Shown here: piece by piece, positions 1 through 64,000 of the stretch
Position numbering within the stretch: the first letter of the stretch is position 1
How the letters are laid out: each line of letters opens with the position of its first letter
Assembly (NCBI GenBank): GCA_040754075.1
Contig: JBFMDH010000006.1
Span: 166,285 to 230,284, forward strand
From: Acidobacteriota bacterium
Lineage (GTDB): Bacteria > Acidobacteriota > Blastocatellia > UBA7656
DNA length: 64,000 bases
Reading direction: 5' to 3'
Made by a program: the position numbers and the translations under genes
The notes under the pieces: model-generated
Seen by the model: only the letters and a program-made list of their open reading frames with translations
Database searches by the model: none
What the model was told of the DNA's origin: nothing

Positions 1-844
1 GTTCGCTTACAAACGTCCCGCCATAACCGAGCGATGTTCCGGCAGCGACGGTTTTCAAAAAAATGATTTGTGAACGCAAGGTCATCACCGCTCGCCAATC
101 CTGCGGTGCAAGGTCAGTTCTTAAAGTATCGCGCCAGTTGCCATACAGAAGATTTCCCGGACGAATGAGATTGCAATGCGCCTGTGGATAGGCAACAAGC
201 GTCGCCGAGTTCGCTGCATGAATCCAACGCGGATATTGACCGCGCTTACGCGCAAGCGTTTGCGCTTGTTCGAACAATTTGAACTGTCGATTTGAGTAGC
301 CATCGGCTTCCATTACATCCGCCGACGCAATGTGCGTCAAAAGTCCATCAAGCCTCACGTTTTTTAATGGCATTGCCGCATCAAGAAAATTTTCAAGTTC
401 AGTAATAGATACGCCGAGCCTGCCCATCCCGGTATCGACTTTCAAGTGATAATCACAAATTACCCCGGCGCGACGTGCCGCCGCATTTAATTTTTTCAAC
501 AAATCAAGGCGAAACATCACCGGCGTGAGCTTATATTGAATAAGCAATTCTTCCTGCCCTTCCCAAAACCCGCCGAGCGATAAAATTGGTTTCGTAATTT
601 CCGCCTCACGAAGTTCGACGCCTTCTTCAGGCAGTGCGACGGCAAACCACGCTGCGCCTTCTGCCTCAAGCACCCGCGCACATTCGATTGCGCCGTGCCC
701 ATAAGCATCAGCTTTCATCGCCGGCATGACGGCAACCTCGTTGCCAACGATTTTTTTTATCAAGCGGAAATTATGCGCTAAATTGTCGAGACTGATGATG
801 GCTTGAGTAGGTCTTCGCGGAATGGATGTTTCGATACCTTGCAT
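1..844 (-). CDS. alr: Alanine racemase, C-terminal part beyond window edge
   Basis: Fold-type III PLP enzyme that interconverts L- and D-alanine, supplying D-Ala for peptidoglycan. I read the frame by hand from ATG at 844-842 to the window edge (281 codons, open throughout). The PLP-lysine motif MKADAYGHG is present with Lys at residue 44, followed by the barrel motifs KVDTGMGRLG and RPGNLLYG. The catalytic tyrosine motif GYGGTF lies near residue 275, so only the end of the C-terminal domain is missing. It lies downstream of dnaB on the same strand after a 121-base gap in which I see no terminator, so it could be the last gene of that operon. There is no clear ribosome binding site before the ATG. 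Confidence 0.93.
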   Translation of the reverse strand, partial: MQGIETSIPRRPTQAIISLDNLAHNFRLIKKIVGNEVAVMPAMKADAYGHGAIECARVLEAEGAAWFAVALPEEGVELREAEITKPILSLGGFWEGQEELLIQYKLTPVMFRLDLLKKLNAAARRAGVICDYHLKVDTGMGRLGVSITELENFLDAAMPLKNVRLDGLLTHIASADVMEADGYSNRQFKLFEQAQTLARKRGQYPRWIHAANSATLVAYPQAHCNLIRPGNLLYGNWRDTLRTDLAPQDWRAVMTLRSQIIFLKTVAAGTSLGYGGTFVSE

Positions 845-965
845 TACAAAAATAAGTCGTGATGTTTACGATACAAAATTAAAATGGCGCCGACTGATTA
901 CCGATTCAAATCTTAGCAAACCAAGCTGCTAAAATCGCTCGAAAAATTTTCGTTTGATGAATCGT

Positions 966-3593
966 TTATTCACCCCGCCACATATTTTCAAAGCGGGTGA
1001 ACTCTTTCAAAAATGCCAGCGGCACGGTTCCCGTCGGGCCGTTTCGCTGTTTGCTGACAATCAACTCGGCGGTGCCGCGATTTTCATCCGTCGCATTATA
1101 AACTTCATCACGATAAATAAAACAGACGACGTCGGCGTCTTGCTCTATACTATTGTGAACAAAGAGGTTAGCGGCTATAAAGTTATGGTGGGCTGGAACC
1201 GTTAAGTCAAAAACTTCTTCTTCACCATCAGGTTGAATGGATTTAATTTCATCCCAATAAACATCGCTCGTTGCCAATTTTTCCAGCGCCTCAGAATGAA
1301 CAGCTTGTGATATACGCTCTGCGCGTTCACGGCTCACATTTTGATGATACAGTTGCGTCCCACAATATGCTGTGCTGATTTTCCGCATCATGTCTCTTGT
1401 GGTGATGTGGTTTTCTTTCATTGCTGGTAATACATAATGCTGCCAGATATCTTGAGGCACAATATCCCTATTGGTATTGGCTCGGAAATTGGCAACGGAA
1501 AGTTTTATTTCTGCCAAAGAGAGTTTTCTGTATTCGCCAACCGCACCAATAAGGTCAGCAAATTTTTCCAACTCATTTTTTCCGCTCACATGAACCTGAT
1601 GTTGATCTCTGCCTTTCCCATTTTGAGAAATTCTATACAAACTTGCGTTGATACCCGTTCGCAATAAAAGCGATTGAACGCTGATAGCCAATGCTTGGCT
1701 GCTGGATGCGTAATAGATGCTTGGATAATGATTTTTGGTTAATCGGATGCACCCGTCGGTTGCCCAGAGGTGGCGAAGGAAAAGTGCAATTGCTGATTGG
1801 GGTTGCTCAAAAACCTTTTGCGGAATGCGCTTTTCATAAGAGCGCAGCCCCCATACGCCTAACTCGCTCAACCATTCTGAAACGACGCTGCGCACCCTAT
1901 GTGTATGATGTCGCGTTGAAGACAGATAAACCTGATACCAGTTGCGCTCAAATTTTATACGTGGAGCGACTTCACCGCCAAAAACTTCGACAGCAAGCGT
2001 AGCGACCAAGTCCGCCAAATCTTTTTCGCGAGTCGTATATTGAATCGCCTGGCGAGGCAACGTACAACCATCGCCAATTAAATGACCAAGCAATGCCAGT
2101 TCCGCATCACTCAGGGTCTGCTTGTCGCCGCTTGGAACTACTCGCGGCATTGCCAATCGCTCACCGGTTTTTAATTCATCTAATCGTTTCCATCCGGCAA
2201 AGGTGCGGAACTTGTGATTTGCAGTGGCGCGAATTTCACGCCCCAAACGAGTCGTCATTTTGTAAACTGGCTTAATGCCTGTTGAAAAAGCATTGCTAAC
2301 CACTGCTTTTTCGATTTTCATCGTCGCTTCATTTAATGCCCAAACCGCAAAGTCTGATTTACCAACCAGGTCATGAATTGGAACTTGTCTGCCAGTGTCA
2401 GCAAGCGTCACCAAACTATCGCCCGTAAGACAACCTGAATCTCTTAAATCGCTCAGTTGCGGGCGGTGGTCGCTGCGGGTTTCGGTGGCGCGCGAGAGTT
2501 GCGATAGGGATATGACCGGCACATCCAACTCTTTGGCAAGAATTTTCAAATCGCGCGAAATCTGCGAAACCTCTTGCTGGCGCGATTCGATGCGCCCGCG
2601 CCCCTGCATCAATTGCAAATAGTCAACCACCAATAAATCCAGTCCGTGTTCGGCTTTCAGGCGGCGCGTCTTGGCGCGCATTTCCAGAACGCTGATACCG
2701 GGCGTGTCATCAATAAAGATTTTGGTTTCACATAAACGCCTTAACGCATCCGCGAGCCGCGCCCATTCTTCACGATTCAGATAACCGGTTCGTAAACGGT
2801 GCGCATCAACCCGGGCTTCGGAACAGAGCAAGCGCGATACCAGTTGTTCAGCGGACATTTCCAGACTGAATATGCCGATGGTATGGGCATTTTTCGCCGC
2901 ATAGAGCGCCATATTCAACGCCAGCGCGGTTTTCCCGACAGACGGGCGGGCGGCGATGATAATCAAATCCTGACGTTGCATCCCTGAGGTCATCTGGTCG
3001 AAATCGGTAAAGCCCGAAGGAATGCCGGTAATCATTTCGGGACGCCCGGACATCTGTTCGATTTGTTCCAGACGGCGTTGCGCCACATCGCCGATATGTT
3101 GAAAGCCTGCGCGAACGCGGTCTTCGGCAATCTGAAAAATCGCCTGCTCAGCCTGGTCTAAAATGACGTCGGGGTCGTCTTCTTCGTCAAAAGCGCGGGC
3201 AATGATTTGGTTCGATGCGGTAATAAGCTTTCTGAGAATCGCTTTCGATTTGACGATTTTAACGTAAGGCTCGATGGTGTCGGTGCGCGGCACGCCATCA
3301 ATCAACGACGAGAGGTAAGTGGCATTGCCGACCTGTTCGAGTTCACCGGCGCGGCGCAACTCTTCGGCAAGCGTAATCATGTCAATCGACGAGCCGCGCT
3401 CGCTGAGCACAATCATTTTGTCGAAGATGCGACGATGCGAGTCGAGGAAAAAATCGTCACGGCGCATCAATTCCATTGCCTGATTGCAGACCGAATTGTC
3501 GAGCAGAATAGCGCCGAGAATCGAACGCTCCGCTTCAAGATTTGAAGGAAGCCCTTTTTCAAAAAATGGGTCGCTGGCTGCTGATCGCGTCAT
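966..3593 (-). CDS. dnaB: Replicative DNA helicase DnaB with an intein
   Basis: Hexameric fork helicase. The 875-residue precursor contains a 427-residue intein at residues 388-814, leaving a 448-residue mature helicase, the usual DnaB length. The N-terminal primase-interacting domain covers about residues 14-120. The RecA-like domain has Walker [10 protein letters not shown] (215-223), Walker [10 protein letters not shown] (321-329) and the DNA-binding-loop region [10 protein letters not shown]. The extein joint falls between RDSG (384-387) and SIEQDAD (815-821). rpsF, rpsR, rplI and dnaB in that order is a common bacterial arrangement. A strong terminator at 3673-3720 separates rplI from dnaB, so dnaB probably has its own promoter in 3594-3672. 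Confidence 0.97.
1152..2432 (-). other. DnaB intein with LAGLIDADG endonuclease domain
   Basis: In-frame protein-splicing element. Its first residue is Cys388 (CLTGDSLV), its last are His813-Asn814, and the first C-extein residue is Ser815. These are the standard splicing nucleophiles. Block B is seen as ATANHKF and block F as EEVFDLTVP...HHNF. The middle carries two LAGLIDADG-type helices, LLGHLIGDG (501-509) and [10 protein letters not shown] (605-614), each with its acidic residue. This suggests a homing endonuclease that may still be active. Insertion between DSG and SIEQDAD is the site I recall for the Synechocystis DnaB intein, and the splicing-domain residues resemble that intein. All key residues are present, so I expect splicing. 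Confidence 0.95.
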
Positions 3594-3672
3594 AATGCCG
3601 ATTCCTGAACGGTGATTGAAAGTGAATGAGCGTTGCGGATTCTACATTACAAATGCCCGATGTGCGAGGGAG

Positions 3673-3720
3673 AAAAAAAGGGTGAAGGATGAAAGATTCA
3701 GTAACTTTTCATCCTTCACC
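3673..3720 (-). terminator. Rho-independent terminator after rplI
   Basis: A perfect 14-bp stem (3681-3694 with 3707-3720) with a 12-base loop. On the minus strand it is followed by seven T residues (complement of 3673-3679). It lies directly downstream of rplI and ends the rpsF-rpsR-rplI unit before dnaB. Confidence 0.85.
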
Positions 3721-3751
3721 AAATAGGTTGGGTAGAAAAATATTTTTCAGA

Positions 3752-4354
3752 TTACGCTTCTTCGGAAGCGGCGGTTTCAGTGGCTTCAGTAGCTTCTGCC
3801 GCGTTCACTTCAGCGGCTTCCGTCGTAGCTTCATCCGCCGTGGAATCGGCTACAGGAGCCGCTTCTGTGGCGGCAGCGGTTTCGGCAGGCGCTTCTTCGC
3901 CGCCTTCTCGGCGTACCGAAACTTTGACCGTGGGGGTCACTTCGCGGTGCAGTTTGATCACCACCTCAAACTCGCCGGTCTCTTTAATCGGCTCTTTCAA
4001 CGCCACCCGGCGACGTTCGATTTCATAGCCTTGCGCTTTTAACGCTTCAACGATATCGAGCGCCGTCACCGAACCGAAAAGAATGCCGGATTCGCCGACG
4101 CGACGTTCAAAGCGCAGTTCCAAACCATTGAGTCTTTCGGATTCGCTTTGCGCGGCTTGGCGTTCGCGTTCTTCGCGTTTGGCAAGCACGCGGCGTTGTT
4201 CATCAATCATCTTTTTGTTACCGGCGGTGGCATTGATCGCCAGTCCTTGCGGCAACAAATAATTTCTTCCGTAACCTGTACGCACACGCACGACTTGACC
4301 ACGTTGCCCCAGGTTGTCTACGTCTTCACAAAGTAAAACATCCATATGTGCCAT
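3752..4354 (-). CDS. rplI: 50S ribosomal protein bL9 with long acidic tail
   Basis: Binds 23S rRNA domain V at the base of the L1 stalk. Residues 1-150 are a standard L9: an N-terminal RNA-binding domain (VLLCEDVDNLGQRG, GYGRNYLLPQGLA), a connecting helix rich in Arg and Glu, and a C-terminal domain (GILFGSVTALDI). From about residue 150 the protein has a low-complexity tail of roughly 50 residues made of Ala, Glu and Thr, not found in the usual ~150-residue L9. The chosen ATG has GAGAGG eight bases upstream. The internal Met4 matches where most L9 proteins begin but is less well spaced. The gene is separated from rpsR by a heptad repeat. Confidence 0.96.
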   Translation of the reverse strand: MAHMDVLLCEDVDNLGQRGQVVRVRTGYGRNYLLPQGLAINATAGNKKMIDEQRRVLAKREERERQAAQSESERLNGLELRFERRVGESGILFGSVTALDIVEALKAQGYEIERRRVALKEPIKETGEFEVVIKLHREVTPTVKVSVRREGGEEAPAETAAATEAAPVADSTADEATTEAAEVNAAEATEATETAASEEA

Positions 4355-4374
4355 TGTATAAACCTCTCTTTTCC

Positions 4375-4455
4375 AGTCGAGAGTCGAGAGTCAAGAGTCG
4401 AGAGTCCGATTGTCAAAACTGACTCCAGACTCCAGACTCCAGACTCCAGACTCCA
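4375..4455. repeat. Heptad inverted-array element (GAGTCRA / GACTCCA)
   Basis: Two opposed arrays with strict 7-base period. The left arm is four units of GAGTCNN (4381-4408); the right arm is five perfect units of GACTCCA (4421-4455). The reverse complement of the right unit is TGGAGTC, so GAGTC cores pair across a 12-base loop while two bases per unit mismatch. It lies between rpsR and rplI inside an operon, so it would form a hairpin in the mRNA. Confidence 0.85.
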
Positions 4456-4459
4456 TAGA

Positions 4460-4723
4460 TTAGTCTGCAGCAAACGGGATCAGCGCGGCGTTGCGAGCGC
4501 GCTTGATTGCGGTTGCGAGCATCCGTTGATGTGGTGAGCATACGCCTGAGATGCGACGCGGCAAAATTTTACCGCGTTCAGGAACATATGAATTCAACAC
4601 CCGGGTATCTTTGTAATCGATGTAATCGACGTTATCACTGCAAAACCGGCAAGACTTTTTCACTCGCACAAAGCGACGATTACCGCCTCTTTCTTTATCC
4701 TCTCGTTTCGGTTCGGAACTCAT
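4460..4723 (-). CDS. rpsR: 30S ribosomal protein bS18
   Basis: Small-subunit platform protein that pairs with S6. At 87 residues it fits the family ([45 protein letters not shown]). It has a CxxC pair in CRFC plus a third Cys in GVCSPHQ, so it looks like a zinc-binding (C+) S18. The ATG shares one base with the rpsF stop (TAATG), so the two are probably translationally coupled. Confidence 0.97.
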
Positions 4724-5136
4724 TATTCGTCACCCTCCTCTCTTGAAGCTTGAGCATAGTTGTTGCCTCGCGAATCGCGACGTGGTTTCGGCGCATGATT
4801 TGAATTGCGCGAACTGCGCCGGGCTTTGAATTTGGCAGCGCGTTTGAGGTCTTCATCGATGCGGATGGTCAGGTAACGGATGACTGCATCAACGACGCGC
4901 ATACGGCGTTCGATTTCAGCAATTTCTTTACCGGAACCTTCAACGGTCAGTATCACATAATGACCTTCATTGAATTTTTGAATTGGGTAAGCGAGGCGGC
5001 GAAGCCCCAGGCGGTTGACATTCGTGACGCTCGCCCCCTGATGGGTGACGGTGTCCGAGAATTGAGTGATGAGAGATTGAATGTCTTCCTCTTCGGTTTT
5101 CGGAGAGACAATAAATAGAACTTCGTAAACTCTCAT
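4723..5136 (-). CDS. rpsF: 30S ribosomal protein bS6
   Basis: Partner of S18 on the 30S platform. The first ~95 residues are the canonical fold ([54 protein letters not shown]). The last 40 residues are a basic, disordered-looking extension with Arg, Ser and Asn. A strong AGGAGG lies 11 bases before the ATG. The 188-base leader before it contains small hairpins and is discussed as a possible S6:S18 regulatory leader. Confidence 0.97.
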
Positions 5137-5324
5137 TGAAGAGATTTCCTCCTTATGGATTTTTTGAACCCTTCGCGGGTTCGGTTAAGCCCTGACCTTG
5201 AAGTCAGAGCAAGGAGATTCGATTTGAGAACTCCTTGAGAAAGAGCTTGAGATAGTGAAATCTAATGTAATGACGACCGGTAAAAATTTTTGCCGGTTTA
5301 AACCGACCCATTTTCCGTCACCTG
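5137..5324 (-). promoter_or_regulatory. rpsF leader and pth-rpsF spacer
   Basis: On the minus strand the leader has two compact hairpins: CTGAC/GTCAG near 5197-5212 and GAACCC/GGGTTC near 5167-5183. The second is preceded by ACCGA. The S6:S18 complex is known to bind leader hairpins carrying a CCG element, so this may be the autoregulatory site; I rate that as weak. Nearer pth there is a 22-base near-palindrome (around 5279-5300) with CCGG ends and an A5T5 centre. Confidence 0.35.
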
Positions 5325-5915
5325 TCAATCATCACTTTTCACTTCTTTCACACGTTCATTAAAACTTTGCATCGCGCGTTCGACATCGTCTTTGAGAATC
5401 ATCTCGACAGCATCGGAAGCGCGGTCGAGAACTGCGTTCAATGCTTCGTAATCTTTCCTGGGTATCGGCGAAAGCACGAAATTTTTCAATTGCCCGACCT
5501 GATGCTCAGGTTTAATGCCGAGTCGCAGGCGCGGAAAATTTTGACTGCCGAGCCGGTCAATAATCGATTGCAAGCCTTTTTGCCCGCCGGCGCTGCCATG
5601 CGGGCGTATGCGAATCATGCCAAATGGCAACGCCACATCATCGCAGGCGACTATAAGGTTTGACGCTTCACCGCCCGCATATTTTTCGAGCAATGGACGA
5701 ACCGCATTGCCGCTCAGATTCATGTAGGTCAGGGGCTTGACGAGCATTATGCGCTCACCCGCCAAATTGACCTCTGCGATTTCGGCGCTGGCTTCTTCGC
5801 GAAAGCGATGCCCGCCTGCTCTTTCAAATAACCGGTCAATCAGCATAAATCCGAGATTATGTCGCGTCTTTTCATAATCTCGTCCAGGATTGCCAAGCCC
5901 GACAATTAACTTCAT
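5325..5915 (-). CDS. pth: Peptidyl-tRNA hydrolase
   Basis: Cleaves the ester bond of peptidyl-tRNA released from stalled ribosomes, recycling tRNA. It is 196 residues, the usual length. The family signature LIVGLGNPGRDYEKTRHN is at the N-terminus with catalytic His19. KPLTYMNLSG (60-69) and the acidic CDDVALPFG (about 91-99) complete the active site, and GSAGGQKGLQSII is the substrate-binding loop. It sits between rplY and rpsF, the common rplY-pth order. A heptad repeat occupies the rplY-pth gap. Confidence 0.97.
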   Translation of the reverse strand: MKLIVGLGNPGRDYEKTRHNLGFMLIDRLFERAGGHRFREEASAEIAEVNLAGERIMLVKPLTYMNLSGNAVRPLLEKYAGGEASNLIVACDDVALPFGMIRIRPHGSAGGQKGLQSIIDRLGSQNFPRLRLGIKPEHQVGQLKNFVLSPIPRKDYEALNAVLDRASDAVEMILKDDVERAMQSFNERVKEVKSDD

Positions 5916-5930
5916 AACCCAGTCGCCAGT

Positions 5931-5999
5931 AGTCGGTGGTCAGCAGTCGGTAATCTGTTTGATGAAACCGGCTCCCGACTACCGATAGCCGACTACTAT
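5931..5999. repeat. Heptad inverted-array element (CGGTAGT type)
   Basis: Left arm units run CAGTAGT, CGGTGGT, CAGCAGT, CGGTAAT. The right arm read in reverse complement gives CGGCTAT, CGGTAGT, CGGGAGC. Period is 7 in both arms, and the right arm touches the rplY stop. It fills the space between rplY and pth. Confidence 0.7.
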
Positions 6000-6646
6000 T
6001 CTTCGGTTTTCCCTTTTTTGATGACTTCGGGTTCACCACCTTCAGGGGTGGCTTCAACAGGTGTCGGTTCGGCGACCGCGAGGCGCGAAGCGACAACGCC
6101 TGCGACCATCTGATGCTCATCGGTCATCACTTTAACTTTCGTCCGATCATAGATGAGGTCGGCAACCGTGGCGTGTTGTCCGAGAGATAACCCTGACACA
6201 TCAACCTGAACGTGGTCGGGAATGTCTGTAGGTAAGCATTCGATTTCGACTTCGCGTAAATCGGATTCGAGAATGCCACCCTGATTTTTGACGCCGTATG
6301 GTTCACCAATCATTTCAATCGGAACACGAACCCGTGTAACCGTGGTCAGCGACAGACGCATTAAATCGGCGTGTAGCAATTTCCCTTTCACGGGGTCAAC
6401 ATACCAATCTTTGATAATAACGGTGGTCGGCGCTTTATCGGCAATCGCCAGATTGAAAATCGTATTGTGCCCATGCTCGGAACGTAAAATCAGGGCAATC
6501 TCCTTGGTATTGACAGCAACTGCAATCGGGTCTTCGCCTTCGCCATAAACGGCTGCGGGAATCAGCCCTTGCGTTCTCAAACGGCGGGCAAAGCCTTTGC
6601 CAACGCCTTCACGAACCGTAGCATTTAATGTAATTTCTATATTCAT
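5996..6646 (-). CDS. rplY: 50S ribosomal protein bL25, CTC type
   Basis: 5S rRNA-binding protein. The long form (216 residues) has an N-terminal L25 domain (LNATVREGVGKGFARRLR, IPAAVYGEG) and a C-terminal TL5/CTC beta domain (ADLMRLSLTTVTRVRVPIE, GGILESDLREVEIECLP). A short acidic and basic tail follows. I start it at the ATG at 6646-6644, preceded by AGGAG ten bases upstream; the 13 in-frame codons before it lack a ribosome site. It follows prs by about 70 bases, the usual prs-rplY-pth order. Confidence 0.95.
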   Translation of the reverse strand: MNIEITLNATVREGVGKGFARRLRTQGLIPAAVYGEGEDPIAVAVNTKEIALILRSEHGHNTIFNLAIADKAPTTVIIKDWYVDPVKGKLLHADLMRLSLTTVTRVRVPIEMIGEPYGVKNQGGILESDLREVEIECLPTDIPDHVQVDVSGLSLGQHATVADLIYDRTKVKVMTDEHQMVAGVVASRLAVAEPTPVEATPEGGEPEVIKKGKTEE

Positions 6647-6717
6647 TTTCGACAAACTCCTATGACAAGTAGTATTGGAAGGCAATCTTGCAATTGCCTC
6701 TCGTCATCTTTCACAAC

Positions 6718-7704
6718 TCAAATAAACAACCGACTCACAGATGTTTCATTGTGAATCGAAACCAGCGCCTGCGCCAGAAGTCCGGCAACGCTCATACATT
6801 TGACTTTCGATGAGCGACAGGCTTTTTCTGTCGGAATCGTATTGGTCACCACCACTTCTTTAAGCGGCGACGCTTCGATTCTCTCAAGCGCCGGGTCTGA
6901 AAAAACCGGATGCACCGCCGTCGCGTAAACCACCTCTGCGCCATTTTTCTTGAGCGCCTCGGCGGCTTTGACAAGTGTTCCGGCAGTGTCAATCATATCG
7001 TCAACAATCAGTGCCGTGCGCCCTTCGACTTCACCAACCACATGCAAAACTTCGACTTCGCCGAGGCGGTCATAATCGCGACGTTTATCAATAATCGCGA
7101 GTTCTGCGTCCAGGCGTTTCGCATAGGCGCGGGCGCGTTCAACGCCTCCGGCATCGGGCGCAACCACCGTCAGGTTCGGCAGGTTCTGCTCCTGAAAATA
7201 TTTGACCAGCACAGGCGCGGCAAATAAATGGTCTGACGGAATATCAAAGAACCCTTGAATCTGTCCGGCATGCAAATCAAAAAGCAAGACGCGGTCGGCT
7301 CCAGCCTCAGTAATCAAATTGGCAACGAGCTTCGATGAAATCGGCACTCGCGGACGGTCTTTGCGATCCTTGCGCGCATAACCGTAATAAGGAATCACGG
7401 CGGTTACCCGTTTTGCCGACGAACGCCGGAAGGCATCCAGCATGATGAGCAGTTCCATGATGTTTTCGTTCACCGGCGGGCAGGTTGGCTGGACGATAAA
7501 ACAATCTTGTCCGCGCACATTTTCGAGGATTTGAAAATTGTACTCGCCATCAGAAAAGCGTCCGGTATTGGCTTTTCCAATCTCCATGCCAAGATGCTGG
7601 CAAATCTCCAAAGCAAGCGGTAAGTTGGCATTTCCTGAAAATACCTTCAAATTCTTAACGCCCCCCTCTTTGATACTTGCGACGCCTTCCTCTGTCAAAC
7701 TCAC
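6718..7704 (-). CDS. prs: Ribose-phosphate pyrophosphokinase
   Basis: Makes PRPP from ribose 5-phosphate and ATP for nucleotide, His, Trp and NAD synthesis. Class I enzyme of 328 residues: GRFSDGEYNFQI near residue 49, ATP-binding IPYYGYARKDRKDRPR (104-119), FDLHAGQIQGFFDIPSDHL, the VVAPDAGGVERA flexible-loop region, and the PRPP loop DDMIDTAGT (235-243). The start is a GTG with AGGGGG just upstream. First gene of the run toward rplY and pth. Confidence 0.96.
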   Translation of the reverse strand: MSLTEEGVASIKEGGVKNLKVFSGNANLPLALEICQHLGMEIGKANTGRFSDGEYNFQILENVRGQDCFIVQPTCPPVNENIMELLIMLDAFRRSSAKRVTAVIPYYGYARKDRKDRPRVPISSKLVANLITEAGADRVLLFDLHAGQIQGFFDIPSDHLFAAPVLVKYFQEQNLPNLTVVAPDAGGVERARAYAKRLDAELAIIDKRRDYDRLGEVEVLHVVGEVEGRTALIVDDMIDTAGTLVKAAEALKKNGAEVVYATAVHPVFSDPALERIEASPLKEVVVTNTIPTEKACRSSKVKCMSVAGLLAQALVSIHNETSVSRLFI

Positions 7705-7720
7705 AAATCCCCCTTAGCAA

Positions 7721-7791
7721 AAGTAAGCAACAGACAGTAAGCCGTAGACAGCAAAGTTTTCATCATCTGTCGGCTGCCGACTACTGACTGA
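7721..7791. repeat. Heptad inverted-array element between prs and tRNA-Gln
   Basis: Left arm can be cut into AGTAAGC, AACAGAC, AGTAAGC, CGTAGAC. The right arm in reverse complement gives CAGTAGT, CGGCAGC, CGACAGA. Period 7 is clear, with looser matches than at the other loci. It ends directly at the 3' end of tRNA-Gln. Confidence 0.55.
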
Positions 7792-7794
7792 TAA

Positions 7795-7869
<75 letters not shown>

Positions 7870-7991
7870 TCAATTGATTTCGATTTGATGATTCGTAGCG
7901 AGTCCCCCGCACATCTGCGGCGCAGACTCCATTGAAGAGTTATTTTGCGGATGAAATAGACTCGAAGCAAATGTTTTTCGACAATTTTCAA

Positions 7992-8864
7992 TTACTCAAA
8001 AATAGTTTTTTTATATTGACCACGATTAATCGTATGGGCGCACTCTGCCCAATACCCCCGGGCACGCATTAAGTCTCTAGCGTTTTCGCTCGTTACCTGA
8101 TTGTCAAAGACCGCATATACCGTCGCGCCGCTGCCCGACATCAGCGCGTGTCGTGCGCCTGCTTCAATTAAGCTCTTTTTGACTTCCGCGATTTTCGGAT
8201 AGTCGCTGAACACCACCGCTTCAAAATCGTTTCTGGCTCTTAGTGGTAGCCTATGGATGTCTTTTGCGGCAAAAAAAGTAAAGGGTATGATAAGGGGCGA
8301 CTCTTGCCTTGTCAACCGTGAAAGCTTTTTGTATGCCTCAGCCGTTGACACCGCAATGCCGGGATTAACTAGCAATAAATTCGCGCAGTTTACCTCTGCA
8401 ATCGGATAGACCTCTTCGCCGCGTCCGATGCCAAGCATGGTTCCGCCGATTAAAAAAAGCGGTACATCGGAACCAAGTTCCGCAGCCATTGATGTCAATT
8501 GCGTCTCATCCATCACCACGCGCCAGAGCCGCAAAAGTCCCAACAGCGTTGCCGCCGCATTCGATGAACCGCCGCCCATCCCGGCAGCTACGGGAATGCG
8601 TTTTTCAATTTCGATTCTCGCGCCGCTTCTTACCCCTGCGGCTTCACGCAGTTTGGCAGCCGCCCGATACACCAGATTCGTTTCATCCGTCGGCACCCGC
8701 GCATCGGCGCAAACAATGTCGATTGCGCCATCAGTTTCAGTCAAGGTCAGGGTGTCGTGCAGCGAAACCGTTTGATAGATCGTCCGAAGTTCGTGAAAAC
8801 CATCTTCGCGTTTGTAAAGCACATCAAGCGTCCAGTTGATTTTGGCGTAGGATTTAACTCGCAT
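7992..8864 (-). CDS. ispE: 4-(cytidine 5'-diphospho)-2-C-methyl-D-erythritol kinase
   Basis: GHMP kinase of the MEP isoprenoid pathway; phosphorylates CDP-methylerythritol. The true start is taken as ATG 8864-8862 (290 residues), giving the conserved N-terminus VKSYAKINWTLDVL. The 24 upstream in-frame codons come from a heptad repeat and look non-coding. The GHMP ATP loop is RIPVAAGMGGGSSNAA near residue 95, and the C-terminal motif is HALMSGSGATVYAVF. It lies upstream of tRNA-Gln with about 120 bases between. Confidence 0.95.
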   Translation of the reverse strand: MRVKSYAKINWTLDVLYKREDGFHELRTIYQTVSLHDTLTLTETDGAIDIVCADARVPTDETNLVYRAAAKLREAAGVRSGARIEIEKRIPVAAGMGGGSSNAAATLLGLLRLWRVVMDETQLTSMAAELGSDVPLFLIGGTMLGIGRGEEVYPIAEVNCANLLLVNPGIAVSTAEAYKKLSRLTRQESPLIIPFTFFAAKDIHRLPLRARNDFEAVVFSDYPKIAEVKKSLIEAGARHALMSGSGATVYAVFDNQVTSENARDLMRARGYWAECAHTINRGQYKKTIFE

Positions 8865-9013
8865 AGGATACAGGATACAGGATTGGGGATTCAGGACAGA
8901 AGAAACGATGAAGGCAGAACGATGAACAATGAACAAGGTTGAAAGCGGAATGCTCTACGACAACCAACTGTAAACGTTCATACTTTCACTGAATCCGTAT
9001 CCTGTATCCTATT
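8865..9013. repeat. Heptad inverted-array element (AGGATAC type)
   Basis: Left arm: AGGATAC, AGGATAC, AGGATTG, GGGATTC, AGGACAG (8865-8899). Right arm (8989-9013) in reverse complement gives AGGATAC, AGGATAC, then GGATTCAG. The arms flank about 90 bases, which include another loose repeat around AATGAAC. The element abuts the ispE start and slightly overlaps the 3' end of the CAP gene. Confidence 0.8.
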
Positions 9014-9596
9014 TACTGATGAAAATCTGAGTGAAATAGACCGTGCCGTTGGCGCTGATCCAGGCGCCGATGGCGCTTTGCGTATAAACCGATTCGAGGA
9101 TATTTTTGCGATGACCGGGGCTGTCCATCCAACCGCTCAGACTTGCGGCAACCGGATTGACATAGCCGTTCGAGTACGCGAGGTTTTCGCCCAGAACCCG
9201 CCAGCGAATGCCGTATTCGCTTACCCGCTCTTTGATGGTGCGCCCTTCAGGGTCGGTGTGCGAAAAGAATTTTTCTTCCGCCATGCGCCAGCTGTAATAA
9301 CGCGCCAGCGGCAACAGTTCATCCGAAAAACGCAACGGCGCAAGCCCGCGCGCTTTGCGCTGGCGGTTGACTTCATCAAAACAGCGGCGTTCAAGTTGTT
9401 CGACTTCATAAAGCGGACGGTCGGTTTTGCGCGGACCCGAATCATCCATGTAGGGCGTATGTTTCTTTTCATCGCCGTCGCGGACAATGCGCCCGCGCGT
9501 CGCAACCGACACATTTTGTGCGTAACCGGCAAGGAGTGGCGAGACCAGGAAAACACCTGCTCCAATCAATAAAAAAACGCTCAGAGTCTTTTTCAT
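9009..9596 (-). CDS. Secreted CAP/SCP-domain protein
   Basis: CAP-superfamily protein (195 residues), the fold of SCP/PR-1 and bacterial YkwD. Residues 1-28 are a signal peptide ending near AGYAQ. The CAP domain spans about residues 66-193: LNRQR-like VNRQRKARGL, FSHTDPEGRT with the conserved His, GENLAYSNG, and WMDSPGHRKNIL with the second His. The domain ends in YFTQIF. Bacterial members are extracytoplasmic and mostly of unknown activity. It stands alone between the TPR gene and ispE. Confidence 0.88.
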   Translation of the reverse strand: MKKTLSVFLLIGAGVFLVSPLLAGYAQNVSVATRGRIVRDGDEKKHTPYMDDSGPRKTDRPLYEVEQLERRCFDEVNRQRKARGLAPLRFSDELLPLARYYSWRMAEEKFFSHTDPEGRTIKERVSEYGIRWRVLGENLAYSNGYVNPVAASLSGWMDSPGHRKNILESVYTQSAIGAWISANGTVYFTQIFISK

Positions 9597-9711
9597 AACA
9601 GTCCCTGCTTGGCTGTTTGGGTATCAAGGGTTAAGACTTAGCGACAGACGACAGAAGTCGCTGCTATCCTAACTCTTGTCTACAGATTTCTGAATAGTAA
9701 TTTCCTTGAAA

Positions 9712-11823
9712 CTATTTTTTGCCCAGTTTTTCTTTGATTTTTTTAATTTCTTCGGGTTCGGTTGCCAGTTTCAAAGCCTCTTCCCAACTGGCGCGCGCTT
9801 TATCCATTTGTCCGAGTTTTTTGTAAAGGTCGCCCAGATGGTCGTGAATTGCCGATGAGCGCGGCGAATAAATGACCGCCTGCTCCAGGTGTTTTTGCGC
9901 TTCGGGAATTTTACCCTGTTTGAAAAACGCCCAGCCCAGTGAATCGAGAAATGACCCATTGGTCGGCGCAATGTTGACAGCGCGTTGAATCAAAGCAGTC
10001 GCTTCCGGCAAACGGTCGCCGCGTTCTGCCAGAAAATATCCGAGGTTATTGAGAATCGTCGCGTTTTCCGGGTCGATTTCTAAAGCCTTACGCAAAGTCG
10101 CTTCGGCATCCTTCATCTTATCCTGGCGCTCTTGAATAATGGCGAGGGTAATCAACGGACGAATGTCTTTGGCTTCAAGGGCAATGGCTTTGCGCACCGT
10201 CTCTTCTGCCTGTTTCAACTGATTGGCTTCAAGCTGAATGCTTGCCCAAACCATATAAACATCGGAATCCTCTTCATTATTTTTGAGCAGCGATTTCATG
10301 GTTGAATCGACGGTTGCTATATCGCCGAGTTTGCCTGCCGCCTGGGCGCGCGCGAATTTGAACGAACGCTCGTTGGGAAAGCGGGTCATCGCAGCATTGG
10401 CGGCTTCCAGCGCCTCTTTGTTTTTGCCTTCATCAAGCAATGAATCAAGGATTTGTTCATCGGGACGCGGGCTGTCTTTGCCTAAGACTTTGCGCATGCG
10501 CTCAAAGGTTTCATAGGCTTTGTCGCGTTTGCCCGAGGTGCGATAGGCGAGCGCAATGCGGGCGAGTATCAATCCGGCGTTTTGTTTATCTTCTTTGCGG
10601 TCGCTCACCGTACCATCAGGATTGAGAATTGCGCCAAGCGCCTCTTCATAGGTGTTCACAGCTTTATCGAAGTTCTGCATCTCTTCGTAGGTTTCGGCGA
10701 GCGAATAAAGAATCGGCAAACTGTCGGAAACATCTTGACCTTTGAGGGTATCTTCGAGGGTTTTCACCGCCTCTTCGCGTTTTCCTGAACGGCGCAAGGC
10801 ATCGACTTTGGTGCGCATGGCAGTCAGATAAATCGGGCTGTCTTTGCGCGCCAGTTTCAAGACCGGTTCCAATTCTTTCACCGCTTCATCATATTTGCCG
10901 GCAAACACCAGGGCGTCGGCATAATCGAAAATCAGCGGCGAAATGCCGATGCGACTCATACCGGTTTCGTCATCGTCGTCGTCTTTGGCTTTCGGGTCTT
11001 TCGGGTCTTTTTTATTCAACGCCTTTTTGTAAATGTCTAAAGCTTCCTGAGTACGACCCAGACGAAGATAGGATTTAGCCAGCAATCCCGCATATTGCGT
11101 GGATTTGGGGTTGAGGTCATAAGCTTTTTTCGCGGCTTCGGCGGCTTCGCGGAATTTGTTTTCCTGAAATAACCATTGCGCGAGTTGCGCGTGGATGGCA
11201 TCTGCCGACGTATCATTTGTTGAAACCTTCTTTATCGCCTCAATCGCTTTGTCGCGGTCTTCGAGCGTCCAGTACAAATCGGCAATCAATGCCATCACTG
11301 GAATCGGGCGTTCGCCGCCGAAATCAATTTTGGCGCTTTGGTCGCGTTTGGCAATCTCTTCGAGTTCTTTAACCGCATCCTGAGCTTTCTCTTTTTTGAA
11401 TTCGTTACCGACAAACGATTGCGCGATGTAAATGCGGGCAATCAATTTTCGCGCATCGAGATTGTCAGGCGCGACATTGACGGCTTCGCGAGCCTGCGAT
11501 TCGGCATCGATGACGTTGCGCTCTTTCAGATAAAGCGACCCCAGCGCCACCCGCAAATCGGCAGAGGTCGGATCAAGTTGAATCGCTTCTTTGTAAGCAG
11601 CAATAGCTTTGGGCGTATTGCCGGACTGCTCGTAATTTTGGGCTTCGAGATATTTCTTCATCGCCGCCGCGCGATCCGTCTTTGGCTCCTGTTTGGTGTC
11701 CTGAATCGGTGTTCGGGAATCTGTTCTGAACGGGTTCAAATTGGCGCTGAACCCAGTTTGAGGAACGGTCGACAAGAGCAAAGCCAGTGCCGAGCCGGTA
11801 ATGATGCATTTATTATTTTTCAA
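9712..11823 (-). CDS. Exported tetratricopeptide-repeat protein
   Basis: A 703-residue protein made mostly of TPR helices (for example AIAAYKEAIQLDPTSADLR near the N-terminus and ATILNNLGYFLAERGD near the C-terminus), ending in a Lys-rich stretch. I start it at TTG 11823, with AGGAAG seven bases upstream; this yields a clean signal peptide (KNNKCIITGSALALLL) ending near GFSA. An ATG at 11910 would run into the upstream gene and spoil the signal. TPR proteins of this size usually act as envelope scaffolds; the partner is unknown. It follows the membrane gene ending at 11841 by 17 bases, so they share an operon. Confidence 0.85.
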   Translation of the reverse strand: MKNNKCIITGSALALLLSTVPQTGFSANLNPFRTDSRTPIQDTKQEPKTDRAAAMKKYLEAQNYEQSGNTPKAIAAYKEAIQLDPTSADLRVALGSLYLKERNVIDAESQAREAVNVAPDNLDARKLIARIYIAQSFVGNEFKKEKAQDAVKELEEIAKRDQSAKIDFGGERPIPVMALIADLYWTLEDRDKAIEAIKKVSTNDTSADAIHAQLAQWLFQENKFREAAEAAKKAYDLNPKSTQYAGLLAKSYLRLGRTQEALDIYKKALNKKDPKDPKAKDDDDDETGMSRIGISPLIFDYADALVFAGKYDEAVKELEPVLKLARKDSPIYLTAMRTKVDALRRSGKREEAVKTLEDTLKGQDVSDSLPILYSLAETYEEMQNFDKAVNTYEEALGAILNPDGTVSDRKEDKQNAGLILARIALAYRTSGKRDKAYETFERMRKVLGKDSPRPDEQILDSLLDEGKNKEALEAANAAMTRFPNERSFKFARAQAAGKLGDIATVDSTMKSLLKNNEEDSDVYMVWASIQLEANQLKQAEETVRKAIALEAKDIRPLITLAIIQERQDKMKDAEATLRKALEIDPENATILNNLGYFLAERGDRLPEATALIQRAVNIAPTNGSFLDSLGWAFFKQGKIPEAQKHLEQAVIYSPRSSAIHDHLGDLYKKLGQMDKARASWEEALKLATEPEEIKKIKEKLGKK

Positions 11824-11840
11824 TGCGCTACTTCCTTTCT

Positions 11841-12344
11841 TCAATCTTGATACGTAATCGAATCGAAATATCGAATCGTGCGTTGCCAGGCGGTCGAACG
11901 CGGATAGCACGAGAAAACGATTGCCAAACCGACGAGTCCGATTAACAGCACATCGCGCTGCGACCCGCCAACAAAGGTAATCACCAGAGCCAGTATGCCG
12001 ATAATTTCGGCAATCGCCACCGAAATAATCGTCGTTTGCACAAAATGTCTGATGAGTCCTTTAACCCCGCGGCTTCCGGCAATATATTCAAGTTTCATTT
12101 TACCGAATTGCGAACGGCGAAAGGTAATCGAAGCAAAAGCCAGAATTGCCGCCGCAATTAAAAAGTGCATTTGATAATCCGATGTTGCCTGGCGATTTGC
12201 CGCGCCGAGTAAAAACAACCCGATAACCAGATAAATGGCGATGCTGAACGCAATGGCAACGACAATCATCGCCGCAGTGCGTTGCGCCACCGCAATCTGT
12301 TGCGCGAGGTCGGGTTTTTCGCCTTGCTCTGGATTAAAAATCAC
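11841..12344 (-). CDS. Four-helix membrane protein of unknown function
   Basis: I do not recognise a family. The 167 residues contain four hydrophobic segments (about residues 25-48, 61-77, 108-128 and 132-147). Between the second and third is a basic loop (FRRSQFGKMKLEY). The start codon overlaps the stop of the GspG-tailed gene by four bases, so the pair is translationally coupled. The position between a GspG-like protein and a TPR protein suggests an envelope role, but this is inference. Confidence 0.75.
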   Translation of the reverse strand: MIFNPEQGEKPDLAQQIAVAQRTAAMIVVAIAFSIAIYLVIGLFLLGAANRQATSDYQMHFLIAAAILAFASITFRRSQFGKMKLEYIAGSRGVKGLIRHFVQTTIISVAIAEIIGILALVITFVGGSQRDVLLIGLVGLAIVFSCYPRSTAWQRTIRYFDSITYQD

Positions 12345-12949
12345 TCCTTAACGCCTCCAACCAGTTGACCGTTTTCAATAATAATATCATCACCGGTACT
12401 CGGTTTGCCGTCGGGACCCGAACTTGAAAGTTTATAACGGCTGGCTGTGCCTTTGTATTCAAAGGGGTGTGACCAGGCATCAAAGCGCATCACCATCGGC
12501 ATAAAACGCGGCGCAAGTTGGTCAATCAATTTCTCGCCGCTTTCCGCCGCGACATAGCCGCCGCGTTCGCGCCGAAAAGCTTCAAGCGCCGTGACAAGGG
12601 TTCTCAGGTCTGCGGTGGTGCGCAATATTTTTTCTTTGCGAATGGCAGTTTCAATGAGTTCAAACGATTCCCAGCGCCGGTCACCCGCGCGAATTTCCAC
12701 TGCCTGCCAGTTCCCCTGTTTGTCCTGCGCTAAACGAAAAGCGGTGTCAACGGTCGCTTCAACGACTGCCTGTCCGCCCATCCCTGTGCTGATATCTTTG
12801 ATATGAATATTATTGACGTTATCAAAACCGAGAGCCGCCGCGATTTTTTTACGCGCTTCACCGGCGCTTAAATTTTCTGCCAAAGCGACGACCAGTAAAA
12901 GCGCCAAAATAACGGCTGAAATCATCAGCAAACGAAGGGTGGATTTCAT
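12341..12949 (-). CDS. Membrane-anchored protein with GspG-like C-terminus
   Basis: 202 residues with an N-terminal hydrophobic anchor (residues 6-24). The last ~90 residues resemble the C-terminal domain of type II secretion pseudopilin GspG: a helix (LRTLVTALEAFRRERGGY), DAWSHPFEYKG, and the final SSSGPDGKPSTGDDI calcium-loop-like motif. It lacks the usual GFTLIE prepilin cleavage site, so it is not a normal pseudopilin. The middle (50-110) has no recognised domain. A second protein with the same kind of tail is at 48314-49066. Confidence 0.75.
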   Translation of the reverse strand: MKSTLRLLMISAVILALLLVVALAENLSAGEARKKIAAALGFDNVNNIHIKDISTGMGGQAVVEATVDTAFRLAQDKQGNWQAVEIRAGDRRWESFELIETAIRKEKILRTTADLRTLVTALEAFRRERGGYVAAESGEKLIDQLAPRFMPMVMRFDAWSHPFEYKGTASRYKLSSSGPDGKPSTGDDIIIENGQLVGGVKE

Positions 12950-13456
12950 GGCTTATGTTCTCCAAATCGGCACGGGAGCTTAAAACTTGCGACCTCTTAG
13001 CTATCAGCCATAGTAACAAACGCCTTTTTGCATTGGCAACAGGATTAGCTTTTAAGAAAGGGGGTTAGCTTGTTTAAGCTTCGCAGGGGGCAATTCAAAA
13101 GCCTGGGCAATGCCCCAAATGATCAAGCTCTCCGTTTTTCAAACCTTAAAAGAGCCATGACCTGCAGTTAATCGTTTTTGCCGTCTGAATCTGCTTTTTT
13201 GCGTCCGAACGTGTGCGACACAGACGGTTGAAATGGTTTATATTAATTTTCCGTTCGACAGTGTGGTAGAAGAAGCGACAGAACCAGGCCTCTTGAGCGG
13301 TAGTAAATGTATAAAATGAGCAACTGTATTTTCCGGCGACGACTTGAGAAAACCTCCTAAGTCGTCGCTTTTGTTTCTGTGAACCAGAACTCACCGCTCA
13401 TCGCAGCCTAAACCATTAGAGGTTTTTAACTGGCTCTAACCTCTGGAGAATCGAAA
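12950..13456. other. Intergenic region before cytochrome P460, with orphan hairpin
   Basis: 507 bases between divergent genes, with no convincing ORF. It contains the strong terminator-like hairpin at 13336-13376 and a possible -10 (TATATT, 13239-13244) upstream of it without a good -35. A short GGGGCA/TGCCCC inverted repeat occurs near 13095-13125. Confidence 0.5.
13336..13376 (+). terminator. Terminator-like hairpin with no coding gene upstream
   Basis: Perfect 10-bp stem GCGACGACTT / AAGTCGTCGC (13336-13345 with 13359-13368), 13-base loop, then TTTTGTTT. No plus-strand gene precedes it, so it may end a small RNA or act as an attenuator for cytochrome P460. Confidence 0.6.
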
Positions 13457-13954
13457 GTGATGATTAAACGACGACTCTTGATTGCACTGATAGCGATTAC
13501 CGGTTTAACCGCCGTGACACACCTGCACGCGGCGTCCAATAGCGAAGTTGCTTATCCGACAGGCTACCGCGAGTGGACCCATGTGAAAAGCACTTTGATC
13601 AGCCCTAACGCTCCCACCTTCAGGCGTTCAAGCGGACTGCATCACGTTTACGCAAACGAAAAGGCGATGGAAGGTTACCGCACAGGGCAGTTCGCGGATG
13701 GCTCAGTCATCGTCTTTGACCTGCTCGAGGTCAAAGAGAACGACGGCATCACCACAGAAGGCGCGCGGCGATTTATTGATGTTATGGAAAAAGACAGTAA
13801 ACGGTTTGCCGCAACCGGCGGCTGGGGTTTTGAAGAATTCAAAGGCGACAGTCAAACCGAGCGCGCCCTGACTGCACAAGCGCAAACTGCCTGTTACAAC
13901 TGTCACCTACAGAAAAAAGAGCGCGGTTTCGTATTCAGCGTTTATCGCCAGTAA
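13457..13954 (+). CDS. Cytochrome P460 family protein
   Basis: Exported small c-type haem protein of 165 residues. The signal peptide (residues 1-25) ends near LHAA. The P460 fold is followed by a C-terminal haem-attachment motif CYNCH (Cys146, Cys149, His150). Aromatic residues such as WGFEEF lie before it. Family members include P460 enzymes of ammonia oxidisers, which oxidise hydroxylamine; in heterotrophs the substrate is usually unknown. GTG 13457 has GGAG eight bases upstream; ATG 13460 is an equally possible start. Monocistronic as far as I can see. Confidence 0.85.
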   Translation: MMIKRRLLIALIAITGLTAVTHLHAASNSEVAYPTGYREWTHVKSTLISPNAPTFRRSSGLHHVYANEKAMEGYRTGQFADGSVIVFDLLEVKENDGITTEGARRFIDVMEKDSKRFAATGGWGFEEFKGDSQTERALTAQAQTACYNCHLQKKERGFVFSVYRQ

Positions 13955-14349
13955 AGCGTTTTTATGCGCGAACGCCGGAACAGGCGAATCCATTCAAACG
14001 TGCTAGCTCTTTCGAGCAAGTCATGCGTTGGAGCCGAAAGATGGATTCGCCTTTATCCATTCGATAGGCAGCCTCCTTTCTGCAAAGCCATCGCATTCTC
14101 GCCGAGAGCGAGGGCGCTTTCCAAAAGAGAAGGATGTGCCCTCGGATGAGGCGGGTTAGGCGGACGAGTTTGGGTTGGTTTTCGCTAAATCCGTTTCATC
14201 CGCTCAATCCGAGGGGAAACTTTCTACCTCTTTATTGAAGCTGATCAACTGTTTGGATGAAACCGCTCCTTTTCGCTTCTTAATTCTGCTTTTATTGACA
14301 CGCAATTTTGCGTAGTCATTTCTTTGCTTGCTACAATCCTTAATCAATT
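13955..14349. other. Intergenic region upstream of mfd, with a long-range inverted repeat
   Basis: 395 bases without a convincing ORF. A perfect 12-bp inverted repeat (13982-13993 with 14041-14052) encloses about 47 bases that include a small GCTC/GAGC hairpin; it could be a folded 3' UTR of the P460 mRNA. A TACAAT -10-like hexamer at 14332-14337 lies 12 bases before the mfd start. Confidence 0.5.
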
Positions 14350-17300
14350 ATGTCCGTCAGCACTGCCCAGGAAAATTATTACCGGGAAATTTTTTCCGCC
14401 TTACTTGAAAGCGAGGCGCTCAAGGAAATCGCCGCAGAATTCGGTAAAGGTGGGCGTGCGCTTGTCGTTTCGGGGCTTACGGGAAGCGCCAAAGCCTTAA
14501 TCATTGCGGCAATCGAAAAACAGTTGAATCGTCGCATCGTTTTCATCACCCGCTCGAATCGCGAAATTGAAGACACCCTTCCCGATATGGATTTTTTTTA
14601 CTGCGCCTTAAACGGACTTGAGGCGCACGCGGGCAAGGTTTGCGCCATCCCCGCGCTTGAAAACGACCCCTATGACGGAACTTCGCCGCACGCCGAAGTT
14701 CTCGAACAGCGCACCCTCGCTTTGCATCAGGCATACGAAGGCACCGCGCGAATCCTGCTCACTTCGATTGATGCGCTTGCCGAACGCACGATTGCGCCAA
14801 ACCAATTGAAAGCTTCAAGCATCGAGCTTCGCCTCGGCGAAGATATGCCGCCCGAACTGATCGTTGATTTGCTCATCTCAAGCGGCTATGTGCGCCAGGA
14901 ACCGGTCGGCGCAGTCGGCGAATTCAGTTTGCGCGGCGGCATCCTCGATATTTTTTCGCCGGCGCATGACGCGCCGCATCGCATTGAATTTTTCGGCGAC
15001 ACGGTTGATTCGATACGCGAATTTGACGCCGACACGCAACGCTCAACCGGCAAACGCTCAGAAACCCGCATCGTTCCCATGCGCGAACTCTCGGTGCGCC
15101 GCGAAGAGTTCATCGCGTGGGCGCAAGCCGCGCAAAAACACTGGAAGGATGAACGCTTCCGGCGTGATTTACGTTTGCGCGTCGCGCACGCTGAACGCGG
15201 CGAAGCCTTCGAGGGCTGGGAATATCTGTTGCCGCTCACACGCCCGCTCACCGCCTCGGCATTCGATTATTTCAAAGATGCGTTGCTCATCATCGACGAA
15301 CCGACGGACATCGAAAAACGCGCCTCCGAACTTTATAAACATCTGCACGAACGATTCGCTCAAGCCGATGAGGTCGGTGAAATCGCCCTTGCGCCCGACC
15401 AATTATTTTTAAGCCCGGAAGAACTCCGCGAAAAGTTTGCTTCAACATCGCGCCTCGAACTGCGCCTGCTCGGACGCGCCGCCGCAACCACCGACGAACG
15501 ATTCCGCATTGATGGATTTGGTCTCGGTCAGGATACAGGATTCAGGAGTCAGGATTCAGAAACAGGAAGTCAGAAGTCAGAAGTCAGGAATCAGGATTCA
15601 GGATTCAGAAGTCAGAATGATAACGACCTGATCATCACCGCTGAGGCATCATCCAGTCCAACAACAGAAACTCAGTCCGCCGAAACATCATCCAGTCCAA
15701 CAGCAACTCAGTCCTCAGTCCTCAGTCCTCAGTCCTCATCACTTGCGTCTGACGCCAGACCGCTGTTTTGGTTCACGATTACCGACGAAACGCCCGATAT
15801 TTCGATCATTGCGCGCTCGCCGCGTCGCTACTATGGGCGCGTCGTTGAATTGTCGCGCGATTTGCAGGAAGAGTTACAGAATCGCCTGACGGTTTTCGTG
15901 ATGCCAAGCCTGGGGCTTGCCGAACGCACCGTGGAAATGCTTGGTGAGTATCAAATCACCCTGCAGTTATTGCCATCACTTAATGCGCAAACGCCTATTG
16001 TCACAAGTCGCATCGCTACGGTTGGCAAAATCAGCAACGGATTTTCGCTGCCATTTGCCAACCTCACCTTCTTTACTGAAAGCGATGTCTTCGGTGAAGT
16101 CGAGCGCGCGGCGCAACAGCGCCAACTGCCGAAGCGCGCCCGCAAACAACGCAAAGCCTCAGCATTTCTTTCCGACCTCGGTGATTTAAAAGTTAGCGAT
16201 TATGTGGTTCACGTTGACCACGGCATCGGGCAATTTCAAGGCTTGTTGCAAATCGCGACTGCCGGAACTCCGACCGGCAATGTCGCCGCAGGCATTCAAA
16301 GAACGGCAAACGCGGTGCGCGAATTTATGCTGCTGACATTTGCCGAAGGCGCGAAACTCTATGTGCCGGTTGAACGCCTGGATTTGGTGCAACGCTATTC
16401 GGCGGGCGACGGGCATAAACCGCAACTCGATAAACTCGGCGGCATCGGCTGGCAAAAAGCCAAAGCCAAAGTCAAACGCGCCATGCAGGACATGGCTGAA
16501 GCGTTGTTGAAACTTTATGCTGAACGCAAGCTCGTCAAAGGTCATACTTATGGCAGCGATACGCCCTGGCAAAAAGAGTTTGAAGATGCCTTTGAATATC
16601 AACTGACGTCTGACCAGGAAACCGCTATCGAAGATGTGAAGACAGACATGGAACGCGCCGAACCGGCTGACCGTTTGATTGTCGGCGATGTCGGGTACGG
16701 CAAGACGGAAGTGGCAATGAGAGCCGCTTTCAAGGCGGTGATGGAAAACAAACAGGTCGCCGTTCTCGCGCCAACGACGGTCTTAACCTTTCAACATTTC
16801 AAAACTTTTCAAGCGCGGTTCGCGGCTTTTCCCGTGCGCATCGATATGCTTTCGCGGTTCAGAACGACCAAAGAGCAAAAGGCAACGATTAAAGCCATCG
16901 ACGAAGGTCGCGTTGACATCATCATCGGGACACACCGGTTACTATCGAAAGATGTGAAGTTCAAAGATTTGGGACTGTTGATTGTTGACGAAGAACAACG
17001 TTTCGGCGTCGCCCATAAAGAGCGCATCAAGCAGATGCGTAAAAAAGTTGATGTGCTGGCGATGTCGGCGACGCCGATTCCCCGCACTTTGAATATGTCG
17101 CTTGCGGGGCTTCGTGATATGTCGATTATTGAAACGCCGCCGCGCGACCGACTGGCGATTCAAACTCACGTCGTGCCGTTTTCCGACAACGTCGTCCGCA
17201 GCGCCATCGAACTCGAATTGCAACGCGGCGGGCAGGCGTTTTTTGTTCATAATCGCGTCGAAACCATTTATGCCATTGGTGAGCTATTGACTCGTCTGGT

Positions 17301-18213
17301 TCCCGAAGCGCGCATTGGCGTCGGTCACGGGCAGATGGGCGAAAAAGCGTTGGAAGATGTGATTATGAAATTCGTGCGGCACGAATTGGATGTACTGGTG
17401 GCGACCACGATTATCGAAAATGGCATTGATATACCGCTGGCGAACACCATCATTATCAACCGCGCAGATAATTATGGACTGTCGCAACTCTATCAACTGC
17501 GCGGGCGCGTCGGTCGCTCGAATCGTCGCGCTTATGCATATCTATTGATTCCCGGCGAAGACGCGCTCACGGAGATTGCCCGCAAACGACTCGCGGCGAT
17601 TCGCGAATTTTCCGATTTGGGCGCGGGCTTTCGCATCGCTGCGCTTGATTTGGAACTGCGCGGCGCAGGAAATTTATTAGGTGGTCAACAATCCGGTCAC
17701 ATCAACGCCGTCGGCTTTGATTTGTACACCCAGATGTTGGAACGCGCGGTGCGCGAACTCAAAGGGCAACCGATTGAAGACGAAACCTCGGCGGCAATCA
17801 ATCTCGGCGTAGACATTCGCATCCCCGAAGATTTCATTTACGACATGAGCCAAAGGCTGCGCACCTATAAACGCATCTCGTCTTCCGAAAATGATGAAGA
17901 GTTGGCAGACATTCACGCAGAGATTCAAGACCGGTATGGCGCGATTCCTGAATCGGTCGAAAATTTATTCGAGTACGCCAGACTGCGTCGTGAAGCGTCG
18001 CGCCTGGCGGTGGTTTCGATTGATCGCGAAGGCGAACGCCTGGCGGTGAAGTTTTCCGACAAGGCAAAAGTTGACCCGGAAAAATTGATTAATATGGTCT
18101 CAAGCGGTACGGCGACCTTTACGCCATCAGGGGTTTTGAAAGTGAACCTGCGAGCCGCAACCGATGCCGGGATTTTTGCCGAAGTCCGCGAGTTGCTTAG
18201 CGGATTGCATTGA
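14350..18213 (+). CDS. mfd: Transcription-repair coupling factor Mfd
   Basis: Removes RNA polymerase stalled at DNA damage and recruits UvrA. At 1287 residues it is longer than the usual ~1150. Order: UvrB-like domain (about 90-300), a 78-residue low-complexity insert (about 391-468), RNAP-interacting domain (VSDYVVHVDHGIGQF), and helicase motor with Walker A GDVGYGKT (779-786) and DEEQ (880-883). SATPIPRTL and GRVGRSNRRAYAY follow, with the C-terminal TRCF domain last. The insert is built from a heptad DNA repeat that stays in frame. There is no clear ribosome site and a TACAAT lies just upstream, so the mRNA may be nearly leaderless. The next gene starts 23 bases downstream. Confidence 0.97.
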   Translation: MSVSTAQENYYREIFSALLESEALKEIAAEFGKGGRALVVSGLTGSAKALIIAAIEKQLNRRIVFITRSNREIEDTLPDMDFFYCALNGLEAHAGKVCAIPALENDPYDGTSPHAEVLEQRTLALHQAYEGTARILLTSIDALAERTIAPNQLKASSIELRLGEDMPPELIVDLLISSGYVRQEPVGAVGEFSLRGGILDIFSPAHDAPHRIEFFGDTVDSIREFDADTQRSTGKRSETRIVPMRELSVRREEFIAWAQAAQKHWKDERFRRDLRLRVAHAERGEAFEGWEYLLPLTRPLTASAFDYFKDALLIIDEPTDIEKRASELYKHLHERFAQADEVGEIALAPDQLFLSPEELREKFASTSRLELRLLGRAAATTDERFRIDGFGLGQDTGFRSQDSETGSQKSEVRNQDSGFRSQNDNDLIITAEASSSPTTETQSAETSSSPTATQSSVLSPQSSSLASDARPLFWFTITDETPDISIIARSPRRYYGRVVELSRDLQEELQNRLTVFVMPSLGLAERTVEMLGEYQITLQLLPSLNAQTPIVTSRIATVGKISNGFSLPFANLTFFTESDVFGEVERAAQQRQLPKRARKQRKASAFLSDLGDLKVSDYVVHVDHGIGQFQGLLQIATAGTPTGNVAAGIQRTANAVREFMLLTFAEGAKLYVPVERLDLVQRYSAGDGHKPQLDKLGGIGWQKAKAKVKRAMQDMAEALLKLYAERKLVKGHTYGSDTPWQKEFEDAFEYQLTSDQETAIEDVKTDMERAEPADRLIVGDVGYGKTEVAMRAAFKAVMENKQVAVLAPTTVLTFQHFKTFQARFAAFPVRIDMLSRFRTTKEQKATIKAIDEGRVDIIIGTHRLLSKDVKFKDLGLLIVDEEQRFGVAHKERIKQMRKKVDVLAMSATPIPRTLNMSLAGLRDMSIIETPPRDRLAIQTHVVPFSDNVVRSAIELELQRGGQAFFVHNRVETIYAIGELLTRLVPEARIGVGHGQMGEKALEDVIMKFVRHELDVLVATTIIENGIDIPLANTIIINRADNYGLSQLYQLRGRVGRSNRRAYAYLLIPGEDALTEIARKRLAAIREFSDLGAGFRIAALDLELRGAGNLLGGQQSGHINAVGFDLYTQMLERAVRELKGQPIEDETSAAINLGVDIRIPEDFIYDMSQRLRTYKRISSSENDEELADIHAEIQDRYGAIPESVENLFEYARLRREASRLAVVSIDREGERLAVKFSDKAKVDPEKLINMVSSGTATFTPSGVLKVNLRAATDAGIFAEVRELLSGLH
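15530..15736. repeat. Heptad array inside the mfd coding sequence
   Basis: Left arm: AGGATAC, AGGATTC, AGGAGTC, AGGATTC, then AAGTCAG-type units to about 15616. Right arm: four perfect CAGTCCT units (15709-15736), whose reverse complement AGGACTG shares the AGGA core. Between them lie two copies of a ~30-base direct repeat beginning CATCATCCAGTCCAACA. The whole translates as a Ser/Gln-rich linker in Mfd. Confidence 0.8.
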
Positions 18214-18236
18214 ACGTATCATTAACCTCTTTCAAC

Positions 18237-19163
18237 ATGACTCGACGCTCCCTTTTAATTCTATTTATATTCGCCCTGGTTTTTGTCGGGTGTCGCAAAA
18301 AGACCGACCATACACCGGTCATTGCCAGTGTGAATGGCAGCGAGGTGCAGCTTGGCGAATTCAATCGCTTCATCGCTTCCAGGCTCGGTGACCTCTCAAA
18401 TGATGAAATGTCGGAAGCCTTGCGCTCGCAACTGCTCGATGAACTCATCACCCGGCGCGTGATCATCGAAGCCGCAGAAAATGCCAAACTCGAAATCAGC
18501 GACAGTGAAATCGTGCAGACGATGCAGGACGACCCGCAGAAAAAATCTGCGACCCTTGATGATGAGAGTCGTCAAGGATTGGCAAACGATTTGTTGATTG
18601 AAAAATATTACAAGCAGAAAATCCTCAAAGATGTGCGTGTCACGCCCGAAGAAATCGAAGCGTACATCGAAAAGAACAAAGACCGTTTGACCGATAAACC
18701 GGGCTTTTATGTGCGTGAGATTCGCGTGCAAACCCGCGAAGAAGCCGAACGCATTCGCAGTGAAGCCATCGCAGGCAAAACCGATTTCGCCGACTTGGTG
18801 CGCCAGTATTCACAAGGCGCGCGCGCCGAACAGGGCGGACTCACGCATTACGATGAAGGGCAGATGCCCGCCGTATTGGAGAGCGCCATTCGCCCGCTTC
18901 GCCCCGGCGACATTTCGGCAGTCGTGCAATCCAATTATGGTTTTCACATTTTCAAACTCGAACAACGCACCCAGGTCTATGCGCCTGAAACCCGGCGGTC
19001 GGTGTTGGATAAACGCCGCGAGATGCTCGGCGAAGAATTGATTTCGCGCCGCAATCAGGAAGCCGTCGACGTAGCCGTCGATAAATTGATGACAGCGGCA
19101 AAGGTCAAAATCAACAACGCCGCATTGGGCTTCACTTATTCAGGCAGGTTCAGGCAGAATTAG
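18237..19163 (+). CDS. PpiC-type peptidyl-prolyl isomerase lipoprotein
   Basis: Envelope foldase/chaperone of 308 residues. The N-terminus MTRRSLLILFIFALVFVGC is a lipoprotein signal with the lipobox Cys at 19, so it is expected to be membrane-anchored outside the cytoplasm. A SurA-type N-terminal helical domain (VNGSEVQLGEFNRFI) is followed by a parvulin domain (FYVREIRVQTREEAERI, FADLVRQYSQ, GGLTHYDEGQMP, GFHIFKLEQ). I choose ATG 18237 rather than the TTG at 18210, which would add nine residues before the signal peptide and overlap mfd. It is followed by a second foldase, so the two probably cooperate in outer-membrane protein folding. Confidence 0.9.
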   Translation: MTRRSLLILFIFALVFVGCRKKTDHTPVIASVNGSEVQLGEFNRFIASRLGDLSNDEMSEALRSQLLDELITRRVIIEAAENAKLEISDSEIVQTMQDDPQKKSATLDDESRQGLANDLLIEKYYKQKILKDVRVTPEEIEAYIEKNKDRLTDKPGFYVREIRVQTREEAERIRSEAIAGKTDFADLVRQYSQGARAEQGGLTHYDEGQMPAVLESAIRPLRPGDISAVVQSNYGFHIFKLEQRTQVYAPETRRSVLDKRREMLGEELISRRNQEAVDVAVDKLMTAAKVKINNAALGFTYSGRFRQN

Positions 19164-19193
19164 TCTTTAACAGCCAGCCCGAAGCAGTTAATT

Positions 19194-19306
19194 GCGGATT
19201 GCGAAATGCGGATTGCGGATTGAATGCAGAAGTTGCTTTTTAATCGGCATTCTTGAAATGAAGTAATCAGATAATGATAATTCGCATTTCGCAATCCACA
19301 ATCCGC
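19194..19306. repeat. Heptad inverted-array element (GCGGATT type)
   Basis: Left arm: GCGGATT, GCGAAAT, GCGGATT, GCGGATT (19194-19221). Right arm (19279-19306) in reverse complement: GCGGATT, GTGGATT, GCGAAAT, GCGAATT. The two arms match in register, including the unusual GCGAAAT unit, so this is the clearest case of the family. It lies between the PpiC gene and the SurA-like gene. Confidence 0.88.
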
Positions 19307-19331
19307 AATTTACAGAGAGGTTTTAAGGTTT

Positions 19332-20372
19332 ATGAAGTTTATTATTGGAAGCTTACTATTTTTAAGCTTGTTTATGCTCCCGACCCGCGTCAGCGCACAG
19401 GAACCGGAACTGGTTACCGAAATCGTCGCGCGCGTCAACAACGATATTATCACCCGCGCCGATTATTTAGCCGCCGTGGAAGAATTCAGAATTCAACTGA
19501 CCAAAGAATTGCGCGACCGGGGTAAGAGCGATGCCGAAATCGAGGCTGAATTTCAAAAGCTCAAACCGACGATTCTCGACATTTTGATTGATGACATCCT
19601 GGTTGAACAGAAAGCCAAAGAACTCGGCGCCAATGTTGAAAACGAACTCAACCAGCAATGGACGGAGATTGCCAAAAATAACAAATTTCCCAGCGTACTT
19701 GATTTTGAAAACGCCTTAAAACAACAGGGCAATGACCCGGAGGCAATTCGCGCTTCGCTTCGTAAACGTCTGCTTCAACAATTTGTGATGAATCAGGAAA
19801 TTTTTGGGCAGATTTATCGCGACCTGACCGAAAAACAGAAACGCGAATATTACGACAAGCACAAAGAGGAATTCACCACACCGATTGAAGTAACGATTTC
19901 GGAAATCTTTTTACCGCTCGAAAATCAAACCGCTTCGGAAGTCGAACAACGCGCCCGGCGCATCGTTGCAGAGCTTCGCGCCGGCAAGAATTTCGTTGAA
20001 GCCGTGCAAGCCTATTCCGGCGCGACGCGACCGACTCGCGCATTGAATGGCAAACTCGGCACTTTCAAGTTGACGAAAGACAGCGGTCTTCGCCCCGACC
20101 TGGAAGCGGCAATTAAAGACCTGAAAACCGGCGAAATCACCGAACCGCTCCGGCAACAGGATGGTTTTCAAATCATTCGCGTCGATGAACGCAAAGAGGC
20201 GACGACGATTCCTTACAGTGACCCGCAAGTGCAACGTTATGTCGCACAGGCAGCGACCATGGAACGCGCTGACGATGCCCGTAAAAAATATTTGAAGAAG
20301 TTGCGCGATGAAGCTTTTATCGAAATCAATAAAAGTTATGTCGTCGCTGTAGAGAAGAAAGCGACGAACTGA
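19332..20372 (+). CDS. SurA-like periplasmic chaperone/peptidyl-prolyl isomerase
   Basis: 346 residues with signal peptide 1-22 (cleavage near VSAQ). The SurA N-terminal domain (IVARVNNDIITRADYLAAV, PTILDILIDDILVEQKAKELG) precedes one parvulin domain (VTISEIFLPLE, AGKNFVEAVQAYSGA, LGTFKLTKDSGLRPDLE, GFQIIRVDERKE) and a short C-terminal helix. E. coli SurA has two parvulin domains; this one has one. It follows the PpiC lipoprotein on the same strand, separated by the heptad element. Confidence 0.9.
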   Translation: MKFIIGSLLFLSLFMLPTRVSAQEPELVTEIVARVNNDIITRADYLAAVEEFRIQLTKELRDRGKSDAEIEAEFQKLKPTILDILIDDILVEQKAKELGANVENELNQQWTEIAKNNKFPSVLDFENALKQQGNDPEAIRASLRKRLLQQFVMNQEIFGQIYRDLTEKQKREYYDKHKEEFTTPIEVTISEIFLPLENQTASEVEQRARRIVAELRAGKNFVEAVQAYSGATRPTRALNGKLGTFKLTKDSGLRPDLEAAIKDLKTGEITEPLRQQDGFQIIRVDERKEATTIPYSDPQVQRYVAQAATMERADDARKKYLKKLRDEAFIEINKSYVVAVEKKATN

Positions 20373-20375
20373 TGC

Positions 20376-20425
20376 AGAGGGGAGAAGGGGAAAGATTGCA
20401 TATTCTTCCCTTCTTCCTCTCTCCC
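20376..20425. repeat. Purine/pyrimidine inverted element after the SurA-like gene
   Basis: Left arm AGAGGGG, AGAAGGG, GAAAG; right arm in reverse complement GGGAGAG, AGGAAGA, AGGGAAG. The arms are all purine and all pyrimidine with a 7-base rhythm, so they can pair. There is no T tract, so it is not a standard terminator. It probably belongs to the heptad family. Confidence 0.5.
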
Positions 20426-20636
20426 ATTTGCGCGGTCTCCCTTTCTCAATTGCCTGCTTTCATTGTCTTGCCGTTTTATGCGCGACTGTTCTGGCCGATA
20501 ATTCGCTTCAATCCTTCTTTATCCAACTTTTTCGATAAACCGATGCTCAAGGATTTTCGCGCCGCGCGTATGGAGTAATAGCTTTCACTTTGGGATTACA
20601 TTACAATTTGGGCATTAAAACGTCAGGAGTATAGTG

Positions 20637-20879
20637 ATGAATGTTGAACAAACCTTGTTAGAAAAGTTCCGAATTCTACCAACGGAAAAGCAATTAGAGG
20701 CTTTGGATTTCGTTGAGTTTCTTGAACAGAAAACCAGACAGAAACAACCGCGCCGCAGTTCGCTAGGGATATGTGCAAACTTGCCAATCAACATCACCGC
20801 CGAAGAGATTGACGAAGCGAGGCGTGAGATGTGGAAAAATTTTCCGCGAGAAGAATTTTACGAAGAGGATAGACAATGA
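20637..20879 (+). CDS. DUF2281-type antitoxin
   Basis: 80 residues. The N-terminal part (EQTLLEKFRILPTEKQLEALDFVEFLEQK) matches the DUF2281-type antitoxin pattern; the C-terminus (EEIDEARREMW) is the toxin-binding tail seen in such proteins. ATG 20637 has AGGAG seven bases upstream. Its stop overlaps the ATG of the downstream PIN gene by four bases, the typical toxin-antitoxin coupling. The antitoxin frame is intact while the toxin is broken. Confidence 0.8.
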   Translation: MNVEQTLLEKFRILPTEKQLEALDFVEFLEQKTRQKQPRRSSLGICANLPINITAEEIDEARREMWKNFPREEFYEEDRQ

Positions 20880-21280
20880 GCGCGGTAGTTGCCGATACTC
20901 ACGCGCTCATCTGATATGTGTTAAATGCGCCTGATCTATCGGTTGATGCGCGCCATGCGATGCAAGCCGCAGCAATTGCGGGGGACTCGGTTTATGTGCC
21001 CGCCATTTCACTTGCAGAAATTCTCTACCTGATTGAAAAAGGGCGATTCCTGCAAAACTTATTAACCCAAATATTAAAATCCGTCGCTGACCCGCTTGCT
21101 GAACTAAAGGTGATTCCTTTTGATGAACATATCGCACAGGCAATGCAGCAAATTCCCCGCCCGGTGGTTCCTGAAATGCCCGATAGAATAATTGCCGCGA
21201 CAGCGCTCTTTCTTGATTTGCCATTAGTGACCCGCGACCATAAGATTCAATCGGTCAAGTTAATTAAAACCATTTGGTAG
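20876..21280 (+). pseudogene. VapC-like PIN toxin with in-frame TGA
   Basis: Read from ATG 20876, the frame begins MSAVVADTHALI, which is the PIN-domain start with the first catalytic Asp (residue 7). Codon 13 (20912-20914) is TGA where relatives have Trp (DTHALIWYL); one G-to-A change explains it. The frame then continues intact for 121 codons: VYVPAISLAEILYL, EMPDRIIAATALFLDLPLVTRD with the remaining acidic residues. A GTG at 20918 could restart translation but would lose the first catalytic Asp. The toxin is therefore probably inactive. Confidence 0.85.
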
Positions 21281-21314
21281 GCTTTATCACATTTCTACAA
21301 GGAGATTATTTCCA

Positions 21315-22322
21315 ATGACTGCACGAATGAATCATCAATGGTTACTGGTTTCGCGTCCCGTAGGAAATTTCAAAGAATCGGATTTCAAATGGCATGAAGA
21401 ACCTGTGCCTGAACTCGAAGACGGGCAATTTTTAATTCGCAACATTTATTTATCGCTTGACCCGACTAACCGCATCTGGGCAACTGAGCGGGATAGTTAC
21501 CTGCCGCCGGTGGCGCTTGGCAGTGTCATGCGCGGCGGCACCATCGGCGCAGTTGAAGATTCAAAAAATTCCAATTTTCCGGTCGGCACATATGTTCAGG
21601 GGTTGCTCGGCTGGCAGGAGTACGCCGTCAGCGACGGGCAAGGAGTGAATCTGTTGCCGGTCAACCCGGCGATTCCGCTCACGGCTTATATGGGACTTTT
21701 CGGGCACATCGGCATGACTGCGTATTTCGGATTACTCGATGTCGGTCAACCTAAGCCCGGCGAAACCCTTGTGGTATCGGGCGCGGCGGGCGCGACGGGG
21801 TCGCTGGTCGGACAAATCGGTAAAATCGTCGGTTGTCGCGTCGTCGGCATTGCCGGAAGCGATGACAAATGCCGTTGGCTTACCGATGAACTGGGCTTTG
21901 ATGCGGCAATCAATTACAAAACCGAAGACGTGGAGGCGAGTTTGAAGAAACATTGCCCGAACGGCATTGATGTCTATTTTGAAAATGTCGGCGGCAAAAT
22001 TCTCGATGCGGTGCTCGGTTTGATTAATAACTACGCGCGCATTTCGTTGTGCGGGCTGATTTCAACTTATAACGCGACCGAACCGGTTCCGGGTCCCTAT
22101 AATTTCGCGAATATTTTGACGCGCCGCGCCCGCGTGCAAGGTTTTATTGTGCTGGATTATGCGCCGCGCGCTCAGGAATGTTTTGCCGACCTCGGCAAAT
22201 GGTTGATGGAAGGCAAACTCAAATACCGCGTTGATGAAGTCGAAGGTTTAGAGAACGCGCCCACCGCTATCAACAAACTCTTCACCGGAGCCAACACCGG
22301 AAAGCTGGTGGTGAAGATTTAA
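21315..22322 (+). CDS. Zinc-independent medium-chain NADP-dependent oxidoreductase
   Basis: 335 residues of the leukotriene B4 dehydrogenase / CurA branch of the MDR family, which reduces activated C=C bonds of enones with NADPH. The N-terminal GroES-like domain shows YLSLDPTNRIW in place of zinc-site cysteines. The Rossmann domain has SGAAGATGSLVGQIGK (about 154-169), followed by GIDVYFENVGGKILDAVL. The C-terminus FTGANTGKLVVKI is typical. An AAGGAGA lies upstream of the ATG. Substrate cannot be read from sequence. The two small downstream genes follow within a few bases. Confidence 0.9.
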   Translation: MTARMNHQWLLVSRPVGNFKESDFKWHEEPVPELEDGQFLIRNIYLSLDPTNRIWATERDSYLPPVALGSVMRGGTIGAVEDSKNSNFPVGTYVQGLLGWQEYAVSDGQGVNLLPVNPAIPLTAYMGLFGHIGMTAYFGLLDVGQPKPGETLVVSGAAGATGSLVGQIGKIVGCRVVGIAGSDDKCRWLTDELGFDAAINYKTEDVEASLKKHCPNGIDVYFENVGGKILDAVLGLINNYARISLCGLISTYNATEPVPGPYNFANILTRRARVQGFIVLDYAPRAQECFADLGKWLMEGKLKYRVDEVEGLENAPTAINKLFTGANTGKLVVKI

Positions 22323-22328
22323 AAGGTG

Positions 22329-22622
22329 ATGCAAAAATTTCGTGTTTTAATCAATGGCGAAAATTTCTTAATAGAAGTTGAAGACAAACTTCAAAAGATG
22401 GGCTTTTTTGTCACGCGCATAATCGAAGCTGCATCTATGGAAGAGGCTGAAATTCTTGCCATTGATTTGCTCAAACAGGATGCGCGGTTGAAAGCAATCG
22501 TTCGTAACCAATCTGATGATCCGCCTATGCTCTACATTGAAGAGAAAGAAGAAATTCAAAGCGGGGATTTAAACAACATCAACAACACCGGTTTCAGTTG
22601 GTATTCTTGCGACAAAAAGTAG
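22329..22622 (+). CDS. Small protein of unknown function
   Basis: 97 residues, no recognised domain. It reads like a compact alpha-beta protein: FRVLINGENFLIEVEDKL, a strand-helix (FFVTRIIEAASMEEAEILAIDLL), then DPPMLYIEEKEEI. There is no signal peptide or membrane segment, so cytoplasmic. ATG 22329 is preferred over GTG 22326; AAAAGG precedes it. It lies seven bases after the oxidoreductase and one base before the S4 gene. Confidence 0.65.
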   Translation: MQKFRVLINGENFLIEVEDKLQKMGFFVTRIIEAASMEEAEILAIDLLKQDARLKAIVRNQSDDPPMLYIEEKEEIQSGDLNNINNTGFSWYSCDKK

Positions 22623-22623
22623 T

Positions 22624-22902
22624 ATGCGTCTTGATTTATTTTTAAAACAGAGTCGGTTGGTTTTGCGGCGCACCGTCGCGCAACAGCTTTGTGAAGCGGG
22701 CGCGGTTACGGTCAATGATGCGCCCGCTAAAAGTTCGCGTGAAGTGCGCGTTGGCGATAAATTATCGGTGAAATATCACGGCAAAATTACCACCATTCGT
22801 GTCTTACAACTCCCCACCAAACAAATGCCCAAATCACAAACGGCGTCGCTTTTTGAAATTCTTGGCATCGAAACTTACGAGGAAGACCTCTTTGGTGAGT
22901 GA
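22624..22902 (+). CDS. S4-domain RNA-binding protein (Hsp15/RqcP-like)
   Basis: 92 residues: a single S4 domain (RLDLFLKQSRLVLRRTVAQQLCEAGAVTVND, RVGDKLSVKYHGK) and a short tail. Small S4 proteins of this kind bind 23S rRNA or tRNA on the 50S subunit and help recycle stalled ribosomes (Hsp15 in E. coli, RqcP in Firmicutes). Which one this matches cannot be settled here. A terminator-like hairpin follows at 22990-23011. Confidence 0.85.
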   Translation: MRLDLFLKQSRLVLRRTVAQQLCEAGAVTVNDAPAKSSREVRVGDKLSVKYHGKITTIRVLQLPTKQMPKSQTASLFEILGIETYEEDLFGE

Positions 22903-23246
22903 GCAAAATCAAACTCGAAACCCGCGTTTGGCATGCCCCACTCAATGCTTAAAAGGGTAGCGCCATAAAGTAAGCCGCGCCTTTGGAGCGCGGTAACTCG
23001 TTACCGCTTTTGTGTTCGGAAAAGCTATTGAAAGTTGCGCGGCGTTGCGAGAGAGTTAGTATGAATTCAAAAGCTGCGACAAGTCGCAGCACTCCAAATG
23101 AGAAGCCTTCGTTTTAATGGCATTCGACATTTCCCATTTTCGCTTGAAAGCAAACGGCGTTGGATGATGCCGCGTGGCTGTGCTAGAGTTTCAAACTTTC
23201 ATAAACCAATTTCTTCCATGTAATCGATACGGAGCAGTAAATATTG
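22903..23246. other. Intergenic region before glgP with two hairpins
   Basis: 344 bases without an ORF. It contains the terminator at 22990-23011 and a perfect 8-bp palindromic hairpin GCTGCGAC-AA-GTCGCAGC (23073-23090). I see no strong promoter for glgP; a weak TTGGAT...CTAGAG pair lies near 23160-23190. Confidence 0.5.
22990..23011 (+). terminator. Rho-independent terminator after the S4 gene
   Basis: Stem GCGGTAA / TTACCGC with loop CTCG, followed by TTTT. A second short stem CCGCGC/GCGCGG (22975-22993) overlaps its left side. Confidence 0.6.
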
Positions 23247-25712
23247 ATGCTTAGTGAAAAAACTATCGCGATAGATAACTCGGTGGATGGATTTGAGAAT
23301 TCCCTGATTCGTCACGCCCGTTATTTAATCGGCAAAGAGTGGCAAGACCTTTCCGGCTATGAACGCTTTCAGGTGGTGGCAATGAGCGTGCGCGACCGTC
23401 TGGTTGACCGCATGATTGAAACCAAACAACGTTATAAACAATCCGACGCCAAACGCCTCTATTACCTCTCGATGGAATTTCTGATGGGGCGGCTCTTGGG
23501 CAATAACCTCATCAACCTCGGCGTGATGGAAGCCTGCCGCGAAGCCTTGATTCGTTATGGCGTTGACCTCGAAGAGGTGCGCGAAGAAGAACCCGACGCG
23601 GCGCTCGGCAACGGTGGTCTCGGCAGACTCGCCGCCTGTTTTCTGGATTCACTCGCCACGCTTAACATGCCCGGTTACGGGTACGGCATCAATTACGAAT
23701 ATGGCCTCTTCAAACAGGAAATCAAAAACGGCTATCAAAAAGAGGAGCCTGACCACTGGCTGGTGTACGGCACGCCCTGGGAAATTCGTCGCCCCGATGA
23801 ATCCTGTTTTATCCCTGTGTATGGGCGCATCGATGGTGCCCAAGGCAACGAATTTCAATACGAACCCAACTGGGTCGATACCAAACTCATCATCGGAGTG
23901 CCGCACGATATGCCGATCATCGGTTATGGTGGAAGCACGGTGAATTTTCTGCGGCTCTATTCGGGGCGTTCGTCGCAGGAATTCGATATGGAAATTTTCA
24001 ACGGCGGCGATTACCTGAAAGCTGTCGAACAGAAAATCACTTCGGAAACCATCTCGAAAGTTCTCTACCCGTCGGATTCGGTGCGGTCGGGTCGCGAACT
24101 GCGCCTGTTGCAGGAATATTTTCTCGTCGCCTGTGCCATCAGTGACATCGTGCGCCGTTATGAAAAAGACCACGACAGTTTCGAGCCGTTCGCTTCCAAA
24201 ATCGCCATTCAGTTGAACGACACTCACCCGGCGCTGGCGATTGCCGAACTGATGCGCGTGCTCATTGACGAAAAGCATTTGCAATGGGACGACGCCTGGG
24301 AAATCACCGTCGGAACCTGCGGCTATACCAATCACACCTTGATGGCTGAAGCCCTGGAAAAATGGCCCGTGTCATTGATTGAAAATGTGATTCCCCGCCA
24401 TATGCACATCATTCGCGAAATCAATCGCCGCCTGTTGCAAAAAGTCGTAAGCGTTTTCCCGAACGATTATGAACGCTTGCAGCGTATGACCATCATCACC
24501 GACGATGGCGAAGCGCAGGTGCGCATGGCGCATCTGTCGATTGTCGGCAGCCACTCGGTAAACGGGGTTTCCGAATTGCATTCCAATCTTGTAAAAACCT
24601 CGCTGGTGCCGGATTTTTACGAACTCACGCCGGAAAAATTCAACAACAAAACCAATGGCGTCACCCAACGCCGCTGGTTGAAACTGGCAAACCCACTGCT
24701 TGCCAATTTAATTTCCAGAACCATCGGCGACCGCTGGATTACCGAACTCGATGAACTGCGCGAACTCGAACAATATGCCGAAACCGAACAATTCCAGCAG
24801 GAATTTCGCGCCATCAAACGCGCCAATAAAGTGCAGCTTGCCAAGGTCATCAAAGCGACCAATCAAGTGGTGGTCGATCCCGATTCGATTTTCGACGTGC
24901 AGGTCAAACGCATACACGAATACAAACGCCAGTTGCTCAACTGCATGCACATCATTCACGAATATTTCGGCATCGTTGAAGAGAATCGTTACCCGGCAGT
25001 TCCCCGCACTTACATTTTTGCGGGCAAAGCTGCTCCCGGTTACTGGGCGGCAAAACAGATTATTAAATTGATTAACAATGTCGCGCACACGATTAACAAT
25101 GACCCGCGCGCCAATGAATTTATGAAGGTCGTGTTTATGCCCGATTATCGCGTGTCGCTTGCCGAAAAAATCATCCCGGCGGCAGACCTGAGCGAACAGA
25201 TTTCAACCGCGGGAATGGAAGCCTCGGGAACCGGCAACATGAAATTTGCGATGAACGGGGCGCTGACGATGGGCACGCTTGACGGCGCAAACATTGAAAT
25301 CCGCGAAGAGGTTGGCGAAGAAAATATTTTTATCTTTGGTCTGACGGCGCAAGAGATTCAAGCCATGCGCCAGACCAATTCTTATAATCCCTGGGATTAT
25401 TATTATCGCGACGAGCGATTGAAACGGGTGATGGATGCGCTCAACTCGAATCGTTTTTGCCCCGATGAACAGGGGCTGTTCACCTGGATGTTTTACGCGA
25501 TTTTAAGTTACGGCGACAATTATTTTCTGCTTGCCGATTTGCCTTCGTATATTGAAACTCAGGAACGCGCCAGCGCCGAATTTTTAGACAGCGAAACCTG
25601 GACGCGCAAAGCGATATTGAATGTGGCGCGCACCGGCAAATTTTCAAGCGACCGCACGATTCTGGAATACGCCAGAGAAATCTGGAACCTCAAACGTTAC
25701 ATGACAAATTAA
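23247..25712 (+). CDS. glgP: Glycogen/starch phosphorylase
   Basis: PLP-dependent phosphorolysis of alpha-1,4-glucans to glucose 1-phosphate. 821 residues, the family length. Early motifs are YYLSMEFLMGR and LGNGGLGRLAACF; mid-protein QLNDTHPALAIAELMR and VTQRRWL; RIHEYKRQLLN; and the PLP-lysine segment ASGTGNMKFAMNGALT near residue 655. ATG 23247 and TTG 23244 are both possible starts with GGAG upstream. It is the only glycogen gene in the window and ends in a clear terminator, so it is monocistronic here. Confidence 0.96.
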   Translation: MLSEKTIAIDNSVDGFENSLIRHARYLIGKEWQDLSGYERFQVVAMSVRDRLVDRMIETKQRYKQSDAKRLYYLSMEFLMGRLLGNNLINLGVMEACREALIRYGVDLEEVREEEPDAALGNGGLGRLAACFLDSLATLNMPGYGYGINYEYGLFKQEIKNGYQKEEPDHWLVYGTPWEIRRPDESCFIPVYGRIDGAQGNEFQYEPNWVDTKLIIGVPHDMPIIGYGGSTVNFLRLYSGRSSQEFDMEIFNGGDYLKAVEQKITSETISKVLYPSDSVRSGRELRLLQEYFLVACAISDIVRRYEKDHDSFEPFASKIAIQLNDTHPALAIAELMRVLIDEKHLQWDDAWEITVGTCGYTNHTLMAEALEKWPVSLIENVIPRHMHIIREINRRLLQKVVSVFPNDYERLQRMTIITDDGEAQVRMAHLSIVGSHSVNGVSELHSNLVKTSLVPDFYELTPEKFNNKTNGVTQRRWLKLANPLLANLISRTIGDRWITELDELRELEQYAETEQFQQEFRAIKRANKVQLAKVIKATNQVVVDPDSIFDVQVKRIHEYKRQLLNCMHIIHEYFGIVEENRYPAVPRTYIFAGKAAPGYWAAKQIIKLINNVAHTINNDPRANEFMKVVFMPDYRVSLAEKIIPAADLSEQISTAGMEASGTGNMKFAMNGALTMGTLDGANIEIREEVGEENIFIFGLTAQEIQAMRQTNSYNPWDYYYRDERLKRVMDALNSNRFCPDEQGLFTWMFYAILSYGDNYFLLADLPSYIETQERASAEFLDSETWTRKAILNVARTGKFSSDRTILEYAREIWNLKRYMTN

Positions 25713-25737
25713 TTTCAAGTTTGTCCTATCAACCGAT

Positions 25738-25777
25738 TTGGGCTTCTCACTGGAATTGGCGAGAAGCCAATTTTTTT
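25738..25777 (+). terminator. Rho-independent terminator after glgP
   Basis: Stem TTGGGCTTCTC / GAGAAGCCAA with one bulged G, 12-base loop, then seven T residues (25771-25777). Confidence 0.85.
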
Positions 25778-25906
25778 GGACGTCATTCAGACTCTCGGTT
25801 CAATAAACCAACCACTCTGGCATTGACAATGCCTTAGCCTCTGCTCTTTCATTCACTGTAAAAGTTTCCGTGGCGATGTATGGCGTTTCGATAGCGAGGG
25901 GCGGTG

Positions 25907-26539
25907 ATGGAATCAACAACCCCAAAGGCAGAGTCGAAAAAAAACTGGTCGCTCTCGCACCATTCCTTTGGCAAATTACTTGACTGGTTTGATGAAGGCG
26001 AGGATTCGGGCGGCAAAACTTATCTGGAAATGCGACATAAACTGGTCGCCTATTTTGACCGCAAAAATTGTCTTGCACCCGATGAACTCGCGGATGAAAC
26101 CTTGAATCGTGTAGCCCGCCGGCTTGAAGAAGAGGGCGCAATCACCGACGCGACGCCCGCTCATTATTGTTACATCGTTGCAAAATTCGTTTTTCTCGAA
26201 TATCTAAGAAGCGCGCAACATCAGCAGGCGAATCTGGATGAAACGAATTTCAATGAACGCCAGACCCTCAATCCGCACACGGAAAATGAATGGCGCGAAA
26301 GGCGTGAGGAAAATGAACGACGGCTTGAGTGTCTGGAAAGTTGTTTGCAAAAGTTAAATGCCGATGAGCGCCAATGGATTACCGAATATTATCAGGGTGA
26401 GCGCCGCGCCAAAATTGACAACCGGCGAACCCTTGCCGAAAAACTCGGCATCAGCGTCAATGCTTTGAGTATACGCGCCTGTCGCCTGCGCAACCGTCTG
26501 GAAACCTGTGTTAAAAAATGTTTGAGTAAATTTCAATGA
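25907..26539 (+). CDS. ECF-like RNA polymerase sigma factor
   Basis: 210 residues. The N-terminal half has a region-2-like helix set (YLEMRHKLVAYFDRKN, ADELADETLNRVARRL, AHYCYIVAKFVFLEYLR). The C-terminal half is a region-4 helix-turn-helix (LNADERQWITEYYQGE, RRTLAEKLGISVNALSIRACRLRNRLE). The region-2 match is weak, as in the atypical ECF groups found beside CHAT genes in acidobacteria and cyanobacteria. GAGGGG precedes the ATG. It is followed 46 bases later by an anti-sigma-like membrane protein and then by the CHAT protein, so it probably drives this cassette in response to an envelope signal. Confidence 0.82.
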   Translation: MESTTPKAESKKNWSLSHHSFGKLLDWFDEGEDSGGKTYLEMRHKLVAYFDRKNCLAPDELADETLNRVARRLEEEGAITDATPAHYCYIVAKFVFLEYLRSAQHQQANLDETNFNERQTLNPHTENEWRERREENERRLECLESCLQKLNADERQWITEYYQGERRAKIDNRRTLAEKLGISVNALSIRACRLRNRLETCVKKCLSKFQ

Positions 26540-26585
26540 AATAGTTTTGCGGTTTTGTCTTATTAAAACAGGAGAATTCTTTTAA

Positions 26586-27593
26586 GTGAACCAAGCGAAA
26601 TACGACGACCAGTTACTCACCAACTATCTGCTCGGACGGCTCTCTGCGGAAGAGACCGAGCGCTTGGACGAGTTGAGTTTTACTGACGAAGATTTCCATT
26701 GGGCATTGCAAGCCGTTGAAAATGATTTAATCGACGATTATGCACAGGGCAAGCTCTCCGGCAAAACGCTTGAAAGATTCAAGGCTTATCTGGCATCCGC
26801 GAAACGCCGTGACAAAGTCGCCTTTGCGCAAAGCCTGCAAAGTTTACCTGCGCTTCAGGAAGCAACGAAAAAAAAACAACCTGCCGGGCAAGCGGTTTCT
26901 GACATTCCACTCGCACTAAAAAAAGGCTGGTTGTGGAATTTTTTCAATTCCCCGTCCATGTTGCGGCTCGGTTTTGCGGCGGCGGTCATGCTGCTAATCG
27001 CGCTTGGCAGTTGGTTGACCTTCGATAATCTCCGTTTGCGCAATCAAGCGCGACAACTGCAAGCGGAAAGCGATAATCGGCAAAAGCGTGAACTAGCATT
27101 GCAAGCCGAATTAGCCCGCGAGCGGTCATTGAATTCTGAAAACAATACCGAGCTTGAAAATTTGCGCGATAAAATTGCCGTGCTTGAAAGCCGTGAATCA
27201 CCCGCCAATCAAAACGCCAAGAGTCCCGAATCAAATCCCCCCGTTGAGTTGAGCATTTTTCCGTTTACCCTTGCTCCCCAACTGCGCGGCGCAGGGCAAC
27301 TGACGACGATTACCATTCCCGCAAAGACGGATTATGTGAGCGCGCGGCTTGAGCTTGAAACCAGCGAGTTTGCATTTTATCGCGCCGAGTTGAAATCATT
27401 AGCCAGTAATCAACCGTTCTGGAAAAGCGCGAAATTGAAGACCAGAACCATTGGCAACCGCAAGGTGGTCGTCCTCAGTTTACGCTCGGCATTACTCAAA
27501 GCGGAAAGTTATGTTATAAACCTTTTCGGCATCACTCCCACCAGCGATGCGGAAATCATCGGCAGTTATCCGTTCAAAATAATCAAACAATAA
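26586..27593 (+). CDS. Anti-sigma-factor-like single-pass membrane protein
   Basis: 335 residues. A cytoplasmic N-terminus (YLLGRLSAEETERLDEL) looks like a sigma-binding region without a ZAS zinc motif. One membrane helix follows at about 124-143 (MLRLGFAAAVMLLIALGSW), then a coiled coil (150-205) and a C-terminal beta-rich domain (TITIPAKTDYVSARLELE, YVINLFGIT) outside the membrane. GTG start with AGGAG eleven bases upstream. Position and topology point to an anti-sigma factor for the gene before it; direct proof is absent. Confidence 0.75.
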   Translation: MNQAKYDDQLLTNYLLGRLSAEETERLDELSFTDEDFHWALQAVENDLIDDYAQGKLSGKTLERFKAYLASAKRRDKVAFAQSLQSLPALQEATKKKQPAGQAVSDIPLALKKGWLWNFFNSPSMLRLGFAAAVMLLIALGSWLTFDNLRLRNQARQLQAESDNRQKRELALQAELARERSLNSENNTELENLRDKIAVLESRESPANQNAKSPESNPPVELSIFPFTLAPQLRGAGQLTTITIPAKTDYVSARLELETSEFAFYRAELKSLASNQPFWKSAKLKTRTIGNRKVVVLSLRSALLKAESYVINLFGITPTSDAEIIGSYPFKIIKQ

Positions 27594-27647
27594 ATATCAG
27601 TTTCAGTCACCCGTGCTAAGCCTTTGAATTCAATCAAGGAGCCGGAA

Positions 27648-30600
27648 ATGTCGCTTCACAATCATCCGCATGATTATGCAGCTTTCAGTTCTCGAAATAA
27701 GCAATGGCGCTATCTGCTGCTTCTGATTTTTCTTTTGTACACCGTTGCGCCGGTCTTCGCCCGGCAACCGGCAGCGGGATTTAACCCTCCGACGAATCGT
27801 TTTCAAGATGCCACAACGCTTGAATTAGCCACCCTGATTGAACGCGAAATCGCGCCCCTACAATCACACATTTATCAACTTTCTCTGGCTCAAGCGCAGT
27901 TCGCCAGTTTCGCTATTAAACAAACCGGCATTGATATTGCGATTACGGTCTTGGCGGCGGATGGCAAACAATTACTGAAAGTTGTACCGCAAAGTGGCGT
28001 ATCCGACATCGAAATTTTTTCAATCATTGCGGAAACTTCAGGAGTGTATCGGCTGGTTGTGCAACCAACCCCGAAAGCTTTAAAAGCCGGTCGTTACGCC
28101 ATCAAACTGGAAGCCTTGCGGGCGGCAACCGAAAAAGACCGGAGTCTGCAAGAAGCTGGCAGCTTGAACACCGAAGTTCAAAAATTGATGGCAGCAAAAA
28201 AATACGATGAGGCGTTACCGCTTGCCGAAAAAGCGGCTGAGCTTTTTGAAAAACAACTCGGCGCGGAAAATTCCAGTCTGGCAACCGCGCTCAATAACCT
28301 CGGTGAAATCCATCGCGCCAGAGGCGATTATGATTTAGCCGAACCGTTCCTGAAAAAATCGCTGGAAATTTACGAAAAAATTTACGGCGCAGATAAATAT
28401 GCTGTCGGCATCGCCACCAATAACTTTGCGTTTTTGTACTATAGCAAAGGCGAATACGCAAAAGCCGAAAGGCTTTTTCAACGCGCTTTGCAGATTTATG
28501 AAAAAACCCTGGGCGCAGAACATCCCGACCTCATCAGCGTACTCAATAACCTCGCCGCGCTTTATTATGACCAGGGCGATTACGCGCGCTCTGAGTTGCT
28601 ATTGCAACGCGCTTTGGCAATCCGGCAAAAACAAGCGAAACCCAATGACCCGGGCATTGCCTCGGCGATGAATAATCTTGCGGTGCTGTTGTTCAACAAA
28701 GCTGACTATGTAAAGGCAGAAGAATTATTTCAACAGGCGCTGGAAATTTATCAATCCGCCTTGGGCGAACATCCTCTGGTTGCCAACATCTTGAACAATC
28801 TCGCCGGGCTGTATCGCGCCAAGGGTGAATTCGATAAAGCCGAAACCTTTTTGCAACGCGCCCTGGAAATGCTCAAAAAAAATCCCGGCGAAAACAGTCC
28901 GAGTTTCGCTATCTCGCTCGATAATCTGGCGACGGTTTATCAGGTGAGAGGCGAATACAACAAAGCCGAAGGGTTGACGCAACGGGCGCTGGCGATATTC
29001 GAGAAAGCGCCAGGGCAGGAGTTGCGCCTGGCTTCGGCGCTTAATAATCTGGGGGAGCTTTATCGTCGTAAACAGGAGTACGAAAAAGCCGAAATCTTTT
29101 TGCAGCGCGCCCTCTCGCTTCGCGAAAAAAGAATCGGAATCAATCACCCGGATGTCGCAATTGTGCTCGGTAATCTGGCTTCGCTTTACGCTGCAAAAAA
29201 CGATTTCGCTAAGGCGCTGGCGTATCGCAAAAGATATCTGGCGGTCAGAGAGAATAATTTATCAGCGAATATCGATACGGGTTCAGAGCGCCAGAAACTC
29301 GCTTACCTCAAATCACTTGCCAGTGATTTAAACACCCTGATTTCGTTACACCTTCAATCCCTGCCGCAATCCGACGAAGCTAAAACTACGGCACTCACGC
29401 TCATTCTAAACCGCAAAGGGCGAACCCTGGATGCCATGATTGATAGTCTCGCGGCGTTGCGCCGACGCGCTTTGCCGGAAGACCGGCATTTGATTGACCA
29501 ACTTTCTGAAACCCGAACCCGATTGGCGACGCTTACCTTGCGAGGTCCCGGCAGAGAAGGTTTGGAAAAACACCAGCAGGTTCTCAAATTGCTTGAAGAC
29601 CGCCGTGAACAACTGGAAGACCGGATGAGCCGACAAAGCGCTGAGTTTCGCGCTCAAACTCAAGCCGTCACCCTCGATGCGGTTCGCGCGTTGATTCCGG
29701 CAAATGCCGCGCTCGTTGAGTTCATCATTTACCGTCCGTTTAGTTTCAAGCCTTCGCAAAATAAACCGGCAAGCGAACCGCGCTATGTCGCCTACGTTTT
29801 GCGACAACAAGGTGACGTGCAATGGCGCGAACTCGGTGCAGTGAAAACTATTGACGCGGCAATCGAACAATGGCGTCAGGGTCTGCGCGACCCGAAACAG
29901 AAAGCCATTGAACAACACGCCCGCCTGGTTGATGAACTGGTCATGCAACCGGTTCGCGCGTTGCTTGGCGACGCGCAACATCTGCTCATTTCGCCCGATG
30001 GGGCATTCAACCTTATCCCTTTTGAAGCCCTGGTTGATGAACAAAAACATTTTCTGGTCGAACGTTATTCGTTCAGTTATTTAACCAGCGGACGCGACCT
30101 GTTGCGTTTACAAATTGCCCGGCAAAGTCACAACGCACCTTTGCTGATCGCCAATCCCGCGTTCGGAAATCGCGAACCCGTAGCCTTAGCCGAAACCGCT
30201 GCGCCGCTTGCAAAGAATTTGCGCAAACGGCAGACCATCAACACCGGCGCGGAAATGTCCGACATCTTTTTTGTTGAATTGCCGAGCGCCGAGCGCGAAG
30301 CCAAAACCATCAAAGCGTTATTTCCCGAAGCCGTTTTATTGACCGGAACGCAAGCAACCGAACCGGCGCTGAAAAGCGCAATCGCGCCCACTATTTTGCA
30401 CATTGCCACGCATGGTTTTTTTCTTAATGACACAAGCGAGGCTAACCCTGATGATACGGCTGAACCTCGCCGGTCAATTAATGCCAGTGCCAAAATCGAA
30501 AACCCGTTGTTGCGTTCGGGTCTAGCCCTGGCTGGAGCCAATCAGTTTACAGACCGAGGCGACGATGGAATTTTAACCGCGCTGGAAGCGACGGGCTTGA

Positions 30601-30932
30601 ATCTCTGGGGAACCCGATTGGTCACGCTTTCAGCTTGTGATACGGGAGTTGGCGAAATCAAAAACGGCGAAGGGGTATACGGACTGCGCCGGGCTTTTGT
30701 GATTGCCGGAGCCGAAACTTTAATGATGAGTTTGTGGGCAGTCAGTGATTACGCCACCCGCGAATTGATGAGCGCATACTATAAAAATTTGCAACGCGGG
30801 TTGAGTCGCGCCGAGGCGCTCAGACAAATTCAACTGGCGATGATTAAACGTCCCGAACGTCGGCATCCGTTTTACTGGGCGAGTTTCATTCAATCGGGCG
30901 AATGGGCGAGTCTTGATGGTAAATCAAGGTAA
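27648..30932 (+). CDS. Exported TPR-CHAT caspase-like protein
   Basis: 1094 residues. A basic N-terminus and hydrophobic helix ending VFARQ form a signal peptide or anchor. A beta domain like bacterial pre-peptidase domains follows (about 50-150), then about eight kinesin-light-chain-type 42-residue TPRs and a C-terminal CHAT domain. The catalytic pair is present: His922 (HIATHGFF) and Cys997 (SACDTG), followed by GLRRAFVIAGA and SLWAVSD. ATG 27648 has AAGGAG six bases upstream; the earlier TTG at 27624 is rejected. CHAT proteins are clan CD cysteine peptidases; an extracytoplasmic one under a dedicated sigma factor is unusual. The substrate is unknown. Confidence 0.9.
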   Translation: MSLHNHPHDYAAFSSRNKQWRYLLLLIFLLYTVAPVFARQPAAGFNPPTNRFQDATTLELATLIEREIAPLQSHIYQLSLAQAQFASFAIKQTGIDIAITVLAADGKQLLKVVPQSGVSDIEIFSIIAETSGVYRLVVQPTPKALKAGRYAIKLEALRAATEKDRSLQEAGSLNTEVQKLMAAKKYDEALPLAEKAAELFEKQLGAENSSLATALNNLGEIHRARGDYDLAEPFLKKSLEIYEKIYGADKYAVGIATNNFAFLYYSKGEYAKAERLFQRALQIYEKTLGAEHPDLISVLNNLAALYYDQGDYARSELLLQRALAIRQKQAKPNDPGIASAMNNLAVLLFNKADYVKAEELFQQALEIYQSALGEHPLVANILNNLAGLYRAKGEFDKAETFLQRALEMLKKNPGENSPSFAISLDNLATVYQVRGEYNKAEGLTQRALAIFEKAPGQELRLASALNNLGELYRRKQEYEKAEIFLQRALSLREKRIGINHPDVAIVLGNLASLYAAKNDFAKALAYRKRYLAVRENNLSANIDTGSERQKLAYLKSLASDLNTLISLHLQSLPQSDEAKTTALTLILNRKGRTLDAMIDSLAALRRRALPEDRHLIDQLSETRTRLATLTLRGPGREGLEKHQQVLKLLEDRREQLEDRMSRQSAEFRAQTQAVTLDAVRALIPANAALVEFIIYRPFSFKPSQNKPASEPRYVAYVLRQQGDVQWRELGAVKTIDAAIEQWRQGLRDPKQKAIEQHARLVDELVMQPVRALLGDAQHLLISPDGAFNLIPFEALVDEQKHFLVERYSFSYLTSGRDLLRLQIARQSHNAPLLIANPAFGNREPVALAETAAPLAKNLRKRQTINTGAEMSDIFFVELPSAEREAKTIKALFPEAVLLTGTQATEPALKSAIAPTILHIATHGFFLNDTSEANPDDTAEPRRSINASAKIENPLLRSGLALAGANQFTDRGDDGILTALEATGLNLWGTRLVTLSACDTGVGEIKNGEGVYGLRRAFVIAGAETLMMSLWAVSDYATRELMSAYYKNLQRGLSRAEALRQIQLAMIKRPERRHPFYWASFIQSGEWASLDGKSR

Positions 30933-31100
30933 TCAGAATTTTTTTAAATCCCGCATCAACTCTTTCCCGGAACCAGTTCTTTCATTCTTCCGCTCTTAAT
31001 GCCTCGCAGTTGAAATTTTTTTGAAAGATTTTTGTTGTTCCATCTTATATGGGTGAGAGGCGCAGTCGTTTAAACCTCGAACACACTATCGAACGGAGAA

Positions 31101-31394
31101 ATGGCAACAATGACAAAATCAACGATGTGGGCAGTATCGCCTGATGCTGCAAGCAGTGAAACGTTAATCACCACCAACAGCAGAATTCAGCGACTGGAAT
31201 CCCGCTTGTCCTATCTGGAAGCGCAAATCCCCAACAGTATTTTATTGAGCCATAAATTCTGGCGCAGAGCTTTCGCGGTTTTCGGTCATCAATTCTGCGC
31301 GGCGCTGGCAATTTATAGCGTTCTGCTCGTCGTGGCTCTTTTAATTGGCATCGTTTTCACCATTCTCGGCGCGCTGATGAGCCAGCAGTTCTAA
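31101..31394 (+). CDS. Small membrane protein of unknown function
   Basis: 97 residues: a short coiled-coil-like region (RIQRLESRLSYLEAQI) and one long C-terminal membrane segment (ALAIYSVLLVVALLIGIVFTILGAL). No family recognised. An alternative ATG at 31110 is better spaced from GGAG. It lies 168 bases after the CHAT gene on the same strand. Confidence 0.65.
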   Translation: MATMTKSTMWAVSPDAASSETLITTNSRIQRLESRLSYLEAQIPNSILLSHKFWRRAFAVFGHQFCAALAIYSVLLVVALLIGIVFTILGALMSQQF

Positions 31395-31511
31395 TGCAAG
31401 TTGAAATGGTTTTCCCGAAATTGCTCATCAGAGTGAAAGCACAACTAAAACGCGGAGAGAAAATTCATTCTCTCGCAATACCTCTTAATCAGAAAGAAAG
31501 GAGAAACATCA

Positions 31512-31925
31512 ATGTTTGACTACAGCGTGCATTTATCACTGGGCGTCTCGGCAGATTACTTTGCGCCCTCGACTTATAAAGCTGGCGGTTGGGCACAAGG
31601 GGTTATATTCAAGACAGGGTTTAAGGGCGAGAATGAAATCATTGATTTTATTAACGACCTAATCAATGCAAAGTCCATAACGTTCTCGATACCCGGTGAA
31701 GGGGCTAAATGGCCTGGCAGAAAAGCGCAACTTATCAGGCTCTCAAAAACACGCCCGGCGCCGGAATCAGGCGATGCCTCTGCATTTCTGCAAATTTGGT
31801 ATGTGATTTCCGGGAAGGGGCATTTCATCACCAAATTGCAACTCGATCCCATCGAAGTGATTTCCATACCCAATTCAAATTTCAGTATGTACACCATCAT
31901 CGCTGACAAAATCTATATACGCTAA
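31512..31925 (+). CDS. Conserved-looking cytoplasmic protein of unknown function
   Basis: 137 residues, no signal peptide or membrane segment, no recognised domain. It appears beta-rich with alternating strands and a helix (ENEIIDFINDLIN). AAAGGAG stands eight bases before the ATG. It sits in the run of small genes after the CHAT cassette. Confidence 0.65.
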   Translation: MFDYSVHLSLGVSADYFAPSTYKAGGWAQGVIFKTGFKGENEIIDFINDLINAKSITFSIPGEGAKWPGRKAQLIRLSKTRPAPESGDASAFLQIWYVISGKGHFITKLQLDPIEVISIPNSNFSMYTIIADKIYIR

Positions 31926-32049
31926 CCGCATAAGGACGGAAGTTTTTCCATTACCCTGGCAGCAATTGAAGCTCTCCCCTCTTCAAAACGCCAACATCCG
32001 TTAAGAAGCGATGATGAATGTGAGAGTTGAATAAAAAGGAGAGTAAACC

Positions 32050-32499
32050 ATGTTGAGAAAAATATTACGGGTGATTGCCATACTGGGTTTTTTAGGCAGT
32101 GTGGCATCGGGCAGTCTGGCAATTTACGTTTGGTTGACGCCAGGCGATGAACAAAAACTTTATGACCGGAAATCGCGTGAAGCGCTAGAGAAATTGCAAA
32201 AAGCCGAAGTCGCCAGAGGCACGGCTGCCGAAGTCAAACTCCGTCAGGAAGCCAAAGAAGCGATGGATAGCGCGAATGTCTGGGGGCGCGGCGCAAGAGA
32301 ACGCCAGGCAACCAATCGGCTGGCAGTTTTTGCCTGCGCCGGTGCGGCGATTTTCAGCTTCATCATTTTTTTGCTGACGTTCATCAAACGCCAACCATCT
32401 ATGGCGAATATTCAACCTGATGCCTGGAATAACCATCCATCAAATCCTTATACAAGTGGACAGGCAAGTTTTGACAATCGCCAACCGCCGCAGCGTTGA
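32050..32499 (+). CDS. Two-helix membrane protein of unknown function
   Basis: 149 residues. Hydrophobic helices at about 5-28 and 97-117 enclose a charged helical segment (EALEKLQKAEVARGTAAEVKLRQEAKE split over two turns) that may be a coiled coil outside the cytoplasm. A polar Asn/Pro-rich tail follows. AAAAGGAG precedes the ATG. No family recognised. Confidence 0.65.
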   Translation: MLRKILRVIAILGFLGSVASGSLAIYVWLTPGDEQKLYDRKSREALEKLQKAEVARGTAAEVKLRQEAKEAMDSANVWGRGARERQATNRLAVFACAGAAIFSFIIFLLTFIKRQPSMANIQPDAWNNHPSNPYTSGQASFDNRQPPQR

Positions 32500-32538
32500 G
32501 CAGGCACTGTTTACGACCAGATTTTAACTTTAAAAACT

Positions 32539-33342
32539 TCACCTATCTGAAGTGATATTTTGAGGTTTCGCGGGTCTTTCGGAAATCACTTCGGCTTCGA
32601 TGATTTCGTCATCTTCGTCGGTCGCTTCGGTCACCGCCTGAAGCAAGCGGCGACGTTCACCCGGCGAGAGTTTATGCCGTTCAATGAAAATCCGGTAAAG
32701 CAACTCTTCGGCTTGATCAACCGGCGGCGCAATCAGATAAAGCCCAATGATGTAGAGCATCAGCGCAGCAAACGCCAGGTAGCCAGTCGCACTTGCAAAG
32801 GTTTCAAAATCCAGTGCGCCAAGCGAAGCGGTTTGCATCAGTTTTTGCAAAATGGCTTTGCCAAGTGAATCACTAGGCGCAAACCAATCGGCAAGCAAAA
32901 GATATTTCAACAGAAACGATGCGCCTAAAACAACGGCGAGACTTTTTACCAGGCGTGGCGGATTAAAGACCACAAAAAGGTTGTTGAAAAAAATCAAAAA
33001 GTAAAAAAGATTGAAGCAAAAATTCAACAGTCCGCGTTCGGGTGTCACTAAATTGAAAACCTGAGCGGTGGCAAAATAGAGGCTCAAAAGAAAAATCCCG
33101 CCCGATAAATTTTCCGTTAGTCCCAGACGTTCGCCGACGCGCTCGCGTAAATTCACCAGCCCGCCGCGAATGAATAAGACCATTGCGAATGCCGCAAGAA
33201 TCAAGGTTATCAGTTGCGGGGCAAGGAATCTGAGTTCATTGCCCTCAACCGCAATGCGCATCCCACCCGCAAGTGCCACGGTTAAAAACAGCAGCGGTGT
33301 GATGAGATAGTTGAACACATCTTTAGTTTCAGGTTTTTGCAT
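32539..33342 (-). CDS. Multi-pass membrane protein of unknown function
   Basis: 267 residues with about six or seven hydrophobic helices over residues 12-205. A cytoplasmic-looking charged tail of about 60 residues follows (LLYRIFIERHKLSPGERRRLL, TDEDDEIIEAEVI). No family recognised. It starts seven bases after the stop of the TPR-like gene upstream, so the two are translationally linked. Convergent with the small genes after CHAT. Confidence 0.7.
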   Translation of the reverse strand: MQKPETKDVFNYLITPLLFLTVALAGGMRIAVEGNELRFLAPQLITLILAAFAMVLFIRGGLVNLRERVGERLGLTENLSGGIFLLSLYFATAQVFNLVTPERGLLNFCFNLFYFLIFFNNLFVVFNPPRLVKSLAVVLGASFLLKYLLLADWFAPSDSLGKAILQKLMQTASLGALDFETFASATGYLAFAALMLYIIGLYLIAPPVDQAEELLYRIFIERHKLSPGERRRLLQAVTEATDEDDEIIEAEVISERPAKPQNITSDR

Positions 33343-33349
33343 GGGTTGC

Positions 33350-33847
33350 TCACTTTTTACTTTTGAACCAGTTGAACGGATTGAAATCCGATGGGGTGAC
33401 GGCTAACCCTTCGTGAAATCGCGCCCGCAATTCACCGGCATTTTTGATTTCAAAATCGGCGCGGTCAATGACAAAAATATTATTCGGGGCGACGGCTAAG
33501 CATTTATCAATCGCCGCAAGCCCCTGTCTGAATAGTTCATCATCATCGGAAATTCTGCCGCGCCCCAAGAGGTAATAACCATAGGCGATATAAAATTGCG
33601 TTAACGCATCACGCTGAGCCGGGTCAGCCAGTTTGAATTGCGCGATGGCAACCTCGTAATGTCCGGTATTGAATTGTTTCAATGCTTCATCAAAATTTTC
33701 CTGCTTGACGGAATAAATGTTCGCTTCGACAGCGGCTTGAGTTTTGATTTCGGCAAAGCTGCGCGGCTGGCGCACATATAACCAGATGATGACTATGCTA
33801 TAGACAATTGCCACGATGATACCGATGATTTGGGTGATTCGTTTCAC
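33350..33847 (-). CDS. Membrane-anchored TPR-like protein
   Basis: 165 residues. An N-terminal membrane helix (ITQIIGIIVAIVYSIVIIWLY) is followed by two or three TPR-like helix pairs (NFDEALKQFNTGHYEVAIAQ, FYIAYGYYLLGRG, LFRQGLAAIDKCLAVAPNN). The start is GTG 33847. Coupled to the downstream multi-pass membrane protein, which may be its partner. Confidence 0.7.
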   Translation of the reverse strand: MKRITQIIGIIVAIVYSIVIIWLYVRQPRSFAEIKTQAAVEANIYSVKQENFDEALKQFNTGHYEVAIAQFKLADPAQRDALTQFYIAYGYYLLGRGRISDDDELFRQGLAAIDKCLAVAPNNIFVIDRADFEIKNAGELRARFHEGLAVTPSDFNPFNWFKSKK

Positions 33848-33928
33848 GTTGCTTTGATGCCTCCACCGTCGTTACAGTTTTATTCGCATTTCAGAATTCA
33901 TTTTGTCTGAGAAGGAAATAAGACGGCA

Positions 33929-34348
33929 ATGCACAAAAAATTTACCATTGAAGAGCATGTTCGCTGGTCGGATATTGATCGCGCCGGAATTATTTATTAC
34001 GGGCAGTTTTTACGGTTTTTTGAAATTGCCGAAACCGAACTTTTTCGCGCCGTCGGTCTGGCTTATGGCGAAACTTTTGACCGACTGGATATCTGGTTGC
34101 CGCGTGTGCAGATTCATTTCGATTTCAAAAAGCCGCTGGTGCTTGATGATTTGATTGAAGTGTCGGCATATGTCGGCAGGTTCGGCAGCAAATCATTGAC
34201 GCTTAATTTTGAAGTGAATAAAAAAGGCGAGACCGATTTCGTCGCCGAAGGTCACATTGTGCTCGCCTGCGTATCGCGTTCGACGTTTAAATCCATACCT
34301 GTGCCCGATGAAATCCGCGAACGCCTGCATCCTTTTCTCGCCGGTTGA
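33929..34348 (+). CDS. Acyl-CoA thioesterase, hotdog fold (YbgC/4HBT type)
   Basis: 139 residues, single hotdog domain. The active-site signature RWSDIDRAGIIYYGQFLRFFE matches the YbgC/4-hydroxybenzoyl-CoA thioesterase pattern with the catalytic Asp near residue 16. Likely hydrolyses acyl-CoA or acyl-ACP; chain specificity cannot be read. Divergent from the TPR-like gene with 81 bases between. Confidence 0.88.
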   Translation: MHKKFTIEEHVRWSDIDRAGIIYYGQFLRFFEIAETELFRAVGLAYGETFDRLDIWLPRVQIHFDFKKPLVLDDLIEVSAYVGRFGSKSLTLNFEVNKKGETDFVAEGHIVLACVSRSTFKSIPVPDEIRERLHPFLAG

Positions 34349-34516
34349 TGTCCGATTACTGACAGCTTTGGTTTTTTCATCTTTGAATTCAACTACCTGA
34401 TTTCATGACGCCGGTTGAAATCCTTCATCCTCTGCCTGTATGCTTGCTCGTCCAGTGGAATGATTCTCGTCTGACAACCCTTTTAATTATTCATTAAAAA
34501 ATTAAGGAGAAGAGAT

Positions 34517-37162
34517 ATGAAAAGATTTGCTGCGCTGTTCCTAGCTGCAGTGTTTGCAAATTTCACTTTTGCAAGCCCTATACCTGCGCTTGCCCGTGCA
34601 AAAATGCAAGACCCTGCTGCGCCTCCCGCAGGACAAGACCGTCCGGCGATTCCCGGACGCCAGGACCAAACCGCGGAACCGCGACCCTATGACCGCGTCA
34701 TCACCAAAGATGCCAAATCCGACAAAGGCATCTTTACGGTTCATCGCATTAAAGAAAAGGTCTATTACGAAATTCCTAAAAGCGAACTCGGCAAAGAATT
34801 TCTCTGGGTTGCGCAAATCGCCCGCACCACTTTCGGCGTCGGTTATGGCGGGCAGGCAATGGGCAACCGCGTCGTCAAATGGGAACGTCGCGGCAATCGC
34901 GTGTTATTCAAAGATGTGAATTACGAAATGGTTGCCGACCCGAAATTGCCCATCGCCAAAGCCGTTCAAGCGGCAAATAACAATTCCATCATTATGGCTT
35001 TCAACATCGAAGCCTTTGGCGCTGATGAATCCTGCGTCATTGATGTTACGCGACTTTTCACCACCGATGTGATTGAACTGAGCGCCAGTTCGCGACTTCG
35101 CGCCCGCAATATGGACACCACGCGCACCTTTGTCGAGCGCGTCACCTCATACCCGCAAAACATCGAAGTCGAAGCCACGCACACCTATGTTTCGCCGCCT
35201 TCGACCACCCCCACAGGAGGCGGACAAATCCCCGGTCAAATCCGCCAACAGGCTGGTATGCGTCCGGGCAGCGCATCGGTGGTTATGCACTACAGTATGG
35301 TTAAATTGCCCGAACAGCCGATGATGCCGCGTCTGTTTGATGAACGCGTCGGTTATTTTTCGGTTCGGCAACAGGATTTCGGGCAACCCGAACACCGCGC
35401 CCCCATGCGCCGCTACATCACCCGCTGGCGACTGGACAAAAAAGACCCGAATGCGGCGCTTTCTGAACCCGTCAAACCGATTGTTTATTATGTCGACCCG
35501 GCAACTCCTAAGTGGCTGGTGACTTATGTCAAACGCGGCATCGAAAAATGGCAGGCGGCTTTTGAAGAAGCGGGATTTAAAAACGCCATCATCGCCAAAG
35601 AAGCGCCTTCCGCGCAGGAAGACCCGGATTGGAGTCCTGAAGATGCGCGCTATTCAGTGATTCGCTGGTTGCCTTCGACCATTGAAAATGCCAGCGGCCC
35701 GCACATCCACGACCCGCGAACCGGCGAAATTCTCGAATCCGACATCCAGTTTTATCACAACGTCATGAATCTGGCGCGCGACTGGTATTTCACACAGGTC
35801 GGCCCGCTTGACCCGCGCGCCCAAAAATTGCCGCTGCCGGATGATTTGATGGGCGAACTGGTTGAATACGTCGTCGCCCACGAAGTCGGTCATACGCTCG
35901 GCTTTCAACACAATATGAAAGCCAGTTCCATGTACCCTGCGGAAAAAATTCGCGACCGCGAATGGGTCAAAAAGATGGGGCATACACCGACCTTGATGGA
36001 CTATTCGCGCTACAACTATGTCGCGCAACCCGAAGATAAAATCGCAGTTGCCGATTTGATTCCCGGCATCGGTCCTTATGACAAATGGGCAACCATGTGG
36101 GGCTATAAACCGATTGCCGGCGCGAAATCTCCTGATGATGAAAAGAAAACTCTGGATGAATGGGCGCGCGCCCAGGATAAATCGCCGTGGCTCAGATTTT
36201 CGACAGCCGATTCGCGCGGCGCAGACTCCGGCGAACTTACCGAAGCCGTAGGCGACGGGGATGCCGTCAAATCGACGGCTCTCGGTTTAAAAAATCTCGA
36301 ACGGGTATCGAATATGTTGCTTTCGGCGACTACGCAACCGGGCGAGCCTTATGATGACCTCGAAGAAGTGTATGGCAGAATGCTTGGTCAATGGGCAACC
36401 GAAATGGCGCATGTGACGGCAATCGTCGGCGGTTTCAATTCTCAGCAAAAGCATGGCGGACAAGACGGCGTGCGATTTATACCCATCGCGAAAGAACGGC
36501 AAACGGAAGCGGTGCGGTTTTTAAATGAGAAGGCGTTTGCGACGCCAACGTGGGCGCTCAAACCTGAAGTGCTGCGCCGCATCGAAGCCAACGGCGCGCT
36601 TGACCGCGTCAAGAATGCACAGATGCGTGTGTTGAATTCGCTGATGAGTTCAGCGCGCGTGGCTCGCCTGGTCGAACAACAGGCAATTGATGGCAAGACC
36701 GCTTATGCGCCGACTGAGTTTTTTGAAGATGTGCGCCACGGCATCTGGAGTGAAATCAATGGCGTCGCGCCGGTTCGCATTGACGCTTATCGTCGCAACC
36801 TGCAACGCGCTTACATTGATTTGATGGACGACAAATTGAATGGTCGAGCGGCAGTTACGGATGATCAACGCCCGATCATTCGCGGTGAACTGCGCGCGTT
36901 AAGCGCGGCAATTGCCAAAGCCATTGCCCGCGCCGCAGACCGCGAAACGCGCTATCATCTCGACGATGCGCGAGATCAAATTGCCAAAGCGTTGGACCCG
37001 AAATTTATACCGCCCGCGCCCGCTTCACCCAATACCTTCTTCCCGTTCGCTGTTGATGAAGAAGTAACTTTCGATTCATCAGACCCGAACGCGCCTTTGT
37101 ATTGCTGGCGCGATTATGCGGTAAAGCGCGAACCGGAATCGCCGCGTTCGCGACAAAATTAA
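34517..37162 (+). CDS. Exported zinc metalloprotease (DUF5117/DUF5118 type)
   Basis: 881 residues with a signal peptide (about 1-27) and a Pro/Gln-rich linker. The zinc site is [12 protein letters not shown], with His455, Glu456, His459 and His465, matching the extended metzincin-like motif HExxHxxGxxH. A downstream [14 protein letters not shown] gives the Met-turn region. Known relatives are large secreted or periplasmic proteases of Bacteroidota and Acidobacteriota with DUF5117 and DUF4953. AAGGAG precedes the ATG. A terminator-like hairpin follows at 37191-37227, so it is monocistronic. Confidence 0.9.
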
Positions 37163-37190
37163 TTGCGGCTTGCAGCTAAAGCGCGCACCC

Positions 37191-37227
37191 TGGAGGAGGC
37201 TGATTGAAATAACCATCAACCTCCTCC
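37191..37227 (+). terminator. Terminator-like hairpin after the zinc protease
   Basis: GGAGGAGG...TGATTG pairs with CCATCAACCTCCTCC, one or two mismatches, followed by ATTATTTTC. Confidence 0.6.
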
Positions 37228-37312
37228 GATTATTTTCTTCCCAAAAATTTCACAGAATTTCCAGCCAGAGCGATTGGTGATGGCTTTTACGCATAACCGC
37301 CGCGCTGAAGTC

Positions 37313-37337
37313 GCGGTCAAAGACCGCTCCTTCAACT
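37313..37337. repeat. Dispersed palindromic repeat, copy 1
   Basis: GCGGTCAAAGACCGC (37313-37327), a perfect 6-bp hairpin with AAA loop, plus the conserved flank TCCTTCAAC. Confidence 0.75.
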
Positions 37338-37353
37338 GCTGCTTCGCTACCTG

Positions 37354-37424
37354 AACCAGCATGGTTAAATGGGACGATTTCAGATTCGCCGCCGCCTCTA
37401 CAAAAACCAGCATGGTTAAATGGG
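37354..37424. repeat. Two copies of a 20-base direct repeat
   Basis: Identical 20-base units at 37354-37373 and 37405-37424, beginning AACCAGCATGGTT, which itself folds as AACC/GGTT. They lie between palindromic repeat copies 1 and 2. Confidence 0.7.
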
Positions 37425-37430
37425 GGCGGC

Positions 37431-37454
37431 GTGGTCAAAGACCGCTCCTTCAAC
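37431..37454. repeat. Dispersed palindromic repeat, copy 2
   Basis: GTGGTCAAAGACCGC (37431-37445) with the same TCCTTCAAC flank as copy 1. Confidence 0.75.
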
Positions 37455-37487
37455 CTTTGCTCAGTCAGTTTATTGGCAGACCGCGCT

Positions 37488-37525
37488 AAAAAAAACGAAG
37501 GGAATGGGAAACTCCACTCCCTTCG
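37488..37525 (-). terminator. Rho-independent terminator of the fasciclin gene
   Basis: 12-bp stem CGAAGGGAATGG / CCACTCCCTTCG with one mismatch (37496-37507 with 37514-37525) and a 6-base loop. On the minus strand it is followed by eight T residues (complement of 37488-37495). Confidence 0.88.
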
Positions 37526-37562
37526 CCTGTGCGCAACGAAAAATTTTGGAGGAAACTATATT

Positions 37563-38099
37563 TTACTTTTTCGTCGGCATAATAACCTTGTCAATCGCAT
37601 GGATGACGCCATTGGAAGCGGTAATATCAGGCTGCACGATACTCGCATCATCAATCAGGAGATTGCCCTCCTTGACTTGAAAAGTGAGCGCCGAACCGGA
37701 AAGCGCGGGTGCGGTTTTCATATTCGTCGCATCTTTGGTCATCAGCGTTCCCGAAACCACATGTTGCAGTAAAACAACTTTCAATTTCTCGCGGTTTTTC
37801 AATAACCCATCGAGTTTGCCAGCCGGAAGTTTGGCAAAGGCTTCGTCAGTTGGAGCAAAAACCGTATAAAGGTTGTCACTCATCAAGGTTTCTTTCAAAC
37901 CTGCCACCTCTATGGCTTTGATGAACGTGTTGAAATTACCGGCACTCATGGCGGTTGCCACCAGGTCTTTTTGTTCCGGGGTTGGTTGGAAGTTTTGTTG
38001 CACCCGGCGCTGCGCCGCCACTTGGGCAGCGACCTGTAATGAAGCCACCATTGCCGAAACCATTACCAGAAAAATAAACAGGTAGATTTTAGATTTCAT
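37563..38099 (-). CDS. Secreted fasciclin (FAS1) domain protein
   Basis: 178 residues: signal peptide (1-25, ending VAAQ) and one FAS1 domain with both family boxes, H1 (YTVFAPTDEAFAKLP) and H2 (LLIDDASIVQPDITASNGVIHAIDKVIMP). FAS1 proteins mediate adhesion or matrix binding at the cell surface. I start it at ATG 38099, which has AAAGGAG upstream; the longer reading frame adds 18 residues before the signal peptide. Monocistronic with its own terminator. Confidence 0.92.
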   Translation of the reverse strand: MKSKIYLFIFLVMVSAMVASLQVAAQVAAQRRVQQNFQPTPEQKDLVATAMSAGNFNTFIKAIEVAGLKETLMSDNLYTVFAPTDEAFAKLPAGKLDGLLKNREKLKVVLLQHVVSGTLMTKDATNMKTAPALSGSALTFQVKEGNLLIDDASIVQPDITASNGVIHAIDKVIMPTKK

Positions 38100-38446
38100 T
38101 TGCACTTCTCCTTTAGAATCGATTTGCGCCTGAATTCCTTTGCAAATACACACGGGCTGATTTCAATTTTTTGATTTTATTAAGCACACATCCTTACAGC
38201 TCTACTAATCGCGCTTAAACCGAGCAATCGTTGTGCCTTGATTTAATCGAAGAAATTTCGAGGGTTTGAACATTTTGCGTACAGATTCGAGGAAGAAAAG
38301 CATTCATTGGTGTGTAAGAATTGCGCGGGCTGTCTGTAATTGAAACTGCGGTTTCAGGTGGTAGCGGATAGCGGTTGCATAGATGCTGTTTAACTTTTAA
38401 CCTAGAACCTCGCAATAAAATCATAAACTAAAACTCGAGGTAGAAG
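38100..38446. other. Divergent promoter region, fasciclin / DHS-like gene
   Basis: 347 bases between divergent starts. AT-rich near both ends, with one small GAAAC-TGCG-GTTTC hairpin near 38340. I see no promoter pair close to consensus and no ORF. Confidence 0.4.
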
Positions 38447-39550
38447 ATGGCAAACAATCATAAATTTTTAGGCGGCAAGGCAATTGACCCGCAACCGGTA
38501 AGCGGCGCGATGACGGTCGCGGATTTAGTCGAATCGACTTTTCTTGCATACAATGCCGCGCGACTTCGCGAAGCCTGCCAACTCTTTGTCGAAAAAATGC
38601 TCAACGATAATGTGACGGTCGGCATGAGTTTAACCGGCGCGCTGACGCCTGCGGGTGTCGGTATGTCTGCGCTCATTCCGCTGATTGAAAACGGCTTTGT
38701 CGATTGGATAGTTTCGACGGGCGCAAACCTCTATCACGATACCCATTTCGGCATCGGGCTTAAAATGCACCGGGGCAATCCGCAGATTTCCGATGTGGTG
38801 TTGCGCGAAGAGGGGGTGGTGCGCATTTATGATATTTTCTTTGAATATGATGTGTTGCTTTCGACCGATGCGTTTTACCGCAAAATTATCGAAGGCGAAG
38901 AATTTCAACGCGACCTGAGCACGGCTGAGTTTCATTACCTTTGCGGCAAATACATTGCCGAACGCGAACGGGTTTTAGGCATCGGGCGCAAAAGCGTGCT
39001 GGCGGCGGCTTATGAAGCGGGAGTTCCGGTTTACACCTCCTCGCCGGGCGACAGTTCCATCGGTATGAATGTCGCGGCAAAAGCCCTGACCGGCAATAAA
39101 CTGCGTTTTGATGTGACGGCGGATGTCAATGAGACGGCTTCGATAGTTTTGTCAGCGAAACGTTCAGGTGGCGAGTCCGGCGTGTTTATTTTAGGCGGCG
39201 GCAGTCCGAAAAATTTTGTCTTGCAAACCGAGCCGCAGATTCAAGAGGTGTTGCAAATCGAAGAGAAAGGTCACGATTACTTTTTGCAAGTGACTGACGC
39301 CCGACCCGATAGCGGCGGACTTTCAGGCGCGACGCCTTCGGAAGCGGTCAGTTGGGGCAAGATTGACCCCGACCGTTTGCCTGATGCGGTGGTCTGTTAT
39401 ACGGACTCGACGATTGCCGCGCCGATTATTGCCGCCTATGCCCTGGCGCGTCATCAGCCGCGCAAATTGAAACGACTCTATGACCAGCGCGAAGCCATGT
39501 TGCAACTGCTCAAGGATGAACATGCGAAAGCCTTGAGCGCCGCAGAGTGA
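38447..39550 (+). CDS. Deoxyhypusine synthase-like protein
   Basis: 367 residues of the deoxyhypusine synthase family, NAD-dependent enzymes that transfer an aminobutyl group from spermidine. The catalytic lysine is present as Lys305 in EAVSWGKI, and the NAD-site pattern [10 protein letters not shown] and [14 protein letters not shown] are seen. Bacteria lack eIF5A, so bacterial members are thought to make homospermidine or to modify another acceptor. Which applies here is open. GAGG precedes the ATG. A small Tat-signal-like protein follows 117 bases later. Confidence 0.9.
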
Positions 39551-39667
39551 ATTGAGTGGACAGATTATTTGGTGTGGCGGGATTTGAAGCCTGGTGTAAA
39601 TCGTGATAGCTTTGCGAGGTTTCAAATCTCAAAAATTAAATTCCACCGCACGCAAGGAGACGAATTT

Positions 39668-39925
39668 ATGGATAAAGTTTCACGTCGTTCTTTAGTTACG
39701 AAAGTCTTACCCGCAGCCGCTTTGGGGGTTGCCCTTTCCGCTACCGCAAAAGCCGAAGACCAACCGCATATGCGCGAAGCTTTGGAACATTTAAGAAAGG
39801 CGTTAAGAGAATTGGAAGACGCAACTGCGGATAAAGGCGGTCATCGCACGCGCGCTTTGAACTTGACGCGCCAGGCAATCAATCAAGTCGAAGCCGGTAT
39901 CAAATTCGACAATCGTCATCGCTAA
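39668..39925 (+). CDS. Small exported protein with twin-arginine-like signal
   Basis: 85 residues. The N-terminus DKVSRRSLVTKVLPAAALG has a twin-arginine motif and hydrophobic region ending near AKAED. The mature part is a short charged helical hairpin (MREALEHLRKALRELEDA, HRTRALNLTRQAINQVEAGI). AAGGAG precedes ATG 39668, so I reject the longer frame from 39569. No family name recalled; similar short Tat-signal helix proteins are common in soil bacteria. Confidence 0.75.
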   Translation: MDKVSRRSLVTKVLPAAALGVALSATAKAEDQPHMREALEHLRKALRELEDATADKGGHRTRALNLTRQAINQVEAGIKFDNRHR

Positions 39926-39971
39926 TCTATTTGGCTGATTACCAATCAATCAACCACCACCGTCTGACTTT

Positions 39972-40763
39972 TTGCATTTGAGTTTAGCGCAAATCATCAT
40001 CATCGTGGTTGCCGCCTTTCTCGCAGGCATCGTCAATGCCATCGCGGGAGGCGGCACTCTCATCACTTTTCCCGCTCTAATCTGGATTGGGCTTGACCCG
40101 GTGGTGGCAAACGTCACCAGCACGGTCGGCATTGTGCCGGGCACGATTGGCGGGGTGTTTGGTTTCCGGCATGAAATGAGCGGCATACGCCGCTGGCTGA
40201 AATGGTTCATCCTTCCTTCGGTCATTGGCGGACTGATCGGCGCGCTGCTGTTGTTGCTGACGCCCTCGAAAATTTTTGCGTCAATCGTTCCATTTCTGAT
40301 TCTCTTTGCGACTGCGCTCTTTTCTTTGCAGGAGCCGATTAATCGCCGCTTGCGCCGTTCAATCGAAAATTCATCATCGGGTGTAACCCCGCGCGAAGCG
40401 ACGACCAAGTGGCTTGTCGGCGCTACGGCATTGCAGTTTCTGGTCGCCATTTATGGCGGCTATTTCGGCGCAGGCATAGGGATTTTAATGCTCGCGGTTT
40501 TAGGACTCATCGGACTCACGGACATTCATCAAATGAATGGATTGAAAAACACTATGGGGTTTTCGATTAACGGGATTGCGGCAATTTCCTTTATGGTGTC
40601 GGGCAATGTCCGCTGGTTTGCCGCAGCAGCGATGGCTGTAGCGGCTTTGCTTGGCGGCTACTGTGGAGCAAAAATCGCCCGCGTTTTAGGTCGCACCTTT
40701 GTGCGCCGATTTGTCATCATCGTCGGCTTGATTATGGCGATTTCACTCTTCTTTAATCGCTAG
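39972..40763 (+). CDS. TauE/SafE family permease
   Basis: 263 residues with about seven to eight membrane helices in two halves, each starting with a family motif: VVAAFLAGIVNAIAGGGTLITFP in the first and YGGYFGAGIGILML in the second. Family members export sulfite, sulfoacetate or related organosulfur anions, or act in their uptake. Start is TTG 39972 or TTG 39978; no clear ribosome site is visible. No sulfur genes adjoin, so the substrate is open. Confidence 0.87.
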   Translation: MHLSLAQIIIIVVAAFLAGIVNAIAGGGTLITFPALIWIGLDPVVANVTSTVGIVPGTIGGVFGFRHEMSGIRRWLKWFILPSVIGGLIGALLLLLTPSKIFASIVPFLILFATALFSLQEPINRRLRRSIENSSSGVTPREATTKWLVGATALQFLVAIYGGYFGAGIGILMLAVLGLIGLTDIHQMNGLKNTMGFSINGIAAISFMVSGNVRWFAAAAMAVAALLGGYCGAKIARVLGRTFVRRFVIIVGLIMAISLFFNR

Positions 40764-40798
40764 AGGGGTTTGCCATTGAGTTTACTTTGAATCGGTTG

Positions 40799-40822
40799 AG
40801 ATCAAAGACCGCTTGTTCAACT
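40799..40822. repeat. Dispersed palindromic repeat, copy 3 (degenerate)
   Basis: GAGATCAAAGACCGC followed by TTGTTCAAC; the left arm is decayed but the loop, right arm and flank match the other copies. Confidence 0.6.
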
Positions 40823-40953
40823 CCAGTAAACCGACCAGCGATTTATTGCAATTATTTTTCTCAGAATGGTCATCTGTAAACTTTTTAGAAAAAAATTTGC
40901 AACCGAGCGAGCCTAACCGGAGTCTTTACCCACTGAGCAGGCACAGACCGATA

Positions 40954-40984
40954 AACCATTAAGCTCGCGGTTCACTTAATGGTT
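40954..40984. promoter_or_regulatory. Perfect 10-bp inverted repeat upstream of GH36
   Basis: AACCATTAAG / CTTAATGGTT with an 11-base spacer. It has no T tract, so it fits an operator or mRNA hairpin better than a terminator. Confidence 0.4.
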
Positions 40985-41163
40985 CACCAAAAACAACCTC
41001 ACCGTGCAATGGTTGTCGCCCTCACCGGGTTCATCAACCCTGACCATCTCCCGTAACCGCAATACCTTTGTATCCAAAGGGCAAGAATCATTATTTGTTC
41101 AACAAGGGTCTGCATTGCCTGCCAATCTGAATACCTTAACCATTCTGCCAGGAGAAGAATTGA

Positions 41164-43266
41164 ATGCATAAGAAAACATCCTCTGAGTCTTTTTTTACGA
41201 ACCCCGGGTTGTTTTTCGTTACTGTCAGGTTCAACTATAAAAGCCATTTCCTTGCGGGCTTAGGTTTACTCTTGGGGGTTATTTTTTCGCCCATTGCGGT
41301 TCAAGCCGAAGAATTGAGTAATAAAAAATTATGTTTGACGCTGGGGGCTTCACCCAATGGCATTCCGGTTATTGAAAAAGCCGTTTGGTCGCGTACCCAA
41401 CAGCCTATTTTTACGGACACTATGGCGTCAGACGATTTGAACAATTGGGTGCCGGAAAAATTTATACCGCATTCGCCGTCGCCCATTTCATGGCAACTCA
41501 GTTCCGACAAAAATTTCTATCGCGCCCAAGCCACCAGAGAATTAAACGACGGGTTGCGTTTAACCTGGATTGTCGAGTTGGCGCGTGTCGGCGCGATTTT
41601 TCGCACCAAAGTGCGCATGGAAAATGGCGGCTACCAGGCGCTTGGCATTAAGTGGTTTCCCGGTTGGCATGCCAACTGGCAAATGAATGATCAGCCGGAA
41701 TCCGTAAGGTGGTGGACGGCGCTCTCTTTTGAAGCCAATGAAAAAGCCTTGAATAATCGCACCCATATTTCATTCGGCAGCCACCTGCACAGTTCCGACG
41801 GTTTCTATGAAGCGGTCAATCCTTACTGGGTTATCAAAGGCAGCGAGCAACAGACGTTTTTTGGCATTGAATGGTGCGGCGGTTGGGAAGCCACGCTCAC
41901 CGGCAACACTCAAGGGGTGGCATTCAATGTTCGTCTGCCACAAGCTGAAACCCAATTGAATCTCGCGCCCGGCGAAGCCATCGAAGGGCCTGCACTCTGG
42001 GTCACGCCGACAACCACAACCACAGACGCGCTCAACCGGCAAAGTTGGATGTTTCAACGCGGCATCGTCAGCCGTCGCCTCTACGGCGGCCCGCAACCCT
42101 CGTTTCCGCTCAATTACAATTACTGGTATGCAACCTTTTCGGAAATCACCGGAGCGTTTCTTCACAGACAAGTCGAAGCGATGGATGATTATGGCTTCGA
42201 GAATTTGATTCTCGATTTCGGTTGGTATGATAAAACCGGACTCTGGAATCCTCATCCAACAAAATTCAATTCCGGGGAACTTGAAAATTTGTTGACCGCG
42301 GCTCAGGGAAAGGGCGCTGCCACGGGACTGTGGACCTGCCCGCAATTAATTGACGCATCCATCGAAAATGCCCCGGCAGTGATGGACGATTTGGGCTTTT
42401 TCAACAATCGGGTTGACGGTTATCTGATTGATCTGGCGGGCAACGATTTCACCGCGATTCTTAAAAATCATGTCACCGATTTGCGCTCGCGTTATGCAAT
42501 GAGTTGGTGGAAATATGACCAGTATATTTTCAATGAAGTTTCGGAAAACGGCTTGATGAAAAACGTCGTGGCTTTTCAAAATGCCTTGCGCGAGGTGCGC
42601 CGCGATAATCCTTATCTGGCGATTGAAAACTGTTTGAATGGCGGGCGCATGATTAACGAACTGACGGCGCTCTCATCGCAAGCCATCTGGTTGTCCGATA
42701 GCCAGGATAGTGGCATGGTTCATGCGAAGTTCAATCTCACCACGGTGCTCGGCGCTCTGGAATTTCTATTTCCCTGGCAAGCCTATCACTTCACCAATAA
42801 CTTTGACCGGTTGCCGCAAAACGATAAGGAATTGACCCGTTACTATTGTCGCAGCGCCATGCTGGGCACCTGGGGCATTTCATCTGACCTCAGTAAAATT
42901 TCCGATTCACAAAAAAGCGTCATCCTGCAAGAAATCGCCGCTTACAGAGAGTTGAATGCGATTAAGCTGAACCGGCTTTACGAAATCAACCCGCCCTCGA
43001 CCGGCAAAGATTTAACCGGCATCACCTTCTATGACCGCACCCGGGAGCGCGCAGGCATTTTGCTGTTTCGTTGGGATAATCAAAATGATTTCACTGCCCG
43101 CCTGGCTTTGAAACTGCTTGACCCGGAAAAGACCTATCTCATCAAGGATGCGGATACAGGGACTCAGGTGATGATGAAAGGCAGCAAACTCGTCAACAAA
43201 GGCGTATCTCTGGAATTTCCGCGCACCCGTCTTTCTGCGCTGTTGTATGTTGAGCCAATAGAATAA
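41164..43266 (+). CDS. Exported GH36-type alpha-galactosidase
   Basis: 700 residues. The N-terminal membrane segment (LAGLGLLLGVIFSPIAVQA, about 31-49) acts as a signal peptide after an unusually long leader. An N-terminal beta-sandwich is followed by the catalytic barrel. The nucleophile is Asp452 in WWKYDQ and the acid/base is Asp512 in WLSDSQD; ENCLNGGRM lies between. Family members cleave alpha-galactosides or related alpha-linked sugars; exact specificity cannot be read. AGGAG lies about nine bases upstream of the ATG. It stands alone and ends in a shared terminator. Confidence 0.9.
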   Translation: MHKKTSSESFFTNPGLFFVTVRFNYKSHFLAGLGLLLGVIFSPIAVQAEELSNKKLCLTLGASPNGIPVIEKAVWSRTQQPIFTDTMASDDLNNWVPEKFIPHSPSPISWQLSSDKNFYRAQATRELNDGLRLTWIVELARVGAIFRTKVRMENGGYQALGIKWFPGWHANWQMNDQPESVRWWTALSFEANEKALNNRTHISFGSHLHSSDGFYEAVNPYWVIKGSEQQTFFGIEWCGGWEATLTGNTQGVAFNVRLPQAETQLNLAPGEAIEGPALWVTPTTTTTDALNRQSWMFQRGIVSRRLYGGPQPSFPLNYNYWYATFSEITGAFLHRQVEAMDDYGFENLILDFGWYDKTGLWNPHPTKFNSGELENLLTAAQGKGAATGLWTCPQLIDASIENAPAVMDDLGFFNNRVDGYLIDLAGNDFTAILKNHVTDLRSRYAMSWWKYDQYIFNEVSENGLMKNVVAFQNALREVRRDNPYLAIENCLNGGRMINELTALSSQAIWLSDSQDSGMVHAKFNLTTVLGALEFLFPWQAYHFTNNFDRLPQNDKELTRYYCRSAMLGTWGISSDLSKISDSQKSVILQEIAAYRELNAIKLNRLYEINPPSTGKDLTGITFYDRTRERAGILLFRWDNQNDFTARLALKLLDPEKTYLIKDADTGTQVMMKGSKLVNKGVSLEFPRTRLSALLYVEPIE

Positions 43267-43308
43267 AGGCGGTTCATGAATCCTGAAATTAAAAAGGGAT
43301 TGTTTGTT

Positions 43309-43337
43309 AAAAGGGATTGTTTGCGGCAATCCCTTTT
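43309..43337. terminator. Bidirectional terminator, GH36 / histidine kinase
   Basis: Perfect 11-bp stem AAAAGGGATTG / CAATCCCTTTT with a 7-base loop, T-rich on either strand. A direct repeat of its left arm (AAAAGGGATTGTTTG) lies just before it at 43292-43306. Confidence 0.8.
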
Positions 43338-43369
43338 AAGCAAATAAATTTGTGATGGTCACAAAAATC

Positions 43370-46300
43370 TTATTGATGATTTCTGCCAACTGCCTCGCTC
43401 ATTGCCGCAATCAACTCTTCGCGACTGAACGCGCCTTTATGAATCACCTGAACCGATTTGTAATTGAGCGCAGCGCGTTCTTCATTCGATAAATCGCGCG
43501 CCGTGAGTAAGACAATCGGAATCTCGCACCATCGCGGATTGGTCTGCAACAGATAAGCGACTTCGATGCCATCCATCTGCGGCATCATCAAATCGAGCAC
43601 CACTGCCGCCGGCGTATGACGATTGATTTCACTGATGGCTTCGAGTCCGTCTTTAGCAGTTTTGACCAAATGTCCGCGACCCTCCAGCATCGTCCGGGTA
43701 ATTTCCAGCGCGTCCGGGTCGTCATCAACCACGAGAATGAAATCTTCTTTCGGGGCGCTCGGATGTTCGAGGATTTCCAGAAGGGCAGCGCGACTCAAGG
43801 GTTTTTGCACGAATTTATCGGCTCCCGATTTCAACGAGCGCCGTTCAAATTCCGGATTATTGGAAAACGCCAGCAGATTTCCCGCATCTTTATGCTCGGC
43901 AATCTGGGTAATCGAGGCGATAGGATTTTCAAAACCGTCCAAATCAAAAGCAATCAATGACGGTTTGGCAATGCGCACAAGTTCAAAAGCGTGCACCGGA
44001 TTGCTGGTCGTGGCTGCCGAATAGCCAATATCGGAAAGATATTTTCTAATCAAATAGAGCGTCGCGGCGTCCTGACTGATGACCAGCGCCGTGCGTTCCG
44101 GGTCAACAATCTGCCCTTCGGTTTCGGCTGCCGGTGCGACGCTTGATTCAATTTCGGGCGGCAAGGTAATCGTGAAGGTTGAGCCTTCACCAACCTTACT
44201 GCTTACCGCAATATCACCACCGAGTAAAACGACTAATCGTCTGGTGATGGCAAGTCCCAGACCGCTACCGGCTTTGGTCGAATATTGCGCCGGCGGCAAC
44301 TGGCGAAACTCTTCAAAAATTCGCGGGATTTCGGCTTCCGATATGCCGATGCCGGTATCGCTCACGGCAAGGCGAATCCGACCGTCACCGACATTCATAA
44401 CCTTAACTTTGATTTCACCCTGACTGGTGAATTTGATGGCGTTCGATAACAGGTTTAAAAGAATCTGTTGCAGTTTGGTTTTATCCGTGCGAATGGCTGG
44501 TAAATCTTCATCAAATTCAGCGTTGAGTTTCACCTCGTCCTGCTCGCGCAATCCTTCGGCAACCTCAAGGGCGCGTTCGACGACATCTTTCAGGCTTGTG
44601 GATTCGGCATAAACATCCATCAATCCTGCTTCAATCTTCGAGTAATCGAGAATGTTATTGAGAAAATCGGCGAGGTTGCGGGAATTTTTCAACACCCGTT
44701 CAAGGTTGTGCCGGTGCTTTTCGGAGAGGTTGGTTGTCGCGTCGTCAAGAATCAGCGAGGTAAAACCGATAACCGAATTGACCGGGGTGCGCAGTTCATG
44801 CGAGAGGTTGGCGAACATCTTGAGTTCGGCTTGTTCTTTCAGTTTGAGCCGCTGATTTTCCAACATCAAATCGCGGTTTTTATGTTCGACGTTGGTGCGC
44901 AATCGTTCATTGAGTTCGATGCGATTGCGTAAATTAGTCGTCGTTTCTTCGAGTCGCGGCACGATTAAATCAAGGGTTTTTACGGCATCTTCCAATTGCG
45001 ATTTTTCATCTTTGAGCGCCGCGTTTTCCTGTTCGAGTTCGGCAATGCGTTCGGTCGCTTTGGCGCTTTCTTCAAACTTGCCGCTTAGTTCGCTGACCTG
45101 TGATTCAGCTCGCTCAAGCTTTTCAATCAAGGCTCTGGTTTGTTCTTCGAGTTGGGCTTCGGTATGCGCCAGTTTGGCTTCCAGTTCTTCATTGGAAATT
45201 TTGCTCTGTTCGGTAAGCTTAGCTTCGACCTCTGCAAGGTTATCGCTTACGGTTTTGTTGACCTCATTGAGTCGGGAAATTTCCTCTTTCAGACTGGTGT
45301 TGGCAAGTTGCATTTCAGCCAGTTCATTTTGCAGGCGTTCTCTTTCGGTGAAGAAATTGGTTTTGTCAGTTTCAAACTGCTCAAGCGCCTGGCGCAGATT
45401 TTCTATCTCTTCGCGAGATGCTGACGAGGCGTTTGCCAGGTCTTGTTCGAGTTTGCTTTTGCTCTCTTCAGCCGATTGCAATGCGCCGGTAAGGTTGGCA
45501 AGTTGTTCAAGCAATGACGACTGCCGGTCGCGCAATTCCTGTTCGCTGGTTTCCAAAGCGGCAAGTCGCGTTTCAAGCTCTTGCACATTTTCGGCAGTCG
45601 CGTTTGACTCGGTTGATGATGCATTCGCCGATTCCGCAGGATTTTCCGATGCAGGCTCATTTGCAGTTTCTGTTGTGCTCGATGCAGATTCGCTTTGCCC
45701 TTCTTTGGATTTTTGCGGCGCATCCCAACTGACAATCTGTTGCAGATGGGCATTATCTTTTTCCAATTGCTTCAGGCGATTTTCGCTCTCTTCTTTCTGG
45801 CGAATGAGGTCATCATATTGGCTGCGTAATTTATTCAATTCATCGTATTCGGCATGTAATTTATTGAGTTCGTTTTTCAGTTGGTGGTTGGCTTCTTCCA
45901 ACTCCTGAACCCGTTTTTCAAAAACTCCGGAGGGGGCAGTCGCCTCTTTCTCGACCTGTAAGCGCAGCGATTCACATTTCGCCTGCAATTCGGCAATGCG
46001 GATTGCCGCGACCGCCAGCGGCGAAAGTTGCGCGAGGGTATCAATGCTTTCAACTTCCAGTTCGGTATCGCTGAACACGCCCAGTAAGCCGACGGTGCCG
46101 GAAATGCCGCGCAAAGGATAAAGCGCATAGCTGGATTGGGCGCTGCGGTATTCATCGCGCTGAATGCCAAATAATTTATCGCCGGAAAGACTATTATCTT
46201 TGAAGTCGGCAATGCCGCCGCGCACGATTAAAGAGGTATTCAAAATGGCAAGTGGAATGCGGGGATATTCTTTTTCCAGGTTGGTGCCCGAAGCGGCAAT

Positions 46301-46513
46301 CAGATGCAAACACATTTGCCGGTTGGTGCAGATTTCCGCAAGCGGACAGCGTTCGCAAATATCTCCATGTTTGACGACCCAGATTTTGCACGCCGGGGCT
46401 TTCAAATCCGTAGCCGCCTTTTGCGCAATCAAGGTTAATGCCTGGTCAAGGTTTGACCCGCGCGCGATTTCGTCAAAAATATCTATCAATTTCGGCTCTT
46501 TTGCTGTTTGCAT
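43370..46513 (-). CDS. Hybrid histidine kinase: Cys-rich GAF, long coiled coil, two receivers
   Basis: 1047 residues, no signal peptide or membrane helix, so cytosolic. Residues 1-190 form a GAF-like domain with a Cys cluster (Cys53, Cys56, Cys62, Cys68: CERCPLAEICTNRQMC). Residues about 190-545 are a long Glu/Leu-rich coiled coil. The HisKA phospho-acceptor is His572 (SHELRTP), followed by HATPase boxes NLLSNAIKFT, DTGIGI and GSGLGLAI. A first receiver has a weak acidic pocket (FDLDGF). A second, complete receiver has DDDPDALE, phospho-Asp974 (VLDLMMPQMDG) and the Lys in VIHKG. No separate response regulator adjoins. Confidence 0.92.
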   Translation of the reverse strand: MQTAKEPKLIDIFDEIARGSNLDQALTLIAQKAATDLKAPACKIWVVKHGDICERCPLAEICTNRQMCLHLIAASGTNLEKEYPRIPLAILNTSLIVRGGIADFKDNSLSGDKLFGIQRDEYRSAQSSYALYPLRGISGTVGLLGVFSDTELEVESIDTLAQLSPLAVAAIRIAELQAKCESLRLQVEKEATAPSGVFEKRVQELEEANHQLKNELNKLHAEYDELNKLRSQYDDLIRQKEESENRLKQLEKDNAHLQQIVSWDAPQKSKEGQSESASSTTETANEPASENPAESANASSTESNATAENVQELETRLAALETSEQELRDRQSSLLEQLANLTGALQSAEESKSKLEQDLANASSASREEIENLRQALEQFETDKTNFFTERERLQNELAEMQLANTSLKEEISRLNEVNKTVSDNLAEVEAKLTEQSKISNEELEAKLAHTEAQLEEQTRALIEKLERAESQVSELSGKFEESAKATERIAELEQENAALKDEKSQLEDAVKTLDLIVPRLEETTTNLRNRIELNERLRTNVEHKNRDLMLENQRLKLKEQAELKMFANLSHELRTPVNSVIGFTSLILDDATTNLSEKHRHNLERVLKNSRNLADFLNNILDYSKIEAGLMDVYAESTSLKDVVERALEVAEGLREQDEVKLNAEFDEDLPAIRTDKTKLQQILLNLLSNAIKFTSQGEIKVKVMNVGDGRIRLAVSDTGIGISEAEIPRIFEEFRQLPPAQYSTKAGSGLGLAITRRLVVLLGGDIAVSSKVGEGSTFTITLPPEIESSVAPAAETEGQIVDPERTALVISQDAATLYLIRKYLSDIGYSAATTSNPVHAFELVRIAKPSLIAFDLDGFENPIASITQIAEHKDAGNLLAFSNNPEFERRSLKSGADKFVQKPLSRAALLEILEHPSAPKEDFILVVDDDPDALEITRTMLEGRGHLVKTAKDGLEAISEINRHTPAAVVLDLMMPQMDGIEVAYLLQTNPRWCEIPIVLLTARDLSNEERAALNYKSVQVIHKGAFSREELIAAMSEAVGRNHQ

Positions 46514-46878
46514 ATGATTTGTTTTTGGGGACGGAAGAAGGAGTATCTCTCTATGAAAATTTCGTCCTGCTAACCAGCCAGATTCTACCCCCTCAACTGA
46601 TGAGCGTCAATTATGGGTTCGGCGCTCGTATCCTACCACGCTATCAGGCATAGCGGAATGTGAAACGCCACTTGTTAGTTCTCATTGTCTGGATATAAAC
46701 TACTGACGTTATGAGCAAGCGAAACGAACGTGGTTTTAATCAAAAAAGACACCTCTCCTTTATGACAGGCGGCGCGGCAAAGCGGCTTGTTTAATTCAAT
46801 TCATTTCTAAAATCGAGGTCTTTTTATTAATTTAATTGCATCAAGTATTAAATTCGGAAGCGGTGGATATTTTTTGCT
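46514..46878. other. Divergent intergenic region, histidine kinase / greA
   Basis: 365 bases. AT-rich close to greA. I see no promoter near consensus, no strong hairpin and no credible ORF. Confidence 0.4.
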
Positions 46879-47346
46879 ATGACAGACGAACTGAAACAAA
46901 AAATCCAAGAAGAGCTTAAACAACTGGAAACGGAACTGAGAACCGAGATTCCTCAGGAGTTAAAAAAAGCCGTCGCGCTTGGCGATTTATCTGAAAATGC
47001 CGAATATGAATCGGCGCGCAATCGTCAGGATTATGTTCGCGCCCGCATCGCCAATTTGCGCAAACGTCTGGGCGATCTGGCGATGATTGACCTGTCGCGT
47101 CTTCCCAAAGACCGCATCGCTTACGGCTCGACCGTCGAGCTTTATGATATTGATAGTGGCGACGAGGTTACTTACACGCTGGTGATGGCTGAAGATGCAG
47201 ACATCAATCAGAATAAAATTTCCACGACCTCACCGATTGGTCGCGGCTTGATGGGCAAACAGGCAGGCGATGAAACCGAAATTACCACACCTTCGGGCAA
47301 ACGCCGTTTCGAGGTGGTTAAACTCATTACCATTCACGATGCGTGA
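46879..47346 (+). CDS. greA: Transcription elongation factor GreA
   Basis: 155 residues. The N-terminal coiled coil carries the family signature GDLSENAEYESARN with the acidic tip that stimulates transcript cleavage in backtracked RNA polymerase. The C-terminal FKBP-like domain shows IAYGSTVELYD, STTSPIGRGLMGK and GDETEITTPSG. Stand-alone gene with weak ribosome site GGTGG. Confidence 0.95.
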   Translation: MTDELKQKIQEELKQLETELRTEIPQELKKAVALGDLSENAEYESARNRQDYVRARIANLRKRLGDLAMIDLSRLPKDRIAYGSTVELYDIDSGDEVTYTLVMAEDADINQNKISTTSPIGRGLMGKQAGDETEITTPSGKRRFEVVKLITIHDA

Positions 47347-47419
47347 ACGACCTGAAAAATCTTTACCTGATTGCATCGAAAGCCTGTGTTTTCGCATCTG
47401 AACCGCGGTTTGGAATTGC

Positions 47420-47449
47420 TTGACAATCAGCGGTAGCGTTTGCCATAGT
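47420..47449 (+). promoter_or_regulatory. Sigma-70-type promoter for the phosphatidyltransferase gene
   Basis: TTGACA (47420-47425), 18-base spacer, CATAGT (47444-47449), about 48 bases before the ATG. Confidence 0.6.
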
Positions 47450-47496
47450 AGCGCGGCTACGCGAGCGTGTTATGCCGAAATGAGTGAGGATTAAAA

Positions 47497-48204
47497 ATGA
47501 TTAGTGAAGCCATCGGGGCAGCGTGCAAACGCATAATAGATGCCATCGTGCGAACGCTCGCTCGCAGTCGTATCAACCCGAACGTGCTGACCTTTATCGG
47601 ATTACTGATCAATATCGGCTGCGCGACATTATACGGGTATGGCAAGTTTTTTGCGGCGGGTCTGTTAATGATCTTCGCCAATCTCTTTGATATGTTGGAC
47701 GGACAGGTGGCGCGGCTGCGCGGTCGGGTTACCCAGTTCGGCGCGTTCTTTGATTCAACGCTAGACCGTTATTCGGACATTATCGTCTACGTTGGCATTA
47801 TGATTTTTTATGCGCGGGATACGGTCGCGCATTCGACATTGCTGGTGGCGCTCACGGGACTGGCGCTCGTTGGTTCGGTGATGGTGAGTTATTCGCGCGC
47901 CCGCGCCGAATCTTTAGACATTGCCTGCAAGGTTGGATTTTTGGAAAGACCAGAGCGCGTCGTATTACTGATTATCGGTTCGCTTACGGAAATCGGGCCA
48001 CAGAGTTATTTCCTGCACAAGATGCCGCAGGTTTTGTGGGTGATTGCGGTGCTTTCACATTGGACGGTAGTACATCGGATTTATCATACCTACCGTGAAC
48101 TGAGAGAAGCCGACCGCGCCAAAGTCGAAGCGGCGCAGGTTAAGTTGAGAGCCGCGCAAGCGAACGAAAAAGTTATCCGGGCAGATTATTCTGTTCAAAA
48201 TTGA
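47497..48204 (+). CDS. CDP-alcohol phosphatidyltransferase
   Basis: 235-residue integral membrane enzyme with several hydrophobic helices. The full CDP-alcohol motif is present: Asp65, Asp68-Gly69, Ala72-Arg73, Gly82, Asp86 and Asp90. It condenses CDP-diacylglycerol or a CDP-linked alcohol with a second alcohol. The length and IAR-like NPNVLTFIGLLIN start resemble phosphatidylinositol-phosphate or archaetidyl-type synthases, but the acceptor cannot be read. A Glu/Ala-rich C-terminal helix follows. Confidence 0.9.
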   Translation: MISEAIGAACKRIIDAIVRTLARSRINPNVLTFIGLLINIGCATLYGYGKFFAAGLLMIFANLFDMLDGQVARLRGRVTQFGAFFDSTLDRYSDIIVYVGIMIFYARDTVAHSTLLVALTGLALVGSVMVSYSRARAESLDIACKVGFLERPERVVLLIIGSLTEIGPQSYFLHKMPQVLWVIAVLSHWTVVHRIYHTYRELREADRAKVEAAQVKLRAAQANEKVIRADYSVQN

Positions 48205-48313
48205 TGATTGAAATTACCCTAATAATTTTTCGATGAAGGCAAGAAAGCCATTCATCGTTATGGGAACTTTGAAATTGAAAAACACCACAGTTGATTACAG
48301 GAGCGGACTCAGA

Positions 48314-49066
48314 ATGCTTTGTCCATGTTGCGGTAAAGAGATTAAACGCGATGTTCTGGAATGCAATTGCGGCGCGAAGTTTGTCGGCGCACCTCTTGAT
48401 GAAAAACCCGTGCAAATTAAAAGCTACGGTCACGTCATGAATACCTTTGGATTGCTGGCTGTCGTCATTACCGCAGCACTGGTCTTTACCAAATTTTTTG
48501 CTATCGGAGCCATCCCGGTCATCTGGTACACCTGGCGTTCATTGCAACGCTCGCGAAAAAATCCCGAACAATTCGGCGGTTACAAAGTTTTAATGCCAAC
48601 CTTTGCTTTGACCTTAATCGCGAGTTTCGTCATTGCAGGTTTTGCTGTCGCTTACATTCCAAGACTTTTGGAAAACCGGCGCATTAAAAAAGAGGCGGCA
48701 TCAATGGCGGCGATTCATCGCAAAGCAGCTTTTCTTGAAGCTTTTAAACTGGTAAATGGCTCCTATCCAAAAGACGAACAAGAACTGAGAAAATTTGCCA
48801 AAGAACAATTGCCGCTTGATTACTGGGAACATAACATTTCTTATACCGGTTTTACAGATGGCATAGCCACCAATGTTACTCAGCGGAAAGGAAATGATAA
48901 ATCCTTAATCTTAACTCAGGGGTTAGGCTGGAATAATTTTGAATTACGCTCAAACGGGCCTGATGAACTGCCGAATACGGATGACGATATCATCATGCGG
49001 GATGGGGTGTTTTACACAGCAGCGGAATTAAAAGGTCAATTATTAATTAAAACGTCAGCGAAGTAG
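48314..49066 (+). CDS. Zinc-ribbon membrane protein with GspG-like C-terminus
   Basis: 250 residues. The start MLCPCCGKEIKRDVLECNCG is a zinc ribbon with four paired cysteines. Two membrane helices follow (about 45-68 and 101-122). The C-terminal ~110 residues match the tail seen at 12341-12949, with a helix (FLEAFKLVNGSYPKDEQEL) and SNGPDELPNTDDDIIMRDG. ATG 48314 has AGGAG ten bases upstream; the longer frame from 48233 has no ribosome site. Probably cytosolic zinc ribbon with an external GspG-like domain. Function unknown. Confidence 0.75.
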   Translation: MLCPCCGKEIKRDVLECNCGAKFVGAPLDEKPVQIKSYGHVMNTFGLLAVVITAALVFTKFFAIGAIPVIWYTWRSLQRSRKNPEQFGGYKVLMPTFALTLIASFVIAGFAVAYIPRLLENRRIKKEAASMAAIHRKAAFLEAFKLVNGSYPKDEQELRKFAKEQLPLDYWEHNISYTGFTDGIATNVTQRKGNDKSLILTQGLGWNNFELRSNGPDELPNTDDDIIMRDGVFYTAAELKGQLLIKTSAK

Positions 49067-49152
49067 ATTTTTGAGGTAGATAATGTTTGATAAAGAGGCG
49101 GGCACACGAGGCTCGCCTTTTTTCATTCATCCGAGCATCAATTTAACAACCT

Positions 49153-50670
49153 ATGTTCAAAAAAATTTTGATAGCCAATCGCGGAGAAATCGCCGTGCGC
49201 ATCGCCCGCGCTTGTCGTGAAATGAACATTTCGCCGGTTGCCGTTTATTCGGACGTTGACCGCGCTTCGCTTCACGTTCGCGTCTGCGATGAAGCCGTGC
49301 ATATTGGCGCAGCGCCATCGAGCGAAAGCTATCTGGTGATTGAAAAAATTATTGATGCGGCAAAACGCACAGGCGCGGAAGCGATTCATCCGGGCTACGG
49401 GTTTTTATCTGAAAACGCCGTTTTTGCCGACACTGTCGAACAAGCCGGACTGACCTTGATTGGCCCGCCCGCATCAGCTATGCGACTGATGGGTTCCAAA
49501 ACCAGCGCCCGCATCGCCGCGCAAAACGCCAATGCGCCGGTGGTTCCCGGTACGACATCGGCGATTGAATCCGTCGAAGAAGCTATCGCAATCGCTGATA
49601 ACATTGGCTACCCGGTCATGCTTAAAGCCGCAGCCGGGGGCGGCGGCAAAGGCATGCGCCTGGTGCGGTCACGCGAGGAAATTGCGGCGGCGATTTCGAT
49701 GGCGCAATCCGAAGCCCTGTCGAGTTTCAAAGATGCTTCCGTGTACATTGAAAAATATATCGAACGCCCGCGTCACATCGAGATTCAATTGATTGGCGAC
49801 CGTTATGGCAATCTGGTTTATCTCGGCGAACGCGAATGTTCCTTGCAACGCCGTCATCAAAAAGTTGTCGAAGAATGTCCTTCGCCGGTGGTTGATGCGG
49901 GTTTGCGAAAACGTATGGGTGAAGCGGCTGTCGAGATAGCTCGCGCTGCCGGTTATTACAACGCCGGGACGATTGAATTTCTGGTTGATCAGGAAAAAAA
50001 TTTTTACTTTCTGGAAATGAACACGCGGTTGCAGGTCGAGCATCCGGTTACCGAACTGGTCACCGGGCGCGATCTGGTTCACGAACAGATTCGCGTGGCG
50101 GCAGGCGAACAGCTCGCTTTCACCCAGGATGAAATCGTGATGCGCGGCGCAGCGATTGAATGCCGCATCTATGCCGAAGACCCCGATAATAATTTTTTGC
50201 CGAGTCCCGGACGCATCAATAAAATCACCCGCCCGTCGGGTCCCGGCGTGCGCGATGACAGCGGTGTGTATGAAGGTTGGGAAGTGCCGGTGTATTACGA
50301 TTCGCTGCTTGCGAAATTCTGCGTGTGGGCAGAAACCCGCGATGCGGCAATCAATCGTCTGGAGCGGGCGCTTGATGAATACGCCATAGAAGGTATTAAA
50401 ACCACTTTGCCGTTTTTCAAAGCCATCACGCAAAACGACGCCTTCCGTCAAGCTGAGTTCGACACCGGTTTTATTGACTGCTATTTGAATCAAAAAAACA
50501 GTGACGATAATGAAAGCCTCGATGCTACGCAAACCGAGTTGCGCGATTTAGCAAGCCTGGCGGCGGTTTTACACACTAAAGCCAAAGCGCAACAAATCAA
50601 GCAAGCCAATCCTCAACAGAGTGAAAGCCGTTGGAAAATGAGCGGGCGCGTCGCGCAAAGACGATTTTAG
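49153..50670 (+). CDS. accC: Biotin carboxylase subunit of an acyl-CoA/acetyl-CoA carboxylase
   Basis: 505 residues. Carboxylates biotin on the carrier using bicarbonate and ATP. It shows KILIANRGEIAVRIARACRE, the ATP-grasp glycine loop KAAAGGGGKGMRLV, ERECSLQRRHQKVVEE, EMNTRLQVEHPVTE and GRDLVHEQI. The length exceeds a minimal AccC (~450) and ends SRWKMSGR, a tail seen in AccC-like subunits of propionyl-CoA or pyruvate carboxylases. The carrier gene follows 59 bases downstream; no carboxyltransferase subunit is in the window, so the acyl substrate is open. Confidence 0.93.
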   Translation: MFKKILIANRGEIAVRIARACREMNISPVAVYSDVDRASLHVRVCDEAVHIGAAPSSESYLVIEKIIDAAKRTGAEAIHPGYGFLSENAVFADTVEQAGLTLIGPPASAMRLMGSKTSARIAAQNANAPVVPGTTSAIESVEEAIAIADNIGYPVMLKAAAGGGGKGMRLVRSREEIAAAISMAQSEALSSFKDASVYIEKYIERPRHIEIQLIGDRYGNLVYLGERECSLQRRHQKVVEECPSPVVDAGLRKRMGEAAVEIARAAGYYNAGTIEFLVDQEKNFYFLEMNTRLQVEHPVTELVTGRDLVHEQIRVAAGEQLAFTQDEIVMRGAAIECRIYAEDPDNNFLPSPGRINKITRPSGPGVRDDSGVYEGWEVPVYYDSLLAKFCVWAETRDAAINRLERALDEYAIEGIKTTLPFFKAITQNDAFRQAEFDTGFIDCYLNQKNSDDNESLDATQTELRDLASLAAVLHTKAKAQQIKQANPQQSESRWKMSGRVAQRRF

Positions 50671-50729
50671 ATTTTGAATATATATTCAGAAATGATGATT
50701 CAAGTTTTCCCTGAATCCCGAATCCTAAA

Positions 50730-51224
50730 ATGAAATACGAAACCGAAATCGACAGTCAAGCAATCAGTCTGGAACTTAATGAACAAGACGGGCGCGTCTT
50801 TGCTAAAATCGGCGAGCGCAATTATGAAATCGAGGTGGGATATCCCGAAGATGGTGTTTATCTGCTTTTTGTCGGCGATAAAATTTACGAAGCTCGTGTT
50901 GCCGATGGTGATAATCAATCGCTAAAAGTTTCGCTGCGCGGCAAAAATTTCGCGGCAACTATCGTTGACCGCAAACACCTGCGCGCAGGTGCGCAACACC
51001 ATGAAGATGGACGCCAACAACTGGTTGCACCCATGCCCGGTAAAGTGGTTCGGGTGATTCTAAAGGTTGATGATGAAGTCGAATCGGGACAAGGTGTGGT
51101 GGTGGTTGAAGCCATGAAGATGCAGAATGAAATCAAATCGCCGAAAGCCGGTCGCGTTACAGAGATTCGCGTCAATGAAGGCGAAGCCGTTGCCGCCGGT
51201 CAAATTCTCGCCATTGTCGAATAA
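50730..51224 (+). CDS. Biotin carboxyl carrier protein
   Basis: 164 residues. The last 75 form a biotinyl domain with the acceptor Lys130 in EAMKMQN; APMPGKVVRV marks its start. The N-terminal half is a beta-rich region without a name, similar to BCCP parts of multi-subunit acyl-CoA carboxylases. It partners the biotin carboxylase upstream. The gap between the two genes has a perfect 14-base palindrome TGAATATATATTCA (50675-50688). Confidence 0.93.
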   Translation: MKYETEIDSQAISLELNEQDGRVFAKIGERNYEIEVGYPEDGVYLLFVGDKIYEARVADGDNQSLKVSLRGKNFAATIVDRKHLRAGAQHHEDGRQQLVAPMPGKVVRVILKVDDEVESGQGVVVVEAMKMQNEIKSPKAGRVTEIRVNEGEAVAAGQILAIVE

Positions 51225-51419
51225 CTTGCCATACCATTTCGTTTAACCTCATGCCGAATTAGTGTTTGAAAAATCTACCTTAAAATCCCGCTTGTTTCAA
51301 AAACCTGCATTTTTATTGGCTTTTTTTATCAGGTTAATTCTTTTTGCGCTCTGGCACGCCGGTTGTTATTTCACTTGTCGCCGCAAACAAAGTTTGCCAG
51401 GCAAGGAGGGAAGATAAAG

Positions 51420-52253
51420 ATGGGATATTACAGCTTGTTAAAAAAATCGACGATTACTTTGATTGCGCTCTTCACAATCGCGCTGAGCGCAAATGCACAA
51501 ACCTACAACGAGCGATGGGGACAAAATCGTGATGATGATCGCTGGGGACGTGACCGCTATAATGACCGTTACGGCAGAGGCGATTTTCGCAGCAACTGGA
51601 CGAAAGAGCGCACCAAAGCTTTCGCGCAAATGTTCGGTTATCGCCTGGCATATGCAGAGGTTCAGGAATCCTATCGCTATTCATATGGCAGGGGTTCCTA
51701 TTCGAGAGACCACCGAAATCAAGCGGGGTTCAGAGATGATTTAAACGGTTGGTTCAACTGGATGGGCAACCGTGATGATTATCGCGACAGTTTCCGCAGA
51801 GGATATGAAGCCGGTTTCAGAGATGCCACCAATTATCGCGAATGTCGATTTACACGTCGCGACATCGAACAAGTGTTGGGCGCGAGAATGAAAGATGTTT
51901 ACCCGCGATTCAAATATGATGATGACGATTATTACAATCGCGGCGGTTACAATGGTGGCTACAACGGCGGCTATAATGGCGGCTATAATCCGGGTTCACG
52001 TTACAATCGTGATGAGATTATGCGTATCGCGGCGCAAAACGCTTATAACGACGCCTTCAAACACGGCAAAGAAGATGCCGAACGCAATCGGCAGTACAAC
52101 TATCAGGATGCCGATAGATTCCGCGACGCAGACAGAGGTTATCGTTCGGAATATGGCAACAAAGAGTTCTACAAACAAGCTTATCGGGAAGGCTATGCCC
52201 GGGCTTATGATGAAGGTTTCCGTAGCGTCAGACGTGGTGGTTGGCGTTGGTAA
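51420..52253 (+). CDS. Secreted GYR-repeat, Tyr/Arg/Asp-rich protein
   Basis: 277 residues. Signal peptide 1-24 ends near ANAQ. The mature protein is rich in Tyr, Arg, Asp and Gly. A tandem (YNGG)n stretch lies near residues 175-191. Helical repeats of the FxxxYxxGY type occur twice (SFRRGYEAGFRDA and FYKQAYREGYARAYDEGF), a pattern seen in short exported proteins of acidobacteria. AAGGAGGG precedes ATG 51420. Function unknown; an envelope-structural role is only a guess. A strong terminator follows. Confidence 0.8.
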   Translation: MGYYSLLKKSTITLIALFTIALSANAQTYNERWGQNRDDDRWGRDRYNDRYGRGDFRSNWTKERTKAFAQMFGYRLAYAEVQESYRYSYGRGSYSRDHRNQAGFRDDLNGWFNWMGNRDDYRDSFRRGYEAGFRDATNYRECRFTRRDIEQVLGARMKDVYPRFKYDDDDYYNRGGYNGGYNGGYNGGYNPGSRYNRDEIMRIAAQNAYNDAFKHGKEDAERNRQYNYQDADRFRDADRGYRSEYGNKEFYKQAYREGYARAYDEGFRSVRRGGWRW

Positions 52254-52311
52254 ACTGTCAATAAAATAAAGACAGCGCCACTGAGTTTTCTCTGAGTGCG
52301 GATGGTTATTC

Positions 52312-52348
52312 AAAGTCGCAAGGCAAAGTGCCTTGCGACTTTATTCTT
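52312..52348 (+). terminator. Rho-independent terminator
   Basis: Perfect 14-bp stem AAAGTCGCAAGGCA / TGCCTTGCGACTTT (52312-52325 with 52329-52342), 3-base loop, then ATTCTTTTTAT. Confidence 0.88.
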
Positions 52349-52485
52349 TTTATACGGTTATTATTTGCCTTCGCTTTTTCTCTTTAAAACCCTGACGGAC
52401 TCCCCCGCAGTTTTTAAGCCAATCTATCTTCTTGAATCGGCAAGTCCAGCGTGAGATAGTAAGCCCTTAATATGAAAGGAAAATT

Positions 52486-52920
52486 ATGTCTGCACAAAAA
52501 GACGTCTTGAATCTACATTTGCATTACACTTTGCTTTGCGAAGATGTGCGGTTGGAAATCAATCATAAACTGAGTTTGATGGGTCTGTTTTATGCCATTC
52601 AAGTTCCGCAATTGCCAATCACGCTTTTGAAACTGGTGATATTGAATCATTGGTCAGGCGAGGGGCAATTTCTTTCCGAAGTTCGCATTCTCGCGCCTGA
52701 CCGTGTTCAACCCATCGCGGTTTCGTCGCCTTCTGCTTTTGAGGTTCCGGCAAATGGCTTTGCCGATAATGTGACGTTGTTTGCCAATATTACTTTTCCG
52801 GCGGCGGGCAATTATGTAATTCAATCGCTGATTAATTCAAATGTGTTTGCCGAACAGATTCTCACGGTTTCAGACCTGTCCAACGAACAATCGTTGATGT
52901 CATCTGAAACCATTCAATAA
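52486..52920 (+). CDS. Small DUF6941-like protein before the ClpA/B-like gene
   Basis: 144 residues without signal peptide. It looks like one beta-sandwich domain: LLCEDVRLEINHKLSLMGLFYAI near the start and SNVFAEQILTV near the end. That start recalls the DUF6941 family; I am moderately sure. Function unknown. Its stop is eight bases before the AAA+ gene ATG, so the two are very likely co-translated and may act together. Confidence 0.75.
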   Translation: MSAQKDVLNLHLHYTLLCEDVRLEINHKLSLMGLFYAIQVPQLPITLLKLVILNHWSGEGQFLSEVRILAPDRVQPIAVSSPSAFEVPANGFADNVTLFANITFPAAGNYVIQSLINSNVFAEQILTVSDLSNEQSLMSSETIQ

Positions 52921-52927
52921 ACCTGCA

Positions 52928-55285
52928 ATGTCAAAAGAGCAACTGCTGAATTCATTGAGTGAAGAGACGCGCGAAGCCTTAGAAAACGCTAAACGGCTGG
53001 CGTTATGGAAAGGTGGCGTGCTGACGCCACTTCATTTGATGGTGGCGTTGCTCGAATATCTGATGGCGACGTCGGAAAATGTCAGCAAGGAACCGGCCAG
53101 GCTTTTGCAAACCGCACACGAAACCCTGAGCGCGCGGTTTCCACATCAAGGCGATTCCATAACCATCACTAAAGAAACGCAAAAAGTTATCGGTGAAGCC
53201 AATGAAGTCGCGCGTTTATCAGGCAAAGCCACGGTTTCGCCTCTCGATTTATTACACGCGGCGATGGAAAGTGACCATGTCAAAGAAGCCTTGTTTGACG
53301 CTACCTTGCGTGATGTTGCGCTTGCCGATATTGAGAAAAAATTTCAATCCATTTCGCTTGGCAAAATTGAAAAGCGGCAACAACCAACGTTCACGCCTCA
53401 AGCGTATGAAATTGATTTGGCGCCGGAACCGCAAAATCAAGTGGCAACCAAGCCGCAACTCACAGGCGTTCTGGGTGAATTTTGTTCAGACCTTGCCGAA
53501 GAATCGTTGATTGATTCTGCGCATCAATTTGTCGGGCGCGACCGCGAAATGACCGCGGTTTTGGAAACCCTTTGTCGCAAACTTAAAAACAATCCGTTGT
53601 TAATCGGCAAACCCGGCGTCGGCAAAACCGCATTAGTTACGGCGGTCGCGGCGCGTTTGCGCGCGGGCAATGCCCCCGCGAGACTGAAAGGCAAACGGGT
53701 GCTTGAAGTTTCACGCCTGCGTTTGCTTGCCGACGCGAAATATTCCGGCGATATCGAAGAGCGTTTGAAATGCTTGATTGAAGAGGTCAAACGCGCCGGC
53801 GATGTCATTTTATTCTTCGATGAAATTCACACGCTGCTCAATGCAGGGGGCGCGGGCGGCGTCGGCGATATTGCCAACCTGCTCAAATCATCGCTTTCAA
53901 AAGGCGACATCACCTGCATCGGCGCGACCACGCTTTCCGAATATTACAAATACATCGCGCGTGATGAAGCGCTTGCCCGCAGGTTCAGCACCATCACCAT
54001 TGAAGAGCCATCGCTTGAAGAGACCAAGCACATTTTGATGCAGGCGCGCGTTGCATTTGAAAATCATCACGGCATCAAAATCAACGATGCGGCGGTCGCG
54101 TTGATTGTTGACCTTGCTGACCGTTATCTGCATTCGCGCAGTTTTCCCGACAAAGCTTTTGACCTGATGGACAAAGCTGCCGCCAAAGCCACACTTGCCG
54201 GACATGAAAATTTATCGCGGGATTGCGTCACCGAAGCGCTTTCGGAAACCACAGGTTTGCCGCTTGAAATTATGGACGAAGACCCGGCGGAGCGATTGGA
54301 ACGATTGGAAGATTTTTTGAACGCCGCAGTGCCCGGACAAGCGCGCGCGGCGCGTGATATTGCCCGCGTCGTGCGCATCGCAAAATTGCGTCTGGAACTG
54401 CGTCCCGAAAGACCTGATGGCGTCTTTCTTTTCGTCGGCGTCGAAGGTGCGGGTAAACATGAAATGGCGATTGCGCTGGCGAAATTTTTGTATGGCTCGT
54501 CGAAAAAAATGGTTGATTTCGATATGAGCCAGTTCAGCGAAAACTGGTCGTTGGCGCGGCTTATCGGCGCGGAACCCGGTTATGTCGGCTACGGCGACCG
54601 CAGCGGATTGTTATCGAAAGCCGCCGAAGACAACCCGCATTCGGTTCTCTATTTTCGCAATGTCGATTTGGCGCACCCGGTGGTTCAGCAATTTTTAGGT
54701 GAAGCGTTTGAGCAGGGCAGTTTCACGGACGCTACGGGCGCGCGCATTTCGCTTTCCAACACAACGGTTATTATGGCGCTTTCGCAAATCAGCGAAAGTA
54801 ACAAATACACGCCGGTCGGGTTTCACCCGCATAGCGATGAAAGCGAGGCGCGACCGCTTACCGGCAATTTGAAAATGTCGGGCAGTTTGCGCTTGCGTGA
54901 ACGCGGTTCCGCGTACAATTTAACCGAAACCCTGGCGGCAGCAATCGATGAAGTCATCGAGTTTCAGGTTCTCGACCGCGCCGCAACTGAAAAAATCATC
55001 GGCGAAAGACTTGAATCGTTGAAAGCGCGACTGGAAGCCGCCCAGCCTGTGATTGTGCATCTTGATAATGCCTTGGTGAGTTTTTTTGCGGAAAAACTGA
55101 CTCGCGAGCGCAAGAGTCTCGCGCAACTCGAACGCATCTGGCAGGAGACGATTTTAATCCCCTTCACTAACCTGCATGCCAATAAGCATAACGGCGGCAC
55201 ACGCATGGAAGTCACCATTTGCGTTGAAAACCAGGCGGTGATTGTCGCTATGCAAAAAGATGGCGTTAGCAAAAGCGAGCACTAA
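52928..55285 (+). CDS. ClpA/B-like two-ring AAA+ protein with degenerate second ring
   Basis: 785 residues with a double Clp-N domain (about 1-145), D1, and D2 with a C-terminal small domain. D1 is intact: Walker A GKPGVGKT (227-234) and Walker B VILFFDE (293-299), plus IGATTLSEYYKYIARDEAL. D2 is damaged: Walker A reads GVEGAGKH (504-511) with Thr replaced by His, and Walker B reads VLYFRNVD (573-579) without Asp-Glu. The ClpB middle coiled coil is absent and I see no ClpP IGF/L loop. So it is neither a normal ClpB nor ClpC. D1 is probably the only motor. Confidence 0.85.
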   Translation: MSKEQLLNSLSEETREALENAKRLALWKGGVLTPLHLMVALLEYLMATSENVSKEPARLLQTAHETLSARFPHQGDSITITKETQKVIGEANEVARLSGKATVSPLDLLHAAMESDHVKEALFDATLRDVALADIEKKFQSISLGKIEKRQQPTFTPQAYEIDLAPEPQNQVATKPQLTGVLGEFCSDLAEESLIDSAHQFVGRDREMTAVLETLCRKLKNNPLLIGKPGVGKTALVTAVAARLRAGNAPARLKGKRVLEVSRLRLLADAKYSGDIEERLKCLIEEVKRAGDVILFFDEIHTLLNAGGAGGVGDIANLLKSSLSKGDITCIGATTLSEYYKYIARDEALARRFSTITIEEPSLEETKHILMQARVAFENHHGIKINDAAVALIVDLADRYLHSRSFPDKAFDLMDKAAAKATLAGHENLSRDCVTEALSETTGLPLEIMDEDPAERLERLEDFLNAAVPGQARAARDIARVVRIAKLRLELRPERPDGVFLFVGVEGAGKHEMAIALAKFLYGSSKKMVDFDMSQFSENWSLARLIGAEPGYVGYGDRSGLLSKAAEDNPHSVLYFRNVDLAHPVVQQFLGEAFEQGSFTDATGARISLSNTTVIMALSQISESNKYTPVGFHPHSDESEARPLTGNLKMSGSLRLRERGSAYNLTETLAAAIDEVIEFQVLDRAATEKIIGERLESLKARLEAAQPVIVHLDNALVSFFAEKLTRERKSLAQLERIWQETILIPFTNLHANKHNGGTRMEVTICVENQAVIVAMQKDGVSKSEH

Positions 55286-55590
55286 AGAAAAACTTTTTAA
55301 GTTGATGCGGAAAACCACTTGGCTGAGAAATTGTATTGCTCAAAGCTGGCGGGTGGTATTCCATCAAACCGCTTGGCAGCACTTCTTTAAATCATTTCTG
55401 CATTGGCATATTTACAACAAAAAATGCTCGCCATTATATCTTTTTCATCTCAGGGACAACCCGAAACGAATTTTTTGGCATCACCGGAAAGTTCTTTTGA
55501 CTGAAAAGCCGCCTATGGTACACTGAAATAGTGTGAGCGGACTAGCCCGTGCTGGCTCGAAGTAGTTCTCAATCCCAAGGAGTTTTAACC
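55286..55590. other. Intergenic region upstream of the M48 protease
   Basis: 305 bases. It contains the promoter at 55497-55524 and no credible ORF. Confidence 0.5.
55497..55524 (+). promoter_or_regulatory. Sigma-70-type promoter for the M48 protease gene
   Basis: TTGACT (55497-55502), 16-base spacer, TACACT (55519-55524), about 66 bases before the ATG, which has AAGGAG upstream. Confidence 0.65.
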
Positions 55591-56700
55591 ATGAAAAGAA
55601 GCCTTCTAAAACGCGTTGCCGTTTTTCTCTTGGCGGCGTTGCTCGGCTCTCCCGCCACGTTGTTTGCTGAAGATAAAAAAGACACCAAAGATTCAAAAGA
55701 TGCCAACAAAACGACGGCGCAATCTTCATCCAACAGCAAATTGGGCGATAAAGAAAATCCCGAAATGATTGGCAAACGCAACATCAACAAAGGCGTATTA
55801 CCCAATTTCTATTCACTGGAAAAAGAGGTCGCGCTTGGGCGTCAACTCGCCGCACAGGTTGACCGGCAAGCCAAATTTATTGACGACCCGATGATTACCG
55901 AATACATCAACCGCGTTGGTCAAAACTTGGTGTTGCACTCGGATGCCAAAGTTCCGTTCACCATCAAAGTGCTTGATTCCGATGACGTGAACGCCTTTGC
56001 TCTGCCCGGCGGATTTTTCTATGTCAACAAAGGCTTGATTCTGGCTGCCGATAACGAAGCCGAAATCGCCGGCGTCATGGCGCATGAAATCGCTCACGTT
56101 GCCGCGCGTCACGGAACCGAACAGGACTCAAAAGCGACGCTTGCCAACTATGCCATGATTCCGCTGATTTTCATGTCAGGCGGACTTGCGGCAATCGCTT
56201 ACAATGCAGCGCAGATTGGTGTGCCGCTGGCATTTCTCAGATTCAGTCGCGGCGCAGAAAACGAAGCCGATATGCTCGGTTCACAATATGCCTGGGCTGC
56301 CGGTTACGACCCCAACAGCTTTGTGCATTTCTTTGAAAAACTCGAAAAGAAAGAGAAAGACAAACCCGGCACGCTTTCAAAACTTTTCCGCACCCATCCA
56401 CCAACCCCTGACCGCATTGAGCATGTTCGCGGATTGGTGACCAAGTTTCCCGATAAGGATGAATACATCATCAACACGTCGGATTTCACCAAGGTGAAAA
56501 ATCGTTTGCTGGCGCTTACCAATGCGCGCACCGTTGATGGCGCAGACCGACCTGGCGACGGACAAAAACGCCCGACCCTCAAGCGACGCAAAGAAGGCGA
56601 AGACCCGAATCAGACGAAACCCGAAGAAGAAGCTCCGAAAGATCGCCCGACTCTCAAGCGACGCGACAGCGACGGCACCAAGCCACCGGCTAATCCGTAA
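55591..56700 (+). CDS. Exported M48 family zinc metalloprotease
   Basis: 369 residues; signal peptide 1-25 ends near LFAED. The catalytic motif HEIAH is His165, Glu166, His169, with the third ligand Glu in ENEADMLGSQYA. The layout (short chaperone-like N-terminal part, M48 domain, PPTPDRIEHV) resembles BepA/YfgC-like or LoiP proteases that watch outer-membrane assembly. The last 60 residues are a charged tail with two copies of RPTLKRR. ATG 55591 has AAGGAG upstream; the longer frame is rejected. Confidence 0.9.
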   Translation: MKRSLLKRVAVFLLAALLGSPATLFAEDKKDTKDSKDANKTTAQSSSNSKLGDKENPEMIGKRNINKGVLPNFYSLEKEVALGRQLAAQVDRQAKFIDDPMITEYINRVGQNLVLHSDAKVPFTIKVLDSDDVNAFALPGGFFYVNKGLILAADNEAEIAGVMAHEIAHVAARHGTEQDSKATLANYAMIPLIFMSGGLAAIAYNAAQIGVPLAFLRFSRGAENEADMLGSQYAWAAGYDPNSFVHFFEKLEKKEKDKPGTLSKLFRTHPPTPDRIEHVRGLVTKFPDKDEYIINTSDFTKVKNRLLALTNARTVDGADRPGDGQKRPTLKRRKEGEDPNQTKPEEEAPKDRPTLKRRDSDGTKPPANP

Positions 56701-56735
56701 ATTCTTTTCATTAGTTCTCTTCTCCCTAATCCTGT

Positions 56736-56770
56736 AACCGGCTGCGTAAACATCGCGCAGCCGGTTTTTT
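56736..56770 (+). terminator. Rho-independent terminator after the M48 protease
   Basis: Perfect 11-bp stem AACCGGCTGCG / CGCAGCCGGTT (56736-56746 with 56756-56766), 9-base loop, then T residues. Confidence 0.85.
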
Positions 56771-56841
56771 ACTTTCAGGGAGTGCTAAGCGAATTGCAAA
56801 AGTGGGTTTCTACGGGATGGTAAAACAAACTAAAAATCTGC

Positions 56842-56866
56842 TGTTGAGCAAGCGGTCTTTGACCGC
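56842..56866. repeat. Dispersed palindromic repeat, copy 4 (inverted)
   Basis: On the minus strand GCGGTCAAAGACCGC followed by TTGCTCAAC; same palindrome and flank pattern as copies 1-3, opposite orientation. Confidence 0.7.
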
Positions 56867-56922
56867 GCCATTGGTTGAAGACCCTCAATAAAAAGGCAGA
56901 GTTACACGGACCTGAAACCAGT

Positions 56923-58230
56923 TTATCGGTCAACTGGAATTCTAGCTGCCGCTTTGCCACGCGCTTCATTGACGAATGACAGGACAATCATGCCGACGAT
57001 GAAGAATGAACCGATAGCCAGAATTGCCGGACGTTGACTGCCGGTAGCGTTTGAGATTGAACCAAAAATCAATGGTCCTAAAAATGCCAGAGCTTTGCCG
57101 GCAATGCCTAAAAACCCGAAGAATTCCGCCGCATTTTCTTTCGGCGTAAACAAGGCAACCAAACTGCGGGTCACCGATTGACACGACCCCATACCGATTC
57201 CCGCAAACGTAGCGACAACATAAAAACTCTCTTTTGAATAAGAAAAGTAAGCAAGCACCACAGCCGCCAGCCAAATGCACAGCGAAATCATTATCGTCGT
57301 TTTTTGTCCGATGCGATCAGCTATCCAACCAAATGCAAATGCGCCCGCTGCCGCAATGACATTCATGACGATAAACAGTTTGAGAATATCCGCCGATTCA
57401 AATCCTACGGTCTCTTTGGCATAGCGCGCGGCAAAATAGATTACCGTAACCACGCCATCGTTGTAGATGAGAAAGGCAATCAACAATTTTAAAAGCTCAC
57501 GATAACGGCTGATGTGCTTGAGGGTGTGTTTGAGTTGACGAAAACCAACCGTCAAATAGGTTTCACCGGCAGGTAAAGGTTTAGGAATACTGCGTTCGCG
57601 TAAGAACACAAATGTCGGAACCACCGCAATCGCGTAATAAGCGGCAATCACTACGGGAATCAACCGCGCCAATGAGAGTTGCTGAGGATTGGGGTTTTCA
57701 ACAATGTTGTACGCCAGTGGCAGGCATAAAGCGGTGGCAACGAGTCCGCTCAAATAACCCAGCGTCCATTTGAAACCGGAGATGCGTCCGGCATTTGACT
57801 CATCGGAAATGCCGGGTAAAAAGCTATCAATAAACACGCCGCCTCCGGCAAATCCGATATTGGCAATAATGTATAACCCCAATCCTAAAATGGCTGCGCC
57901 GGGACCTACAAAATAGAGTGCGGCTGTAAACAGGGTGATGGTAACAGCACAAACCGCGAGAAATTTTTTCCGGCTTCCCGAATAATCGGCAATCGCGCCA
58001 AGTATCGGTGCGACCACCGCAACCAGCGCTTCTGAAATGGAGGCACCCAGTCCCCAAAGAAAGTCTGCTCGACCGGCATCGCCTACGACGACAGTGCCGT
58101 AATACAGCGCATAAGCGGTGGTGACGATGACCGTGGTGAATGCCGAATCCGCCACATCGTACATGCACCAGCCGAGTATTTCTTTTTTGGTAACGGGAAG
58201 AAGGGAGAGTTGCGTTTCAGTAGTTGACAT
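56923..58230 (-). CDS. MFS transporter, UMF1/Atg22-like
   Basis: 435 residues with about twelve membrane helices. The N-terminus (GWCMYDVADSAFTTVIVTTAYALYY) is the UMF1/Atg22 family hallmark. The loop motif GAIADYSGSRKKFL replaces the classic MFS motif A. Substrate unknown; relatives are linked to amino-acid or vacuolar efflux in yeast. Monocistronic as far as I can see, convergent with the M48 gene. Confidence 0.85.
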   Translation of the reverse strand: MSTTETQLSLLPVTKKEILGWCMYDVADSAFTTVIVTTAYALYYGTVVVGDAGRADFLWGLGASISEALVAVVAPILGAIADYSGSRKKFLAVCAVTITLFTAALYFVGPGAAILGLGLYIIANIGFAGGGVFIDSFLPGISDESNAGRISGFKWTLGYLSGLVATALCLPLAYNIVENPNPQQLSLARLIPVVIAAYYAIAVVPTFVFLRERSIPKPLPAGETYLTVGFRQLKHTLKHISRYRELLKLLIAFLIYNDGVVTVIYFAARYAKETVGFESADILKLFIVMNVIAAAGAFAFGWIADRIGQKTTIMISLCIWLAAVVLAYFSYSKESFYVVATFAGIGMGSCQSVTRSLVALFTPKENAAEFFGFLGIAGKALAFLGPLIFGSISNATGSQRPAILAIGSFFIVGMIVLSFVNEARGKAAARIPVDR

Positions 58231-58339
58231 TGAGGAAACCTTGAGTCTGGTAATTTGTGCTGCATGCTTTGGGGCTGAACGCCCAACAAAATACCAAACT
58301 CAAGGAACAAAATACAGACAATAACCAAACGGCTTCAGG

Positions 58340-58933
58340 TTATTTTGACGCGGTGTAATATGGGTTTTGCCCGGCAGCGTGATCGGTGGCATCGAAAACG
58401 TTTTGAATTTGCGGCACTTCTTCGCGCAACAAGCGCTCGACGCCCATCTTCAAGGTGACATCCGCTGCGCCACATCCCTGACACCCGCCGCCCATTCTCA
58501 GGAAGACATTGTTATCGGTTACGTCAATGAGTTCGACAAAGCCGCCATGTGAAGCGACGCCCGGATTGATCTGTTCATTGAGAATCTGTTGAATGCGTTT
58601 GCGCAACTGATCGGGCGCGAGCAACTGGTCTGCGGGAATTTCCGGCGGCGGATTGAGGAAAAAGCGAATTGCCGAACCGATGCGTTTGCCAACCTGTCGC
58701 CAATCATCGAAACCGCTCTTGGTCACGGTCACCTGATTATCATTCAATTCAACTTTGGCAACGCCGGGAATGGCGAATAGATTAACCGCCAGTTTATCCT
58801 GTTTAGCTTCATCACGATTGTTAAATACGGCTGCGCCTTCATAAACCTGCCGGTCAACGGTGAAGCGGCAAACATTGGCGTCCGCCTGGTCGACATCGGC
58901 TCTAATACGAATATCGCTTGGTGATGCACTCAT
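58340..58933 (-). CDS. Nfu-type iron-sulfur scaffold/carrier
   Basis: 197 residues. An N-terminal Nfu_N-like domain (VYEGAAVFNNRDEAKQDKLAVNLFAIPGVAKVE) is joined to a C-terminal NifU-like domain whose CxxC (Cys151, Cys154: GGGCQGCGAADVTL) binds the cluster. It delivers Fe-S clusters to client proteins. ATG 58933 has AAAGGAG nine bases upstream; the frame extended to 59029 has no such site. Radical SAM and other Fe-S proteins in the cell are possible clients. Confidence 0.92.
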   Translation of the reverse strand: MSASPSDIRIRADVDQADANVCRFTVDRQVYEGAAVFNNRDEAKQDKLAVNLFAIPGVAKVELNDNQVTVTKSGFDDWRQVGKRIGSAIRFFLNPPPEIPADQLLAPDQLRKRIQQILNEQINPGVASHGGFVELIDVTDNNVFLRMGGGCQGCGAADVTLKMGVERLLREEVPQIQNVFDATDHAAGQNPYYTASK

Positions 58934-59172
58934 TTTTAATTGCTCCTTTAATAAATTAATCGAACTTGTATTATAACCGGCGCGGCTTATTTTCAAAAAT
59001 CGCTGCGAAAAGCCGCGTTTTCCTTGCAAACTTTTTTGTCCGTGTTATCATTCGCCCGTTTTAATTTCCGTAATCGAATCAATCGCCTTAATCTCAGTAG
59101 CATATTTTAAGCGGGAAACCTCCATCACTCGTCATCGTCTGACAAGTCAATGCCGTCGAACAGGATATTGGT

Positions 59173-60033
59173 ATGAACAAATTGCCAGTTTTTTCCTCAC
59201 TCCGAACACTCAGGGTTAGCGTGATGGTTTGCTCACTGCTGTTCCTGCTGCTCAGTAACGTCGTCTATTCCGGCAATCAACCGCCCACAACTCTTAGCCC
59301 GAATTTTCAAACCAAAGCCGCGCCCGCAAAAGGCAAAGGCATATTCAAATTCGCCTATATGCCGGTTAAAAACAAGGCGCATCTGCGTTTTCAAGAGAAC
59401 CTGAAAAAAATCAAATTGCTTGAAAACCTTGCCGCTGATTTGAATGACAGCATCATCTTGCCCACTGATATGACGATTTATTTAGTTGAATGTGGCGAAG
59501 CCAATGCCTTCTACAATCCTGAAAAACACGAGATACAACTTTGCTATGAATATCTCGCTGAAATCGAAGCGGCATTTAAACCCGACACCAAATCGGCTGC
59601 CGAATTGAACGAAGCGGTAATGGGTGACTTGTTACATACGTTCTATCATGAACTCGGGCACGCCTTGATTGATATACTCGACCTTCCGGTTACCGGCAAA
59701 GAAGAGGATGCAGTTGACCAACTCTCTACCTTCATTCTCGCCGATGGCACGGACGAAGGCGAAGCCGCCATTATCTCATCCGCAAGAATGTTTCTTATCC
59801 AGCATGAACAGGATGACACGGATATTGAAGATTTACCTTTCTGGGATGAGCATTCACTCAATGCTCAACGATTTTATAATCTCATCTGCTGGCTCTATGG
59901 ACACGATGAAAAGAGATACGCAAGCTTTGTCAAAGACGGCGTCTTGCCGGAAGACCGCGCCGAACAATGCGGACATGAATTCGAGCAACTCAGCAAAAGT
60001 TGGTCGCGGTTGCTTGCGCCGCATTTAAAGTAG
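59173..60033 (+). CDS. Exported DUF4344-like zinc metallopeptidase
   Basis: 286 residues. Signal peptide 1-30. The zinc motif is HELGH (His159, Glu160, His163), followed by EEDAVDQLSTF, which supplies a third ligand in the DUF4344 family. Substrate unknown. AGGA precedes the ATG. The next gene follows after 166 bases. Confidence 0.85.
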   Translation: MNKLPVFSSLRTLRVSVMVCSLLFLLLSNVVYSGNQPPTTLSPNFQTKAAPAKGKGIFKFAYMPVKNKAHLRFQENLKKIKLLENLAADLNDSIILPTDMTIYLVECGEANAFYNPEKHEIQLCYEYLAEIEAAFKPDTKSAAELNEAVMGDLLHTFYHELGHALIDILDLPVTGKEEDAVDQLSTFILADGTDEGEAAIISSARMFLIQHEQDDTDIEDLPFWDEHSLNAQRFYNLICWLYGHDEKRYASFVKDGVLPEDRAEQCGHEFEQLSKSWSRLLAPHLK

Positions 60034-60199
60034 TATCACGTTATCCACTGCACTGACTTTTAAATCGCATCCCATTTAACAATCAGTCAAGCCATTCGGG
60101 ATTCAGCAGGTTGCCGAGAACCTGTGGATATGAATCCTTAAAATCATCCAATAACCTCGCCAAGCGTTTTGCGAGCCAAATCCAAAGGAGCGAAAAAAA

Positions 60200-60760
60200 A
60201 TGAATCTAATGAAACGCAGTGCCCTGACCCCATTTATGCTGGCGTTTGCCTTCACCCTCGCCTGCAATTCCTATGAAATCGACAAAGCCAATAAACTGGT
60301 AGACGCTACCAACGTCTTGATTGAAACTGCCAATAAAAATGCCGATGAAGCCGGTACGAAATTGGGCGATATGAATTCCAAAGTGGGCGCGGTAGAAGAA
60401 GAAGACCAACTCGAAGCCTTACGCGCTCAGGCAAAAGAGATCATTCCGTTGATGGAAAAAGCCCGCGACGGTTACAAGGATGCCGCCGCCAAGTTCGATG
60501 AAGCCAGCAAATTGAAATTGCCGGAAAAGTACAAAGAATATCTCAGCGCCAAAGCCCAGGAGTTGAAGAAACGCGCCGATTCTACGGACGCCGCAATCGG
60601 TCAACCCAAAGCCATGCAGGAAATCAAATCACCCGAAGAATATCAACCGAAAGCTCAGGCGGTGGTTGACAAGATGCAAGCGGCAAGCAAAGAAGCCGAT
60701 GATTTCAAGGCGAAAGCCGAGAAGATTTATCAGGAGAATAAAGCCCTGTTCAAAGAATAA
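60200..60760 (+). CDS. Helical lipoprotein of unknown function
   Basis: 186 residues. Lipoprotein signal with lipobox FTLAC (Cys near residue 22). The mature part is almost wholly helical, rich in Lys, Ala and Glu (ANKLVDATNVLIETANKNAD, AQAKEIIPLMEKARDGYKDA). AAAGGAG precedes the ATG. The next gene, a DUF4436-like membrane protein, starts 53 bases later, so they likely share an mRNA. Confidence 0.8.
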   Translation: MNLMKRSALTPFMLAFAFTLACNSYEIDKANKLVDATNVLIETANKNADEAGTKLGDMNSKVGAVEEEDQLEALRAQAKEIIPLMEKARDGYKDAAAKFDEASKLKLPEKYKEYLSAKAQELKKRADSTDAAIGQPKAMQEIKSPEEYQPKAQAVVDKMQAASKEADDFKAKAEKIYQENKALFKE

Positions 60761-60812
60761 CTTTTTCAATCTTTTTGCCGTATCACCTCAATTAAAAAGG
60801 AGATTAAAAGGT

Positions 60813-61781
60813 ATGTCAGCATCCTCAGCGCCGCCCGCTGGCGGCAGTAATATGATAGGCAAAATCATTGCCGGGGTCGCTTTGCTCGCATTGTTAATCG
60901 CTTACTTTACGGTCTTGAACGGTTTTCGTCATGAAGGCGAAAACCGTTCCGTAAATATTTCCGACAAGAGCAACGCCGGCGAAGACTATATTGAAATCAA
61001 TATCAAAGTGGTTTCCGTTGACCCGGTCAAAGGCGATTTGATTACGCGCCTCAGTTTTGAGCCGCATGGCGCGCTGGCGAAAGATGAATTTTCGCCCGCC
61101 AATGATTTAACTTTGCTCATCAACAGCGCCACCGGCAAACAGGAACACAAGTTTGAAAAAGGTAAACGCATGAATCCGATTGACGCGACGCTGACGCTTG
61201 ACGGCGAATCCAGCGAATACCCGTTCGATTCGCATGAAGCCGATTTGATTCTGCTGATGACCACACCCGTACAAGAAAAAGCCGAAGAGCCGAAAGAAGA
61301 ACCGCGCGAAGGCGCGGAAAGCGAACCGGCTCCGAAACAGCCGCAAAAAGCCAGTGTTTACGATAGCAATGAACCCGTGGCAATGGCGGTTGAATTCACC
61401 GGTTCGGTGCCGGGTCTCAAACTCGACGCCGAGAAAGATAAAGAGAGCGAGGTCGGTTACACGGGCATCGAAATGACCATTTCGCGTTCGACAACGGTGT
61501 TGTTTTTTTCGAGCTTTGTGATGGTTTTGATGTTGGGTCTGGCAACTATGGCTACCGGCTTGATGCTGCGTTTCTGGCTCGGCAAACGCAAAGTTGAACT
61601 TGCCGCAATGAGTTTGTACGGCGCAATGCTCTTTGCGTTTCCGGCGTTGCGCAACAGTCAACCGGGCGTGCCGCCGATTGGCACCTACAGCGATTATATC
61701 TCGTTTTTCTGGGCTGAAATTTTAATCGGCATTTGCCTGTTGATTATCGGCTCGCTGTGGGTCATTCGCCGTCCGTCATAA
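60813..61781 (+). CDS. DUF4436-like membrane protein
   Basis: 322 residues. One N-terminal membrane helix (KIIAGVALLALLIAYFTVL), a large external beta-rich domain (VDPVKGDLITRLSFEPHGA, PFDSHEADLILLM) interrupted by a Glu/Pro-rich loop, and three C-terminal membrane helices. This layout matches DUF4436. AAGGAG precedes ATG 60813. Its 3' end is convergent with, and by my reading overlaps by five bases, the extended radical SAM selenoprotein gene. Confidence 0.82.
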   Translation: MSASSAPPAGGSNMIGKIIAGVALLALLIAYFTVLNGFRHEGENRSVNISDKSNAGEDYIEINIKVVSVDPVKGDLITRLSFEPHGALAKDEFSPANDLTLLINSATGKQEHKFEKGKRMNPIDATLTLDGESSEYPFDSHEADLILLMTTPVQEKAEEPKEEPREGAESEPAPKQPQKASVYDSNEPVAMAVEFTGSVPGLKLDAEKDKESEVGYTGIEMTISRSTTVLFFSSFVMVLMLGLATMATGLMLRFWLGKRKVELAAMSLYGAMLFAFPALRNSQPGVPPIGTYSDYISFFWAEILIGICLLIIGSLWVIRRPS

Positions 61782-63300
61782 GCGTTTAAAATTGCGATTT
61801 CTTTTCAAGAGCGCCAAACTGGCCTCGCGTCGGTTCGGCTCAGCAAAACCACGCTTCGGTAAGGCGCGGCGGCTTGATGCGATGAGTAGCAAGCAATGCC
61901 TGGTTACGAACCGCTAGCTCATCGCCGCGCCTCACTTTTGCCAGTTCGCGAATGCGATAAAAAGTTACCGCTGTATCTTCATTGCGTTGCGCTGCGCCTT
62001 CAACCAGAACCGCAACCTGCCGTTGCAATTCATCCATTCGCGCATCCGGGTGTTGCCAGTCATAAGTGAACGCCGGTTGATTGAGTTTGCCAAGCCACAG
62101 GGAAGTTTCTTCGCGTTCAAGCAGGCGCGAACCCGGCGGCACGAGTAAACGAATCGAATATTGCACGGGGTCAACCGCATCGATGAGATTTTCGCGTTCA
62201 ACGAAATCCATCACCTCGATGAAATCATCAAGCGTCGTCCAGGGCGTAAATGAAACCAGCGACGGGCGCATGGCAATACCCGCTTCACGCAAAATATTTA
62301 AAGCGTCCGTGACATCATTTCGCGTATGGCGTTTTTCAAGGCGCATCAAGACTTCATCGCTTAACGCTTCAACCGCCGATACCACGAAGATACAACCATA
62401 CCTGGCAAACGATTTGAATAACTCACGATGTTTGATGATGTGTTCAATCTTTGCCGTGAAATCAAACGTCAAATGCGGAAAGGCTTGGTGCAAGCTTTCG
62501 GTCACTCGCAAGGCATGCGTCGGGCCATTCAAAAAATCGGGGTCGCCAAAGGTGATGTGCGCGGCTCCCGCTTCGACGAGTTGACGAATATCTTCAAGCA
62601 CGACTTCACGCGGCACCGCAAAAAATCGCCCTTCGTAAATCGGCGGAATCGGACAATGGGTGCAATGATGCAGGCAACCACGCGAGGCTTCCGTATAACC
62701 CGCGAGCCGCTGTTCGCCCTGCCAATCGAGTCGCGCATAGCGTTCAAGCCCGGGCATTGCCGTGCGTTCAGGTTTGCTAAACGAAAGCCGCGCCAGCACA
62801 GGCATTGCCGCTTGCAGTCTGGTTTTTACGCCCGCCGGAATTGACAACCGCTCAGTCGCATTTTCATCTCGCGCCAATACTTTTTTAATTAACTCAACAA
62901 GCGCGGTTTCAAATTCGCCGCCGATGATTGAATCGGCAACCGTATCGAGCAAATAGTCGCTATTGAGCGAAGCATACAAACCATAAAAGCAGATATGACC
63001 ATCAGCATTGATGCGGCGAATCTCTTGTGCGATTGCCACGCCCAGACGCAAAGCCGTGTGCATCGGAACCGAGATGCCAATGAATTTCGCGCGGCTGATT
63101 TTCTCTGCATCGAAGCCTTCAACTGAAACATCCAGCGCGTCTGCGCGAATCCCTTCACGCTTGAAAAAACCAAGCGGCATGGCGATTCCCGCAGGTTGAT
63201 GACCGAGTTCATATGTCGAAATCAACACCACGTCTGCCGAATTTTCAGACATTCGCTGCATTCCATTTTTTTGCAGGCTCAACAAATTCATTGAGGTCAT
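61777..63300 (-). CDS. CUAEP-tail radical SAM selenoprotein with B12-binding-like domain
   Basis: Radical SAM enzyme. Residues 22-140 resemble a B12-binding Rossmann domain but lack DxHxxG; residues about 200-420 are the SAM barrel with cluster cysteines Cys209, Cys213 and Cys216 (CLHHCTHC). The frame reaches Trp-Phe-Cys486 and then TGA at 61842-61840. The next codons are GCC GAA CCG, so the tail reads C-U-A-E-P if TGA is selenocysteine. It then runs 17 more codons to TGA at 61779-61777 (507 residues). A 7-bp hairpin (GCCGAAC/GUUUGGC) begins directly after the TGA. A stop-terminated call would end at 61840. It follows an ATP-grasp gene by 31 bases. No selenocysteine machinery is in the window. 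Confidence 0.85.
61798..61842 (-). promoter_or_regulatory. Candidate bacterial SECIS element after the in-frame TGA
   Basis: On the minus strand GCCGAAC, directly after TGA, pairs with GUUUGGC across a 13-base loop (one G-U pair). A GG dinucleotide lies in the loop about 16-17 bases after the TGA, as expected for bacterial SECIS elements recognised by SelB. Confidence 0.6.
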
Positions 63301-63331
63301 TTTAACCTAACCGCTGCGTTCACTGTATGCG

Positions 63332-64000
63332 CTAATCTATCACAAACTCCAATTTGCTGTGCGCTTCACGCAAAGCCTGTTCAGCCACATCAGGCGTAGC
63401 GGCGCGACTGAAAATAAAGCCCAGGTAACTCGCGCCTTCGGGCGGCGGCAGTAAATTTTGCGTAAGGTGCGCCGTGATTACGATGTCTTCGATGTGCGCC
63501 ATCTGTTTGGCATCTTCCACGCCAAAAATTTCCCGCAAGCAACCGGCGCGAGGAATCGGAATCATCATCACCGCTGCGGCTTGTCGCTCACGACTAATTT
63601 GCGAAACATCTTCGCCAATCGCCTGCCGTAAAATTAATTCTTCAAGTGAAATTTTCTCTTCGCCAAACCTGAGCGCCCGCGAACAGAGTCCGCCAATCGC
63701 CCGCGCTGCGACTTCGATCACCCACGCGCCTTCTTCATTGATGCGAAGTTCTGCGTGAATTGCGCCCTTCATAAGTCCCATCGCCTGGGTTGCCGCTTGT
63801 GTGGTGGCAAAAATTTCGCTCTGAATTTCTTCGGATAATCGCGAAGGTGTGACATAAATCGTCTCTTCAAAAAACGGCCCGTCGAGCGGGTCGGGTTTAT
63901 CGAATATCGCAAGCAGTTGCAGTTTGCCATCGGTGAGCAATCCTTCGACGGCGACTTCGACGCCGGGCACAAACGATTCGACGAGAATATCGCGCTTTGC
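63332..64000 (-). CDS. ATP-grasp ligase, N-terminal part beyond window edge
   Basis: The C-terminal 222 residues of an ATP-grasp carboxylate-amine/thiol ligase-like enzyme, open to the window edge. It shows ESFVPGVEVAVEGLL, DKPDPLDGPFFEET, and the metal-binding HAELRINEEGAWVIEVAAR followed by IGGLCSRAL. The last ~60 residues are a C-terminal lid region (SYLGFIFSRAATPDVAEQAL). It is the upstream partner of the radical SAM gene (31-base gap), so both likely build or modify one small molecule or peptide. The product is unknown. Confidence 0.88.
   Translation of the reverse strand, partial: AKRDILVESFVPGVEVAVEGLLTDGKLQLLAIFDKPDPLDGPFFEETIYVTPSRLSEEIQSEIFATTQAATQAMGLMKGAIHAELRINEEGAWVIEVAARAIGGLCSRALRFGEEKISLEELILRQAIGEDVSQISRERQAAAVMMIPIPRAGCLREIFGVEDAKQMAHIEDIVITAHLTQNLLPPPEGASYLGFIFSRAATPDVAEQALREAHSKLEFVID

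Follow-up and report, generated by a model that had tools for sequence, protein, structure and literature searches.

Within a 64,000-nt stretch of Acidobacteriota DNA (GenBank assembly GCA_040754075.1, contig JBFMDH010000006.1, positions 166,285–230,284; hereafter the window, meaning the whole stretch), a minus-strand gene at 63300–61786 encodes a protein that, judged by its sequence, is virtually certain to belong to the CUAEP/CCAEP-tail radical SAM (seleno)protein family NF040546. The in-frame TGA near the 3′ end of the gene (61842–61840) very probably encodes selenocysteine (Sec), a reading well supported by computation. Four independent lines back it, namely the Sec machinery of the genome, the exchange of Sec and Cys among homologues, the distribution of tRNA-Sec and a SECIS hairpin. 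The Sec reading and family membership are the only well-supported conclusions of the analysis as a whole. The best overall explanation, which we hold to be moderately probable, joins Sec insertion via SECIS and SelABCD with ArsL-like carboxypropyl chemistry and with a ligase and an Nfu protein as partners. The family itself is already known and named in NCBIfam, and the gene is a further member of it; the present analysis contributes the ligase that co-occurs with the family, the association with Nfu, the SECIS hairpin and its covariation, and the correspondence of the tail with that of ArsL.

Gene, tail codon and family

The gene comprises 504 codons through the TGA, followed by a TAA stop. 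Its start was placed at the ATG at 63300 on the minus strand, the exact position being uncertain, with alternative ATGs at residues 14 and 17. Under translation table 11 the open reading frame is 486 amino acids long and ends at 61840 with the residues TEAWFC, which is where an earlier sequence-only reading of the window had expected ordinary gene calling to stop. The in-frame series Cys486-TGA-Ala-Glu-Pro that it had pointed out is present on the minus strand, the Sec487 codon lying immediately 3′ of the Cys486 codon and being followed by the codons of the conserved A-E-P-T tail (61839–61828), in which A-E-P is invariant. Read-through after Cys486 gives U-A-E-P-T-R-G-Q-F-G-A-L-E-K-K-S-Q-F and then TAA at 61788–61786. 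The product therefore has 504 residues including Sec487, and not 507 as first given, because the end assigned earlier, 61777, lies 9 nt past the stop.

The protein scores 692 bits against NCBIfam NF040546 (cut-off 500), covering model positions 1–467 of 468, so the family name that the sequence-only reading had given was right. All the features of the family are found: the C-[U/C]-A-E-P tail, the CX3CX2C motif and a full-model score. The radical SAM motif, C209-x3-C213-x2-C216 (62676–62653, minus strand; PF04055, 56.8 bits), is invariant in 57 homologues. Among these homologues the near-invariant cysteines are only C209, C213 and C216, C303 and the tail pair.

Probable selenocysteine at the in-frame TGA

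The source genome (7.58 Mb in 68 contigs) contains tRNA-Sec (65.5 bits, also called as tRNA-SeC by ARAGORN), SelA (566 bits), SelB (383 bits) and SelD (353 bits), all above their family cut-offs. A search for selA, selB, selC and selD had been suggested as a check, with a genome lacking Sec machinery as the refuting outcome, and it recovered the full set. The SelD of this genome is itself a selenoprotein, with an in-frame TGA and the residues SCAGUAAK at the active site (L019:1453-2526).

Alignment of homologues, the other check proposed, shows A-E-P retained after either TGA or Cys, the opposite of homologues that all end at the Cys. A W-[FY]-C-[U/C]-A-E-[P/A] tail is present in 102 of 103 family loci, 35 with TGA and 67 with Cys (TGC/TGT); the remaining locus is cut by a contig end at the tail. 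Loci on genome contigs were found with six peptide patterns, one of which covers the tail and introduces an ascertainment bias there, and loci found by a whole-protein profile are free of it. Sec or Cys occupies the position in homologues from many phyla. A tree of homologues requires about 10 Sec/Cys state changes, at least 5 of them forced by starred branches, indicating repeated exchange between Sec and Cys; in this run Thermomicrobium roseum was counted as Cys type, its actual codon being TGA. A tRNA-Sec was detected in 38 of the 44 genomes of the TGA type, compared with 5 of the 10 of the Cys type (Fisher p 0.02), some genomes having been typed as TGA solely from a stop reported inside the profile match.

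A cultured example of the TGA form is found on plasmid NC_011961.1 of T. roseum DSM 5159 (L166:7968-9404), where A-E-P continues past the annotated stop and a GGACCC-GUC-GGGUCC hairpin follows the TGA. A search of the megaplasmid, and of it only, returned no tRNA-Sec above the cut-off. The RefSeq entry for this homologue carries the family name, and its protein stops at the Cys that precedes the TGA, a concrete case of annotation losing the conserved tail.

That the TGA is an ordinary stop, with the enzyme ending at Cys486 and the downstream A-E-P a relic or chance, is how standard gene calling and the RefSeq T. roseum entry treat the codon, and tRNA-Sec went undetected in 6 of the 44 TGA-type genomes. 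These six, however, are drafts that were searched with stricter filters, A-E-P is conserved past the TGA in 35 loci with Cys at the position in 67 others, the genome holds a complete Sec machinery, and the SECIS covariation described below is confined to the TGA type. We consider an ordinary stop very improbable.

A SECIS hairpin downstream of the TGA

TGA-type genes align without gaps downstream of the TGA, and judged by sequence they carry a SECIS hairpin just beyond it, with strong compensatory change. The hairpin has 7 bp and starts 12–13 nt after the TGA, pairing columns 16–22 with columns 28–34 (counted from the T of TGA), and its apex holds the invariant letters C22, G24 and G28. Pairing holds in 90.2% of cells when 32 non-redundant TGA-type sequences are compared, with 55 cells changed on both sides (21 ± 4.8 in shuffles) and a covariation of 0.623 (0.236 in shuffles); every slid register collapses. 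Across these columns, 32 Cys-type sequences show pairing in 40.2% of cells, and no measure departs from chance. The hairpin core lies within the minimum-energy fold of 19/32 TGA-type and 0/32 Cys-type sequences.

In the window this element is GAGGCC-AGUUU-GGCGCUC, 18 nt with one bulged G, located 13 nt after the TGA (61826–61809, minus strand). The sequence-only reading had instead taken a hairpin directly after the TGA, GCCGAAC/GUUUGGC, as the SECIS element. That hairpin does fold (–8.1 kcal/mol), but no pair in it is changed on both sides among the 32 homologues, so the smaller, more distal one is the actual SECIS element. Counting against this choice, the conserved hairpin of the window is bulged and, at –7.9 to –8.3 kcal/mol in isolation, is no more stable than the rejected hairpin. 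The loop GG described earlier at the usual distance proved to be part of the stem of the conserved hairpin. Hairpin, loop GG and length apart, the earlier interpretation of a selenoprotein of this named family is largely upheld.

An ATP-grasp ligase and an Nfu-type protein as probable partners

Directly upstream of the radical SAM gene, across a 31-nt gap, is an ATP-grasp gene on the same strand (64000–63332) that is cut by the window end (whole gene, L025:3332-4606). Its product combines ATP-grasp_4 and LAL_C2 domains, and its nearest solved structure is BL00235 (3vot, 139 bits), with BacD at 71 bits. BL00235 is an L-amino acid ligase that makes Met-Gly and Met-Met (PMC6920838). The partner gene is of the L-amino-acid-ligase type, with a predicted dipeptide-type ligase as its product.

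Our neighbourhood counts are based on the 46 family loci that are flanked by 6.5 kb or more on each side. The ATP-grasp gene is present in 36 of them, and the ATP-grasp gene, an Nfu gene or both in 40. Over all loci it lies upstream or downstream of the radical SAM gene on either strand (45, 19, 7 and 2 cases), indicating that the association survives rearrangement. Genomes with a family member have essentially one strong ATP-grasp copy each. The gene was found in 12 of 13 family-bearing genomes, a set selected so that ten of its members lacked an adjacent copy, and the one exception is a genome that is 74% complete. This set served as the positive control for a search of 48 genomes from the same phylum, largely complete and lacking a family match over the cut-off, none of which had the gene at E ≤ 1e-20 (12/13 vs. 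0/48, Fisher p 7e-12). We consider the ATP-grasp protein a likely functional partner of the CUAEP radical SAM enzyme.

A third neighbourhood member is an Nfu-type Fe-S carrier with Nfu_N and NifU domains (58933–58340, minus strand), and a gene of this type is nearby in 30 of the 46 well-flanked loci. The ligase gene and the Nfu gene of genome G319 are together, apart from the radical SAM gene. Nine acidobacterial loci have a gene for a POT-family oligopeptide:H+ symporter next to the radical SAM and ligase genes (for example L149:6380-7885 and L158:6801-8282), and a sodium:solute symporter gene occurs in 4 acidobacterial loci.

Just beyond the window end and directly upstream of the ATP-grasp gene is a cluster (L025:4843-8302) with an Rv1679/FadE16-like acyl-CoA dehydrogenase, an Rv1680-family SBP-like protein and a ferritin/AurF-like protein. 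We excluded it from the system because it is beside no other family locus on the genome contigs. Many of the recurrent neighbourhood clusters were likewise set aside, as they turned out to be shadow ORFs antisense to the two main genes. Farther along (L025:13080-18966), the translations give the impression of large proteins resembling RAMP-type (type III CRISPR-like) subunits.

Kinship with ArsL and candidate chemistry

By sequence, the closest characterized relative of the protein is ArsL, at 345 bits against model NF040542, below its curated cut-off of 450; HpnR is next at 59 bits. Identity to proteins with the ArsL-type RCCLKC tail is about 31–37% over the core, and 49 of the 76 most conserved CUAEP-family positions are identical in three ArsL proteins. 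His215 and His325 are specific to the CUAEP family relative to ArsL. The tail residues C486-C/U487 align with the Cys-Cys of the RCCLKC tail; the third Cys of that tail corresponds to Pro490, and the RCCLKC tail as such is absent. From arsenite, ArsL produces hydroxyarsinothricin, a conversion predicted to involve transfer of the 3-amino-3-carboxypropyl (ACP) group from SAM to arsenic (PMC8552651); a 2024 JACS study, as cited in PMC12159101, reports that C–As bonds form via non-canonical SAM cleavage.

Queries with ArsR, ArsM, ArsB, ArsC, ArsQ and ArsN1 against 103 neighbourhoods found no ars gene consistently beside the family, the sole ars-type matches being weak ArsM-like ones at two loci. 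Arsenic detoxification was ruled out as the context on this basis, and arsenic as a substrate is unsupported by context. It is quite unlikely, then, that the protein is a plain ArsL that makes arsinothricin for arsenic metabolism: the kinship and the common Cys pair of the tail speak for it, but its score is below the ArsL cut-off, its tail differs, the 103 loci have no ars operon, and a dedicated ligase is present here of a kind that the characterized arsQML system does not need (PMC8552651).

ArsL-type RCCLKC genes themselves occur near ATP-grasp and ars genes on plasmids of Alicyclobacillus (L167:1112-6266) and Priestia (L169:1366-6311), and their ATP-grasp proteins are about 25% identical to the CUAEP-linked one. 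The RCCLKC genes there also adjoin a gene of the carboxymuconolactone decarboxylase family, and such clusters, with this gene and the ATP-grasp gene, suggest a modified arsinothricin-type product.

To our knowledge, no peptide, activity or metabolite of a CUAEP protein has been described. By analogy with ArsL, carboxypropyl-transfer chemistry is quite possible, if short of probable. The hairpin at 61826–61809 and the SelABCD set of the genome very probably direct decoding of the TGA as Sec. SAM would be cleaved at a [4Fe-4S] cluster bound by C209, C213 and C216, as in ArsL, to give a 3-amino-3-carboxypropyl radical, which would add to arsenite or to some other soft pnictogen or chalcogen species that a presumably flexible C-terminal Cys486-Sec487 pair holds. 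The aligned Cys-Cys of ArsL makes the holding of a soft element no less plausible a role for the Cys-Sec pair than redox chemistry. The product would be a 2-amino-4-X-butanoate, a Met/Glu-like amino acid, that the ATP-grasp ligase may join to another amino acid to form a dipeptide, and the Nfu protein may supply or repair Fe-S clusters.

The predicted structure (mean pLDDT 93, 80–84 in the tail) bears on two other chemistries. Its matches include AprD4 (Z 27.4), MgmA, OxsB and TsrM, the latter three cobalamin-dependent, and also MiaB and RimO. Residues 25–137 (63228–62890, minus strand) may form an N-terminal Rossmann-like domain of the B12-binding type (PF02310, 30.7 bits). The main rival accordingly treats the enzyme as being of the canonical 5′-deoxyadenosyl kind or as a cobalamin-dependent methyltransferase, in which Cys-Sec, instead of holding a soft element, would form a redox pair or donate an H atom, and draws on the four closest folds, on this weak domain match and on the established use of vicinal Cys-Sec pairs for redox in other proteins. 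The PF02310 score, however, is below the Pfam cut-off of 32.1, ArsL is far closer by sequence (345 bits, against 59 for HpnR) and it has a Cys-Cys in its tail as well; we view this rival as possible but not probable. Insertion of S or Se by an enzyme that sacrifices an Fe-S cluster, in the manner of lipoyl synthase or the methylthiotransferases, would fit the Nfu gene in 30/46 neighbourhoods and the MiaB and RimO matches. It is unlikely, as MiaB types score no higher than 33 bits by sequence, a weak similarity, and without a contribution from the tail the near-invariant cysteines would not suffice for a conventional second cluster.

A possible pathway and its significance

ArsL-like transfer, the reading we prefer, can be extended to a whole pathway. 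The family is found in Acidobacteriota, Actinomycetota, Chloroflexota, Nitrospirota and others, and its co-occurrence across many phyla with a dedicated dipeptide-type ligase suggests an as yet undescribed small-molecule pathway akin to that of arsinothricin. Arsinothricin is an arsenic antibiotic. In a more speculative and doubtful form, the CUAEP enzyme, the ATP-grasp ligase and Nfu would constitute this pathway, a soft element held by the tail and a carboxypropyl radical yielding an element-bearing amino acid that is released as a dipeptide.

Sec is rare in radical SAM enzymes. The chemistry of this family becomes testable now that a SECIS element is defined, ArsL is recognized as a relative in mechanism and a partner gene is known whose phylogenetic profile is tight (12/13 vs. 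0/48). Roughly two thirds of the loci carry Cys naturally, so that enzymes of the family can be expressed in the absence of Sec machinery. A literature text search for CUAEP or CCAEP, covering part of the selenoprotein literature, returned no publication on the family, and the main text of a 2026 review of the prokaryotic selenoproteome (PMC13188914) does not mention it.

Comparison with known systems

The protein matches NF040546 over its whole length and has the C-U-A-E-P tail and the Sec/Cys exchange in common with that family, with no difference from it. Two other radical SAM selenoprotein families, TIGR04167 (rSAM_SeCys) and NF045646 (TrsS), appear in the prokaryotic selenoprotein inventory (PMC13188914). 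They too are Sec-containing radical SAM proteins, but are distinct NCBIfam families, and the 18 families that the CUAEP protein matches include neither of them. The ATP-grasp partner has the ATP-grasp_4 and LAL_C2 domains in common with BL00235 and BacD, but falls below the curated cut-offs of the equivalog models for known L-amino acid ligases. ArsL differs in its RCCLKC tail, in place of C-[U/C]-A-E-P, and lacks the roughly 60–70 extra residues that precede the CUAEP tail, and CUAEP loci lack an ars gene neighbourhood. The two nevertheless have in common the CX3CX2C motif and the aligned Cys pair of the tail, and some plasmid-borne relatives have an ATP-grasp gene nearby, as do the CUAEP loci.
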